Origin: Cyanobacteria bacterium CG_2015-22_32_23
GTDB lineage: Bacteria > Cyanobacteriota > Cyanobacteriia > Cyanobacteriales > Cyanobacteriaceae
Assembly (NCBI GenBank): GCA_009993045.1
Contig: JAACUG010000072.1
Coordinates: forward strand, 8,171 to 72,170
Direction: 5' to 3'
DNA: 64,000 bases
Shown one piece after another: positions 1 through 64,000 of the stretch; positions within the stretch are counted from its first letter, which is position 1, and every line of letters begins with the position of its first letter. The notes beneath the pieces are model-generated. The model worked only from the letters and a program-made list of their open reading frames with translations, was not told where the DNA came from and did not search any database. Both the position numbers and the translations under genes were made by a program.

Positions 1-6
1 ATAAAG

Positions 7-89
7 AAAGTCCCCATGATTGGGGATTTAGTGGCAAAATATAAACAAAAAAAGTCTCCATAATTGAGAATTTAGGGGCAAAATATAAA
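7..89. repeat. Tandem 39-nt hairpin repeat just upstream of a start codon
   Basis: Two 39-nt units (7-45 and 51-89) share the pattern AAAGTCYCCA...TTGRGRATTTAGKGGC followed by AAAATATAAA. Each can fold as a small hairpin (TCCCC/GGGGA in unit 1). The second unit ends directly before the ATG at 91. A related tandem pair sits at 9691-9756, also just ahead of a gene. The function is unknown; it may be a 5' UTR element or a dispersed repeat. Confidence 0.7.
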
Positions 90-90
90 A

Positions 91-561
91 ATGAATAATA
101 TTTGGGAAAAAGAAGAAATTATTATCTGGACACAAATTATCTTAAATAGTTATGAAAAATTACTAAGAAAACCTTTAATAACTAGAAAAAATGTTGATAA
201 AATAACTCAGGCAAAAAATTTATTTAATGCTGATTTTGTCGTTTTATCTCATAATAATAATCTAAATCCTATCTATAATTATGGTAATAAAAAAGCCTTA
301 GAATTATGGGAAATGGATTGGGAAACTTTAATCAAAACGCCCTCAAAAAATACGACGGAGGCTATATCACAAGAAGAAAGAGAAGCATTATTAAAAGAAG
401 CAAATCGAAAAGGTTATATCACTAATTATGGTGGTGTTAGAGTTTCTAGCACTGGAAAAAGATATAATATAACAGACATAATTCTTTGGAATTTAACTGA
501 TAATAATAATCAATTTTGCGGACAAGCAGCAACATTTTCTCAATGGGAAAAGTTACAATAG
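91..561 (+). CDS. MEKHLA domain-containing protein
   Basis: The 156-aa protein looks like a free-standing MEKHLA domain, a PAS-related fold found alone in many cyanobacteria. Visible family features are an N-terminal helix with SYEKLLRKPL, a central segment around residues 60-85 (NYGNKKALELWEMDWETL), and a C-terminal block with GYITNYGGVRVSSTGKRY followed by a GQAATFSQW tail. No catalytic residues or membrane segments are seen. PAS-like domains often bind small ligands, but the ligand and role here are unknown. The gene stands alone, 42 bp before an acyltransferase on the same strand, so co-transcription is possible. Confidence 0.75.
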   Translation: MNNIWEKEEIIIWTQIILNSYEKLLRKPLITRKNVDKITQAKNLFNADFVVLSHNNNLNPIYNYGNKKALELWEMDWETLIKTPSKNTTEAISQEEREALLKEANRKGYITNYGGVRVSSTGKRYNITDIILWNLTDNNNQFCGQAATFSQWEKLQ

Positions 562-603
562 ATAAGCAATATTGGTTTATATTTAATTCTTCATTCTGTT
601 TTC

Positions 604-1422
604 ATGGATAAAAAAGATTTTGGTTGGTCATTAACCCAAAGAGATCCTGATACAATTAAACAATTAATGCCTTTTTGGGAACTACTTTATAAATATTATT
701 TTAGAGTAGAAACCAGTGGTTGGGAAAATATCCCCCAAGGGCAAGTTTTATTAGTGGGCTCTCATAATGGTGGTATTGCTGCCCCTGATATGGTTATGAT
801 GATGTATGATTGGTTTAAGCATTTTGGTACTGATCGTTTAGCTTACGGTTTAATGCACCCTATGGCATGGACGGCTTATCAAGGTATAACTCGTTTAGCG
901 GCTAAAACTGGTGCTATTCGTGCTAATCCTAACATGGCCATGGCCGCTATTGAAAATAATGCTAGTGTTTTAGTCTATCCGGGAGGTGCAGAAGATGTCT
1001 TTCGTCCCTACACAGAAAGAAATCAAATAAAATTTGTTGGTAGAAAAGGCTTTATAAAATTAGCGTTGCGTTATTCCTTACCCATCGTACCCTTAATTTC
1101 TAAAGGAGCTCATGAGAGTATTTTTGTGTTAGCAGACCTATATGAGCAAGTAAAAGGGTTGAATAAACAAGGGTTATTTCCTTGGATTTTCGATCTTGAT
1201 CCTCAAACTTTTCCGATATATTTAGGCTTACCTTGGGGTTTAGCCATTGGCCCTTTACCTAATATACCATTACCTGTTGCCATGACCACAAAAGTTTGTC
1301 AACCAATTTATTTTGATAGTTATGGCATTGAAGCTAGTAGAGATCGCACCTATGTTCAACAATGCTATGATTTAGTGGTGAATAAGATGCAAGAAGATTT
1401 GTCTAGCTTATATTCCTCCTAA
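604..1422 (+). CDS. Lysophospholipid acyltransferase family protein (PlsC-like)
   Basis: The 272-aa protein is likely a membrane-associated O-acyltransferase acting on glycerolipids. The active-site block is SHNGGIAAPD (H54 to D62), in the spaced form found in the DGAT/MGAT-like branch rather than the tight Hx4D of classical PlsC. A second family motif, VYPGGAEDVFRP, lies near residue 126, and a later proline-rich block (GLPWGLAIGPLPNIPLP) fits the lipid-facing part. Family membership is well supported; the exact acceptor (lysophosphatidate, diacylglycerol or other) cannot be told from sequence. It follows the MEKHLA gene and ends before the groEL promoter region. Confidence 0.8.
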   Translation: MDKKDFGWSLTQRDPDTIKQLMPFWELLYKYYFRVETSGWENIPQGQVLLVGSHNGGIAAPDMVMMMYDWFKHFGTDRLAYGLMHPMAWTAYQGITRLAAKTGAIRANPNMAMAAIENNASVLVYPGGAEDVFRPYTERNQIKFVGRKGFIKLALRYSLPIVPLISKGAHESIFVLADLYEQVKGLNKQGLFPWIFDLDPQTFPIYLGLPWGLAIGPLPNIPLPVAMTTKVCQPIYFDSYGIEASRDRTYVQQCYDLVVNKMQEDLSSLYSS

Positions 1423-1600
1423 TAGACATCTCCATAAATTTAAAATTAAATCAATTCTTGTTTATAATTTGTCAATTTTAATCTACTATTCCCCGCTCCC
1501 TATTTTGTGAAGAAGTCTAATAGAAACAGTTTTTTCAACTTTGAACTATATTTTAACCAAGCAAAATTGGAGTAAAAAATCAAAGGTGAAGATAACCGTA

Positions 1601-1627
1601 TTAGCACTCAGACACCAAGAGCGCTAA
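1601..1627 (+). promoter_or_regulatory. CIRCE operator (HrcA site) of groEL
   Basis: TTAGCACTC (1601-1609), a 9-nt spacer and GAGCGCTAA (1619-1627) form the CIRCE inverted repeat with a single departure from the consensus GAGTGCTAA. It lies 36 bp before the groEL start. CIRCE is the operator of the HrcA heat-shock repressor, so heat induction of this gene is expected. Confidence 0.92.
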
Positions 1628-1642
1628 ATTGATGTATGGTGA

Positions 1643-3337
<1,695 letters not shown>

Positions 3338-3347
3338 TAATTAATAG

Positions 3348-3364
3348 GGTGGGCATAGCCCACC
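3348..3364 (+). terminator. Hairpin after groEL
   Basis: GGTGGGC-ATA-GCCCACC is a perfect 7-bp stem 11 bp after the groEL stop codon, with no strong T-run after it. An almost identical hairpin (loop TTT) follows the Fd-GOGAT gene at 43954-43970. It may act as a terminator or mRNA 3'-end stabiliser and belongs to a dispersed palindromic family. Confidence 0.6.
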
Positions 3365-3488
3365 AAATCCCTAGTTTAGTATTATTTCATTTAGTTTATT
3401 TCAGATGAATATAATTCCTAATTTAAAGAAGTTAGCAAGTCACCCGTCAGTAAAAAAATAAAACTGATAGCTGATAGATAGTTAAAAA

Positions 3489-4235
3489 CTATTCTTCAAT
3501 GTCTTTAGTCAGAGGAGTAGATTCAGCAAAGTAGCTATAGTATAGAAAACCAGCTAAAACAGCACCTAAAATGGGTGCAAACCAGAATAACCATAATTGC
3601 CCGATAATTTCTATATTTCCTGTGAATAAAGCTACTCCCGTACTTCTAGCTGGATTAACAGAAGTATTTGTTACGGGAATACTGATTAAGTGAATTAAAG
3701 TTAAACCTAAACCGATAGGAATAGGTGCAAAACCAGCTGGGGCGCGTCTATCCGTTGAGCCTAAAATGATAAATAAGAAGATAAAAGTTAAAACTACTTC
3801 TGTAACTAATGCCGCTAAAAGAGAATAACCACCGGGAGAGTGATTACCATAACCATTGGTAGCAAAAGGATTACTTCCGCTTAAATCAAGTCCGCCTTCT
3901 ACACCACTAGCGATAATAAATAAGATTAAACCTGCTAAAATTGCTCCTATTACTTGAGCGATGATATAAGGTAGTAATTCAGAAGCAGGAAAACGTTTTC
4001 CAGCCCATAAACCAAAGGATACGGCTGGGTTAAAATGACCACCCGAAATATGTCATACAGCATAAGCCATTGTTAATACTGTTAAACCAAAGGCGAGGGA
4101 AACCCCCACAAAAGCGATACCAAAAGGATTACCGTCACCACCGAAATTAGCAGCTAACACGGCACTACCACAACCGCCAAAAACTAACCAAAAAGTACCG
4201 ATTAATTCGGCTACATATTTTTTCATATTGCTCAT
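3489..4235 (-). pseudogene. aqpZ: Aquaporin Z gene with one in-frame TGA stop
   Basis: The frame from ATG (4235) to TAG (3489) is 249 codons and reads as a complete MIP-family water channel of 248 residues except for TGA at codon 61 (4053-4055). The interrupted place is LTMAYAV[15 protein letters not shown], where AqpZ proteins have Gly, so one G-to-T change (GGA to TGA) explains it. Both pore motifs survive downstream (HFNPAVS and SVNPARS), as do the membrane segments and the acidic tail [10 protein letters not shown]. With no other decay visible, this is a very recent nonsense mutation, a sequencing error, or a readthrough case. Without readthrough only a 60-residue N-terminal fragment is made. 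Confidence 0.9.
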
Positions 4236-4340
4236 TTTTTGATATTCCTCACAAAAAGTTTCCTCTTAATTCCATAGAATTATAGAAGATTTATTCAAAA
4301 ATATTATTAATAAATGTTAATTTATCATCTCTAAAAATAT

Positions 4341-5348
4341 TTAATTAGGATTATAGTAATCATAATACCAATGGACAAAATTTTGAACTCCCACTTCAAT
4401 GGGGGTATTTGGGCTAAATTGTACATCATGGATTAACTCATCGACATCGGCATAAGTAGTTAAAACATCTCCTTGTTGCATCGGTAATAATTCTTTTACG
4501 GCTAATTTACCTAAAGATTTTTCTAAAACTTCAATGAGATAAAGTAATTCCACAGGTTGATTATTGCCAATGTTATATAGTTTATAGGGTGGAATTCCCG
4601 ACGGTGTTTTTTCCATTACTTTTTCGATGCCTAAAACAATATCATCAATATAAGTAAAATCTCTTTGCATTTTGCCGTAGTTAAAAACAGGGATTTTTTC
4701 TCCTTTTAAAATTGCTTTGGTGAAGAGAAATAAAGCCATATCAGGTCGTCCCCAAGGGCCATATACTGTAAAAAAGCGTAATCCTGTACAAGGAATGTTA
4801 TAAAGATGACTATAAGTATAAGCCATTAGTTCATTAGATCTTTTCGTCGCTGCGTATAAACTAATGGGATAATCAACAGGGTCATTAGTACTAAAAGGAA
4901 TTTTGCTATTCATGCCATAAACAGAGCTAGAAGAAGCAAATACGAGATGTTTAACGGGATTATGACGACAACCTTCTAAAATGTTCAAAAAACCCACTAA
5001 ATTACTATTAATATAAGCATGGGGGTTTTCAAGGGAATAACGAACTCCAGCTTGAGCAGCTAGATTAACTACTATATCAAATTTTTCTTGTTCAAATAAA
5101 TGGTTAATTTTTTCCTCATGAGTTAAATCTATGAGATGAAAGTGGAATTTATCAAATATTTCTAATTCTTTGAGACGTGCTTTTTTTAAAGATACATCAT
5201 AATAATCATTAAGATTATCAATTCCCACTACAGGATGATTTTTTTGCAATAAGTATTTACATAAATGAAAACCAATAAAACCCGCCGCACCAGTAACTAA
5301 TATTTTATTCGAGAAAAAATCAACACTCACAATTTTACTTTTATACAA
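4341..5348 (-). CDS. NAD-dependent epimerase, likely UDP-glucuronate 4-epimerase
   Basis: The 335-aa extended short-chain dehydrogenase has the Rossmann motif GAAGFIG (residues 20-26), the Ser-rich SSSSVYG block near 140, and the catalytic pair Y165-x3-K169 in SLYAATKRS. The segment GIDNLNDYYDVSLKKARL after the first strand is typical of UDP-glucuronate 4-epimerases (CapI/LpsL group), which make UDP-galacturonate for polysaccharides. It lies on the same strand as the GT2 gene further upstream, fitting a role in envelope sugars. Exact substrate is inferred from family resemblance. Confidence 0.85.
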   Translation of the reverse strand: MYKSKIVSVDFFSNKILVTGAAGFIGFHLCKYLLQKNHPVVGIDNLNDYYDVSLKKARLKELEIFDKFHFHLIDLTHEEKINHLFEQEKFDIVVNLAAQAGVRYSLENPHAYINSNLVGFLNILEGCRHNPVKHLVFASSSSVYGMNSKIPFSTNDPVDYPISLYAATKRSNELMAYTYSHLYNIPCTGLRFFTVYGPWGRPDMALFLFTKAILKGEKIPVFNYGKMQRDFTYIDDIVLGIEKVMEKTPSGIPPYKLYNIGNNQPVELLYLIEVLEKSLGKLAVKELLPMQQGDVLTTYADVDELIHDVQFSPNTPIEVGVQNFVHWYYDYYNPN

Positions 5349-5499
5349 TGATGAAAATATAACTCAGATTTTACACTTCCTGTAAAGATACTAAAAAAAA
5401 GAGAATAGACTATATAAAATTGACTTTAATTGTATTGAAATTTATTTTATCACTTTTATTTATTAAGTATTTTTCTAAATCATAAAAATATAAATTGTA

Positions 5500-6084
5500 T
5501 TAATTTGATGTATCAAACTTAATTCGATGATAGAGATTTGTAAAAGATATACTATAATCAACAGTTTTTAGACAAAGATGATTATCTTCTCCTTCTGTGG
5601 CTTTAAATAACCATTGTTGATCATCTTGTTTCACGAATTGTTCAAGATAATAACTAGATTGAGAAATTAAAATATATTCTTGTAAGGTAGGTAAAGAACG
5701 GTAAAATCTAAATTTATTATGACGATCATAATGTTGTGTGGAAGATGATAAAATTTCGATGATAATTTTAGGATTTGTGACGATAGTAGAATTATTTGAT
5801 TCGTAACTAGGCTCACCTTCAATAATCATAATATCAGGATAAGTATAAATTTGATATTCAGGAATGGATAGTTTAACATCATTCATATAAATATCATAAT
5901 CTTGATCGTTAATGGTTAAAGGAAAAGCTCGACAAAAATTAAGAGCTAATTTATTATGATTTGTTGTACCTCCTGCCATAGGGATAATTTCTCCGTTAAG
6001 ATATTCATTTTTAGTTTCTGATATTTCTTCTAACTGCAAATATTCTTTAGATGTATAGTATTTTGAGTCAATTTGGGCGATCAT
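5500..6084 (-). CDS. Uma2 family (DUF820) PD-(D/E)xK-like protein
   Basis: The 194-aa protein matches the Uma2/DUF820 family, very abundant in cyanobacteria. Recognisable parts are the N-terminal YTSKEYLQLEE, the NEYLNGEIIPMAGGT block, the YPDIMIIEGEP strand holding the putative nuclease Asp, and IIEILSSST with the second acidic/basic cluster. The fold is related to restriction-endonuclease-like nucleases; biological function is unknown and activity is unproven. It starts 6 bp after the GT2 stop on the same strand, so the two are probably co-transcribed, though these genes are often scattered without functional link to neighbours. Confidence 0.85.
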   Translation of the reverse strand: MIAQIDSKYYTSKEYLQLEEISETKNEYLNGEIIPMAGGTTNHNKLALNFCRAFPLTINDQDYDIYMNDVKLSIPEYQIYTYPDIMIIEGEPSYESNNSTIVTNPKIIIEILSSSTQHYDRHNKFRFYRSLPTLQEYILISQSSYYLEQFVKQDDQQWLFKATEGEDNHLCLKTVDYSISFTNLYHRIKFDTSN

Positions 6085-6090
6085 AATTTT

Positions 6091-6948
6091 CTATGGTTGT
6101 GTTAATCGAGATTGACGTTTTAATTCATAAATTTTAGCATCTACCAAAAAACGATACCAAAATCCTTGTAAAAAGTGAAACATCATACCTTCGATACCGT
6201 CTAAAAATCCTAAACCAATGGTATAGCGTAATAACCAATAAATAAATGCTCTTAAAAATAAAGGAGATTTGACATATAAATTTTTTTTAACCCATCTTCG
6301 TTGAGATGCTTGAGAAGTTTGACTATTGTCTAAAATATTTTGTTGATTTTCTTCTGCTTTTTCCATAGCTAACATATCTTTTACTTCTCTATCAGCATAA
6401 CTATTATGTTTATTTACCCAAAAACTTAAACCTTTTTGATTTTCGTCAATAATATCGTTTTGTAAATCCACAATTTCCCCTTCTGAGAGAATAATATGCT
6501 CATCCATCCATCTTTGTTCACAAATACCATTACCATTACGCCAAATTCTCAGTAACCAAGTCGGATAATAACCACCGTGACGAATCCAACGCCCCATAAA
6601 AAATACTCTTCTTTTCATTTGATAACCGCCAATATTTTTCGGGGTTAAGGGTAATTTCTCTTTTATTTCTGTCACTAATTCTGGGGTTAATCGCTCATCT
6701 GCATCTAATCTCATAATCCAAGGGGTTGTAATGGGTAAGTTTTTTAAACCCCAATTAAGTTGTTGTGCATAATTTTCCCACGGATTATTAAATACTTGAC
6801 AATTATATTCTTTCGCTATTTCAATGGTGCGATCGCTACTCCCTGAGTCAATAATAAAAATTTCTGCGTCTAACTTTTGTAAACTTGATAAAGAAGTATG
6901 TAAATTAGCTTCTTCGTTATAGGTAAGAATAATGACTGATAATTCCAT
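6091..6948 (-). CDS. Glycosyltransferase family 2 (WaaE/KdtX-like)
   Basis: The 285-aa GT-A glycosyltransferase begins with the canonical SVIILTYNEEANL and has the metal-binding D82-A-D84 in MRLDADERLTPEL. The middle region (GGYQMKRRVFFMGRWIRHGGYYPTWLLRIWR) is characteristic of the WaaE/KdtX-like branch that adds sugars to lipopolysaccharide core or related envelope glycans. The C-terminus has a hydrophobic stretch (AFIYWLLRYTIGLGFLDGIEGMMFHFLQG) likely to associate with the membrane. Donor and acceptor sugars are unknown. Confidence 0.87.
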   Translation of the reverse strand: MELSVIILTYNEEANLHTSLSSLQKLDAEIFIIDSGSSDRTIEIAKEYNCQVFNNPWENYAQQLNWGLKNLPITTPWIMRLDADERLTPELVTEIKEKLPLTPKNIGGYQMKRRVFFMGRWIRHGGYYPTWLLRIWRNGNGICEQRWMDEHIILSEGEIVDLQNDIIDENQKGLSFWVNKHNSYADREVKDMLAMEKAEENQQNILDNSQTSQASQRRWVKKNLYVKSPLFLRAFIYWLLRYTIGLGFLDGIEGMMFHFLQGFWYRFLVDAKIYELKRQSRLTQP

Positions 6949-7130
6949 GATGAAAGTTACGCAATTTTAGTTAAAAAATGAGATTCTTTTTATTTTCTAC
7001 TATATAGCTACACCTTGAATAATTTTTCTACTTTATATATATAATATTTTAGTCTTATGTAAAAATCGAAAAGAATTACGATAAAGCATTTATAATTTAA
7101 TATTGATCAAAGATTCTCACGAAAATTAAA

Positions 7131-8222
7131 ATGAAAATTGGTGTCCCTAAAGAAATTAAAGATCAAGAATTTCGAGTTGGCTTAACTCCAGCGAGTATAA
7201 AGGTTTTAACCCAACAAAACCATCAAGTATTTATAGAAGAAAATGCTGGAATTGGTTCTGGTTTTAGCAACGAAGATTATCAAAAAGTAGGGGCAACTAT
7301 TGTTGATACTCAAACCGCATGGCATCAAGAGTTAATTATTAAAGTCAAAGAGCCTCTTTCTTCTGAGTACAAATATATTAATCAAGAACAAATATTATTT
7401 ACTTACCTTCATTTAGCAGCAGATCGTAGTTTAACAGAATTTCTCCTTAAAAGTGGTGTAACAGCGATCGCTTATGAAACCGTACAATTAGCTGACGGCA
7501 GATTACCTCTTTTGACTCCTATGAGTATTATTGCAGGAAAACTAGCCGTACAAATAGGTGCAAGATATTTAGAAAAACAACAAGGAGGCAAAGGGGTATT
7601 ATTAGGGGGAATAGCAGGGGTTGAGCAAGGAAATGTGGTGATTTTGGGAGGAGGAATCGTTGGCACGGAAGCGGCTAAAATTGCGGTGGGTATGGGTGCA
7701 AAAGTTACTATTCTTGATGTGAGTATTGATAGATTAGCTTACTTAGAAACCCTTTTTGGATCGAGAGTTGAGCTATTATATAGTAACTCTCAACATATCG
7801 CTCAAGCAGTGATTAAAGCCGATTTATTAATTGGTGCGGTATTAATTACAGGGAAAAAAGCTCCTATTCTCGTATCAAGGGAATTAGTCAAAAAAATGTC
7901 TGAAGGTTCGGTGATTATGGATGTAGCTGTAGATCAAGGTGGTTGTATTGAAACTTTACGCACAACTTCCCATAGTCAACCTAGTTATATAGAAGAAGGG
8001 GTAATTCATTTAGGTATTCCTAACCTTCCGGGCGCAGTACCTTGGACAGCTACACAAGCATTAAATAATAATACTTTACCTTATGTTCTCAAATTAGCTA
8101 ATCAAGGAATTGGGGCGTTAAAACAAGATGCCAGTTTAGCACTAGGGTTAAATATACAATCTCATCATTTAGTACATCCAGCCGTACAACAGGTTTTCCC
8201 TGATATGGCGATCGCCCATTAA
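7131..8222 (+). CDS. ald: Alanine dehydrogenase
   Basis: The 363-aa enzyme interconverts L-alanine and pyruvate plus ammonium with NAD. It starts with the family signature MKIGVPKEIKDQEFRVGLTP, has the substrate-binding TYLHLAADRSLTEFLL block with its His, and the NAD Rossmann motif VVILGGGIVGTEAAKIA near residue 170. The C-terminal NLPGAVPWTATQALNN block is also diagnostic. Length equals the family norm. It is transcribed away from the GT2 gene. A MITE-like element begins 2 bp after the stop codon. Confidence 0.96.
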   Translation: MKIGVPKEIKDQEFRVGLTPASIKVLTQQNHQVFIEENAGIGSGFSNEDYQKVGATIVDTQTAWHQELIIKVKEPLSSEYKYINQEQILFTYLHLAADRSLTEFLLKSGVTAIAYETVQLADGRLPLLTPMSIIAGKLAVQIGARYLEKQQGGKGVLLGGIAGVEQGNVVILGGGIVGTEAAKIAVGMGAKVTILDVSIDRLAYLETLFGSRVELLYSNSQHIAQAVIKADLLIGAVLITGKKAPILVSRELVKKMSEGSVIMDVAVDQGGCIETLRTTSHSQPSYIEEGVIHLGIPNLPGAVPWTATQALNNNTLPYVLKLANQGIGALKQDASLALGLNIQSHHLVHPAVQQVFPDMAIAH

Positions 8223-8224
8223 TA

Positions 8225-8378
8225 CTCAGCTCTTGCATCTTATTTCCATTAACTGGTGACGGTGGGGCAAAAGGACAAGGGGCAAAGGGCAAAGGGATTA
8301 AAATTGACTAAAACTATACTAAAATTGATTTTTTTACTTTTGCTTATTAAGTATTTTTGATCTAGTGCAAGATCTCAG
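8225..8378 (+). mobile_element. MITE-like element, copy 1
   Basis: This 154-bp element is bounded by imperfect inverted ends CTCAGCTCTTGCA (8225-8237) and TGCAAGATCTCAG (8366-8378). Its interior matches copy 2 (20734-20887) in reverse orientation, including a purine-rich tract built from GGGCAAAGGG and the CTTATTAAGTATTTTTGATC segment. No coding capacity. Flanks TAATA and CATAA do not match, so no target duplication is kept here. A decayed right end (TGCAAGATCTGAG at 8438-8450) follows, suggesting a second nested or partial copy. The rest of 8379-8655 is AT-rich upstream sequence of the GAPDH gene with nothing further recognised. Confidence 0.75.
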
Positions 8379-8655
8379 CATAAACCATAAGAGAATTGAT
8401 GTGCTCACCTTTAACTATTAAGTATTAATGTAAGTCATGCAAGATCTGAGTCTAATCTGTTATTAATTATCTTAACCAAATCTTAAACCAACTTTTCTTG
8501 ATTTGAAGATAAAATATTACTGAAAATAAGTTGTAAATAAATTAAAAAAAACTTTAACCAATAGTCTTTGACTGGTGTTTATCTAAAACATTTAAGGATA
8601 TTTTTAAACAACAACTTTTATTGTTATCTTAACTCATCAAAAAAAGTTTATTTAT

Positions 8656-9657
8656 ATGCGTGTTGGCATTAACGGTTTTGGAAGAATCGGCAGATTAGCA
8701 TTTCGGGCTGGTTGGAATAATCCTGAGATAGAATTTGTACATATTAACGAAATTAAAGGTGGTGTAGCTACAGCAGCCCATTTATTAGAGTTTGATTCTG
8801 TGCATGGGCGTTGGCACAAAAATATTACTGTTAAAGAAGATAAATTTATCCTTGACGGAAAAACCGTTACTTTTAGTGAACATTCTACACCCCAACAAGT
8901 ACCTTGGGCAGATTTAGGAGTAGATTTAGTTATCGAATCTTCAGGTAAATTCCGCACTCCTGAGACTTTAAACCCTTATTTTGAGCATGGTGTCAAAAAA
9001 GTTGTGGTTGCTGCACCAGTGAAGGAAAAAGCCCTTAATATTGTGGTAGGTGTGAATGATCATCTTTATAACCCTGAAAAACATCATTTATTAACAGCCG
9101 CTTCTTGTACTACTAATTGTTTAGCACCTGTCGTTAAAGTTATTCATGAGGGATTAGGCATTAAACACGGCGTTATCACTACTATTCATGATGTGACTAA
9201 TACCCAGATTGTAGTTGATGCACCCCATAAAGACTTACGCAGAGCTAGATCTTGTATTCAATCTTTAGTTCCCACAACTACAGGTTCGGCAACGGCGATC
9301 GCCATGATTTACCCAGAGTTACAAGGAAAATTAAACGGCATAGCAGTAAGAGTGCCAATGTTAAACGCTTCTTTAACAGATTGTGTGTTTGAAGTTAACC
9401 GTAAAACCAGTGTAGAAGAAGTTAACAGTTTATTAAAAAAAGCCTCCGAAGGGGAATTAAAAGACATTTTAGGTTATGAAGAACGTCCTTTAGTTTCAAT
9501 AGATTACAAAGACGATTCAAGATCCTCAATTATTGATGCCCTTTCAACCATGGTAATCAACGAAACTCAGGTAAAAATTTTAGCATGGTATGACAACGAA
9601 TGGGGTTATTCTAATCGCCTCGTGGAATTAGTTATTAAGATAGCAAATTCATTTTAG
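8656..9657 (+). CDS. ArsJ-associated glyceraldehyde-3-phosphate dehydrogenase
   Basis: The 333-aa enzyme is a GAPDH with [18 protein letters not shown] at the N-terminus, catalytic C151 in [11 protein letters not shown], and the C-terminal [15 protein letters not shown] signature. The N-terminal stretch ([27 protein letters not shown]) resembles the branch encoded beside arsJ rather than the glycolytic Gap1/Gap2 enzymes. In that pathway GAPDH uses arsenate in place of phosphate to form 1-arseno-3-phosphoglycerate, which ArsJ exports. The arsJ gene follows 123 bp downstream on the same strand. A role as ordinary GAPDH is possible but less likely given the neighbour. Confidence 0.88.
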
Positions 9658-9690
9658 CCTCCCTGCCTCAATTTTGGAAGTGAAATCAAA

Positions 9691-9756
9691 AAAAGTCCCC
9701 AGAATTGGGGATTTAGGGGCGTATTAAAAGTCCCCAGAATTGGGAATTTAGGGGCG
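9691..9756. repeat. Tandem 31-nt hairpin repeat between GAPDH and arsJ
   Basis: Two units (9691-9721 and 9726-9756) share AAAAGTCCCCAGAATTGGG followed by ATTTAGGGGCG; the first forms a TCCCC/GGGGA hairpin. They lie just ahead of arsJ (9781), as the related pair at 7-89 lies just ahead of the MEKHLA gene. They may attenuate or stabilise the GAPDH-arsJ transcript, or be an inert dispersed repeat. Confidence 0.7.
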
Positions 9757-9780
9757 ATTATCAAATTATAAATAAAAATT

Positions 9781-10995
9781 ATGGATAAAAATTTACGCAA
9801 TTATGCCTTAGTTACCTCTGCTTATTGGGGTTACACTATCACCGATGGTGCATTAAGAATGCTCGTTTTATTGCATTTTAATAAACTTGGTTTTACCCCT
9901 ATTGAAATCGCTTTTCTATTCTTATTTTACGAAATTTTTGGCATTATTACTAACTTTTTAGGCGGTTGGATTGGCTCTCAATTTGGGTTAAGATTAACTC
10001 TTTATGGTGGTATCTTTTTACAAATTTTTGCCCTCGTTATGTTAGGAGTAATTAACTTTGAATGGGCAACTTGGTTTCAAGTTTTATATGTCATGACTTC
10101 CCAAGCATTTTCGGGTATTGCTAAAGATTTAACGAAGATGAGTTCTAAAAGTGCCGTACGTTTAGTTGTACCAAAAGAGCAAGAATCAAAACTCTTTAAA
10201 TGGGTTGCTATCCTTACAGGATCAAAGAATGCCTTAAAAGGTTTAGGCTTTTTTGTGGGTGCTGCTTTATTAGAATTTTTCGGTTTTAAAAATGCTTTAT
10301 TTATTCAAGCCTCAGTTTTATTTGTCATCTTTTTAACTGGTAAATTCTTACCGAAAAACTTAGGTAAAATTAAAGCAAAAATTAAATTTAAGCAGTTATT
10401 TTCTAAAAGTAAAGCTATCAATATTTTATCCTTAGCTCGATTTTTCTTATTCGGTGCAAGGGATATTTGGTTTGTGGTTGCCTTACCCGTTTTTTTAGGC
10501 ACAAATTTAGGTTGGACTTTTATTCAAGTCGGTACTTATATGGCTTGTTGGGTTATCGGTTACGGTATTATTCAATCTTTTTCTCCCACAATTTTAAGAC
10601 AAAATCAGGAGGGAAAAGCACCCCAAGCGCGCACTATTCAAATTTGGACTTCTATTTTAACTATAGTACCTGTTGCCATCGCCATTGCCTTTATGGCAGG
10701 ATTAAATCCGCAAATCGTGATTACGGGAGGATTAATCATCTTTGGAATAGTATTCGCTTTTAACTCCGCAGTGCATTCTTATTTAGTATTAGCCTACACC
10801 GACGATGACAACGTCGCTTTAAATGTTGGCTTTTATTACATGGCAAACTCAGGAGGGCGATTATTAGGTACAATTACTTCAGGCATTGTCTTTCAATGGG
10901 GAGGAATAGAAGCCTGTTTATGGATTTCGAGCTTTTTCGTCTTGATTGCGGCGTTAGTATCATTTAAGTTACCCCCATTACTTGCAACAAAGTAA
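9781..10995 (+). CDS. arsJ: Organoarsenical efflux MFS transporter ArsJ
   Basis: The 404-aa integral membrane protein has about 11-12 hydrophobic segments of the major facilitator type. The opening NYALVTSAYWGYTITDGALRMLVLLHF and the following IEIAFLFLFYEIFGIITNFLGGWIG are characteristic of ArsJ. ArsJ exports 1-arseno-3-phosphoglycerate, which then breaks down outside to arsenate. The partner GAPDH gene lies immediately upstream, which strongly supports the call. No arsR gene or clear ArsR operator is seen in the window, so regulation is unknown. Confidence 0.9.
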   Translation: MDKNLRNYALVTSAYWGYTITDGALRMLVLLHFNKLGFTPIEIAFLFLFYEIFGIITNFLGGWIGSQFGLRLTLYGGIFLQIFALVMLGVINFEWATWFQVLYVMTSQAFSGIAKDLTKMSSKSAVRLVVPKEQESKLFKWVAILTGSKNALKGLGFFVGAALLEFFGFKNALFIQASVLFVIFLTGKFLPKNLGKIKAKIKFKQLFSKSKAINILSLARFFLFGARDIWFVVALPVFLGTNLGWTFIQVGTYMACWVIGYGIIQSFSPTILRQNQEGKAPQARTIQIWTSILTIVPVAIAIAFMAGLNPQIVITGGLIIFGIVFAFNSAVHSYLVLAYTDDDNVALNVGFYYMANSGGRLLGTITSGIVFQWGGIEACLWISSFFVLIAALVSFKLPPLLATK

Positions 10996-11160
10996 AACTA
11001 ACTAGCCTGTAGAGTAGAATTAGTTTAGGAGTAACAGGTAATTATTCCTAATCAATACTTTTAATAGACTTTATCGGAAATAAATAAAATCTATAATATA
11101 TTAGTTGTTTTGTATATTCTTTTTTGTTAATCTTAATTTTTAAGCAAGTTTTTGACTTCT

Positions 11161-11433
11161 TTAACTTCTACGAAAGTTATGTAATTTACACACTGTTTCC
11201 ATTACCATATCTACCAACAAATATTTTCTATTACCAAATATTTCACTAACTATTTTACTGCGTTTTGCTCCTAATATATTAAGTTCAATTTCAATTCTCT
11301 ATGTATGCAATTTCTTTATTTTTTTCTTTTTCTAACTCTGTTAATTCACCCCCGAAGGGTTTTTTCTTTGGTTGAAAGGTTCTCACCCCGAAGGGTTCGT
11401 ATCCCTTATAACCAGTATCTTTCTACCGTTTAC
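11161..11433 (-). pseudogene. Decayed IS5-family (Tnp4/DDE) transposase C-terminus
   Basis: On the minus strand one frame reads DTGYKGYEPFGVRTFQPKKK then GGELTELEKEKNKEIAYIEN before a stop. Continuing in another frame it reads EIELNILGAKRSKIVSEIF and then LVDMVMETVCKLHNFRRS and a stop at 11161. This is the conserved C-terminal third of IS5-type transposases (D-x-GY-x-G, KKKP-x-GGEL, IE-x-ELN, CKLHN), broken by a frameshift and stops. No N-terminal part or intact terminal repeats were found. The rest of 10996-11669 is AT-rich and holds nothing else recognisable; it leads into the cmr operon. Confidence 0.75.
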
Positions 11434-11669
11434 TTCATGGAAAATGGTAATTCACATTAAAATAATTGAGGAATTGCTGATCACAATCTATAAAGAAAAG
11501 TAACGAAAAGATAATATTTATTAAATGCTTAATTATAATCCCAGAAGTCTTTTAATATTAACGAAAAAGTTAGTTAATTACTATAAGTGATAAATATTAT
11601 CTAAAAGTATTAAGCCTTGATCTTAACTAGCTAAACTATATAGTATCAAAAAAATTAGGAAAAAACATA

Positions 11670-15826
<4,157 letters not shown>

Positions 15827-15913
15827 TTATGTTTATTCAAATATTAACAAATAATGAGAAATTAAATTTTTTTAATTCAACTTAAATTAATGATCAAAAA
15901 CCTGTTTCGTAGT

Positions 15914-15933
15914 AATGACTAAAGTCATTTTTT
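15914..15933 (+). terminator. Small hairpin with T-run between cmr3 and cmr4
   Basis: AATGACT-AA-AGTCATT followed by four further T residues forms a short hairpin with a U-tail. It could partially terminate or process the cmr mRNA. A second AACTC/GAGTT hairpin follows about 20 bp on. Stems are short, so strength is uncertain. Confidence 0.4.
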
Positions 15934-15989
15934 CAAAATTTCATCAACTCTAAAGAGTTAACTACAAACTTAATTTATAACTATTAAAA

Positions 15990-16772
15990 ATGAATCAAAC
16001 TTACCTTTATTTATTCGCACCATTACATACAGGTGGTACAACTCAAGAGGGGAATTTAGTAGGTATTGCTAGAGAATCTCACACAAATTTACCCTACATT
16101 CCTTCGAGTACCATTAGAGGAAAATTAAGAGCAATTATTGGAGATCAAACAATCAAATTTCAATTATTTGGTAACGAATTAGGAGATAATAATGCCCAAT
16201 TAGAACAGGGTGATATTTGGATAGGAGATGGATCTATTTTATTCCTTCCTGTGCCTTCTTTAAGTCATGGTATTGTTTGGATTACTTCCCCCTTATTATT
16301 GCATCGTTGGGCAAGGTATCAAGAAAATTTACCTCAAATTCCAGAAGTTTATAGTTGCAGTTTTAAACAGAATAATAGTAATGTTTATTTAAAAGATGCG
16401 ATCTTAAAATCAGGTGATTTAAAAGAGTGGAAAAACTGGAGAGATTTTATTCCTCAAAATAATATTACTCAATCTATTAATAAAGTTTTAGTTTTACCTG
16501 ATCAACATTGTGCCACATTAATAGAAATGAGTTTATGGCGACAAGTAAAAATCAAATTAGATGAGCATAAAGCTGTTCATGGTGGTTTTCGTTATGAGGA
16601 AGCAATTCCCCCTGATACTTTAATGTACTATACCAATGGTTTAACAACTAAAGCTAATGGTAATAGTGAAGAATCTTTGGAAGAATTAAACAGTTTAATT
16701 AGCAATAATAAAATTATTCAATTTGGAGGACAAGAAAGTTTAGGGCGTGGTTTTTGTCAACAATGGAATTAA
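15990..16772 (+). CDS. cmr4: Type III-B Cmr4 (backbone RAMP subunit)
   Basis: The 260-aa protein is the repeated backbone subunit of the Cmr filament. It shows APLHTGGTTQEGN, PYIPSSTIRGKLRAI (RAMP helix), IGDGSILFLPVPSLSHGIVW and ITSPLLLHRW, all in Cmr4 order, with a final glycine-rich QFGGQESLGRGF. In studied Cmr4 proteins an Asp in the loop before the RE pair (D26 in P. furiosus) cuts target RNA. Here the loop from H13 to R28 contains no Asp: the equivalent place is N22 or L23. So slicing may be lost or done differently. Family call is firm; the activity statement is inference. Confidence 0.88.
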   Translation: MNQTYLYLFAPLHTGGTTQEGNLVGIARESHTNLPYIPSSTIRGKLRAIIGDQTIKFQLFGNELGDNNAQLEQGDIWIGDGSILFLPVPSLSHGIVWITSPLLLHRWARYQENLPQIPEVYSCSFKQNNSNVYLKDAILKSGDLKEWKNWRDFIPQNNITQSINKVLVLPDQHCATLIEMSLWRQVKIKLDEHKAVHGGFRYEEAIPPDTLMYYTNGLTTKANGNSEESLEELNSLISNNKIIQFGGQESLGRGFCQQWN

Positions 16773-16790
16773 TTTTTTACCTCACCCCTA

Positions 16791-16813
16791 CCCCTCTCCT
16801 AATAGGAGAAGGG
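16791..16813. repeat. Palindromic repeat between cmr4 and cmr5
   Basis: CCCCTCTCCT-AAT-AGGAGAAGGG forms a hairpin 18 bp after the cmr4 stop. Together with the CCCCCTAACCTCCCTTAATAAGG-like sequence near 16900, it belongs to common cyanobacterial dispersed palindromes, the same class as the insertions inside the Fd-GOGAT gene. A partial relative precedes cas1 near 24870. Confidence 0.55.
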
Positions 16814-16968
16814 AAATAAAAAAATAATCAAATCTGACATTATGCCAAAGAAAATAGAGAATTAAAAGCTATAGCAGTCCTAAATGATTTGTGGACAATT
16901 CCCCCTAACCTCCCTTAATAAGGTAGGAATTTAAAAAGTAAATTTTAATGTTAATAAAGGAGTAAATT

Positions 16969-17361
16969 ATGGTAAATTTTGACACTAGAACTATTAGTAG
17001 CCCTGTATATGATGCTTTAAAAAAATTAAGAGAAGCAACAACAGAACTGACTAAATTAAAAGAGCAAAAAAATCAGTCGATCGAACTTTATACTTATCTA
17101 GCAACATGGGGATTAATGCGATTAAAAGCTGAAGAAAAAGCCCTCAGTCAACAAGGAAAAATAGATGTTGTCAAAAAATATTTTCAATGTTTAGAAGACA
17201 TATCATCTCAGCAAAATTTAGCAGGGAATAATGGTTTAGAAACCATCAAAAATTTATCTGCTGATAGCTACTTAGGTTTAACGGGATTAGGCTTACAAAT
17301 TGCTCAAGAATTTGCTTTTTGGGCTAACGCTATTTATCACGATGTTACGGGGGATAATTAA
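16969..17361 (+). CDS. cmr5: Type III-B Cmr5-like small subunit
   Basis: The 130-aa protein is all-helical by composition, with a charged coiled segment (ALKKLREATTELTKLKEQ) and a central LYTYLATWGLMRLKAEEKALS that resembles the YLxTWGL core of Cmr5. The tail LGLQIAQEFAFWANAIYHDV is also helical. Cmr5 is the small subunit that lines the target strand in the Cmr filament. The position, between cmr4 and the Cmr6-Cmr1 fusion, supports the call. Sequence identity of small subunits is always low, so this rests on context as well as motif. An AAAGGAG ribosome site (16957-16963) lies 5 nt before the ATG. Confidence 0.7.
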   Translation: MVNFDTRTISSPVYDALKKLREATTELTKLKEQKNQSIELYTYLATWGLMRLKAEEKALSQQGKIDVVKKYFQCLEDISSQQNLAGNNGLETIKNLSADSYLGLTGLGLQIAQEFAFWANAIYHDVTGDN

Positions 17362-17376
17362 ACTTTAATTATTATC

Positions 17377-17727
17377 ATGAAATTAAGAGAAATCACGACC
17401 AAAATTGTGATTGACCATCGTAAAATTACTGAATATGCCCTCAATATAGAAAGTCCGAGAGGTAAAGATAAAGCGTTAATGTTTAAATTGCACTTGGGCT
17501 ATACTAAACATAATTACAAAAAATTAAAACAACAAATTGAAGATAAGATACTGGATGCAGAAGTAACAAAAACAATTTTTGATAGTTATGGACAACGTTA
17601 TCAAATAGATTTAGAAATTGAGGGTATTAATGAACAACAAAAAGAAATAGTTAGAACAGGTTGGATTATAGAACCTAACCAAGATTTTGCTAGATTAACT
17701 ACCTTATATATTAGGAGTAAAAAATGA
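17377..17727 (+). CDS. DUF6883-like protein inside the cmr operon
   Basis: The 116-aa protein has IVIDHRKITEYALNIESPRGKDKALMFKLHLG, then KLKQQIEDKILDAEV and FDSYGQRYQIDLEIEG, a pattern I associate with the DUF6883 family (Y-x-LN-x3-P-x-GxxKA-x-F plus YGxRY). It starts 16 bp after cmr5 and its TGA overlaps the ATG of the next gene (ATGA, 17724-17727). Such proteins are usually paired with DUF4926 proteins in cyanobacteria, as here. Function is unknown; a toxin-antitoxin-like or nucleic-acid-related role has been suspected from pairing only. Family naming is from memory and needs a profile search. Confidence 0.6.
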   Translation: MKLREITTKIVIDHRKITEYALNIESPRGKDKALMFKLHLGYTKHNYKKLKQQIEDKILDAEVTKTIFDSYGQRYQIDLEIEGINEQQKEIVRTGWIIEPNQDFARLTTLYIRSKK

Positions 17728-18035
17728 TTAAACCCGAACTTTTTGATGTGGTTGAGTTAATTATTGATATGCCAGATAAAAATATTTTTATAGGCTCTCA
17801 AGGCACAATTTTAGAAGATTATGGAGACAATGCTTATGAAATAGAATTTGCTAATGAAAATGGAGAAACTATTTATTTATCCTCATTTACTAGGGATCAA
17901 TTCATCGTAATTTGGAAAAATAGCACTAAGCAATGGGTTTCCATTTCCGATAAATTAATGTCAATTATTAATAAATTATCAGAAAAAAATCAAGAAGAAG
18001 TTTTCAATTTTGCTCGTTCTCTCAATCAAAATTAA
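17724..18035 (+). CDS. DUF4926-like protein inside the cmr operon
   Basis: The 103-aa protein begins KPELFDVVELIIDMPDKNIFIGSQGTILEDYGDNAYEIEFANENGE, the small beta-barrel-like pattern of DUF4926 (DVVxL-x-DLPxxxLxxGxxGTVVxxY...YEVEF). The remaining 35 residues (STKQWVSISDKLMSIINKLSEKNQEEV) form an extra helical tail. Its start overlaps the stop of the preceding gene, so the two are translationally coupled and probably act together. It lies 38 bp before the Cmr6-Cmr1 fusion gene. Role in CRISPR immunity is unproven; it may be a passenger pair. Confidence 0.65.
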   Translation: MIKPELFDVVELIIDMPDKNIFIGSQGTILEDYGDNAYEIEFANENGETIYLSSFTRDQFIVIWKNSTKQWVSISDKLMSIINKLSEKNQEEVFNFARSLNQN

Positions 18036-18073
18036 GTACAAATATTTTTCGTTCTTAAATTATAAATAAAATA

Positions 18074-20038
18074 ATGACATATTTAGCACCTAAACCAAAA
18101 TTAAAATCTCCATCTACACCTTCAAAAACTGTATCAGAATCCAGCAGTTTTCCAACTAAAAAATATAGTGGAAGTGGCGGTAGTGGAAAACCTCCTACTT
18201 CTAAAGCCAAAAAAGTCGGAGAAAGTGACAAGATGCCTAATCCTTGGTTATTTGAAACAACACCGCCTACCATTGATAACAGTGCCAGTTTTGTGGAGTA
18301 TTTACGGTGGATGCGATCGCCTGATTACCAATATAAAGACGGTACTAAAGTTGAAATTTTGCATAAAGCCCAAGAAAAAGCCCGAAATTATAGCAGTCGT
18401 CTGAATACCCTCAATCAACGTACAAAATTAATGGCGGAGGTATCTTTTGAAGCTAAGTCAACATGGCGGTTACGAGTTGGAGGACATCGAGGACCAGAAA
18501 ATATTTTATTACCTGCCTTTGACGCTTTAGGAATGCCCTATTTACCCTCTAGTAGTTTGCGTGGGGTTGCTCGTAACTATGGCATCCGAGAATTGATGCA
18601 CAATGAGAGTATAACATGGAAGGAAGCTGAGAACAAAATTGCTCCTTATTTTGGTTCAATTGACACTAATAATAAAGCAGATCAAGCAGGAAAAGTTGTG
18701 TTTTTTGACGCATATCCGAAAGAAGGCAGTATCGAAATGGATATGGCAAATAATATTTGGACATGGGAAAATAATAATCTCAAATATTCCCCTAATCCTA
18801 ACCCTTTTTTATCTCTTAAAGATGCGACTTTTGTTATTGGTTTAAGATTAGCAAATAACTGTAAAAATCAAGCAATTTTAAAGAAAGTAAAAAACTGGTT
18901 AATTAATGGTTTACAAGAAGGTATTGGCTCACAAATTAATAGCGGTTACGGACAACTAAAAGAGTTGGAATCAAAGATAGAATTTAAAGATAAATTTTTA
19001 AGAATGGATTTTAGTTTAAAAGGGCAATTAATTCATGGTAGTCAAAAAATAAATAACATTAATCAACCTTTCAAAAAGGATAGAGATGGTAATTTCAGGT
19101 TAACAAGAGATGGTAAATATCAGTATGATACTTATGCCGATGAAGAAGTAAGATCAACTGCTTTTAAATCAATGTTAAGATACTGGTTTAGAGTTTTTAC
19201 ATTAGGGGTTTTGTCGGTTGATAAAGTACAAGAATGGGAAAGTAAGTTATTTGGTTTAATTCAGCCTAGAAATATTGCATGGGTAAAATTTAATTTAATT
19301 AACGGTAGAATAATTGAATCTGATAATGATGAATGTGATCAACAAAAAGGTACTTTAATTTTAAGTTATACTCCTTTTATTATAGAAGATAAAAAAACCA
19401 TAGTTGCCGATTTATTTAATAATTTAATTTGGTTAACTTTTCGTCTTGGTGGAGTTGGACAAGGGGCAAGAAGGTCTTATTATGAAAGAAATAATAATCC
19501 ATATTATCGTGGCTCAAAAATTTATCCTAAAAATCCTGATGATGAGAAATTCTGGACATTAACAAAAAATGGTGAGAAATTATGTATTAAATTTAAGAAT
19601 AAAATTAAAGGTTTTTATAGAACTTTAGAAATACTTACTAATCAAAATCAATTAATTAATAATATTTGTCAATTTTCACAAGTTACTGAGCATAAATGGA
19701 CTGAAGTTGTTGATAGTAATTGTAAAATTATTCTTATATCGGGAACAAATAATGGGAATAAACCTTTTGCCTTAAATCTTTTACATGGAGAATTTCACCG
19801 ACTAGAAAATAATAGTTACGCTGAAGCTAAAAGTTTATGTGGAGGTACAAAAAAAGAAAGAAATTTTTATGGTATGAATCAAGATAGAGATGTCATGTCG
19901 TCACCAATTTGGACAAATGATTTAAAATTATTTGAAGTGGTTACAGTATTTGGTGCAACTCAAAATCCCCGCCGAAAATTCTTGGACAATTTAAAAAATA
20001 ATGCAGAGGAATATTATCAAATTTTTCCATTTAATTAA
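18074..20038 (+). CDS. Cmr6-Cmr1 fusion (two RAMP domains)
   Basis: The 654-aa protein joins two RAMP modules. After a Ser/Lys-rich low-complexity N-terminus (residues 1-55), a Cmr6-like module contains WRLRVGGHRGPENILLPAF, MPYLPSSSLRGVARNYG and the glycine loop GIGSQINSGYGQL near 290. The second, Cmr1-like module starts near 315 with LRMDFSLKGQLIHGSQKI, has DEEVRSTAFKSMLRYWFRVF and the loop GGVGQGARRSYYERN near 470. Cmr6 and Cmr1 cap the crRNA 3' end of the Cmr filament and are separate genes in most III-B systems. No other cmr1 or cmr6 exists here, so this one gene supplies both. Similar fusions are known from the cyanobacterial III-B variant. Confidence 0.85.
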   Translation: MTYLAPKPKLKSPSTPSKTVSESSSFPTKKYSGSGGSGKPPTSKAKKVGESDKMPNPWLFETTPPTIDNSASFVEYLRWMRSPDYQYKDGTKVEILHKAQEKARNYSSRLNTLNQRTKLMAEVSFEAKSTWRLRVGGHRGPENILLPAFDALGMPYLPSSSLRGVARNYGIRELMHNESITWKEAENKIAPYFGSIDTNNKADQAGKVVFFDAYPKEGSIEMDMANNIWTWENNNLKYSPNPNPFLSLKDATFVIGLRLANNCKNQAILKKVKNWLINGLQEGIGSQINSGYGQLKELESKIEFKDKFLRMDFSLKGQLIHGSQKINNINQPFKKDRDGNFRLTRDGKYQYDTYADEEVRSTAFKSMLRYWFRVFTLGVLSVDKVQEWESKLFGLIQPRNIAWVKFNLINGRIIESDNDECDQQKGTLILSYTPFIIEDKKTIVADLFNNLIWLTFRLGGVGQGARRSYYERNNNPYYRGSKIYPKNPDDEKFWTLTKNGEKLCIKFKNKIKGFYRTLEILTNQNQLINNICQFSQVTEHKWTEVVDSNCKIILISGTNNGNKPFALNLLHGEFHRLENNSYAEAKSLCGGTKKERNFYGMNQDRDVMSSPIWTNDLKLFEVVTVFGATQNPRRKFLDNLKNNAEEYYQIFPFN

Positions 20039-20108
20039 TTATTGATTAAAAACGGTTCTTTATTTTGGTATATTTAATGTATAAACATACATCTCAAACC
20101 AAAAATCT

Positions 20109-20351
20109 ATGATTACCCAGAAAATTGGTATGTGGGGAAATTCATTGGGAATTAGACTTCCTCAAGCCATAACTCAACAAGTCAAATTACAAGAAGGGGA
20201 ATTATTAAATATTGTTATTGAAGATAATAAAATTATCCTTACTCCTGCAAAACCAAAATATACCCTTGAGGAATTGCTCAAAAATGTCACTCCTGAGATG
20301 CAACATGATGAGTTAGATTGGGGTGAGTATGTGGGAGAAGAAATTTGGTAA
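20109..20351 (+). CDS. mazE: MazE-type antitoxin (AbrB/SpoVT fold)
   Basis: The 80-aa protein begins ITQKIGMWGNSLGIRLPQAITQQVKLQEGELLNI, the swapped-hairpin AbrB fold of MazE antitoxins, which binds DNA and represses its own operon. The C-terminal acidic part (ELLKNVTPEMQHDELDWGEYVGEEIW) is the usual toxin-wrapping tail. The toxin gene overlaps by 7 nt downstream. The pair sits between the Cmr6-Cmr1 fusion and the CARF-HEPN gene, 70 bp after the former. Confidence 0.93.
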   Translation: MITQKIGMWGNSLGIRLPQAITQQVKLQEGELLNIVIEDNKIILTPAKPKYTLEELLKNVTPEMQHDELDWGEYVGEEIW

Positions 20352-20689
20352 AAATTAGTAATCGTATTCCCCAAAGAGGTGATATTCTCAAACTCGAATT
20401 AAATCCTCGTACTGGTAGCGAACAATCGGGGTATCGTCCTGCTATTGTTATATCACCTGTTACTTATAATCAAATTTCTAAAATTATTTTAATTTGTCCG
20501 ATTACCAGTCGTAAAAAAGGATGGGTTTTTGAAGTGGAATTACCGCCAGAAATGCAAACTCAAGGTGTTGTCTTAGTCGATCAAATTAGAGCAGTTGATT
20601 GTGTCGCTAGACAAACTACTTTTATAGAAGAATCGCCCTCATTTTTGATTGATGAAGTTTTAGCTAAATTAGAACCTTTAGTAACTTAA
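20345..20689 (+). CDS. mazF: MazF-type endoribonuclease toxin
   Basis: The 114-aa protein has the MazF/PemK signature: PQRGDILKLELNPRTGSEQSGYRPAIVIS, then ICPITSRKKGWVFEVELP and VVLVDQIRAVDC. The conserved Arg in GYRPAIV and Thr in ITS form the RNA-cleavage site. The start is TTG at 20345, inside the mazE stop region; the 7-nt overlap and lack of an earlier ATG favour it. MazF cuts cellular mRNA when MazE is degraded. Placement inside a type III locus may simply stabilise the region, or add a dormancy response. Confidence 0.93.
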   Translation: MVKISNRIPQRGDILKLELNPRTGSEQSGYRPAIVISPVTYNQISKIILICPITSRKKGWVFEVELPPEMQTQGVVLVDQIRAVDCVARQTTFIEESPSFLIDEVLAKLEPLVT

Positions 20690-20733
20690 ATATTTATGCT
20701 TTCTCATAATGATTAGATATTTTTCATATTTTA

Positions 20734-20887
20734 CTGAGATCTTGCATCAGATCAAAAATACTTAATAAGTAAAAGTTAAAAAATCAATTTTAGTATAGTT
20801 TAAGTTAATTTTAATCCCTTTGCCCCTTGCCCTTTGCCCTTTGCCCTACCTTCAAAAGTTAATTTTAAACGAGGTGCAAGATCTGAG
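20734..20887 (-). mobile_element. MITE-like element, copy 2, with 5-bp target duplication
   Basis: This 154-bp element has terminal inverted repeats CTGAGATCTTGCA (20734-20746) and TGCAAGATCTGAG (20875-20887), flanked on both sides by TTTTA (20729-20733 and 20888-20892). The interior is the reverse complement of copy 1 at 8225-8378. It has no coding capacity. It occupies most of the 342-bp gap between mazF and the CARF-HEPN gene; the remainder is AT-rich with no recognised feature. Confidence 0.85.
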
Positions 20888-21031
20888 TTTTACCATTGAC
20901 TAACTAAAGTAGTTTATGTCTCTGATAAAACATCCTAAAAAAATAGTATATATATGAATTTAATAAAAACAATACTTTTTTATTCTTTGTCTTAAATTAT
21001 TAAAATATTCACTTAAAAAACTAATTTAATT

Positions 21032-22498
21032 ATGACTCAAAATAAAACAATTTTAGTCGCTACCATCGGCACTCGTGATTTAGCTTTATATTGTGACGAT
21101 TACAACCAACAATGGTTAAACGTAGGTAATGCTTTTCAATCTAATATTGATCAAGAGGAAAGTCAAGCAGTAACGATTCAATATCAATTAGAAAAACAAG
21201 GTACTTTTCGAGAAATCACTAAATATTTATTAGAAAATTGGGAAAAATATCAAGATAGAATTAAGCCTATTATTATCGGTAAATTGATTGAAGATTATCA
21301 AGCTAAAATTGACACGGTTTATTTAATTGTTACTAATCAAGAAGGAGTGGCTTTACCTAAATATTGTAGTAAAGATTCTCTTTATTCGGGAGAAGTTATC
21401 AAAAAGTATTTAGAAAAAAATTATAATTTTAAAGTCAAAATATTTAAACAAGGGCAACAGAATGAAAACCCCTCAGATTTTGAGGAAATGTTTACTTGGT
21501 GGCAAAAATTCTGGGATGTAATCGATCCCAATAAAAAGAATAATCAGAATTTACTATTATGTTTAAAAGGAGGTGTTAATCAATCTTCAGAGGCGGCGAG
21601 AATTACTGCTATTACTAGATTTGAAGAAAATGTTATTTTCTTTGATTTTGAAGAAGATATACAAGATAATTTAAAAGGAAATCCATCTCCTTATACTGCT
21701 CCATTTAAAGGAGTTAACTATCTTTGGAGTCGGAAACAAGCAGAGGCTTTAAGATTATTAGATAGGTGTGATTATGAAGGGGTAAATTCTATTCTTTTAC
21801 CTTATTATCAAGATAGTAATAATGAGGATATTCGTAAGTTAAAACTTTATTTAAGCAAGGCAATTAAGTGGAATATTACTGATTTTGATACTTTTATTAG
21901 TGGTTTACAACAGATACCAAATAATAACTGGTGGTGGAAGGGTTATGAGTCTGCTTATCTGGGTTTTGTGCGTTTTAAACAAGGCAATAATATTGAGGCT
22001 TTTTTCCATGCTTTTCGTGCCATCGAAGGTTTAATGAGTGAATTAATTACTTTTAAATATAATGATTATGTGATTTTTCCTAAAGGTGAAACGCCCTATT
22101 TAAGCTCAAAAATTTGTGATAAAAATAGCCCTTTTTCTGAATTTAAAAATGAGCGTGACTTATTTAATCAAGATGGTAGAGTTTATCTATATGGGGGAGG
22201 TTTATATTCTTTAGTAAAAATTGTTTTACCTCACATTAAAAATGAGCAAAATTGGCAACGTTTTGAGCATATAAAAGAATGGCGTAATCGAATTTTTCAT
22301 CGTTTAAAACATTTAGAAAAAGGTGATTTATTTAGTGTTTGTTGGGAAGTGCAAGATGTACAGGCGTGGAAAAATAAGGTTTTATACTATTTAAACTCTC
22401 TTTCAGAACAAAATTATTCTAGTTTAGAAAAGGCGAGTTTTATGGCGGAATATCATCGTCAAATTAAGGATTTAATTCAAAAATATCAGCCTAAATAA
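21032..22498 (+). CDS. CARF-HEPN ribonuclease of Csm6/Csx1 type
   Basis: The 488-aa protein opens with a Rossmann-like CARF unit: KTILVATIGTRDLALY, and near residues 174-190 the ligand-loop-like LLLCLKGGVNQSSEAARI. A helical middle follows, and near the C-terminus the HEPN nuclease motif R418-x4-H423 in EWRNRIFHRL. In type III systems such proteins sense cyclic oligoadenylate made by Cas10 and then cut RNA without specificity. The intact GGDD of the Cas10 in the same locus supports this pairing. The family name within the CARF group is uncertain; the two-domain reading is from motifs only. Confidence 0.8.
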   Translation: MTQNKTILVATIGTRDLALYCDDYNQQWLNVGNAFQSNIDQEESQAVTIQYQLEKQGTFREITKYLLENWEKYQDRIKPIIIGKLIEDYQAKIDTVYLIVTNQEGVALPKYCSKDSLYSGEVIKKYLEKNYNFKVKIFKQGQQNENPSDFEEMFTWWQKFWDVIDPNKKNNQNLLLCLKGGVNQSSEAARITAITRFEENVIFFDFEEDIQDNLKGNPSPYTAPFKGVNYLWSRKQAEALRLLDRCDYEGVNSILLPYYQDSNNEDIRKLKLYLSKAIKWNITDFDTFISGLQQIPNNNWWWKGYESAYLGFVRFKQGNNIEAFFHAFRAIEGLMSELITFKYNDYVIFPKGETPYLSSKICDKNSPFSEFKNERDLFNQDGRVYLYGGGLYSLVKIVLPHIKNEQNWQRFEHIKEWRNRIFHRLKHLEKGDLFSVCWEVQDVQAWKNKVLYYLNSLSEQNYSSLEKASFMAEYHRQIKDLIQKYQPK

Positions 22499-22573
22499 TT
22501 TTATGGATTATTAAAAAAAAGTTGTGAAAAATTAATCGAGCTTTTGTCATTTTTTCGGGAAAATTAGATTAAA

Positions 22574-23743
22574 TTAATCATACCTTTTAGTTAGTTCCAT
22601 CGCACCTTTTTGGTGTTTTTCTCGTAAATATTGAGGGGAGATAATTTCAACATAGCTACCATAACTTTGTACCCAAAATAAAAATTCATTCACAGAACGA
22701 GGCGGAAGGGTAATAAAGTAATCAAGATATAAAATTTTGTTATCAGTGGAGTTTTTGGTTAACTTAATACTTTGTTGAGGATGTCTTAATTCTCCTTCTT
22801 TTATAAATTGACTAACAGGAGGATAAAATCTAACTTTGATTTTTTCTAAGGTTAATTTTCCTTGTAACTCTAATTCTTGTTCTTCTTTATTTCCTAAGTT
22901 TAAACCCCACCCATTTTTTAGTAAAAATTCAGTTTTTTTAAGGCTTTCTTTTTGAGCTTCAGTATGTCTTCCAGCAAAAGAAACTACTTTAAAATAATTA
23001 CTAAAACGATTTATTCTGCCGATTATTAGTTGATTATTAACACAGTTTTCATAAACTAAGTACCAAGCAATATTATAATAAATTAGTTGTAACGGTATGA
23101 TAATTTCTAAACCGATATTTCCTTGATTAAATAAATCTTCCTTCCTAGAAACTTCGATAGCTTGACCTTTCATAATAGCTGTTTGTAATTCTGGGATATG
23201 ATGATATAAATTACGTTGATTTTTCCCTTTTAAAATCATTTCTTCGGAGTCTGTATAATTAATAGCACGATTTAAGTTTTTTCTAATAGGATAAAAAAAA
23301 TCTTCTTTTTTACTAATATCTAAACCCTTAATTCTTTTCTTTAATTTAAAATTAATTTGTCTGGCAACGGCATCCCCTTGATAAATTGCCATAGATTCTA
23401 AAGCATCAAAGGCGATTTTTAATTCTTGTTTATTCATTACTCCCGTACCGACATAATACCCCCAACGATACATTTTTTTCTCTAAAATCCCCATTTCTCT
23501 TAGGGTTTCTAAATCTTTTCTAAGGGTTGCGATGGCAGGTTTTTCGATATTGATAGGGAGATTTTTGGCGTTGATTTCCATTTGGTTTTGTAACAAAGTT
23601 AAAGCATTATGATGATTTTCTGTGGATTCTTCATCTTCACGACAACCGATACCCGGATGGTTAATCAAGGTAGCAATTAATAACATTAGTCTCTGAAAAG
23701 AGAGTAAGTCACTATAGCGATGTAACTTCGGTTTTTTTGCCAT
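22574..23743 (-). CDS. WYL-domain transcriptional regulator
   Basis: The 389-aa protein has an N-terminal winged-helix region (residues 1-105, with IATLRKDLETLREMGILEKK) and a central WYL domain holding IAWYLVYENCVNNQLIIGRINRFSNYFKVV, followed by a WCX-like C-terminus. WYL proteins regulate many defence loci, and some repress CRISPR operons in cyanobacteria. It faces away from the membrane protein/cas1/cas2 genes and towards the CARF-HEPN gene, with a 445-bp region in between. Likely target is the CRISPR locus itself; ligand unknown. Confidence 0.88.
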   Translation of the reverse strand: MAKKPKLHRYSDLLSFQRLMLLIATLINHPGIGCREDEESTENHHNALTLLQNQMEINAKNLPINIEKPAIATLRKDLETLREMGILEKKMYRWGYYVGTGVMNKQELKIAFDALESMAIYQGDAVARQINFKLKKRIKGLDISKKEDFFYPIRKNLNRAINYTDSEEMILKGKNQRNLYHHIPELQTAIMKGQAIEVSRKEDLFNQGNIGLEIIIPLQLIYYNIAWYLVYENCVNNQLIIGRINRFSNYFKVVSFAGRHTEAQKESLKKTEFLLKNGWGLNLGNKEEQELELQGKLTLEKIKVRFYPPVSQFIKEGELRHPQQSIKLTKNSTDNKILYLDYFITLPPRSVNEFLFWVQSYGSYVEIISPQYLREKHQKGAMELTKRYD

Positions 23744-23881
23744 AATTTTGAGAAAAAATAATATTAATAGTTATATCTTAAACCTTTATATATCAATAAA
23801 TTAAACTCTAAAAAGAATCCGTATGAATATTATCTTTTTACGGTTATTCTCCTGTGACTAGATCAAAATGGTAATTGTTAA

Positions 23882-24082
23882 ACATTAGAGATTTTAAAAA
23901 ATTCCTTTCCCTCTTTCTCTTTTCACTTCACACAATCCTTAAATTTTAGTCCCATTTATCCTCAATTTTATCAATCAGGAAAATTAAATGACTCAACCTC
24001 AGAAGGACAAATTAAATCAGGTACTCTCTTAGTCAGTTTAGATACTACTCAAGTATATAACAAACTATTCAACGGTGAATGA
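23882..24082 (+). pseudogene. Orphan open frame without start codon (possible gene remnant)
   Basis: A 66-codon frame runs from after a TAA to a TGA at 24082 without any ATG. Its later part reads FSPIYPQFYQSGKLNDSTSEG and GTLLVSLDTTQVYNKLFNGE, with protein-like composition. It may be the tail of a lost gene between the WYL regulator and the membrane proteins. The family is not recognised and chance cannot be excluded. The rest of 23744-24188 shows no other feature. Confidence 0.3.
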
Positions 24083-24188
24083 TCACAATTAGGATTGTCA
24101 TTTAAAATCAATATTTTTACCGAATATTAATGAGTTTTTGAAAGACATTAATTATTAATTTATCTAAGTTTAAATAACAATTAAAATT

Positions 24189-24548
24189 ATGAATAAAAAT
24201 CAAAATAATTATCAAACATATATTGCTGAAATAGAAGAAAAAAATAAGAAGAAGAAAGTATTACATACTATTTATTTATCTCGCCGTGCCATCTGGGCTA
24301 ATGTACTTATATCATTTTTATTAGCTCCTTTAGCCTCTTATATTCACACGAGAAGATGGAAACAAATGGGAATATTTACCCTTTTATTTATGGTTTTTTT
24401 TATGATTATTCCCTCTGATTCAGATTCTTTTATGGATAGTGTTAGAAAAGGACAAAGATTTTCACTTTTAGCTAGTTTAATCGCCACTATTGATAACAGT
24501 ATTGCTATTAAAAAAGCTCGTAAAAAAACTTATAATAAAGAGTCTTAA
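24189..24548 (+). CDS. Small membrane protein of the CRISPR locus
   Basis: The 119-aa protein has a highly charged N-terminus (IAEIEEKNKKKKVLH), then LSRRAIWANVLISFLLAPLASYIHTRRWKQMG and IFTLLFMVFFMIIPS, giving two membrane segments, and a basic tail (KKARKKTYNKES). The LSxRAIWANVLISF start of the first membrane segment resembles the LSxRAxxVxN start seen in Csx18-like proteins. It ends 3 bp before the Csx18-like gene, so the two are almost certainly co-transcribed, ahead of cas1. Not recognised as a named family. A membrane partner for type III immunity is plausible but unproven. Confidence 0.6.
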   Translation: MNKNQNNYQTYIAEIEEKNKKKKVLHTIYLSRRAIWANVLISFLLAPLASYIHTRRWKQMGIFTLLFMVFFMIIPSDSDSFMDSVRKGQRFSLLASLIATIDNSIAIKKARKKTYNKES

Positions 24549-24551
24549 ATT

Positions 24552-24854
24552 ATGACTATCTCTCTTAAAAAACATCTAGTTAAAAATGTTGCTTCCGCAT
24601 TTATTAACGGTTTAATTACCTTAATTTTACTATTAATTGCACCCCTAGGACTAGCATCAGTTATATTTATAACTTTTACGGTAACTATTTCAACTTTTAT
24701 GGTGACAATGACCTTTGATTTTATCACTATATGGCTACTTAATTCTTCTCATCAACAATATTTTGATCGACCATTAAATAATCTTTATAATAACCCCATA
24801 ACCAAACAAAATAATCCCGATTTATCTCGAAGAAATGACGATATTAATTTATAG
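24552..24854 (+). CDS. Csx18-like CRISPR-associated membrane protein
   Basis: The 100-aa protein contains KNVASAFINGLITLILLLIAPLGLASVIFITFTVTISTFMVTMTFDFI, two close membrane segments separated by APLGLAS. This matches my memory of Csx18, a small cyanobacterial protein found beside cas1 in type III loci (xNLSVAFVNGxITLVILLIAPLGLAAVI). Function is unknown. It lies 3 bp after another small membrane protein and 59 bp before cas1. Hydrophobic composition makes chance resemblance possible, but the gene position supports the call. Confidence 0.7.
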   Translation: MTISLKKHLVKNVASAFINGLITLILLLIAPLGLASVIFITFTVTISTFMVTMTFDFITIWLLNSSHQQYFDRPLNNLYNNPITKQNNPDLSRRNDDINL

Positions 24855-24913
24855 TTATCTTCTTCTATAGGAGAGGAATTAGGGGTGAGGGTTAAACTAA
24901 ATTTACAAAAAAA

Positions 24914-25906
24914 ATGAAAACATTATATATATCTCAACAGGGGTGTTATGTCTGTTTAGAAAAAGATTTATTATTAATAAAAAAAGATAAAAAAGTTCTT
25001 AATCAAGTACAAATACCTCTCCTAGAACAAATCTTAATTTTTGGGAAATCACAGATAACAACCCAGGCCATAAGAGCTTGTTTATTTAAAAATATTCCCA
25101 TCGTTTATTTATCCCGTATGGGTTATTGTTATGGACGCACGATCGCCCTAGAAAGAGGTTATCGACAACTATCTCGTTATCAACAACAAGTAGAATTGTA
25201 TAATAAATTATTAGTAGCTAGAGCGATTATTAAAGGTAAATTAAATAACTCAAAAATTATCTTACAAAGACAATTAAGAAGAAAACCAAATTTAGATTTA
25301 CAAGACGCAATTAACACCTTAAATTATCTTCAAGAAAAAGTAGATAAAGCAGAATATATTGAAAAAATAATGGGCTATGAAGGAGCAGGAGCAGTAACTT
25401 ATTTTTCAGCTTTTGGACAATGTTTAACTAACCCTGATTTTATCTTTTATTCTCGCTCCCGTCGTCCTCCCGCTAATCCCATTAATGCCCTTTTAAGTTT
25501 CGGTTATCAAGTATTATGGAATCATTTATTAGCCTTAATTGAACTACAAGGTTTAGACCCTTATTATGCCTGTTTACATCAAAATAATGAGCGTCACGCT
25601 ACTTTAGCATCTGATTTAATCGAAGAATTTAGAGCAGGAATTGTGGACTCTTTAGTGCTTTATTTAGTTAATAAAAACATCATCAATGCCCAAGAGGATT
25701 TTATTTTTCGTGATGGTGGTTGCTTTTTAAACGATTCAGGGAGGAAAAAATATTTACAGGCTTTTATCATCAGAATGGAAGAAATTATTACTAATGAAAA
25801 AGGAGAAAAAGAACCACGTTGGGATTTATTAATGCAACAAATAAGAAAAATAAAACAGTTTTTCTATAATCCGATTACTGGTTATCAACCATACTTATTA
25901 AGATAA
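24914..25906 (+). CDS. cas1: CRISPR integrase Cas1
   Basis: The 330-aa protein is the catalytic subunit of spacer integration. Metal-binding residues are E156 in MGYEGAGAVTYF, H222 in CLHQNNERHA, and E237/E238 in SDLIEEFRAGIVD. The N-terminal beta domain starts KTLYISQQGCYVCLEKDLLLI. No reverse transcriptase is fused or adjacent, so spacers are expected to come from DNA. Cas2 starts 6 bp downstream. Length equals the family norm. Confidence 0.97.
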   Translation: MKTLYISQQGCYVCLEKDLLLIKKDKKVLNQVQIPLLEQILIFGKSQITTQAIRACLFKNIPIVYLSRMGYCYGRTIALERGYRQLSRYQQQVELYNKLLVARAIIKGKLNNSKIILQRQLRRKPNLDLQDAINTLNYLQEKVDKAEYIEKIMGYEGAGAVTYFSAFGQCLTNPDFIFYSRSRRPPANPINALLSFGYQVLWNHLLALIELQGLDPYYACLHQNNERHATLASDLIEEFRAGIVDSLVLYLVNKNIINAQEDFIFRDGGCFLNDSGRKKYLQAFIIRMEEIITNEKGEKEPRWDLLMQQIRKIKQFFYNPITGYQPYLLR

Positions 25907-25912
25907 AAATTT

Positions 25913-26194
25913 ATGCTTTTTTATGTTATTTGCTATGATATTCCAGACGATAAAAGACGCAAAAAAATATCAGACTTATTAGAAGGTTATGGTTCAAGGG
26001 TTCAGTATAGTGTTTTTGAATGCGTTTTACCTGATAAAAAATATAAAGAATTACAAACAAGAATGAAGAAAATCTTTAAGTCCGAAGAAGATAATTTAAG
26101 GTTTTATCCTGTCTCTAGTCATACTTTGACTAAGGTGGAGGTATGGGGTGTTGGTGCGGAAATTACGCAACCTGCTACTTCTGTGATTGTATAG
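25913..26194 (+). CDS. cas2: CRISPR adaptation protein Cas2
   Basis: The 93-aa protein is the Cas1 partner that bridges two Cas1 dimers. It has the ferredoxin-like LFYVICYDIPDDKRRKKISDLLEGYGSRVQYSVFEC signature with Asp9 at the usual metal position. It lies 6 bp after cas1 and directly before the leader and array, the usual arrangement for an active adaptation module. Confidence 0.97.
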   Translation: MLFYVICYDIPDDKRRKKISDLLEGYGSRVQYSVFECVLPDKKYKELQTRMKKIFKSEEDNLRFYPVSSHTLTKVEVWGVGAEITQPATSVIV

Positions 26195-26295
26195 AAATGT
26201 AACAAAAATCGACTGATAATGAAAATGCCCTCAAATCCAGTAAACTCATGTTATCCACCGATATATTGCTGTGTAAGGGTTTCAGCAATTTTGGA

Positions 26296-26325
26296 TTGAC
26301 AAAAAAGACGATTACAAGTTATAAT
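26296..26325 (+). promoter_or_regulatory. Leader promoter of the CRISPR array
   Basis: TTGACA (26296-26301), an 18-bp spacer and TATAAT (26320-26325) give consensus hexamers with near-optimal spacing. Expected transcription start is near 26332, about 55 nt before the first repeat. It lies in the 192-bp leader between cas2 and the array, so pre-crRNA is made from the plus strand. Confidence 0.88.
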
Positions 26326-26386
26326 TTTAGTATCGTTCGCAAACTGCCTCTGGAATTAAGACACCATAAGCACTCTACGGACTGCC

Positions 26387-29300
26387 CTCTCCCTTTATGA
26401 GGGAAACTACTTGAATGGAAACTGTATAACTATTAATACTTAAAGTATCTAGTAAGCTCGGCTCTCCCTTTATGAGGGAAACTACTTGAATGGAAACTGG
26501 GAATGTTGTTTAGTTCAGTCATTGGTTTAATTCTCTCCCTTTATGAGGGAAACTACTTGAATGGAAACCTTCTAAACAGGATATGAAGTTTTGTTTCATT
26601 CTCTCTATACGCTCTCCCTTTATGAGGGAAACTACTTGAATGGAAACTGGTGTATATGATTAATTTCAGTCATTTAACAACAATATCTCTCCCTTTATGA
26701 GGGAAACTACTTGAATGGAAACGGCACTGACATCAACACCTGCTTCTACACAAGCATTGAACTCTCCCTTTATGAGGGAAACTACTTGAATGGAAACTGT
26801 AGGTATCTAAACCAATAAGAGATAGTTCAGAGTATCTCTCCCTTTATGAGGGAAACTACTTGAATGGAAACTCCATGAACTTACGGGTCATGTCTTTCTT
26901 TAGACTTTCAGGCTCTCCCTTTATGAGGGAAACTACTTGAATGGAAACAGGGATTAAGCTAGTTAGCTCTTTCCATTCTGCCCATTCTCTCCCTTTATGA
27001 GGGAAACTACTTGAATGGAAACATTCGTAACTAGGTTTAAAACTTTGCATAACTTTACCTCTCCCTTTATGAGGGAAACTACTTGAATGGAAACAAGAAG
27101 GATTCTATATTGGGCATGATGGTACAAGAATCGCTCTCCCTTTATGAGGGAAACTACTTGAATGGAAACGAACTCTTTATCACCTGCTTGGCGGATATTA
27201 CTTTCTAAACGCTCTCCCTTTATGAGGGAAACTACTTGAATGGAAACGGTAAATTGTCTAAATCCTTTAGCCCTTGCAAGGTTGGTCTCTCCCTTTATGA
27301 GGGAAACTACTTGAATGGAAACACTCAAGAAAGATGGTTATTTACTAAACGATAACTTCAAAACTCTCCCTTTATGAGGGAAACTACTTGAATGGAAACT
27401 CTTATGCTCCCTGTGGTAGTGAAGTTATGTGTATCAACTCTCCCTTTATGAGGGAAACTACTTGAATGGAAACTATTGAATCTATTTTTTCTACCGTTCC
27501 TCGTTGTAACTCTCCCTTTATGAGGGAAACTACTTGAATGGAAACCTATCCTGAAAAAGGATGGGTAGTGAACACCTTGTTCTCTCCCTTTATGAGGGAA
27601 ACTACTTGAATGGAAACAGGGGTGGAAGGATAAGAAGATTTCATTGCTTCCGCTTCTCTCCCTTTATGAGGGAAACTACTTGAATGGAAACTCAAACTGT
27701 AAATAGTTTCTTAAGACTGTACTGATGTCTCTCCCTTTATGAGGGAAACTACTTGAATGGAAACAAACTTATTGTACTGAACACGCATTCCGTGGGTTTC
27801 TGCTCCTCTCTCCCTTTATGAGGGAAACTACTTGAATGGAAACACTAGTCATATTTTTACCTATGTGTTTGTTTATTTTGTATCTCTCCCTTTATGAGGG
27901 AAACTACTTGAATGGAAACGTGAACCTAGAGTGGAGGAAACTTCGGAGGATAGTTGAATTCTCTCCCTTTATGAGGGAAACTACTTGAATGGAAACTCTT
28001 AGTTCTTGTCCGTTAATCATAGCCATAAGCACTGAGTCTCTCCCTTTATGAGGGAAACTACTTGAATGGAAACATTTAGAGATGGTGTTAGCGGTGCAGT
28101 AGCAAATGCTCCAGCTCTCCCTTTATGAGGGAAACTACTTGAATGGAAACTATTAAAGAGTTACGTAAACAAATAGCTGTAGATTTAGAGTCTCTCCCTT
28201 TATGAGGGAAACTACTTGAATGGAAACCTTATGGGATTCCACATTCAGATCCTTCGATGGTCTCTCCCTTTATGAGGGAAACTACTTGAATGGAAACTTA
28301 GTCCTGAAGTACCCTTCTTGCCATATGATCCCTCCTCTCCCTTTATGAGGGAAACTACTTGAATGGAAACTTTATAGCTATTTGCTGGGAATGATTTTAT
28401 TGCTTCTTTTACTCTCCCTTTATGAGGGAAACTACTTGAATGGAAACTAGTTTTAACCATTCCTGTCTGTCTTCTGTTTCAAATTTGATCTCTCCCTTTA
28501 TGAGGGAAACTACTTGAATGGAAACACTTTGTTTGCTTTTTCGCTGTAAGCGAGAGCAAACTTATCTCTCCCTTTATGAGGGAAACTACTTGAATGGAAA
28601 CCTGATTAACTTTGACGATTGACTCTTCTAAGCCATTACGCTCTCCCTTTATGAGGGAAACTACTTGAATGGAAACGTAAGATCAGGTTATAGAAAGTAA
28701 CAATAGTTTAATTGCTCTCCCTTTATGAGGGAAACTACTTGAATGGAAACGAAAGTGAACGATTAGCAGAAGCCAATGATTTATTACTCTCCCTTTATGA
28801 GGGAAACTACTTGAATGGAAACGTCTACATAGCGAAAGCTAGTTTCATTATGGGATATTTGTTCACTCTCCCTTTATGAGGGAAACTACTTGAATGGAAA
28901 CCTATCGTAAGCTTCTACTTCACTCCACATGGAGTAGCTCTCCCTTTATGAGGGAAACTACTTGAATGGAAACGACTTCTTCATGAATGTATTTGGTGAA
29001 CAGCCCAATATCTCTCCCTTTATGAGGGAAACTACTTGAATGGAAACATCGGTTTATATTCCACTACCTTACGACAAGCCCATGATTGACGGCTCTCCCT
29101 TTATGAGGGAAACTACTTGAATGGAAACTTGAGATACTCCTCAACTAATTGTTGATTCAACCATAACTCTCCCTTTATGAGGGAAACTACTTGAATGGAA
29201 ACATTTATTTAATCAAACAAAAGTAGGGGCGAATAATTCTTCACTCTCCCTTTATGAGGGAAACTACTTGAATGGAAACTAATTTTATAGCAGAACCTTG

Positions 29301-32300
29301 GACATTATATATTGTTGATCTCTCCCTTTATGAGGGAAACTACTTGAATGGAAACTTAATATACTAGCCGTAAGTGCAGTCCAGACATATCTTACTCTCC
29401 CTTTATGAGGGAAACTACTTGAATGGAAACACTACGACATCTAGTTTCCCTTCTGAGTCGAAGTAAATGTCGACTCTCCCTTTATGAGGGAAACTACTTG
29501 AATGGAAACAAAAGAGACCTAGCTACCACTGGGATAATGATAAATATCTCTCCCTTTATGAGGGAAACTACTTGAATGGAAACAATTGATATAAACTATT
29601 TGCATCTAAACTAAGTGGCGGCTCTCCCTTTATGAGGGAAACTACTTGAATGGAAACTAGAAATAGAGTTACTTTGTATTGAGTTAAAGTAGTTCTTTCC
29701 TCTCCCTTTATGAGGGAAACTACTTGAATGGAAACATTCTTTCTATACGAGCACCGATGCAGCCTATTTTCTTTACTCTCCCTTTATGAGGGAAACTACT
29801 TGAATGGAAACTACCACCGCCACTGAAAGTCTCAATGGACAAGCCTTTGTACTCTCCCTTTATGAGGGAAACTACTTGAATGGAAACTATGGGTAGTTTT
29901 AGGTCAGAAGAAGTTTTTAATCCATCAGCTCTCCCTTTATGAGGGAAACTACTTGAATGGAAACGCTAAGGTTTTTTTGTTTGAACGAATACGGGTAGAT
30001 CCTCTCCCTTTATGAGGGAAACTACTTGAATGGAAACGGTTAGGAGATAATGTACCTAATTTTTCTAACCATCTCTCCCTTTATGAGGGAAACTACTTGA
30101 ATGGAAACTTTGTTCTGAATACTTTAAGGTACTCAGTAACTCAACTCTCCCTTTATGAGGGAAACTACTTGAATGGAAACCTAACCTAGTTCCTATGGAT
30201 AGTGAAGAAGAATCTGGTGCTTTAACTCTCCCTTTATGAGGGAAACTACTTGAATGGAAACTTTTATTAATGACCTACAGTATGAACCTTCTTTACTCTA
30301 CTGCTCTCCCTTTATGAGGGAAACTACTTGAATGGAAACACTTTTTATACCTCTTTATTGATTCTATTCTCATTAGACCTCTCCCTTTATGAGGGAAACT
30401 ACTTGAATGGAAACGTTCGTACTCAATGCTATCAGTTAATCTTAGATAAGACTCTCCCTTTATGAGGGAAACTACTTGAATGGAAACCTGAGAATTGAAA
30501 CTGAAAGCTTGAGCGATGGTTTTACTCTCCCTTTATGAGGGAAACTACTTGAATGGAAACTCTGTAGTTGCAACACTACATTATTTCATCTCTCAGTAAC
30601 TGCTCTCCCTTTATGAGGGAAACTACTTGAATGGAAACTAGATCACGGTATGGGGAGAGAGGTAATGCTAAAGAAGTTATCCTCTCCCTTTATGAGGGAA
30701 ACTACTTGAATGGAAACTTTATTTATAGCCACTCTGTAATCGCATTCATTCAAGCCTCTCCCTTTATGAGGGAAACTACTTGAATGGAAACAAAACTTGG
30801 GATATATTTACGGAAGACCCTAAAGCTACTCTCCCTTTATGAGGGAAACTACTTGAATGGAAACTAATGAAAATGTTGATCCGCAAAATTACCACCAACA
30901 CCATCTCTCCCTTTATGAGGGAAACTACTTGAATGGAAACTGAAATTATCTCAGGCAACATTGAAGGGATTACTCAAGCTCTCCCTTTATGAGGGAAACT
31001 ACTTGAATGGAAACAAACTATCTACAGCTAAGGAAAATAATTTAGGATCATCTCTCCCTTTATGAGGGAAACTACTTGAATGGAAACTCTCTAAACTGTA
31101 CATCGCCTCCAAATGCTCACATATTCTCTCCCTTTATGAGGGAAACTACTTGAATGGAAACCTATTAAATCTGGTTTATCTTTTTTATCTGTCATCACCA
31201 CCTCTCCCTTTATGAGGGAAACTACTTGAATGGAAACTTTCCATTTTGACACAACCAAAAATTTATACCATCCAATCTCTCCCTTTATGAGGGAAACTAC
31301 TTGAATGGAAACTTCCATGTGTTGTCAATCACTAAGTTTTGCATTTTTTCTTTCTCTCCCTTTATGAGGGAAACTACTTGAATGGAAACATTCCACAGGT
31401 ATCTCAAGCTATCGGCAATGAAAGGCACTCTCCCTTTATGAGGGAAACTACTTGAATGGAAACTTCGGTAACTGTCTCATAGATGTCATCCAGCATCAAT
31501 GACTCTCCCTTTATGAGGGAAACTACTTGAATGGAAACTCAATAGCTATTGCATATAAATCTTCTTTTTTGACTCTCCCTTTATGAGGGAAACTACTTGA
31601 ATGGAAACCATCTATAACATATACTTGAATATTGCTTGTAGGATTAAGAGCTCTCCCTTTATGAGGGAAACTACTTGAATGGAAACTAAGTTTAAAGGCT
31701 TTTTTCCAGTTTTATTATATTTACTCTCCCTTTATGAGGGAAACTACTTGAATGGAAACGACAAGAAGACTGTGCTGAACGTCCGGCCCGCCTTCCCTCT
31801 CCCTTTATGAGGGAAACTACTTGAATGGAAACTCCAAGGTTAATGTAATCTTATCACAATGGAATATACTGCCTCTCCCTTTATGAGGGAAACTACTTGA
31901 ATGGAAACTGAGTAGCCTTTATTATGTGATAATCTATAGTCACCTCTCCCTTTATGAGGGAAACTACTTGAATGGAAACGGCATAAATCATGTTAGGGAA
32001 GTAACCAGCACTATAACGATCTCTCCCTTTATGAGGGAAACTACTTGAATGGAAACGCTCCACACTGGTAACTGAGCCTTTACTGCGTCGGTGAGATCTC
32101 TCCCTTTATGAGGGAAACTACTTGAATGGAAACCAAGGTAAACCCTTTACCATTAGAATCTTTTAAGTCTCTCTCCCTTTATGAGGGAAACTACTTGAAT
32201 GGAAACGAGTTAGATAAAGTTAATAGACTCAGCAAAAGACTATTAACTCTCCCTTTATGAGGGAAACTACTTGAATGGAAACGTATAAGCAGCACCGTCA

Positions 32301-35300
32301 GTAAAGATGGTTGGGAGTTCTCTCTCCCTTTATGAGGGAAACTACTTGAATGGAAACACCTCACGCTTAAACGTCAGCGTACGATTAATTAATGTTATCA
32401 GACTCTCCCTTTATGAGGGAAACTACTTGAATGGAAACTTATTACAATTAATTGTTGAAAAACTAAATCTGTCTAACTCTCCCTTTATGAGGGAAACTAC
32501 TTGAATGGAAACCGTAGTTCTTGATCTGCTAAATCTACATGAAGTGACCCTCTCCCTTTATGAGGGAAACTACTTGAATGGAAACTTACCTTGAGCTTTG
32601 AACTCATTGGATTTAGTCTGAGCTTCTCTCCCTTTATGAGGGAAACTACTTGAATGGAAACGCACTAGCTGTTATTTTTTATTGATAATTTTAGTTTTAG
32701 CTCTCCCTTTATGAGGGAAACTACTTGAATGGAAACCTAACATAGCAGAAGCTATATTTTCGCCTGCAGCGTCAGCCTCTCCCTTTATGAGGGAAACTAC
32801 TTGAATGGAAACACCCTTATATTAATTTAGACAGAATACTATGAAACTTTGGGCTCTCCCTTTATGAGGGAAACTACTTGAATGGAAACTAACTTCTATA
32901 ACATTTTCTAATCTCAACTTATACTTATCTCTCCCTTTATGAGGGAAACTACTTGAATGGAAACTTTACACAACCCTTATACAGTAAATATCCTAGACTT
33001 GGAACTCTCCCTTTATGAGGGAAACTACTTGAATGGAAACGATACATGATATTAGTATCTTGGACAGTCTTATACTCCTCTCCCTTTATGAGGGAAACTA
33101 CTTGAATGGAAACGATGTGTTTTATCTTCATCAAAACACATTATCATTCCTACTCTCCCTTTATGAGGGAAACTACTTGAATGGAAACCCTCAACAAGCG
33201 GCAGCCCCTGCTAGTCGCATCGAAGAACTCTCCCTTTATGAGGGAAACTACTTGAATGGAAACGTCTTGTTCTTTGATGTTTATGTTTACAGTTTCCAAA
33301 TCTCTCCCTTTATGAGGGAAACTACTTGAATGGAAACAATAGATTTAATAACAGGGAAGTATGACAATGCCAACTCTCCCTTTATGAGGGAAACTACTTG
33401 AATGGAAACCAAAAGTTCTGCTATAAGAAGTAGAAAATGCTCCAGTATCTCTCCCTTTATGAGGGAAACTACTTGAATGGAAACCTAAAGTTTTAAATAA
33501 TCCTACAGGTTTAAGAGTTTTATATTCTCTCCCTTTATGAGGGAAACTACTTGAATGGAAACAAGACTTTAAGGTTAGACATCAAGACGTACAAGAACGT
33601 CTCTCCCTTTATGAGGGAAACTACTTGAATGGAAACTTGCCATTAGAATCTTTTAGGTCTTTAACGTATTTATCTCTCCCTTTATGAGGGAAACTACTTG
33701 AATGGAAACAATATCTTTACGATGAAAGACTTTATCCTCCATATTGATTTCTCTCCCTTTATGAGGGAAACTACTTGAATGGAAACCATGACTCAAGTAT
33801 CTGAATCAATTGATAAACCTGCTCCTCTCCCTTTATGAGGGAAACTACTTGAATGGAAACCTTCTTTAGGGAAGTAATGATCTTTGAAGTAAGATTTTTG
33901 GGCTCTCCCTTTATGAGGGAAACTACTTGAATGGAAACTATTTAGCGAGGCTTTCTTTTCTACGTCCTAGGGTTTCGCTCTCCCTTTATGAGGGAAACTA
34001 CTTGAATGGAAACTAAATAAATAAAAAATGGAATCACTATAGGCTCACTATAGGCTCTCCCTTTATGAGGGAAACTACTTGAATGGAAACGAACTTTTTA
34101 TAAAAAGTTCCCAGTTGGGGACGGATGGGAACTCTCCCTTTATGAGGGAAACTACTTGAATGGAAACGCTAATTTCTGTTCTTGGGCAATCTGTGATTTA
34201 GATTTACCTCTCCCTTTATGAGGGAAACTACTTGAATGGAAACTAGGGACTGGGGTTAGTTACTTCCCTGAGAGTGGTGATCTCTCCCTTTATGAGGGAA
34301 ACTACTTGAATGGAAACGTCACCCCAGAAAACTGGGATGAGGACGAGTGGGAGGACTCTCCCTTTATGAGGGAAACTACTTGAATGGAAACTTGATGCCT
34401 TACTTGAGCTACCCCGTAAAAAGGGTGAAGCTCTCTCCCTTTATGAGGGAAACTACTTGAATGGAAACTATCTCGAATTTGACCTTTTATAGACCATAAA
34501 GAAACTCTCCCTTTATGAGGGAAACTACTTGAATGGAAACAAAGTATTTGCTGCATCTAGCAGTAATGTAATTAGCTCTCCCTTTATGAGGGAAACTACT
34601 TGAATGGAAACACAAAGTTCACGCCTTCTGCTACGGTACCAGACTGGGTACTCTCCCTTTATGAGGGAAACTACTTGAATGGAAACGTTTTCTAAGCGTA
34701 ATTTGTATTTATCATTGTTCAACTCTCCCTTTATGAGGGAAACTACTTGAATGGAAACTTTGAATAACTAGGAGGTTATTATTTACATACAAGGTAGCTC
34801 TCCCTTTATGAGGGAAACTACTTGAATGGAAACTAACAACAAATACTGCTCAGTTTCTTGATATATATAACTTAAGTCTCTCCCTTTATGAGGGAAACTA
34901 CTTGAATGGAAACAGGGATAATTCCAAGTTTTTGTCTATCATCCGAACATCTCTCCCTTTATGAGGGAAACTACTTGAATGGAAACTAATTGGCTCAATA
35001 CTTCAATACGAGTTGTAACGACCTCTCCCTTTATGAGGGAAACTACTTGAATGGAAACTTAATAGATGTGTTATCTCTACAACATAAAAATTCAGACTCT
35101 CCCTTTATGAGGGAAACTACTTGAATGGAAACATACTTACGGTTAGGTAAGGCAATCCGTTTACCAATACCACCTCTCCCTTTATGAGGGAAACTACTTG
35201 AATGGAAACCTATGGCTTTCTTCGCCAATAGCTTTATCTGTACTCGCCTCTCTCCCTTTATGAGGGAAACTACTTGAATGGAAACTACGTATTAGTCTTT

Positions 35301-38216
35301 TTGCACAAGTCAATGTACAGGGGATCCTCTCCCTTTATGAGGGAAACTACTTGAATGGAAACTTAGCCATGATGTCTTGTTCTTTGATATTTACTTGAAC
35401 TCTCCCTTTATGAGGGAAACTACTTGAATGGAAACGGTGCGAAGGTCAGATTTGAATGATACACCAGAAACCACTCTCTCCCTTTATGAGGGAAACTACT
35501 TGAATGGAAACGGGTTTGTCCGTAACGTTCCCAGAAAAATACTCTTAACTCTCCCTTTATGAGGGAAACTACTTGAATGGAAACTAAGTCATTTTTCCTC
35601 ATCCAAAAATACACTGTATTCTACTCTCCCTTTATGAGGGAAACTACTTGAATGGAAACTCTACCACAGGGCGAAATTGTAAAGGTACACATCGGTTAAG
35701 ACTCTCCCTTTATGAGGGAAACTACTTGAATGGAAACATTAATTTAGCGTATTTGATTTGTAAAAAAGCCAAAGCTCTCCCTTTATGAGGGAAACTACTT
35801 GAATGGAAACGGCATTACATACCTATCGTTGAAAATAATAATAATGGCTCTCCCTTTATGAGGGAAACTACTTGAATGGAAACGACGCTCAAGGCAATAA
35901 GACAGTGCCTTCAGGTATGTTTCTCTCCCTTTATGAGGGAAACTACTTGAATGGAAACATCCCACCTAAATCACATTTACCAGTATATAAAACTTCTCTC
36001 CCTTTATGAGGGAAACTACTTGAATGGAAACGCTATTAATAACGGCTTTATAGTCTGTTAACTCTAGGTTCTCTCCCTTTATGAGGGAAACTACTTGAAT
36101 GGAAACTATCTATACAGACTATAGTGTTTTTTGTTATCATTACCTCTCCCTTTATGAGGGAAACTACTTGAATGGAAACCTATTTAATGTGTTGTTTTAA
36201 GTCTACTAGACTATGCCCTCTCCCTTTATGAGGGAAACTACTTGAATGGAAACGCTACCTAACTCAACGCCAGTAGGAACTTTAACGTTCTCTAGCTCTC
36301 CCTTTATGAGGGAAACTACTTGAATGGAAACCCGATGGAAGCCCAGACTACTGGGAATTTAGGTTGATCTCCTCTCCCTTTATGAGGGAAACTACTTGAA
36401 TGGAAACCAAGTGCCACTAAAACTTAAATTATTAATAAAAAATAACACTCTCCCTTTATGAGGGAAACTACTTGAATGGAAACCCGTTGGCGTGGTAAGG
36501 GGTCTCAATAGCTTGCTCTTTGCTCTCCCTTTATGAGGGAAACTACTTGAATGGAAACTGATTAAGCCTTTATTTACTAACGTGTTCATTGCCTTACCTC
36601 TCCCTTTATGAGGGAAACTACTTGAATGGAAACTGTTTATAACTCCATTCTTATTACTACTACTTATAACGCTCTCCCTTTATGAGGGAAACTACTTGAA
36701 TGGAAACACAGCAGCTGCAATTAAGTTTACTCCAGCCCAAACCTTTGCTCTCCCTTTATGAGGGAAACTACTTGAATGGAAACGGAATTAAAGACTCAGC
36801 TTCAAGGAAAGCCAGCTCTCTCTCCCTTTATGAGGGAAACTACTTGAATGGAAACGGTGTAAAGCTGGGTTTTGTATTTTGTCAGCCCTGATTCTCTCCC
36901 TTTATGAGGGAAACTACTTGAATGGAAACATTGCTTAATCGATATTTTTGCAATAGAATCATCTTTTGTTCTCTCCCTTTATGAGGGAAACTACTTGAAT
37001 GGAAACTTAATTAGATCAATTTCCTCTAATTCAAATATTTTAGCCTCTCCCTTTATGAGGGAAACTACTTGAATGGAAACGATGGAAGTCTAACAGTTTA
37101 TCGTCCAGATTTAGATAGTGAAGTTCTCTCCCTTTATGAGGGAAACTACTTGAATGGAAACACAAGTGAAGTCTCCAAACGCTAAACCATATTCTTGGCT
37201 CTCCCTTTATGAGGGAAACTACTTGAATGGAAACATAAAAGTGGCAGATATAACTACCATACCTAGAGTAGAACTCTCCCTTTATGAGGGAAACTACTTG
37301 AATGGAAACTTTCTTTCTTTTTGTTCTTTTTGTTCAGAAAGAAGCTTCGCTCTCCCTTTATGAGGGAAACTACTTGAATGGAAACTACTTCTTTGAGAAG
37401 TATAGGCATTATGCAGAGTTTGTCCCTCTCCCTTTATGAGGGAAACTACTTGAATGGAAACTAAATATCCAGACTATAGCGTCATATGGATCATCATCCT
37501 CTCCCTTTATGAGGGAAACTACTTGAATGGAAACCTGCATAGTATAGCCTAAGCGGTGGCTATTATAATTCTCTCCCTTTATGAGGGAAACTACTTGAAT
37601 GGAAACATAAAGCAGCAGACAGTTTTTTAGAAAATAGCATAATTCTCTCCCTTTATGAGGGAAACTACTTGAATGGAAACGTAAGAGCTTTTTAAATTAT
37701 GTTTTTTAACAGGAGTGCCGCTCTCCCTTTATGAGGGAAACTACTTGAATGGAAACAAAATACCTTCCTTTAATTACAATATTCAATCATTATTTAATTG
37801 TCTCTCCCTTTATGAGGGAAACTACTTGAATGGAAACTCATCTCTTCATACATTGAGTTAAGACAGTAGCCTTCTTCAAGCTCTCCCTTTATGAGGGAAA
37901 CTACTTGAATGGAAACATCATCTAACACTGCCATATCTGATTCAGATAACTCTTCGCTCTCCCTTTATGAGGGAAACTACTTGAATGGAAACAAAGAGAA
38001 TGAAAAACTAAAAGCAGGAATAGAGTATTTAACTCTCCCTTTATGAGGGAAACTACTTGAATGGAAACGACGTGAGCGATTGCCCATTAATTTAATGAAA
38101 AAGGATAACTCTCCCTTTATGAGGGAAACTACTTGAATGGAAACCCACCACACCTATCCAAAGAATAGTCTCCGTTTATACTCTCCCTTTATGAGGGAAA
38201 CTACTTGAATGGAAAC
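26387..38216 (+). CRISPR. CRISPR array, about 158 repeats and 157 spacers
   Basis: The 36-bp repeat begins CTCTCCCTTTATGAGGGAA and ends ACTTGAATGGAAAC. By hand count there are 158 copies from 26387 to 38216 with spacers of about 34-45 nt (mean period 75). Every copy I read is identical, including the last, so there is no decayed trailer end. The repeat can form a short UCCCU/AGGGA hairpin near its 5' side. The last 8 nt (ATGGAAAC) fit the usual type III crRNA handle. The leader with a consensus promoter is on the cas2 side, so transcription is on the plus strand and newest spacers are expected near 26.4 kb. The repeats create many spurious open frames on both strands. Confidence 0.99.
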
Positions 38217-38383
38217 CTTTAACTATTTGTTCTTTTTCTGCATACTCTTTTAACTAATTGTATTCAAGCTCATTCAATCTAACCTCTACTTTTTAATTCA
38301 GTGTGGGTAGTTCACAACTAATAAAATAAATTGATCAACTATAATAAGAATTGTAAAGAAATGTTGAGAATATTAAGAAAAAT

Positions 38384-39055
38384 ATGAGTAAGGTTAACTT
38401 AGCAGAAATATCTAGTAAATTAGATAGTAGTAACTCTAAAGATAGATTATTAGCCTTAGCATCCTTAAGGGAAGTAGAAGCACAAGACGCTGTACCTTTG
38501 ATAAAGAAAGTTCTCAATGATGAGATGTTACCTGTGCGCTCTATGGCAGTATTTGCTTTAGGCATCAAAAAAACTGATGAATGTATGCCTATTTTAGTTA
38601 AATTATTAGAAACAGATCCAGATTATGGCATTCGTGCCGATGCTGCTGGTGCATTAGGTTACCTAAAAGATATTAACGCTTTTGAGGCTTTGGTAAGAGC
38701 TTTTTATGAAGATACAGAATGGTTAGTCAGATTTAGTGCGGCGGTGTCTTTAGGCAATTTAGGAGACGTTCGAGCTAAACAAGTTTTATTACAAGCATTA
38801 CACAGCTCAGAACCAGTTTTGCAACAAGCCGCAATTTCAGCATTAGGAGAAGTAAAAGCAGAAGATTGTATCGAGGAAATATTAGTTTTTGCTCAATCTC
38901 AAGATTGGTTAATTAGACAACGATTAGCAGAATCTTTAGGTAATTTTAACACAGAAAAAAGCATCTCAGCCTTAAAATTTCTCCTCAAAGATTCTAACCC
39001 ACAAGTATCTGAAGCGGCAGCGCATTCTCTGGAAAAAGTTAAAGCGGAAAAATAA
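38384..39055 (+). CDS. HEAT-repeat protein (NblB/CpcE-related family)
   Basis: The 223-aa protein is built from about six HEAT-like helical repeats, with units such as RADAAGALGYLKDINAFEALVRAFY, RFSAAVSLGNLGDVRAKQVLLQALH and QQAAISALGEVKAEDCIEEILVFA. Cyanobacterial proteins of this size with such repeats include NblB and bilin-lyase-related CpcE/CpcF, which act on phycobilisomes. I cannot assign one of these with certainty. It lies between the CRISPR array and the glutamate synthase gene on the same strand. No signal peptide or membrane segment is seen. Confidence 0.75.
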   Translation: MSKVNLAEISSKLDSSNSKDRLLALASLREVEAQDAVPLIKKVLNDEMLPVRSMAVFALGIKKTDECMPILVKLLETDPDYGIRADAAGALGYLKDINAFEALVRAFYEDTEWLVRFSAAVSLGNLGDVRAKQVLLQALHSSEPVLQQAAISALGEVKAEDCIEEILVFAQSQDWLIRQRLAESLGNFNTEKSISALKFLLKDSNPQVSEAAAHSLEKVKAEK

Positions 39056-39139
39056 TTATTGACAATATCAAAAAATACTTAACGATTCTTTATAATAAGA
39101 AGAATCACGATTAACCCTTATCAACACAATAAAGCTGAT

Positions 39140-39153
39140 GTATCCATTGTTAC
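39140..39153 (+). promoter_or_regulatory. NtcA-binding site upstream of Fd-GOGAT
   Basis: GTA-TCCATTGT-TAC matches the NtcA consensus GTA-N8-TAC exactly. A -10-like TAATAT lies at 39178-39183, 24 bp after the box, close to the class II spacing of NtcA promoters. NtcA is the global nitrogen activator, and glutamate synthase is a sensible target. The expected start of transcription near 39190 supports ATG 39215, not 39197, as the translation start. Confidence 0.75.
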
Positions 39154-39214
39154 TAAGTTTGAGTGTCTAGTGTGAATTAATATAACGAATCTAAGTATGC
39201 AAGGTCAAGATATA

Positions 39215-42200
39215 ATGACGAATTACCCCATTGATAATAGTTTAACTCCCTTTCAAGGACAACCTTGGTTAGTAGAAGACAGAGATGCTTGTGGTGTTGG
39301 TTTTATCGCCTATCAAGATAACCGTCAATCCCATAAATTGGTAAAACAAGCCCTTAAGGCTTTACACTGTATGGAACATCGGGGAGGATGTAGTGCAGAT
39401 CAAGACAGTGGTGACGGTTCGGGGATTTTAACAGGAATTCCGAAACAAGTATTTAAGCCTTGGTTTAGTGACAATAATTTTGAAATGCCTCCAGAAGGAG
39501 AATGGGGTATCGGGATGGTATTTTTACCCCAAGATGAAAAAGAAGCGGAAAAAGGGCGCTTATTTGTGGAGGAAATGGTAGCGGTAGAAAGTCTTAAAAC
39601 CCTCGGTTGGCGTAAAGTACCTATTAATTCAGATGTTTTGGGCAAACAAGCTAAAGAAAATCAACCTCGTATTGAGCAAATTATTGTTACTTCAGGGGAA
39701 ACTCATTATCAAGGTGATGAGCTTGATCGTCGTCTCTATGTAGCACGGTCAAGAGTGGGAAAACAATTATCAGATGATTTTTATATCTGTTCTTTTTCTT
39801 GTCGTACTATAGTTTATAAAGGTTTAGTACGGGGGGAAATTTTAGAACAATTTTACTTAGATTTACAAAACCCAGAATATCAAAGTCGTTTTGCGGTATA
39901 TCATCGTCGTTTTAGTACTAATACCATGCCAAAATGGCCTTTTGCTCAACCCATGCGAATTTTAGGGCATAATGGCGAAATTAATACTCTCATTGGTAAT
40001 ATTAATTGGATGAGTGTACGGGAAGCAAATTTAGAGTTACCCGGTTGGAGTCAAGAAGAGTTTGAAGGAGTTACACCTATTGTTAACATGAATAATAGTG
40101 ATTCTTACAACCTTGACAGTTCTTTAGAATTATTAGTTCGTACAGGTCGCAGTATTCCTGAAGCCTTGATGATTCTTGTGCCTGAAGCCTATAAAAATCA
40201 GCCCGAATTAGACAAATATCCCGAAATTACTGACTTTTATAATTACTATAGCGGATTAAAAGAACCTTGGGATGGTCCTGCTTTACTGGCTTTTAGTGAA
40301 GGTAAAACCGTTGGTGCTTGTCTTGATCGTAATGGTTTACGTCCTGCTCGTTATGCTATCACAAAAGATGGCTATGTGGTGGTAGGTTCAGAAACTGGAG
40401 TCGTTGACTTAGACGAGTCAGAAATCATCGAAAAAGGTAAACTTGGACCAGGTCAGATGATTGTCGTTGATTTAGAACATAATAAAATTCTCAAAAACTG
40501 GGAAGTTAAACAGGCGATCGCCATTCAAAAACCCTATGGGCAATGGTTAAAAGAATATCGAGTACATTTAGACAGACAAGCTATAACCCCCCTTGCTAAG
40601 GGAGAATCTACCCCCCTAACCCCCCTTGCTAAGGGGGGAGACGTAGTCGGGGGGTTAAGTAATTTCGACTTAGTGCAACAACAGACAGCATTCGGCTATA
40701 ACCTCGAAGATTTAGAAATGGTTATCACTGCTATGGCAAGAGATGGGAAGGAAGCGACTTTTTGTATGGGTGATGATATTCCCCTCGCTGTGTTATCCCA
40801 TAAGCCTCGTTTATTATACGATTACTTTAAGCAACGTTTTGCTCAAGTTACTAACCCCCCTATTGATCCTTTACGAGAAAGTCTGGTAATGTCATTACGG
40901 ATGCACTTAGGAGCAAGGGGAAATGTATTACATATAGAGCCAAAAAATGCTCATACTCTCTTACTTGATTCCCCTGTGTTGTCAGAATCAGAGTTAGACT
41001 TCATCAAAAAAACTGACTTCTCTGCCATAGAATTATCTACTCTTTTCCCGATCAGTGATGGACCTAATGGGTTAAAATTAGCCTTAGAAAGATTATGTAA
41101 TGAAGCTACCCAAGCCGTCAATAAAGGGCATCAAATTATTATTTTAAGCGATCGCACCTCCCCTAGCTCCCCCTTGAAAGGTGGGGAAAATGGGCAAGAA
41201 GTCTCCCTTGCTAAAGGGGATTTAGGAAGTTCAATTTCCACTGAATATTCCTATATTCCACCTCTCCTTGCTATGGGTGCAGTACATCAACATCTAATTA
41301 AAGAAGGATTACGGTTAAAAACTTCTTTGATTGCCGATACCGCTCAATGTTGGAGTACGCATCACTACGCTTGTTTAATCGGTTTTGGAGCTTCTGCTGT
41401 TTGCCCTTACTTAACCTTACAAACAGTTTCCGCTTGGTGGGGCGATGATAAAACTCAGAAATTGATGGAAAATGAGAAAATTCAACCTATCACTGAAGTA
41501 CAAGCCTTAAATAATTATCGTCAATCCGTAGAAGCAGGATTACTCAAAATATTATCAAAAATGGGCATTTCTCTCTTAGCTTCTTATCATGGTGCGCAGA
41601 TTTTTGAAGCCATTGGATTGGGTGCAGATGTCATCGAATTAGCCTTTAAAGGCACAACCAGTCGAGTGGGTGGTTTAAATCTTCAAGAAGTAGCTAACGA
41701 GGTGATTTCTTTTCATCATAAAGCCTTCCCTGAGTTACAAGCCAAAAAACTCGAAAATTACGGCTATGTAAATTATAAAAAAGGTGGGGAATATCACATG
41801 AATTCTCCCGAAATGGCAAAAGCCTTACACAAAGCCGTTGCCACCTACGGTACAGAGGAAGGTTATGATCATTATGAGTGGTATCGTAACTATTTGGAAA
41901 ATCGCCCTGTTACCGCTTTAAGAGATTTACTAGACTTTAACTCTGATAAAAATTCCATCTCTATCGATGATGTAGAATCCGTAGAAGACATTGTCAAACG
42001 TTTTTGTACGGGGGGGATGTCTTTAGGTGCGTTAAGCCAAGAAGCCCACGAAACCCTCGCTATAGCGATGAATCGTATCGGCGGAAAATCTAACTCTGGG
42101 GAGGGAGGAGAAGATCCTAATCGCTATGATACTATCGATGATGTCGATGATAATGGTAAAAGTCCTCGCTTTCCTAACCTTAAAGGTTTACAAAAAGGAG

Positions 42201-43939
42201 ATCGCGCTACATCTGCCATTAAACAAATTGCTTCAGGACGTTTTGGAGTAACACCTGAGTATTTAATGAGCGGTCAACAGTTGGAAATCAAGATGGCTCA
42301 AGGAGCAAAACCGGGTGAAGGTGGACAGTTACCGGGTAAAAAAGTTAGTGAATATATCGCTATGTTACGCCGTTCTAAACCGGGTGTTACCCTCATTTCT
42401 CCTCCTCCTCACCATGACATCTATTCCATTGAGGATTTAGCCCAATTAATCCACGACTTACACCAAATAAATCCCAGCGCTAAAGTATCTGTTAAGTTAG
42501 TGTCAGAAGTGGGTATCGGTACGATTGCCGCAGGAGTAGCTAAAGCCAATGCCGATGTAATCCAAATTTCTGGTCATGATGGTGGTACTGGTGCATCACC
42601 ATTAAGTTCCATTAAACACGCTGGTTGTCCTTGGGAACTAGGTATAACTGAAGTACATAGAACTTTACTAGAAAATCAACTGCGTGATCGAGTATTACTC
42701 CGTGCTGATGGTGGTTTAAAAACAGGTTGGGATGTCGTTATGGCTGCTTTAATGGGTGCGCAAGAATATGGTTTTGGTACAGTTGCCATGATTGCAGAAG
42801 GCTGTATTATGGCTCGTGTTTGTCATACTAATCAATGCCCTGTGGGAGTTACCAGTCAACAAGAGCGTTTACGTCAACGTTTTTCAGGTGTACCCGCCGA
42901 TGTCGTTAATTTCTTCTATTTTGTCGCTGAAGAAGTGCGATCTATTCTTGCTAAACTAGGTTATCGTAGCTTAGATGAAGTTATCGGGCGCGGTGACTTG
43001 TTAACCTATCGTCAAGAGGTAAAACTTACTAAAACTAAAGCCCTTATATTAGACTGTTTAACTAACCTTCCTGATGTAAAAACTAATCGTGACTGGTTGA
43101 ATCATGGTGATACTCACACTAACGGTAACGTTTTAGATGATGAAATCCTTGCCGATAGTGTTATTAGAGATGCGATCGCCAATCAAGGTATCGTTACTAA
43201 AGAGATTACCATAATTAATACTGATCGATCCGTTGGTGCAAGAATTGCAGGGATTATTGCTAAAAAATACGGAGATTACGGCTTTAATGGGCAACTTAAT
43301 CTTAACTTCAAAGGCAGTGCAGGACAGAGTTTTGGTGCTTTCAATATTCAAGGCATGAATCTTCACCTTGAAGGGGAAGCCAATGACTATGTTGGTAAAG
43401 GTATCAATGGCGGTTCTATCGTTATTGTACCCCCTAAAGAGTCCATTTTTGAGGCATCGGAAAACGTAATTTTAGGCAATACTTGCTTATACGGTGCAAC
43501 TGGTGGTGAATTATACGCCAATGGAAGAGCTGGAGAGCGTTTTGGGGTGCGTAACTCTAATGCTACGGCTGTCATCGAAGGTGCAGGAGATCACTGTTGC
43601 GAATACATGACAGGAGGCTTAATCGCTGTCTTAGGAAGCGTAGGGCGTAACGTGGGTGCAGGGATGACAGGGGGCTTAGGTTATTTTCTTGATGAAGAGG
43701 GCAATTTTGAAGCAAAAGTTAACCCTGAAATCGTCAAAATTCAGCGTATTTGCACCCCTGAAGGTGAGGCACAATTAAAAGAATTAATCACTAATCATGT
43801 CCATAAAACAGGTAGTAAAAAAGCTCAATTAATCTTAGATAATTGGGTTAATTATGTACCGAAATTTTGGCAAGTTGTTCCTCCTTCGGAAGCAGAAAAT
43901 CCTGAAGTTAAGGCTCAAAAAGAGTTAACTACTGTGTAA
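39215..43939 (+). CDS. glsF: Ferredoxin-dependent glutamate synthase
   Basis: This enzyme of about 1574 aa makes two glutamates from glutamine and 2-oxoglutarate using reduced ferredoxin. The class II amidotransferase nucleophile C26 in DACGVGF implies removal of a 25-residue propeptide. [19 protein letters not shown] is the plant/cyanobacterial Fd-type form. The 3Fe-4S cysteines are C1197-x5-C1203-x4-C1208 in [16 protein letters not shown], and the GXGXG beta-helix domain ends the protein. I prefer ATG 39215 (AAGG 10 nt upstream, fits the mapped promoter) over 39197. Two low-complexity insertions (near residues 458-480 and 648-668) derive from palindromic repeats inserted in frame. Confidence 0.94.
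40587..40657. repeat. Palindromic repeat inserted in frame in glsF (first)
   Basis: Two copies of CCCCTTGCTAAGGG-type palindromes joined by CCCCCCTAAC lie inside the coding frame and are read as [19 protein letters not shown]. This is the common cyanobacterial dispersed palindrome; related sequence occurs near 16900. The insertion keeps the frame and lies between conserved blocks of the enzyme. Confidence 0.8.
41156..41220. repeat. Palindromic repeat inserted in frame in glsF (second)
   Basis: CCTCCCCTAGCTCCCCCTTG-type sequence followed by GAAAGGTGGGG and a TCCCTTGCTAAAGGGG unit is read in frame as [21 protein letters not shown]. It lies directly after a conserved IIILSDR strand, 0.5 kb downstream of the first insertion, and belongs to the same class of repeats. 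Confidence 0.75.
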
Positions 43940-43953
43940 TTTAATTTGATTTT

Positions 43954-43970
43954 GGTGGGCTTTGCCCACC
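43954..43970 (+). terminator. Hairpin after glsF
   Basis: GGTGGGC-TTT-GCCCACC is a perfect 7-bp stem 15 bp after the stop codon, followed by CTACTTTTAT. It is nearly identical to the hairpin after groEL. Terminator or 3'-end stabiliser is likely. The following 44.0-44.2 kb is AT-rich upstream sequence with nothing else recognised. Confidence 0.6.
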
Positions 43971-44208
43971 CTACTTTTATGATTAACTGCTTTCTGAAAA
44001 TTTAGAATAGTTTTTATGTTTATATTAAAGATCTTGATTTAATTGTTATTAATGGAAACATTGATTAATATAATTACGTCTATCTGTTAATGGTTTTTTT
44101 GTTCAAAATTTATACATAGTTGTGGAAATTTGAATATATACTAGGTGAACTATCATAAGTTAGAATAATTATTTATTTTCTGAAAAATAACATACAATCA
44201 ATTACTCA

Positions 44209-45471
44209 ATGTCAAAAAAAGAATATAAAATTTTAATTGTTAATCAATTTTTTCCTCCTGATTATGCCGCCACAGGACAATTAATTGAGGAATTAGCCAC
44301 CGCTATTAGTAAAGAAGATCTTAAAGTTAGAGTCTTTAGCGGACAACCGGGCTACGCTTTTGATACGAATCAAGCACCAAGAGATGAAAAAATGGGCAAA
44401 GTTCATGTCAGACGAACAAGAACTGCTCAAATGTGGCCTCAACGTATTAGAGGTAAAGCGGTTAACAGTTTTTTATTCTTTTTACGCGCTTTTATTCATA
44501 CTGCTCGTTATCAAAAAGGTGATGATTTACTAATAATAACTACTGCACCAGCTTTTATGACTTGGTTAGGTTATTTTGTTTATGTAATTTGGAAGAAAAA
44601 ATATGTTTGTTTAATTTATGATTTATATCCTAATGTTATAACCGCATTAAAAGTTCTACCTGAAACGAATATAATTGTCAAGTTATGGAATAAATTAAAT
44701 CATCAAACATGGACTAATGCTCAAGAAATTATTGTCTTATCAAGCACCATGAAAGAGCTTATATTAGAAGCCTGTCCAAAAGTAAGTAATAAAATTTCAA
44801 TTATTCATAATTGGGCTGATGGAGATACCATTAAACCCATTAAAAAAGAAGATAATTGGTTTGCTCAACAATATGGTTTAGATAAAAAATTTACGATTCT
44901 TTATTCTGGTAATATGGGACGTTGCCATGATATGGAAACTATTATTGAAGCGGCTTATATTCTCAAAGATTATCACAATTCTATTCAATTTGTCTTTATC
45001 GGTAGTGGCCCTCAACAAGAAGCAATTAAAGAGAAAATTAATGGTTTAGAATTAGATAATATTTTATTTCTTCCCTATCAAAAAAAAGAAGATTTACCTT
45101 ATTCTCTAACGGCTTGTGATGTTTCCTTAATTTCAATGGCTCAAGGAATGGAAGGAATTGTAGCTCCGAGTAAACTTTATTCTACTTTAGCCGCAGGAAA
45201 CGCCGTGGGGGTAATTTGCCCTGAAAGATCTTTTTTGAAACAATTAGTTGTGGATGCTCAATGTGGTGAAAGTTTTACAAATGGAGACGCCCTAGGATTG
45301 GCTAATTTCTTTTTAAAATTAAAGGAAGATAGTTCACTTTGCGAAAAAATGGGATACAATGCTAGACAATATTTTTGTAATCACTTTACTAAAGACATCG
45401 CTATTAATAAATATCTTGACGTTATTGATAATATTCGTAGAGAATCATCTTTAGAATTGATTACTAGATAA
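44209..45471 (+). CDS. Glycosyltransferase family 4 (exopolysaccharide cluster)
   Basis: The 420-aa GT-B enzyme begins YKILIVNQFFPPDYAATGQLIEELA, typical of WcaI/WbuB-like glycosyltransferases. The C-terminal half holds FTILYSGNMGRCHDMETIIEAA and the donor-binding ISMAQGMEGIVAPSKLYSTLAAG block with its EG-x-PSK pattern. It probably adds a sugar from a nucleotide-sugar donor during assembly of an extracellular polysaccharide. It starts a three-gene set with a Wza-like exporter (19 bp downstream) and a Wzc-like kinase. Confidence 0.87.
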   Translation: MSKKEYKILIVNQFFPPDYAATGQLIEELATAISKEDLKVRVFSGQPGYAFDTNQAPRDEKMGKVHVRRTRTAQMWPQRIRGKAVNSFLFFLRAFIHTARYQKGDDLLIITTAPAFMTWLGYFVYVIWKKKYVCLIYDLYPNVITALKVLPETNIIVKLWNKLNHQTWTNAQEIIVLSSTMKELILEACPKVSNKISIIHNWADGDTIKPIKKEDNWFAQQYGLDKKFTILYSGNMGRCHDMETIIEAAYILKDYHNSIQFVFIGSGPQQEAIKEKINGLELDNILFLPYQKKEDLPYSLTACDVSLISMAQGMEGIVAPSKLYSTLAAGNAVGVICPERSFLKQLVVDAQCGESFTNGDALGLANFFLKLKEDSSLCEKMGYNARQYFCNHFTKDIAINKYLDVIDNIRRESSLELITR

Positions 45472-45490
45472 TTATTATTAACAATTTATT

Positions 45491-47026
45491 ATGTTTAAAT
45501 CAGCTTTTTATAAAACACTATGGACTCTTTTTTTTGTAAGTTTTTCCCCCCCAGTATTTGCTCAAGAATCTAATGCAAGAAAGCCTTTAATTCCTTTATC
45601 TCCCCCTAAAAATACCCCTGTAAATATTACGTCACCACCATCTACTATTAATACCCGTCAAGAATTTCCTTATACTCTTGATGCTGGGGATATTATTTCT
45701 CTTGATATTTTCAATGTTCCTGAATATAGTCGAGAATACCCTGTTTTAGTGGATGGTACTATTAATTTACCTTTGATTAATCGTATTTCTGTGGTGGGAT
45801 TAACTTTAGCTGAAGTGGAATCTATCATACGTCAAGAGTATTTAGATCAAGGATTATTACGAGATCCCATTGTTAGTATTAATTTAACCGCTCCTCGTCC
45901 GATTATGGTGGCTATTGTGGGGGAAATTAGAACTCCCGGTTCTTATTTTGTTCCTTTTGAGGGTATTCCTACAGATAAGGGTAGAAAATTTCCTAGTCTC
46001 ATTAGTGCTTTAAAATTAGCTAACGGAATTAATGCCTCCGCTGATACTCGTCAAGTCAAAGTTATTCGTAATTATAAAGGTCAAGAATATACTATTGCTA
46101 TTAATTTCTGGGATTTTCTCGAACAAGGGGATTTAAAACAAAATATTCTTTTACGAGATGGCGATCGCATAATTATTCCTAGTGCTGCAGAATTAAATCC
46201 TACAGAAGTATTAAGAGTCGCTACTGCCAATTTTTCCGCTAATTTAAGTATTCCCATTACCGTTAGCTTAGTAGGTGAAGTTAATCGTCCCGGTCCTTAT
46301 ACTTTAACAGGAGATGACGTGAGATCTAATAACTTAAATGATCAATTAAATTTTCAAAGTAATACAGTTATTCGAGATCAACAAGTTTTAGCAGGAATTC
46401 CCACCGCCACAAGGGCAATTAAAACCGCAGGAGGCTTAACGGCAAAAGCAGATATTAGAAATATTGAAGTAAGACGTACTTTACCATCAGGACAAGAACA
46501 AGTCATCAAAGTAAATTTATGGGAATTTTTACAAACGGGAAGATTTACCGATGATTCTTTATTGCAAAACGGCGATCGCATTTTTGTACCTACAGCAAAA
46601 TCTATAGAAGATAACGAAGCGCGTCAAATAGCCGTAGCCAGTTTTTCTCCTAATCGTATTAATGTTAGTGTAGTAGGAGAAGTGAAAAAGCCTGGTTTAC
46701 AAGAACTACCGCCTAATGTTAGTTTACAACAAGCCTTATTACAAGCTGGAGGATTTGATAATCGTCGAGCCCGAGAAGCCACCGCTCAATTAATCCGACT
46801 TAATCCTAATGGTACAGTAACAAAACGTACTATCAAAGTGGACTTTAATTCACCATTGAATGAAGAAAATAATCCTCCTTTATTAAATAATGATGTAATA
46901 TTTATAGAACGTTCTGGATTAGCGGTAGCAGGAGATGCCACTTTTGCTGTACTTAATCCCTTTACTCAGATTATTAATTTAATTGGAAATGCTGTATTAA
47001 TCTTCGATAGACTCAATAATAATTAA
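45491..47026 (+). CDS. Wza-like polysaccharide export protein (SLBB domains)
   Basis: The 511-aa secreted protein has a signal peptide (KTLWTLFFVSFSPPVFA, cut before QES). The Poly_export domain follows as YTLDAGDIISLDIFNVPEYSREYPVLVDGTINLPLI. Three SLBB-type repeats come next, each opening with a (V)GEVxxPG motif: IMVAIVGEIRTPGSYF, ITVSLVGEVNRPGPYT and INVSVVGEVKKPGLQE. Such proteins form the periplasm-to-outer-membrane channel for polysaccharide export, working with a Wzc-type kinase encoded next. No lipobox Cys is seen at the signal cleavage site. Confidence 0.9.
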   Translation: MFKSAFYKTLWTLFFVSFSPPVFAQESNARKPLIPLSPPKNTPVNITSPPSTINTRQEFPYTLDAGDIISLDIFNVPEYSREYPVLVDGTINLPLINRISVVGLTLAEVESIIRQEYLDQGLLRDPIVSINLTAPRPIMVAIVGEIRTPGSYFVPFEGIPTDKGRKFPSLISALKLANGINASADTRQVKVIRNYKGQEYTIAINFWDFLEQGDLKQNILLRDGDRIIIPSAAELNPTEVLRVATANFSANLSIPITVSLVGEVNRPGPYTLTGDDVRSNNLNDQLNFQSNTVIRDQQVLAGIPTATRAIKTAGGLTAKADIRNIEVRRTLPSGQEQVIKVNLWEFLQTGRFTDDSLLQNGDRIFVPTAKSIEDNEARQIAVASFSPNRINVSVVGEVKKPGLQELPPNVSLQQALLQAGGFDNRRAREATAQLIRLNPNGTVTKRTIKVDFNSPLNEENNPPLLNNDVIFIERSGLAVAGDATFAVLNPFTQIINLIGNAVLIFDRLNNN

Positions 47027-47118
47027 GTTTATAAATAGATATTTATCGAATTTTTTAAAAAGTTTTAAAATAAATTTAATCTTAACTTTTATTAATAAAA
47101 TAAACTTGAATTTTTAAG

Positions 47119-49239
47119 ATGGAAGAACTATTAATATATATCAAAATTGTTAAAAGAAGATGGCCTTTTGCTCTGGTTACATTTATGGCGGTATTTTACT
47201 TTTTAGGTTATCAAAGATCTAAAGAAACAGTACCTCTTTACCGTGCTACAGGGACAATTATTTTTGATCAACAAACCGCTACTATTACTGATCCATTTTC
47301 TTTAGGAGGACAGAATAAATTAACTAATGATTTAGTGTTAATAAAATCAGAATCTTTAGCCGAAAAAGTCAAAAAAGATTTAGAATTTTCCTTGGAAATG
47401 GATACGAAAAAACTTCTTCAAAATTTAGTAGCAATTAATCCAGAAAAAAGTGACGTAATTCAGTTATCTTTTACCGATGAAGATCCAAAAAAAGCCTCTG
47501 AAATTGTTAACGCTTGGATTAATAATTATGTGCAATTAGATAAAGATCAAAAAGTTTCTCAAACTAAAGAATTAGCCAAATTTTTAGAAAAACAAATTCC
47601 CGAAAGTCAAAAATCTTTAGAATCAACAGCAGAAAAACTGAAAAATTTTAAACAAGATAATCGTATTTTAGATATTACCGCAGAAGCCACTTCTACCATT
47701 ACTATTATTAGCCAATTAGATAGTCAAATCGCTACTATTCAAGCTGATTTAGCTGCTCAAAAATCTCGCCGAGATTCTCTGAAACAAATTTTTTCGGTAG
47801 ATGCTCAAAGTGCTATTACTTCTAGTTTTGTGAGTGAATCTCCTATTGTTGCTTCTTTAGTTAAACAAATTGAAGAAATTAAAACTAAAATTGAACAAGA
47901 AAAAGTCCGTTTTGGCGATCGCCATCCCCAAGTAATTACGTTACAAAAACAAGAAGCAGTTTTACAAGAACAATTAGCAAAATATGCACAAAATACTAAT
48001 ATTCAAGGAAACTTACCACAAAATTTAGAAGGTATTTATCAACCGGGTACAACCCAAAGTACATTATTAGCAGAATATGCCACTACAGAAAGACAAATAC
48101 AAAGTTTAGAAGCTCAATTAAGTTCATTAAAAGATCTCATTAATGTGTATCGACAAAGAGTTGATGTACTTCCTAATTTAGAATTTCAACAACAACAATT
48201 ACAACGGGAATTAACCGCTAGAAGTGATGTATTACAGAACTTAATTAAAAATTATCAAGATGCTCAAATTGCCATCAATAATACCCAAGGAAATATTCGT
48301 TCGGCAGAATTAGCAACCATACCCAAAGAAGCCGCTATTAACCGTCGATTAAGTTATTTATTTCAAGGTTTTTTGGGGGGTATTCTTGCAGGTTCTATAG
48401 TAGCTTATTTAGTCGAAAAACTAGATCAAAAAGTTAATAGTATTGAACAGGTTAAAGAATATTTTGAGCAACCTGTAATGGGTAAAATACCTGATTTTAA
48501 TCGACGGAAAAAAGATGAAATTAAAAGTAATTTACCGACAAGAGATAACCCTTCTTCTCCTATTAGTGAGAATTTTCGGGCGCTTTGTACCAGTATCAAC
48601 TTTATGACAAATAATGATAAACCCTTAAAAGTCATTACTATTTCTAGCTCGGTAGCAGGGGAAGGAAAATCGACTATTGCGGCAAATATCGCCGTGGCTG
48701 CGGCAGGATTAGGTAGTAAAGTACTGTTAATGGAAGCCGATTTACGCAAACCGGGGCAAAGAAAAATATGGGAAAATATAGATAAAAAAGCAGGTTTAAG
48801 CGATTTATTACATAGCGATGGACAATCGGAATTATCTGAGTCTGTTGTGACGGTAATGCCCAATTTAGATATTTTACCCGCAGGAAACACTAAATCTAAT
48901 CCTGTAGCCTTAATTGGTTCTGCTCAAATGGTACATTTACTAGAAAAAATCAGAGATGAATATGATTTAGTGATTATTGACGCACCTCCTGTTAGTGTAG
49001 CGGCTGATGCTCAAATTTTGTCAAGAATGAGCGATGGAATGTTGATGGTTATAAGACAAGGAAAAGCTACCAATTCGATTTTAGCTAATGCCGCTGAATC
49101 CTTATTACAAGCTGAGGTTAATGTTTTGGGTATATTATTAAACTGTTTCACCTCTGACAGTGATAGTTACTATTATTACTATAATTATTCATACTATTAC
49201 GATAAAAAAGACAAGAAAAAAAGTAAATTATTTGGTTAA
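47119..49239 (+). CDS. Wzc-like polysaccharide co-polymerase and tyrosine autokinase
   Basis: The 706-aa inner-membrane protein has an N-terminal Wzz domain with a first membrane segment (WPFALVTFMAVFYFLGY), a periplasmic coiled-coil region (residues 150-390), and a second segment (YLFQGFLGGILAGSIVAYL) near 420. The cytoplasmic BY-kinase domain has Walker A AGEGKST (513-519), Walker A' LLMEADLRKPGQ and Walker B LVIIDAPPVS. The C-terminal tyrosine cluster (DSYYYYYNYSYYYD) is the autophosphorylation tail. It controls chain length and export with the Wza-like protein upstream. Confidence 0.93.
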   Translation: MEELLIYIKIVKRRWPFALVTFMAVFYFLGYQRSKETVPLYRATGTIIFDQQTATITDPFSLGGQNKLTNDLVLIKSESLAEKVKKDLEFSLEMDTKKLLQNLVAINPEKSDVIQLSFTDEDPKKASEIVNAWINNYVQLDKDQKVSQTKELAKFLEKQIPESQKSLESTAEKLKNFKQDNRILDITAEATSTITIISQLDSQIATIQADLAAQKSRRDSLKQIFSVDAQSAITSSFVSESPIVASLVKQIEEIKTKIEQEKVRFGDRHPQVITLQKQEAVLQEQLAKYAQNTNIQGNLPQNLEGIYQPGTTQSTLLAEYATTERQIQSLEAQLSSLKDLINVYRQRVDVLPNLEFQQQQLQRELTARSDVLQNLIKNYQDAQIAINNTQGNIRSAELATIPKEAAINRRLSYLFQGFLGGILAGSIVAYLVEKLDQKVNSIEQVKEYFEQPVMGKIPDFNRRKKDEIKSNLPTRDNPSSPISENFRALCTSINFMTNNDKPLKVITISSSVAGEGKSTIAANIAVAAAGLGSKVLLMEADLRKPGQRKIWENIDKKAGLSDLLHSDGQSELSESVVTVMPNLDILPAGNTKSNPVALIGSAQMVHLLEKIRDEYDLVIIDAPPVSVAADAQILSRMSDGMLMVIRQGKATNSILANAAESLLQAEVNVLGILLNCFTSDSDSYYYYYNYSYYYDKKDKKKSKLFG

Positions 49240-49308
49240 AAATATATAAATATAAAAGTTTCATTGATTAATACTGCATAAAATTAGTTTTCAAGACTGA
49301 TAAATGGA

Positions 49309-49448
49309 TATATAGACATTTTGATCATCCGACTTAGATAAATATATTAGTCGTAAAAGACTAAACATGGTATAAACATAAACGCATAATTATGTAGGCA
49401 TTAGGTAAGCAATAATCATGATATTTATTCTCTAAGTCGGATTTTTTT
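49309..49448 (+). ncRNA. Candidate structured small RNA with terminator-like closing stem
   Basis: ATCCGACTTAGA (49327-49338) pairs with TCTAAGTCGGAT (49431-49442). The stem extends by TAAATAT (49339-49345) with ATATTTA (49421-49427) after a 3-nt bulge, and ends in a T-run (49442-49448). Inside are a TTAGTC-GTAAAA-GACTAA hairpin (49347-49364) and a CATAATTATG palindrome. A TATATA -10-like box at 49309-49314 would start a transcript just before the stem. This looks like an RNA of about 120 nt ended by its own closing stem. No known family is recognised. The rest of the 324-bp gap is AT-rich. Confidence 0.5.
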
Positions 49449-49563
49449 ATCTCTTTTTCAGAAATAAATTTGCAAAAAATGTAGTTAACCTAACATCATA
49501 TTTACTATTATTACAATATAATTGAAATTAATGTCAATGAAATCAGTTTAATTATAAGATTTT

Positions 49564-50313
49564 ATGCTGAGACATAAAGTTATGACGAAAATAAAAATAG
49601 TCGTGGCAAATATGGGAGAAAGTAAATCTTTCTTTAGGGGCATAACACTTATAGAATTATTAATAGCCATAGTGGTTGGGAGTATTGTCTTAACGGCGGC
49701 AGCTAGTGGAATGATTAATTTATTAACAGTAAATAACAGTATAGAATCAAAAACTATTCGTAATGCTGGGTTAGTAAAAGCATTAGCTTATATTCAAGAT
49801 GACATTAAAAGGGCAAAATATATCACGGCAGAAAAAGCTACATCTGGTGGTAATTGTAATTCGTTAGATATTGATTCTGGTGATTGTTTAGTTTTAACTT
49901 ATCCTGATAATACACCTTTAAGAGTGGGATGTGATGGCGTTACTCCCACAATTTATTATGGATTTAAAGATATTAGTAATAACAAAAATGAAATTTGGCT
50001 TAAACCGGGTATTCTGAAAAGAAAAATTATTTGTACTAATGGTAGTGTGGGTAATTGGATTGTTATTGCTGATGGGTTATTAGGCAAAAAAGAAGTTAAT
50101 CTCATCACAACATTGATTAATAATCCCGATTTTTGTACTCAAGATAGCATTAAATGGACAGGAAATTTAACAGTTTATGGTGAAGGAGGATTTAGATTTT
50201 GTTTGCAGGAGAGTCATAATCAAAATAGATTGGCAAGAATTTTTTTATATGGACATATTATTAACGATAAACCCATTAGTTTAAGTACTATCATTTTTAC
50301 AAGAAGCCAATAG
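49564..50313 (+). CDS. Type IV pilin-like (pseudopilin) protein
   Basis: The 249-aa protein has a prepilin peptidase site RG-ITLIELLIAIVVGSIVL, with Glu at position +5 and a hydrophobic N-terminal helix, preceded by a long basic leader. The C-terminal globular part has Cys-rich segments (GGNCNSLDIDSGDCLVL, FCTQDSIKW) that probably form disulfides. Such minor pilins or Hps-like pseudopilins join type IV pilus or secretion machines. An alternative start at 49582 (second Met) is equally possible. It stands alone; no pilus gene is adjacent. The stop codon is followed after 7 bp by a MITE-like element. Confidence 0.8.
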   Translation: MLRHKVMTKIKIVVANMGESKSFFRGITLIELLIAIVVGSIVLTAAASGMINLLTVNNSIESKTIRNAGLVKALAYIQDDIKRAKYITAEKATSGGNCNSLDIDSGDCLVLTYPDNTPLRVGCDGVTPTIYYGFKDISNNKNEIWLKPGILKRKIICTNGSVGNWIVIADGLLGKKEVNLITTLINNPDFCTQDSIKWTGNLTVYGEGGFRFCLQESHNQNRLARIFLYGHIINDKPISLSTIIFTRSQ

Positions 50314-50320
50314 ATTTTAA

Positions 50321-50467
50321 CTCATATCTTGCACCCCATTGACTGGTTAGGAGGAGTAATGAGTAAGAAGTAATGAGTAATGAGTTTCAGAATTGATACT
50401 AACCGCTATAAAATTGATTACCTCACTTTAGAGTATTAAGTATTTTTGTTCTGGTGCAAGATCTCAG
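50321..50467 (+). mobile_element. MITE-like element, copy 3, with 5-bp target duplication
   Basis: This 147-bp element has ends CTCATATCTTGCA (50321-50333) and TGCAAGATCTCAG (50455-50467), flanked by TTTAA on both sides (50316-50320 and 50468-50472). The right third matches copy 1 (ATTAAGTATTTTTG then GTGCAAGATCTCAG), while the middle differs, with GAGTAATGAGTAA repeats. The left target copy overlaps the stop region of the pseudopilin gene. Confidence 0.82.
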
Positions 50468-50510
50468 TTTAAGATAAAATAAAAAAAACCGTTGAAAAGT
50501 GAACTAACTA

Positions 50511-53024
50511 ATGAAAAACCTTGCCCAGTTGTTGACTTGGTTAAAAGAATCTACCGCTATCGGTATTTTATCAGATGAAATTCTCAGGGCGATCGCATCT
50601 TTATTGGAAAAAATTTCTTTTGGGGAAAATGAAATCATCACTACAGAAAATCAACCCATTGAAAGAGTATATATTGTAGAAGAAGGTCAACTTCAAACTC
50701 AAGGAAATAACGAAAATTATTGTTTAATTTCAGGTTCAATAATTAATCTCAAAGAATTATTATTACAACAACCAGCAAAAAATACCATTAAAAGTTTAAC
50801 TCAAGTAAAATTATGGTATCTTTCTAGTGTCAATATTCAAAAATTAGTGGCACAATATCCGCAAATTAGTCAAATATTTACCCAAAAATTAGCCCAAGAA
50901 GTTGCTAACTTATCTTCTCAATTGAGCTTTGAGCAAGAAAGACAAACCATATTACGACCATATTTAATTACCAAAGCCAAACGAGGAATTGTTGGCAAAA
51001 GTCGCTATGCCGTCAGAATCAGACAACAGGTAAAAAATGCCACAGAAGATCGTAAACCAGTTGTAATTTTTGGTGAACAAGGATTAGAAAAAGATAACCT
51101 AGCGGCTTTAATTCATTATAGTTCGCCTGATCGCCGAGAGCCTATTATAAAAGTTAATTGCGCAAAATTACAAGCTAGTGGAGCAGAATTATTTGGACGA
51201 GAAGGAGGAAAATTAGGTTTAATTGAAGCATTAGGAAACGGTACTTTAATTTTTAATAATATTCAAGATTTACCGCCAGAATTAAATGATGACATTTTAC
51301 AACTTTTAAAACATAAAACTTATACCCCTGTTAATCGCTCTGATAATAGTAATAAATCAGTCAAAATCTGTCAAGCTCGTCTCATATTTATTAATGAAAA
51401 AGCCATTGCTAAAATTAATAATACCGTCACTCATTTAATTAAAGTGCCTCCTTTACGAGTCAGAAAAGCTGATTTAGAAGATCAAGTAAACTACTATATC
51501 AGTTTAATTTCCCGTAACCGCAGAGTTAATAAACCAAAAATAACTCCTGAAGCCTTACGCCGACTTCAAGGCTATGATTTTCCCAATAATTTACGAGAAT
51601 TAGAAAACCTCATTGAAAGGGCGATGGTACAACTTTCTGGTTGTAATGAATTAACGGAAGAAATTATCTGGCAATCTCGCAATAAAAAGCAACAATTTCG
51701 GTTTAATTTACTTAATGCCTATCCTAAATTGCGTAGTTTTCTCCGAAGTCCTTGGTATCCAGATCGTATCAATTATGCCTTTACTTTAATCATTTTTGCT
51801 TTTATTGTCGGAATTTTATTTTTAGCCCCACAAAATCGTCAGGAAAACTTCGCTCTTAACCTTTTTTGGGCATGGTGGTGGCCTTTAATTTTAGTATCCT
51901 TTCCTTTTGTCGGTAGGTTGTGGTGTTCTTTTTGTCCCTTTATGATTTATGGGGAAGTTACACAAAAAATTTCTTTATGGCTATTCCCTAGACAATTAAA
52001 ATCATGGCCCAGACAAGAAGCTGAAAAATGGGGGGGATGGTTTTTATTTGGATTATTCACCTTGATTATATTATGGGAAGAGCTTTGGAATTTACCTAAC
52101 ACTGCCTATCTTTCTGCTTGGTTATTACTCTTGATTACCGCAGGAGCTATGATCTGTTCAACTATCTTTGAAAGACGCTTCTGGTGTCGTTATTTATGTC
52201 CCATCGGAGGCATGAATGGTATGTTTGCTAAACTTTCCATGACGGAATTACGAGCCCAACAGGGAACTTGTTCCGCAGAATGTACTACTTATCAATGCTA
52301 TAAAGGTGGAGTGCAAAAAGGAGAAGGATTAGAAACCCTTGGTTGCCCTTTATACTCCCATCCAGCGCAATTGCAGGATAATCGAGATTGTGTATTATGT
52401 ATGACTTGCTTAAAAGCCTGTCCCCATCGCTCAGTCACTTTTAATCTTCGCCCTCCTGCTATTGAATTATGGACAACTCATCAACCTCGTAATTATGAAG
52501 TAGCATTATTATTTCTCCTATTAAATGCCGTTTTTCTGCATAAATTGCCTGAAATTAATCTCTTTTTCCGTTTATCCTTAGATTTGACTCAATTTTGGCT
52601 ACATTCAGCCATGGCGATCGCCGTTTTAATTTTACCGATGATTTTACCCTTGATGGGGTACAGCATTATAAAGTTAATTTGTCAAGTTAAAAATATACAA
52701 TGTCGTGGTTTTATGGAATTAGCCTATGGTTATTTACCCTTAGTGTTGTGTGCAAATTTAGCCTACTATCTACATTTAGGTTTAGGAGAAGCTGGGAGAA
52801 TTTTACCAGTAGCTTGGGCAACTTTTGGCTTAGATGGTAGTAGTTTACCGATTTTTGTGGCTCATCCTGCCGTTATTACATTTTTACAAGGAATTACCAT
52901 TATTTTCGGTGTTATCCTCGCAGTTATTCTCAGTCAAAAAATTTCTCGTCAATCCATTAAAACATTATTTCCGCAACATTTTTCAACAATTATTTTTGGT
53001 ATTCTTTTTTGGGTAATTATTTAA
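50511..53024 (+). CDS. cNMP-binding/degenerate sigma54-type AAA/polyferredoxin membrane protein
   Basis: The 837-aa protein fuses three parts. Residues 1-140 are a cyclic-nucleotide-binding-like fold (IERVYIVEEGQLQ). Residues 155-390 follow the sigma54-activator AAA pattern (IVGKSRYAVRIRQQV, PIIKVNCAKL, LRELENLIERA). The C-terminal 430 residues have about eight membrane segments and NapH/NosR-like iron-sulfur motifs (LWCSFCPFMIYGE, FWCRYLCPIGGM, DCVLCMTCLKACPH). The AAA site is degenerate: Walker A is GEQGLEKDN, Walker B is LIFNNIQDLP instead of LFLDEIGELP, and no GAFTGA loop exists. It may be a redox-linked membrane sensor. Related fusions are annotated in cyanobacteria as sigma54-interacting regulators. 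Confidence 0.8.
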   Translation: MKNLAQLLTWLKESTAIGILSDEILRAIASLLEKISFGENEIITTENQPIERVYIVEEGQLQTQGNNENYCLISGSIINLKELLLQQPAKNTIKSLTQVKLWYLSSVNIQKLVAQYPQISQIFTQKLAQEVANLSSQLSFEQERQTILRPYLITKAKRGIVGKSRYAVRIRQQVKNATEDRKPVVIFGEQGLEKDNLAALIHYSSPDRREPIIKVNCAKLQASGAELFGREGGKLGLIEALGNGTLIFNNIQDLPPELNDDILQLLKHKTYTPVNRSDNSNKSVKICQARLIFINEKAIAKINNTVTHLIKVPPLRVRKADLEDQVNYYISLISRNRRVNKPKITPEALRRLQGYDFPNNLRELENLIERAMVQLSGCNELTEEIIWQSRNKKQQFRFNLLNAYPKLRSFLRSPWYPDRINYAFTLIIFAFIVGILFLAPQNRQENFALNLFWAWWWPLILVSFPFVGRLWCSFCPFMIYGEVTQKISLWLFPRQLKSWPRQEAEKWGGWFLFGLFTLIILWEELWNLPNTAYLSAWLLLLITAGAMICSTIFERRFWCRYLCPIGGMNGMFAKLSMTELRAQQGTCSAECTTYQCYKGGVQKGEGLETLGCPLYSHPAQLQDNRDCVLCMTCLKACPHRSVTFNLRPPAIELWTTHQPRNYEVALLFLLLNAVFLHKLPEINLFFRLSLDLTQFWLHSAMAIAVLILPMILPLMGYSIIKLICQVKNIQCRGFMELAYGYLPLVLCANLAYYLHLGLGEAGRILPVAWATFGLDGSSLPIFVAHPAVITFLQGITIIFGVILAVILSQKISRQSIKTLFPQHFSTIIFGILFWVII

Positions 53025-53050
53025 TTTTTTTTCAGTAATTAAAAAGAATT

Positions 53051-55045
53051 TTACGATAAATCAATAGTTTCTACTATCCAATCTTCCGAAGATAAATCAG
53101 CAGTTTCCATAGCTTTTTGACAGAAAGAATAAATGTCTTTTGAAGATAATTGAACTTCAACAAAAGCACCATTTTTAAGTTGACGATTACAGCGTAAATC
53201 TTTCTCATCCCATGCCAAAAAACGAGGAAATTGCTCCATTATTTCTTTAAATTTTTCTGGTTCAGAATCTGCTAAAATGTTTAGTGTCGTTTCTAAAACA
53301 TCTCGCCAACTTTTGACAGAATATTCCTCTCCAAAAAGTCGTAAAATTTTAGGAATAGTACCCGTAACGTTACTTTTTATTAAAACAGGTTGAGATTTAT
53401 CACCAAAATATGACCATATTTTAAGACATTTTTCAACTAATAATCTTGCCCTTTTTTCTATGTCTTCTCTTTGCCAATAATTAACGGTAGTGAAATATTT
53501 ATTTAACTCTAAATGACTCTCTTTTAAGGCTTTTTGTTTATTAATAAAAGTATCATTAGAAAGTTCAGAATTATAAGCAGTTAAAGTTAAATTGCCTAAA
53601 GAATGTATCAATAAATTATAAGTAATATCTGAATCTTCACCTAAATAATTTTTCCACCAATCACTTAAAGTTTGAGGCATAATATGTTCAATAGTTAGAT
53701 TATCAAAAGATACTTTTTCTTTATGCTCGAAAGATTCTTCTAAAGACTCTAAAATAAGTTTAGCTTTTTCTGAACGATTGCCACCATAAAGTTTTACTTC
53801 CATTAATCTAGTTTTAAAATCATCATCTTGAGGGTAATTTTGATTTTGTAAACTTAACTTTAATTGTTGTAAAAAAGTACGAGAAGATAAATTAATTTCT
53901 TTCCTTATTTGAGAATATAATGTTGCAAAAATACGATTTAATCCTCTAGTTTGAACATTACAAATAAATCTTCGTAAAAGATAATTTTCAATAATTTTAA
54001 AAATATTAATTAACTCTTCTTCATTAATAAAATTAGTTTTCCATCCATGATAGCAATTCAAAATAAAAGGATAAACAGTTTTAACATCTAAACGTTTAAG
54101 ACGATATAAATATTTTCTGATTAAAGGATTTTCTTCTAAAGTTGGATTAAGAATAATAGCATAATATTTACTAAATCTAAATAAGTCTTTTAAATAAGAA
54201 AGTGTTTGAGCTCTATTAACCTTATTCTTAAGATAAAAATAAATCTCATTTTGATTAATAATAACTCCATTTTTTGTTAAATAATGACGAATAAAATCCG
54301 TTAAATTTTCCCCTAAAAGACGTTGCATAGGTAGCCAATATTGACGATAAATTAAATCTTGTTCATCCTCATTTATTTGCATAAAGAAATAATTACGAAT
54401 CAAGTCAGCTTGAGTTAATGGCTTTCCTTTAGCATTAAGACTTTCAAATACCAGATAAGGATTATCATCTTTACCTAATAAAATTCTTACCACAATTAAG
54501 CTATTACAAATAATATTTTTTATTTTCTGTATTTCTAAATCTTTTCTTTGCTTAATTTTCTTTTCAAAGAATAAATAACAATCATTAATATTATTAATAT
54601 TTTTGTCAATATTTGACTCTCTTTTAACTATATTATAAAAAGATTTTCTATCAACTTGAGTCGGATTTAATTTAAAATAATCTGATTCTTTACTATAAGC
54701 ATTTACCAAAAAACGATCATTAATTTCTGCCGCTAATTGAAGACTATCTAAAGAAGTAGCTTTATCTCTTAAAACAGCTAACAAAATAAAGATAGTAGTT
54801 AATCTTTGTTGCCCATCAATTAATAAAAATTTAGTGACACCTTCGGGTAAAGATTCCGTTTGCATTGTCACAATTGAACCCATAAAATGAGGGTATAAAT
54901 TATCACTATAATAAAGTTCTATAATATCTTCCCACAACAATTCCCAATGAGATTTTTCCCAACTATAAGAGCGCTGAAATAAAGGAATAACATATTGTTT
55001 TGTACCTTCAATAATTTCTTGTAATTTAGTCTCAGAGGCTTGCAT
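53051..55045 (-). CDS. DUF262/DUF1524 (GmrSD-like) protein
   Basis: The 664-aa protein has an N-terminal DUF262 domain with VIPLFQRSYSWEKSHWELLWEDI and the nucleotide-site motif D77-G-Q-Q-R81 in LLIDGQQRLTTI. The C-terminal DUF1524 domain shows the HNH-like LTIEHIMPQTLSDWW and HSLGNLTLTAYNSELSN. About 120 further residues follow. This architecture is that of GmrSD-type modification-dependent restriction enzymes and of SspE-like defence proteins. No partner restriction or modification genes are adjacent, so a solitary defence role is inferred, not shown. Confidence 0.88.
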   Translation of the reverse strand: MQASETKLQEIIEGTKQYVIPLFQRSYSWEKSHWELLWEDIIELYYSDNLYPHFMGSIVTMQTESLPEGVTKFLLIDGQQRLTTIFILLAVLRDKATSLDSLQLAAEINDRFLVNAYSKESDYFKLNPTQVDRKSFYNIVKRESNIDKNINNINDCYLFFEKKIKQRKDLEIQKIKNIICNSLIVVRILLGKDDNPYLVFESLNAKGKPLTQADLIRNYFFMQINEDEQDLIYRQYWLPMQRLLGENLTDFIRHYLTKNGVIINQNEIYFYLKNKVNRAQTLSYLKDLFRFSKYYAIILNPTLEENPLIRKYLYRLKRLDVKTVYPFILNCYHGWKTNFINEEELINIFKIIENYLLRRFICNVQTRGLNRIFATLYSQIRKEINLSSRTFLQQLKLSLQNQNYPQDDDFKTRLMEVKLYGGNRSEKAKLILESLEESFEHKEKVSFDNLTIEHIMPQTLSDWWKNYLGEDSDITYNLLIHSLGNLTLTAYNSELSNDTFINKQKALKESHLELNKYFTTVNYWQREDIEKRARLLVEKCLKIWSYFGDKSQPVLIKSNVTGTIPKILRLFGEEYSVKSWRDVLETTLNILADSEPEKFKEIMEQFPRFLAWDEKDLRCNRQLKNGAFVEVQLSSKDIYSFCQKAMETADLSSEDWIVETIDLS

Positions 55046-55231
55046 TTAATCTTGATGTTAATCTACTTTTAGATTATTGTATAACATTATGAAGTTACTC
55101 AAGAAAAAATACTCTAATTAACATTAACTGACAAAGGAAATATTTTTTAAAATAAACCCCGACATCCCCAGCTTTTTTCCCTCAGAACTAAGCAAGAGAA
55201 GGAGGCCAAACTCAGATATAATCATGGAAGA

Positions 55232-55411
55232 TTATTCTAAACCCCATTGATGTTTAAGCACATCTTTATACATATTTTCTCTAACTAACATTTCCTCATA
55301 CAATTTAACTAAAAAATCCGTTGCTTGTTCTCTGGTCATTTGTGCTACCTGAGATTGAAAAGAACGTAAATTAAATTGTTGTTCAAGAGATAATTCCATT
55401 GAATTAGACAT
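55232..55411 (-). CDS. nblA: Phycobilisome degradation protein NblA
   Basis: This 59-aa gene has the NblA pattern: MELSLEQQFNLRSFQSQVAQ, then MTREQATDFLVKLYEEML, then VRENMYKDVLKHQWGLE. NblA is the small helical adaptor that binds phycobiliproteins and directs Clp-mediated breakdown of phycobilisomes under nitrogen or sulfur starvation. AAAGGAG lies about 11 nt upstream of the ATG. It is alone, on the minus strand, between the DUF262 gene and a 503-bp region before the RRM gene. In cyanobacteria nblA is usually induced by nutrient stress through NtcA or NblR; no perfect NtcA box was seen here. Confidence 0.88.
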   Translation of the reverse strand: MSNSMELSLEQQFNLRSFQSQVAQMTREQATDFLVKLYEEMLVRENMYKDVLKHQWGLE

Positions 55412-55914
55412 AATCTTAGATTCTCCTTTACTTTAGGACTAAAACTTGTTATTCTTATTTATTGGTAAGCTATGAGACTTTCCTTATCTAAAATAACTAC
55501 TTTAATGAATATCACAGCAGAATTTGATAAACTGCTCATTTTGAACAATGAGTATAAATACCTATTATTGTTTAGTAAATTTAGGTATTAAAAAAATTTA
55601 TCAATATTAATCATAACAAAAGTTAACAAAAAGTTAGAGTTGTGATAATATTTAAGCAATAGATATAACCCATAACATTCTCCATTAAAGAAAAATCAAA
55701 TTAAATTCTTATAATAAAATTGATAGCACAGCAGTCAATGATCTTAAAGTCTTCCTCTAATGGTGAGACAAATTATAAAATCAAAGATATAGAGTTAGTT
55801 ACTCCATTAAAAGGTTTGACTAGCTAGTTTGTGGTGAAAAATAAGAGTTAATCTGTGATAACTTTATAAATCTTAAGAAAAATAATCAAATATAAAAAAC
55901 GGGAGGAAAACTCG

Positions 55915-56487
55915 ATGTCAGTACGTTTATATGTCAAATTACCTAAAGCAGAATTAGAAAAAGAAGGCTTTGAAAAAATGTTCAGTGAATTTGAACCCTC
56001 TTTTACCACTAAACTAATTAAAGAACGTAAAAAAAATGAATGTCGTGGTTTTGGATTTGTTACCGTGCCCACCGATGAAAATGCTGACGAATTTATTAGT
56101 AAATATAACGAGCAAGTTTTTTATTACAATGGAGAACCTTTTAAAGACGAAAACGGTGCTGATTTTATCTTATTGATTGAAAAAGCATTACCACGCACTA
56201 AAGGAGAATCTGGGGAAACAGAGCAAGGAAATCAAGGGGAAAAAACCGATAATGTTGAAGCTAGTGACACTGAATCCACTGGAGAAAATGTTGCTGCGTT
56301 GGAAGTAGAAACCGCTAAACCAACTCGCCGAGAAGCCCCTAAAAAAGCTAAAAAAGCTAAGAAAACTCCCAATAAAACTAAAACAGATAGAACTATCTCT
56401 GTATCTGATTCAGTACAACCAGATCCTCGTTGGGCAAATGAGTTAAGTAAACTGAAAGAAATGTTTGCTAGTCAAACGGCTAATTAA
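55915..56487 (+). CDS. RRM RNA-binding protein with disordered tail
   Basis: The 190-aa protein has an N-terminal RNA recognition motif: RNP2 is VRLYVKLP at the very start and RNP1 is NECRGFGFVTV near residue 40. From residue 100 the chain is disordered: acidic and Gly/Thr-rich, then Lys-rich (APKKAKKAKKTPNKTKTD), then a short helix (WANELSKLKEMF). RRM proteins of cyanobacteria (Rbp family) bind RNA, and several are cold-induced. A strong GGGAGG site precedes the ATG by 10 nt. The 503 bp upstream (55412-55914) holds no gene and may include a long 5' leader; no clear promoter was identified. A strong terminator follows. Confidence 0.85.
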   Translation: MSVRLYVKLPKAELEKEGFEKMFSEFEPSFTTKLIKERKKNECRGFGFVTVPTDENADEFISKYNEQVFYYNGEPFKDENGADFILLIEKALPRTKGESGETEQGNQGEKTDNVEASDTESTGENVAALEVETAKPTRREAPKKAKKAKKTPNKTKTDRTISVSDSVQPDPRWANELSKLKEMFASQTAN

Positions 56488-56512
56488 TTTAAAAAATCTT
56501 TATCTTTAGATG

Positions 56513-56544
56513 CCTTGCTCTGTTTTTCGGAGTAGGGTTTTTTT
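56513..56544 (+). terminator. Rho-independent terminator after the RRM gene
   Basis: CCTTGCTCTG and CGGAGTAGGG pair over 10 positions (several G-U pairs) around a TTTTT loop, followed by seven T residues. It lies 26 bp after the stop codon, the strongest intrinsic terminator in the window. Confidence 0.85.
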
Positions 56545-56728
56545 GTGATAATTTATCTGTTTTGTTCAAAAAGAGAATCGACGACTTTCCTTGTTTCGTC
56601 TCGACTCTCTTTTTGGTTCACTCCCCACTGGTAATGAATATAAACCATGTTTTAATTTTTGTCAATACTTTAGTCAAAATTACTCTCAAAATGTTAAAAT
56701 TAATACCATTAAAACCTTATTACTGCTT

Positions 56729-57643
56729 ATGTTTAACCTTATTTTTTCCGAGCAGTTTTTAGAGCATAAAACTGGTAGGTATCATCCCGAATCACCTCAA
56801 AGGTTGGTGGCTATTCGACAAAAGCTATTAAATTCTTCTTTGAAGGATAAATTACAATGGCAAGAACCTACGGCTGTAAATGAAAGTATTGCATTTTCAT
56901 GGGTAGAAAAAATCCACGATAGCAATTATATTGAAAGAGTTAAAACCATAGCAAAAAGAGGGGGAGGGAAGTTAGATGAAGATACCCCTGTTTCTGCAAG
57001 AAGCTATGATGTGGCTTTACTAGCGGTTAGTGCGTGGTTAGATGGGGTTAATTTAGTTTTAAGGGAAAATCAACCTTGCTTCATTTTAGCACGTCCTCCT
57101 GGACATCATGCTACCTGTAATATAGGTATGGGTTTTTGTTTATTTTCTAATGCTGCCATTGCGGCTAACTACGCTTTAACTCAAAAAGGTGTTAAAAAAG
57201 TTGCAATTTTAGATTGGGATGTACATCATGGGAATGGTACAGAAGAAATTATAGCTGATAATCCAAATATAATTTATTGTTCATTACATCAATATCCTTA
57301 TTATCCGGGTACAGGAAAAGAAACAGATAAAGGTTATTATAATAATGTGTTAAATATTCCTTTATTAGCAGGAAGTACTATTAAAGAATATGAGTTATAT
57401 TTTCAAGAAAAAGTGATTCCTTTTCTAAGCAAATTTGAACCTGATTTGTTAATAATTAGTGCTGGATATGATGCTAATCATGATGATTTTTTAGCTGGAG
57501 TTTCCTTATTTCCACAAGATTATTATACCTTAACTAAATATTGTTTAAAAGTAACAAAAAAAATTGTTTTTGGTTTAGAAGGAGGATACCATTTACAAGC
57601 CTTATCAGAATCTATTGAGCAAACTATTCTCGCTTGTTTATAA
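56729..57643 (+). CDS. Histone deacetylase family protein
   Basis: The 304-aa protein is a zinc-dependent deacetylase of the HDAC/AcuC/acetylpolyamine amidohydrolase group. It has HPESPQRLVAI near residue 20, FILARPPGHHAT (tandem active-site His), AILDWDVHHGNGT with the zinc-binding D-x-H, and IISAGYDANHDD with the second zinc Asp. A longer frame is open from 56591, but those extra 46 residues lack family similarity, so ATG 56729, just before NLIFSEQFLEHKTGRYHPES, is chosen. Bacterial substrates are usually acetylpolyamines, acetyl-lysines or small molecules; the one here is unknown. Confidence 0.92.
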   Translation: MFNLIFSEQFLEHKTGRYHPESPQRLVAIRQKLLNSSLKDKLQWQEPTAVNESIAFSWVEKIHDSNYIERVKTIAKRGGGKLDEDTPVSARSYDVALLAVSAWLDGVNLVLRENQPCFILARPPGHHATCNIGMGFCLFSNAAIAANYALTQKGVKKVAILDWDVHHGNGTEEIIADNPNIIYCSLHQYPYYPGTGKETDKGYYNNVLNIPLLAGSTIKEYELYFQEKVIPFLSKFEPDLLIISAGYDANHDDFLAGVSLFPQDYYTLTKYCLKVTKKIVFGLEGGYHLQALSESIEQTILACL

Positions 57644-57916
57644 TATAGGTAAACATCAGGTTTTAGGTTTGATAGTAAACATTAGCTTTTTTACTAATAA
57701 AAGTTTCAGGCTTTCCTACAGTAGTTATGACAAATTAATAGAAAATAATTAATGTAAACTTTAATCAGTATGGCTTTAAGTATTTTAAAAATGCAATTAT
57801 TATAAATTAACAGTTTGAATTTAACCTAATACCTGATACCTGACACCTTTTTTTAGACATAATTTATCCTATTGAAAGTGTAGAGCCAAGTTTCATTTTT
57901 TATAAGCATACTCTTA

Positions 57917-59281
57917 TTATTTAACAAAGCTATCATCAAAGAGTAATTTTTCCGCATCATCACCTACACGGATGGTAATTTCCGAGTCAATATCTCCTGT
58001 GGAAGAAGATTCTAATTCACCAAAATTAAGGAGATTTTTTAAAGTTTTTGCAGACTCATAATCCCCTTTTTGGACAATAATTTTTGTCACGGAAGTGGGA
58101 TAAGGAGAATTATTAGAAATATAAACATTTTGGTATTGATTTTCTTCTAAAAATAAGGCTAATTTTTTCGCTAATTCAGGATTAGATGTTGAGTTTTGAA
58201 TGGCTATTCTAATATTTTGAGAAGATTGGTTATTTTCAGGTAAAGAAGATTCAGAAGTGAGGAATTTTTCAATTATTTGAGATTTATTTTCCTCAGAAAT
58301 TAGCCAATAACTAAGGCGATATTCTGTAGGATAACTAGCTCTACCGGGTAACATGACCATCCGAATATCCTGTTTATCTAAACTTAAACTGTAAGCCACA
58401 AGGCTAAAGATTTCTTCTTGGGTTAAATCTGAATCAACTTCTTGTTGTAATAATTTTAATCCTTGAGGAATTTTAAACATTGCTTGAGGAGATTGTAATT
58501 TTTCTCGCAATGCTTTTAAGAGTATTTGTTGTCTTTGAACTCTACCAATATCTCCTAGGTTATCATGACGGAAACGAGCAAATTGTTCAGCTTGATTACC
58601 ATTTAAAGTTTGTTTTCCTTCCTTTAAATCAATATACAATCCCTGAGTTTGATCAGTATATCGCATATCCATAGGCACATAAACTTCAACACCGCCCATT
58701 AAATCGATTAAATCTTTAAAGGCGTTGGTGGTAACTCGAATATATTTATCAATGGTGATACCGTCTAAATTTCCTTCAATAACTTCTTTGGTAAAAGGAA
58801 TACCACCTATGGCATTAGCGCTATTAATTTTATCATAACTACCGTTAGGTAATCTCACACGACTATCCCTGGGGATGGAAAGAATTTTCAAGGAATGATC
58901 TTGAGGCTCGAAACGTACTAATAACATTGTGTCACTACGTCCAGAAAAACGAATTTCAGGATTTTGTTTACTATCAGCCACTCGATCAATACCCATCACT
59001 AAAATATTAACAGGTTCTTTTAATTGTTGCGCAAAAAGAGAACTTAAACCAAAATTTTTGAAGCCTTGGAGTTTTTCTAAAACTGGGTTAATATCGATAG
59101 AAATTGGGCTTTTTAAAGCAACAGTCATACCAATAAAACCAGAAATAGCGGCAGTGACAGTGAAACATCCTCCCCAAATAAACCCTTGAAATAACGGTGA
59201 TGATGGTTTTTTCGAGGTAGATTTTCTTTTGCCTTTAGAGTTATGAGATTGACTAGCGGATTTATTTTTCAATTTCACCAT
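57917..59281 (-). CDS. LytR-CpsA-Psr (LCP) family protein
   Basis: The 454-aa protein has a basic cytoplasmic N-terminus, one membrane segment (FIWGGCFTVTAAISGFIGMTVAL, residues 34-56), and an extracytoplasmic LCP domain with NILVMGIDRV, FSGRSDTMLLVRF, ILSIPRDSRVRLP and FARFRHDNLGDIGRVQRQQ. A C-terminal LytR_C domain (IRIAIQNSTSNPELAKKLALFL) follows. LCP enzymes attach glycopolymers to the cell wall. It is divergent from the mannose-1-phosphate guanylyltransferase gene 87 bp away, consistent with an envelope-polysaccharide role. Confidence 0.92.
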   Translation of the reverse strand: MVKLKNKSASQSHNSKGKRKSTSKKPSSPLFQGFIWGGCFTVTAAISGFIGMTVALKSPISIDINPVLEKLQGFKNFGLSSLFAQQLKEPVNILVMGIDRVADSKQNPEIRFSGRSDTMLLVRFEPQDHSLKILSIPRDSRVRLPNGSYDKINSANAIGGIPFTKEVIEGNLDGITIDKYIRVTTNAFKDLIDLMGGVEVYVPMDMRYTDQTQGLYIDLKEGKQTLNGNQAEQFARFRHDNLGDIGRVQRQQILLKALREKLQSPQAMFKIPQGLKLLQQEVDSDLTQEEIFSLVAYSLSLDKQDIRMVMLPGRASYPTEYRLSYWLISEENKSQIIEKFLTSESSLPENNQSSQNIRIAIQNSTSNPELAKKLALFLEENQYQNVYISNNSPYPTSVTKIIVQKGDYESAKTLKNLLNFGELESSSTGDIDSEITIRVGDDAEKLLFDDSFVK

Positions 59282-59368
59282 TAATTTATTCGGTTTTGAT
59301 CTCTAATATTGATAGCATAATCTTTGATTAATTGTTTACTTATTATCTCTTTTATTGGGAAAAAAATT

Positions 59369-60430
59369 ATGACAACAACATTTGTACCAGTTATTTTAGC
59401 TGGAGGAAAAGGTGAAAGATTTTGGCCTCTTAGCCGACTACACAATCCAAAACAGTTTCTTTGTCTCGATGGTAGCGGAAAAAGTTTATTGCAAAACACG
59501 GCTAATCGTTTATTATCTTTGGCAAATGGTTGGGAAAACTTATTAGTTATTACTTCGGAGTTGTTAGCTGAAGGAGTTAAACAACAATTACCTTTTTTAC
59601 CCGTAGATAACATTTTAGTTGAGCCTATAGGTAAGGATACCGCACCTGCGGTTACATGGGCAAGTTTAGAGGTTAAATCTCGTTATGGTGAAGATGCTAT
59701 TATCGGCTTTTTCCCTGCCGATCATTATATTGGTAATCAAAATGAATTTGAAAAAATAATTAACGCTTCCATCAATTTTGCCATAGCTAATGATGCTATT
59801 GTGACATTAGGCATTAAACCAGATTATCCTAGCACGGGTTATGGTTATATTGAGCAAGGAAAAGAAAAAGCAGAAATTAATAATTTGCCGATATATAAAG
59901 TAAGTCGCTTTGCGGAAAAACCTAACGAAAAAACAGCTAAAGAATTTATTGCTACAGGTAGATATAGTTGGAATAGTGGAATGTTTATTTTTAAGACAGA
60001 AATTGTTTTAAAAGAATTAGCTAATTATGCACCACAAATTTTAATTCCGTTACAGGAGAAAGGAAAATTAGCCTATGAAGATTTAGCCAAAATTAGCATC
60101 GATTATGCCTTAATGGAAAAAACTACCCTTGCTTATGTAATTCCTGCGGATTTTGGTTGGGATGATTTAGGGGATTGGAATGCTTTAGAAAGAATGTTAA
60201 CTCCTCAAAATAGTAATGTAGTGATAGGAAATCATATCAGTCAAGACACAAAAAACTCCATTATTTATAATAACCAAAAAGAAGAAGTGATTATGACCAT
60301 CGGTTTAGAAGATGTCGTGATAGTTAGAGAAGGGAATGCAACGTTAGTAGTTAATAAAAATAAAACTCAAGACATCAAAAAAGCCTTACAAATTTTACAA
60401 CAAAAAAAAGATAGTCAAAATTTTCTGTAA
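59369..60430 (+). CDS. manC: Mannose-1-phosphate guanylyltransferase
   Basis: The 353-aa enzyme makes GDP-mannose from mannose-1-phosphate and GTP. It begins TTTFVPVILAGGKGERFWPLSR, the nucleotidyltransferase signature, followed by the FFPADHYI metal-site block and the SRFAEKPNEKTAKEF block. It lacks the cupin isomerase domain of bifunctional ManC/ManA enzymes. A longer frame opens at 59324 but adds only a non-conserved stretch, so ATG 59369 is preferred. GDP-mannose feeds envelope and exopolysaccharide synthesis. Confidence 0.92.
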   Translation: MTTTFVPVILAGGKGERFWPLSRLHNPKQFLCLDGSGKSLLQNTANRLLSLANGWENLLVITSELLAEGVKQQLPFLPVDNILVEPIGKDTAPAVTWASLEVKSRYGEDAIIGFFPADHYIGNQNEFEKIINASINFAIANDAIVTLGIKPDYPSTGYGYIEQGKEKAEINNLPIYKVSRFAEKPNEKTAKEFIATGRYSWNSGMFIFKTEIVLKELANYAPQILIPLQEKGKLAYEDLAKISIDYALMEKTTLAYVIPADFGWDDLGDWNALERMLTPQNSNVVIGNHISQDTKNSIIYNNQKEEVIMTIGLEDVVIVREGNATLVVNKNKTQDIKKALQILQQKKDSQNFL

Positions 60431-60680
60431 ATTAATCAAGAATAGGATAAGATTGTATCTCAAGTTAAAATCATATTAACTTAAAAACAAAGAAACTTCG
60501 ATAATTATGATAGAAACCTATAAGTATTAAAGCATTTAGGAATTATATACTTTAATAAAAATAACTAATAATCTTCGTTGTTTTTTGTCTGAATGCCTTT
60601 AAGAAAGTAAACATACAATTAATTTTGCCTACTTACTCATTAAGTCTCTTATCTGTTTATAAACTCCTAACTTTTAACCA

Positions 60681-62480
60681 ATGGATATATCCCCTATCTT
60701 TTTGACTATCACTGTTTTGATTGTTGCCTTAATTGCCTTTATCGCCGAATGGTTACCAGTGGATTTAACCTCCTTATCCGTAGCGGTGGTATTGATGCTT
60801 TTAGGGTTAGTTTCTCCTAGTGAGGGAATTTCTGGCTTCGGTAATTCTGCTACTATCACCGTTATGGCGATGTTTATTCTTAGCGCTGGATTGACTAAAA
60901 CTGGAATTTTAAATACTGTTAGGGATTGGTTAATAAAATTTGGAGGAAAAAATCCTAGTCAACAAATTTTTACCTTAGGAATGATTATTGGACCTATTAG
61001 TGCCTTTATTAATAATACCGCAGTGGTAGCGATTTTTTTACCCATTGTTGAGCAGTGGAGTAAACAAACAAAAATTTCTGTTTCTAAGTTATTAATTCCC
61101 ATGTCTTTTTTAACCATATTAGGGGGATTAATTACTCTTTTAGGTACTTCTACAAACATTTTAGCTAGTGGTATTGCGGTACAATTAGGTTATAAAGAAT
61201 TTAGTATTTTTCAATTTACCGCTTTAGGAATCCCCGTATTTCTAATTGGTTTAATTTATATTTCTTTAGCTGCACCTAAAATCTTACCCTCAAGAAAACC
61301 AGCAGGAGGAGAGTCTTTCAGTGAGGATTATGAGTTAAAAGAATATGTGAGTGAGATGATTATTCCTCCTAAATCTAGCCTAATTGGGCAAACTTTACGC
61401 AGTAGTGAGATTCAACGAAAATTTGACTTAGATATTTTAGAAATTATCCGTAATGATGAGCATTTTCCACCCCCTTTAGCTGATAAAGTTTTAGCATTAG
61501 GGGATATTTTATTAGTAAGAGGAAGTCGTAATAATTTACTTAATATTAAGGATGAAAGAGGAGTAGAAATATTAGCTGATTTTAAATTTAATTCTACTAA
61601 TTTAGAAAAAGAAAATAATAATGAGGAAGAAAAAATTGCAGAAGTTTTAATATTATCTAATTCTCGTTTAATTGGTGCAACTTTAAAAGATTTACGCTTC
61701 CGTCAACGTTATAATTGTACAGTTTTAGCTATCAGAAGAGGGCAAGAGTTAATTAGGGAAAGATTAGGAAAAGTTACTTTAAAATTCGGTGATTTATTAT
61801 TAATTCAAGCACCAAAAGAGAGTTTTATTGGTTTACAAACTACCAGAGAATTATTAGTTTTAGAAGAAAAAAATAGAGAAGGTTTAAGACAAGATAAAGC
61901 TTTAATTTCTTTAACTATTATTATGGGGGTAATTTTAATTTCTGCTTTGGATATTATTCCCATTTTAAGCGCTAGTTTAACAGGAGTTATTTTAATGGTA
62001 ATTACTGGTTGTCTCAAACCCGGAGAAATTTATGGCACAGTGAGATGGGATATTATCTTTTTATTAGCAGGATTAATCCCCCTAGGAGTAGCTATGGATA
62101 ATTCAGGCACAAATCAATGGTTAGTAGATAAATTATTATTAGTTGGTGGTAATTTGTCAGGGTATTGGATTTTAGTATTACTTTATTTTGCTACTTCTAT
62201 GTTGACGGAAGTTTTATCTAACAATGCAGCAGTGGTTTTAATGATTCCTATTGCGGTTAAAATAGCAGAAAGTATGGGTTATGATGCTTTATCTTTTATG
62301 TATGTAGTAACTTTTGCCGCTTCTAATAGTTATTTAGCACCAATCGGCTATCAAACAAATACAATGGTATATGCCCCCGGTGGTTATAAATTTTTAGACT
62401 ATACTCGTCTTGGCTTACCTTTGACTATAACTTTAACTCTAATAGTGCCTTTATTAATTATGAAAATTTATGGAATTTAA
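60681..62480 (+). CDS. SLC13-family permease with two TrkA-C domains
   Basis: The 599-aa membrane protein has an N-terminal block of about five membrane segments, a cytoplasmic insert with two TrkA-C (RCK_C) domains (near residues 215-300 and 310-395), and a C-terminal membrane block. Signature loops are IGPISAFINNTAVVAIFLPIV near 100 and TEVLSNNAAVVLMIPIA near 510, the paired substrate/sodium-site repeats of the DASS/SLC13 family. Cyanobacterial relatives carry sulfate, dicarboxylates or other anions; the substrate is not known here. It stands alone, 250 bp after manC. Confidence 0.9.
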   Translation: MDISPIFLTITVLIVALIAFIAEWLPVDLTSLSVAVVLMLLGLVSPSEGISGFGNSATITVMAMFILSAGLTKTGILNTVRDWLIKFGGKNPSQQIFTLGMIIGPISAFINNTAVVAIFLPIVEQWSKQTKISVSKLLIPMSFLTILGGLITLLGTSTNILASGIAVQLGYKEFSIFQFTALGIPVFLIGLIYISLAAPKILPSRKPAGGESFSEDYELKEYVSEMIIPPKSSLIGQTLRSSEIQRKFDLDILEIIRNDEHFPPPLADKVLALGDILLVRGSRNNLLNIKDERGVEILADFKFNSTNLEKENNNEEEKIAEVLILSNSRLIGATLKDLRFRQRYNCTVLAIRRGQELIRERLGKVTLKFGDLLLIQAPKESFIGLQTTRELLVLEEKNREGLRQDKALISLTIIMGVILISALDIIPILSASLTGVILMVITGCLKPGEIYGTVRWDIIFLLAGLIPLGVAMDNSGTNQWLVDKLLLVGGNLSGYWILVLLYFATSMLTEVLSNNAAVVLMIPIAVKIAESMGYDALSFMYVVTFAASNSYLAPIGYQTNTMVYAPGGYKFLDYTRLGLPLTITLTLIVPLLIMKIYGI

Positions 62481-62561
62481 AATAATTAGGTATCAGGCTT
62501 CAGGTGTTAGAAATTAGAAAGGAAACGGGAATTAGAAAGAAATAAGGAATGCAAATAATAA

Positions 62562-63080
62562 CTAATTGTCAATAATATAAAAGCGTTTTTTATCTTCATC
62601 AAAAAAGATACCATATTCTATAAGTTGATCACCTTTTGCTTTTAAAAAACTATCATAACCAGAGTATTTTATATACTCAGTTTTTTTTAGTCTTTGCCAT
62701 ACTTCTTGACGAGGTAAATAAACTCTTTTACTAATTTCTTCTTGGGATATATTTACAGGTATTTGTGGGGATAAAGTATTAAGATTATGTTGAGAAGAAA
62801 AAGAATCATTTGTTGGTGTTAATTGGGATTCTAATTTTTCGATTCTATCTAGGATTGGTTGTAGAGATTTATTAATGAGAATACTTATCTTGTCTTCAAA
62901 ATTAACCTCCTCTTTTTGATAAATAATACTATTAAGAATAACTTGATTATTTTCTAGGCAAGAATCAATTAGTTTTTCAATAATAACTAGGTAGTCAACT
63001 TTATTTTTGATACACCATTCCTGAAATTTAAGTAATTTTTTATCGTCGATTTTCAAAGACTCTAAATCATTATTAAACAT
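62562..63080 (-). CDS. Hypothetical protein downstream of moaB
   Basis: The 172-aa protein is not recognised. It has an N-terminal helical region (KLLKFQEWCIKNKVDYLVIIEKLIDSCLE), a probable coiled segment (ILINKSLQPILDRIEKLESQL), a Ser/Asn/Pro-rich linker, and a C-terminal part (ISKRVYLPRQEVWQRLKKTEYIKYSGYDSF) that resembles a DNA-binding helix-turn-helix, ending in a short beta hairpin (YGIFFDEDKKRFYIID). It starts 6 bp after the moaB stop, so the two are likely co-transcribed. No function is proposed. Confidence 0.6.
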   Translation of the reverse strand: MFNNDLESLKIDDKKLLKFQEWCIKNKVDYLVIIEKLIDSCLENNQVILNSIIYQKEEVNFEDKISILINKSLQPILDRIEKLESQLTPTNDSFSSQHNLNTLSPQIPVNISQEEISKRVYLPRQEVWQRLKKTEYIKYSGYDSFLKAKGDQLIEYGIFFDEDKKRFYIIDN

Positions 63081-63086
63081 ATTAAA

Positions 63087-63602
63087 CTAACCTTTATTTA
63101 TTTGCTCAACTAAATGAGTTAATTCTGGTATAATTAGTTTTTCTAAACCTAATTTAACTGCATTTTGAGAGCCGGGTAAGGAAAAGACTATTTTACCATT
63201 ATACAACCCTGCTGTTGCTCTTGATGCTATAGCTCTTGAGGCTATTTCTTGATAGCTTAAATAACGGAAAATTTCCCCGAAACCATATAAGGTTTTCTCT
63301 AACATTTCACTAATTATATCATAGGTATTATCCCTTAAAGAAATACCAGTACCCCCTGAAAAAATAATGACGTTTAATGCTTTATTAGAAGCTAAATTTA
63401 TCAATAAAGATTTTATCTGAAATGACTCATCTTTGATAATTTCATAATGAATAATTTTATGATTAGCATTAATCAACATTTTTTGGGCAATTTTACCACT
63501 CATATCTGTTTCAAAAGTGCGAGTATCGCTGACGGTAATAACGGCACAATTAACACTATTTATCTGAGAATATTGATGAGGAATAGGCATGACAATAAAC
63601 AA
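63087..63602 (-). CDS. moaB: Molybdenum cofactor biosynthesis protein MoaB
   Basis: The 171-aa protein belongs to the MoaB/Mog molybdopterin-binding family. It has CAVITVSDTRTFETDMSGKIA near residue 20, the signature VIIFSGGTGISLRDNTYDIISEML with the molybdopterin-binding GGTG, and SRATAGLYNGKIVFSLPGSQNAV. It acts in adenylylation or binding of molybdopterin, needed for nitrate reductase. Length matches the family. A hypothetical gene follows 6 bp downstream. Confidence 0.93.
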   Translation of the reverse strand: MFIVMPIPHQYSQINSVNCAVITVSDTRTFETDMSGKIAQKMLINANHKIIHYEIIKDESFQIKSLLINLASNKALNVIIFSGGTGISLRDNTYDIISEMLEKTLYGFGEIFRYLSYQEIASRAIASRATAGLYNGKIVFSLPGSQNAVKLGLEKLIIPELTHLVEQINKG

Positions 63603-63735
63603 TAAAAAATTCGAGAAAATTTAGTCACTTTTATAATTTTATAAATAATTTATGACCGTTATATGTTAAAAATTAGAACAGGATAAAATGATGAAAAATA
63701 TTAATTGTTAATTGTCAATTATGAATTATTAATTA

Positions 63736-64000
63736 CTATTCAGATTTAGTAAAACCTAAGTCTTTTTCTTCAGCGTAGCGCTCCATAAAACGCATAAATC
63801 TATCCCATTCTTGAGGAGATTTCATTAAATAAATTGCTTCTATAGCTTTAGGTTCACCGTTGATAAATTTACATTTTACCTCACGAGTGATCAATTCTCC
63901 TTCTTCATCGGTCAAATACATTCCTGTAACTTCTTGAGTGTTACCGCCGTCTAGTATTTTTGAACTTTCAAAACGAAATGTTGCAGTACCATTGCTACCG
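63736..64000 (-). CDS. psb28: Photosystem II assembly protein Psb28 (5' end beyond the window)
   Basis: The minus-strand frame stays open to the window edge, giving at least 87 residues: [11 protein letters not shown], then [20 protein letters not shown], then [18 protein letters not shown] and [20 protein letters not shown]. This is the conserved C-terminal three quarters of Psb28, a small thylakoid-associated factor that binds PSII assembly intermediates (CP47 side) and aids biogenesis and repair. The internal Met at 63921 is not the start. About 25 N-terminal residues lie outside the window. Confidence 0.95.

Follow-up and report, generated by a model that had tools for sequence, protein, structure and literature searches.

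PsrR1/SyR1 is a cyanobacterial trans-acting sRNA of about 131 nt (PMC6202907, PMC6091082). Like PsrR1, which it nearly equals in size, the RNA described here is predicted to have an independent promoter, to act at a ribosome-binding region and to be expressed in connection with stress (PMC6202907, PMC6091082, for PsrR1). PsrR1 is broadly distributed and regulates photosynthesis mRNAs, whereas this RNA was found in two genera only and has trcR as its predicted target. PsrR1 was compared by description only; when 342 and 390 genomes were searched, the model of our RNA gave no match beyond the two genera, contrary to the distribution of PsrR1.

TrcR is the RHH repressor All0854 of Anabaena sp. 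PCC 7120 and controls translation-stress genes; its targets, all repressed, are its own gene, a tRNA operon, rtcB, rsgA and rimK (PMC10272220). The autoregulatory TrcR box, ATACTACACTTGTATTAC, contains the -10 and the start site, and a change of L44 to P inactivates the Anabaena protein (PMC10272220). When translation inhibitors are given, the TrcR protein falls despite derepression of trcR, and translational inhibition of the trcR mRNA was left open (PMC10272220). The RNA reported here would act on the same regulator and the same 5' region as this autoregulation, and the proposed pairing site starts at the end of the TrcR box and transcription start. Unlike pairing, the published control is transcriptional, and TrcR was studied in Anabaena whereas the RNA is confined, as found, to two genera.

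Like 6S RNA (ssaA, RF00013), it is a cyanobacterial RNA whose structure is closed by a long stem; unlike 6S RNA, it has no RF00013 match. Identity with 6S was rejected, as the canonical 6S RNA is located at a separate locus (C118) and none in the window. The Ter (TerD/TerB/TerF)-type stress gene network is also a known system. As in that network, the genes linked to the RNA by a promoter motif include TerD, TerF-like and TerB domains, together with VWA, Hsp70, dynamin-like and kinase genes; neither a promoter motif in common nor an sRNA among its members has, as far as we searched, been described for it.

The window, that is, the whole stretch of DNA analysed, comprises 64,000 nt of contig JAACUG010000072.1 from Cyanobacteria bacterium CG_2015-22_32_23 (positions 8,171 to 72,170 of the forward strand). 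All coordinates below are positions in the window, and those of the features are collected in Table 1.

Table 1. Position of the small RNA, its parts, its promoter and its neighbours in the window.
Feature	Coordinates	Strand	Evidence or remark
Wzc-like polysaccharide co-polymerase/kinase (AAA_31), upstream neighbour	47119-49239	+	not a fixed neighbour of the RNA
Promoter of the RNA: -35-like CTGCAT (49274-49279), 17-nt spacer, -10-like CTGATA (49297-49302)	49272-49302	+	7 of 7 genomes, constant spacing
Small RNA gene	49315-49448	+	covariance model matches 49316-49448 at 140.7 bits; predicted 5' end ~49310-49316; length ~133 nt
5' tail GACATT, unpaired; copies the first half of the core	49315-49320	+	GACATT in 6 of 7 homologues, GACTTT in G004
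P1 closing stem, 5' arm (12 + 7)	49327-49345	+	fold, covariation
P2 hairpin, TTAGTC/GACTAA	49347-49364	+	fold, covariation
P3, 5' arm CATGGT (partner 49415-49420)	49366-49371	+	97.6% of cells paired; double changes in 3 of 6 pairs
P4 hairpin, ACATAA/TTATGT	49376-49395	+	double changes in 5 of 6 pairs
Unpaired core GGCATTAGGTAA, proposed antisense seed for trcR mRNA	49397-49408	+	best-conserved unpaired stretch; complementarity to trcR 5'UTR
P3, 3' arm ATCATG	49415-49420	+	covariation
P1, 3' arm including bulge TTC (49428-49430)	49421-49442	+	fold, covariation
T-run, seven T; terminator together with P1	49442-49448	+	T-run retained in all homologues
Pseudopilin-like protein (N_methyl), downstream neighbour	49564-50313	+	not a fixed neighbour of the RNA

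An earlier note, made from the letters of the window, had described a 19-bp closing stem (12 plus 7 with a 3-nt bulge) enclosing at least two hairpins and ending in a T-run. The stem was confirmed both in the sequence and in the fold. Its outer 12 bp pair ATCCGACTTAGA (49327-49338) with TCTAAGTCGGAT (49431-49442), arms which lie 92 nt apart, and its inner 7 bp pair TAAATAT (49339-49345) with ATATTTA (49421-49427), the bulge lying on the 3' side. The two hairpins are P2 and P4, to which P3 is added as a further helix, and the T-run stands at the end of the element. The MFE of the RNA was -31.2 kcal/mol (z = -3.9), and none of 200 shuffles was equally stable in the comparison that the note had proposed. 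Since the antisense strand folded equally well (z = -4.2), fold energy alone cannot assign the strand, and the RNA was placed on the + strand because of the T-run, the promoter and the homologues. A TATATA exists near 49308-49313, where the note had seen a -10-like box immediately ahead of the stem; the conserved promoter, however, is placed slightly farther upstream, and TATATA is more likely the transcription start region than a -10 box. There is no ORF of at least 15 codons on the RNA strand. The RNA had no match in Rfam 15 at the gathering threshold, nor even at E <= 5; the family is thus unmatched in Rfam, and its kind, the trans-acting sRNA, is already known.

Of 60 relatives searched by nucleotide sequence, all four other Geminocystis genomes had homologues, as did two from a second genus. 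With the covariance model, the RNA was present as a single copy in each of the seven genomes, i.e. five of Geminocystis (G000-G004, including Geminocystis sp. NIES-3708, G001, and Geminocystis sp. GBBB08, G003) and two of the Cyanobacterium aponinum genus (G008 and C. aponinum PCC 10605, G011). Scores were 104-141 bits, those of the six genomes other than that of the window being 104-131 bits. Among the remaining genomes of the samples taken (15 of the family, 342 of the order and 390 of the class) the model found no copy; these samples overlap, and stricter filters were used in the two larger ones, in which weak matches were possibly lost. None was found in viral contigs. For genera g2-g4 we also considered a diverged form of the RNA and rejected it: core-like 11-mers were about as frequent there as the reversed control, and the best covariance-model match (L211) lay antisense within a coding gene.

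The aligned homologues support a consensus of 37 pairs comprising P1 (19 bp), P2, P3 and P4. In this consensus 88.8% of cells were paired, compared with 33-40% in slid controls. Double (compensatory) changes, whose absence among relatives the note had named among the grounds for rejecting the element, occurred in 12 of the 37 pairs against 5.6 in shuffles, and none of 500 shuffles reached 12. Covariation in the alignment provides the conserved secondary structure looked for in a trans-acting sRNA, and the structured RNA element is confirmed as real. The imperfect 19-bp inverted termini flanking about 75-90 nt would also suit a MITE-like mobile inverted-repeat element or another decayed insertion, but the single copy per genome, on which we rejected it, the occurrence in two genera, the compensatory changes and the fixed promoter leave this an almost negligible probability.

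The genes on either side of the RNA differ among the seven genomes. The order wzc, RNA, pilin is found in G000 and G001. G002 has wzc upstream and no pilin; G004 has a different upstream gene, with the pilin downstream; in G003 the upstream region is unrelated and the pilin is reduced to a remnant; and in G008 and G011 a larB-like gene (named by eye) lies beside the RNA and the pilin is absent. Throughout, the promoter-like block about 45 nt upstream and the terminator accompany the RNA while the flanking genes change. By sequence conservation and synteny, the RNA carries a promoter and a rho-independent terminator of its own, neither of which depends on the flanking genes. Because the neighbours differ while the promoter and terminator stay with the RNA, an attenuator and a wzc 3' end are disfavoured and an independent sRNA is favoured.

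The note had offered two alternatives, an independent sRNA or a leader controlling the pseudopilin gene by attenuation, and it is the first that these neighbourhoods support. As a leader or attenuator in the 5' region of a pseudopilin operon, the RNA should keep its place before the pilin gene; it does lie upstream of it on the same strand in G000, G001 and G004, but the downstream pilin is missing from three genomes and present as a remnant alone in a fourth. Moreover, the structure closes with a full terminator, an alternative antiterminator was not seen, and the pilin start lies more than 110 nt beyond the T-run. The leader reading, largely refuted by this synteny, appears highly improbable. 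It is likewise very unlikely that the element is a cis-acting 3' end of wzc, a terminator with a stabilising structure and no promoter of its own. In three genomes wzc ends about 80 nt before the RNA, and P1 with the T-run resembles a terminator, but in G003, G004, G008 and G011 the upstream gene is another one and the promoter, the core and all helices remain. A conserved block, ATTGAAATTAATGTCAATGAAAT, was seen upstream of the pilin gene (49521-49545), with similar blocks in G001, G003 and G004; it carries AATGTC, which could pair weakly with GACATT of the RNA.

The promoter block of the independent RNA belongs to a motif that recurs in these genomes. It reads (T/C)TGCAT ... CTGATA, a -35/-10-like pair 17 nt apart, with an A-tract upstream and conserved TA steps downstream. 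We searched for TAYTGCATAAWTT-N11-ACTGATA with at most two mismatches and obtained 75 sites (16 in G000, 7 each in G001 and G002, 8 in G003, 10 in G004, 16 in G008 and 11 in G011); the reversed pattern gave 0 matches in each of the seven genomes. The site of the RNA is the sole one in the window, where 0.07 were expected, and the promoter of the RNA is a member in all seven genomes. A close variant of the motif is rare elsewhere in the order. At 52 of the 67 other sites an ORF starts within 130 nt of the motif, whereas at the sites associated with the RNA the nearest ORF is 165-291 nt off, or there is none. Sites in G000 include C31:11117, C46:37311, C47:4475, C57:39432, C97:694, C98:8420, C126:5690 and C128:12626.

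The proteins encoded behind the motif include TerD, TerD+vWA (TerF-like), TerB, VWA, Hsp70, DnaJ, dynamin-like GTPases and Tubulin_2, as well as kinase-TPR, TPR, ADP-ribosylglycohydrolase, a WYL regulator, PLD-helicase and GmrSD. The motif presumably acts as a promoter and apparently marks a stress/conflict regulon; judging from the kinds of genes behind it, a stress or conflict signal likely induces the regulon, and induction of the RNA probably accompanies that of stress and defence genes. The motif would unite in a single regulon, with an sRNA member in every genome, the Ter-type stress genes, chaperones, dynamin-like GTPases and defence genes. No TerD/dynamin regulon of cyanobacteria was found in the papers searched, and the promoter regulon appears to be undescribed in searchable papers. 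Directly behind the motif in G003 (L088:1222-2184) and G001 (L124), a gene for a WYL-domain regulator is followed by genes that look CRISPR-like by eye.

The best-conserved unpaired stretch of the RNA is its core, GRCAUUAGGUAA in Geminocystis (G[AG]CATTAGGTAA in DNA form) and GACAUUGAGUAUG in the C. aponinum genus (GACATTGAGTATG in DNA, GACGTTGAGTATG in G008). The complement of the core, which alone was searched genome-wide, was used to look for targets in the five Geminocystis genomes. In G000 and G004 the search led to the orthologous 5'UTR of one gene of 111 amino acids, and a cognate site is present in the orthologues of all seven RNA-bearing genomes. The Geminocystis site is T(T/C)ACCTAATGTC, just upstream of AAAGGA (TTAACCTAATGTC in G002), and the C. 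aponinum site is ATACTCAATGTC; compared with Geminocystis, both core and site are changed at 3 of 12 positions, and this apparent joint change rests on one main divergence between the genera. The predicted pairing site borders the Shine-Dalgarno sequence on its upstream side and lies at the mRNA 5' end or close to it. An exact search of more than 4 Mb gave a single copy of ATACTCAATGTC in G008 and two in G011 apart from the RNA itself; the trcR 5'UTR accounts for one of them. Antisense action at start codons was considered and rejected, as the core complement TTACCTAATG starts no long ORF in 20 sites examined, a list from which the trcR 5'UTR site also comes.

The protein of 111 amino acids is identified as TrcR by L44, which is invariant in the trcR orthologues compared, and by the autoregulatory box over its promoter. 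The box ATACTACACTTGTATTAC is found exactly in G017 and as ATACTACTCTAGT.TTAC or similar in Geminocystis. No significant Pfam match to an RHH domain was found in the protein, and the RHH assignment is taken from the Anabaena study (PMC10272220). A structure model (pLDDT 77) added nothing to the argument. In the trcR 5'UTRs L188-L204 the TrcR box is retained across the family, and in the same set the trcR leaders of C. aponinum and of genus g4, in which the RNA was not found, have two AATGTC-like copies.

Duplex prediction between the full-length RNA and the UTR was uninformative owing to long loops, and core-only duplexes with controls were used instead. With its own 5'UTR (-60 to +20) each core gave -17.4 to -22.5 kcal/mol. 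Duplexes as good as the cognate one were formed by 0-2 of 438 control start regions per genome and by 0-16 of 2000 shuffled UTRs. Cross-genus duplexes were weaker: both for Geminocystis and for C. aponinum, the cores fit the UTRs of the other genus less well than their own. Part of the trcR 5'UTR is conserved for a separate reason (TrcR box, AATGTC), even in genera that yielded no RNA, and the UTR of G007, from one such genus, reached -15.7 to -17.0 with these cores. When RNA and mRNA were co-folded without pseudoknots, pairing of the core was favoured in G002 and G004 and pairing of the 5' tail in the other genomes, GACAUU of the tail pairing with AAUGUC of the trcR mRNA in several co-folds. 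Energies of the co-folds were clearly better than those of shuffles in G002, G003 and G004 only. Because the core lies within a closed internal loop, a 12-bp helix is topologically constrained. A conserved unpaired seed which is complementary to a target mRNA and varies with it was found in two genera, with full co-folds that are ambiguous. Pairing of the core with the 5' end of the trcR mRNA is well supported computationally.

We consider it probable that the element is an independent trans-acting sRNA of about 133 nt, made from a promoter of the regulon, whose core pairs with the trcR mRNA and lowers TrcR. A dedicated CTGCAT-N17-CTGATA-type promoter, common to the stress/conflict regulon, would drive the RNA, and the P1/T-run terminator of the RNA would end its transcription. 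The RNA would accumulate whenever the regulon is activated, and its unpaired core would bind the trcR mRNA at the 5' end, just upstream of the Shine-Dalgarno sequence. Pairing would hinder translation or destabilise the message, TrcR would fall, and the translation-stress genes that it represses would be released. The conserved structure, the independence from neighbours, the shared promoter motif and the cognate complementarity to trcR, changing jointly in two genera, are shown computationally; we infer from them the transcription of the RNA, its pairing in the cell, the negative effect, the inducing signal and a factor that reads the promoter.

An independent sRNA could also have other mRNAs or a protein as its main partner, or its pairing could activate trcR by protecting the 5' end. 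The evidence for an sRNA does not depend on trcR, the genome-wide target search covered the core complement alone, and the mRNA 5' end lies within the predicted site, where pairing can prevent 5'-end-dependent decay or stabilise a message. The cognate complementarity, however, follows the change of the core between genera, and the site is directly upstream of the Shine-Dalgarno sequence, which makes a main role outside trcR, or an activating one, rather unlikely.

If lowering of TrcR by the RNA is true, it would account, in this lineage, for a drop in TrcR at a time when trcR transcription goes up, and it gives a named sRNA-target pair for the open question of a protein drop despite gene derepression (PMC10272220). 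In the papers searched, no sRNA acting on trcR and no sRNA of Geminocystis was found, and the connection between trcR and an sRNA appears to be undescribed in searchable papers. More tentatively, it is possible, if somewhat doubtful, that in Geminocystis and its sister genus one promoter class drives both a conflict/stress regulon (Ter, Hsp70, dynamin-like, tubulin-like, CRISPR-associated and restriction genes) and an sRNA silencing TrcR, in which case the sensing of attack or damage would directly unlock tRNA and ribosome repair genes.

Two further proteins are encoded farther along the window. A large one (50511-53024) combines cyclic-nucleotide-binding, sigma-54-activator-type AAA and membrane Fer4_5 ferredoxin-like domains. 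Sigma-54 is not known from cyanobacteria; if it is absent, a sigma-54-activator-type AAA protein is odd here. On the opposite strand, just downstream of the region, 53051-55045 (-) encodes a GmrSD-type restriction-like protein.
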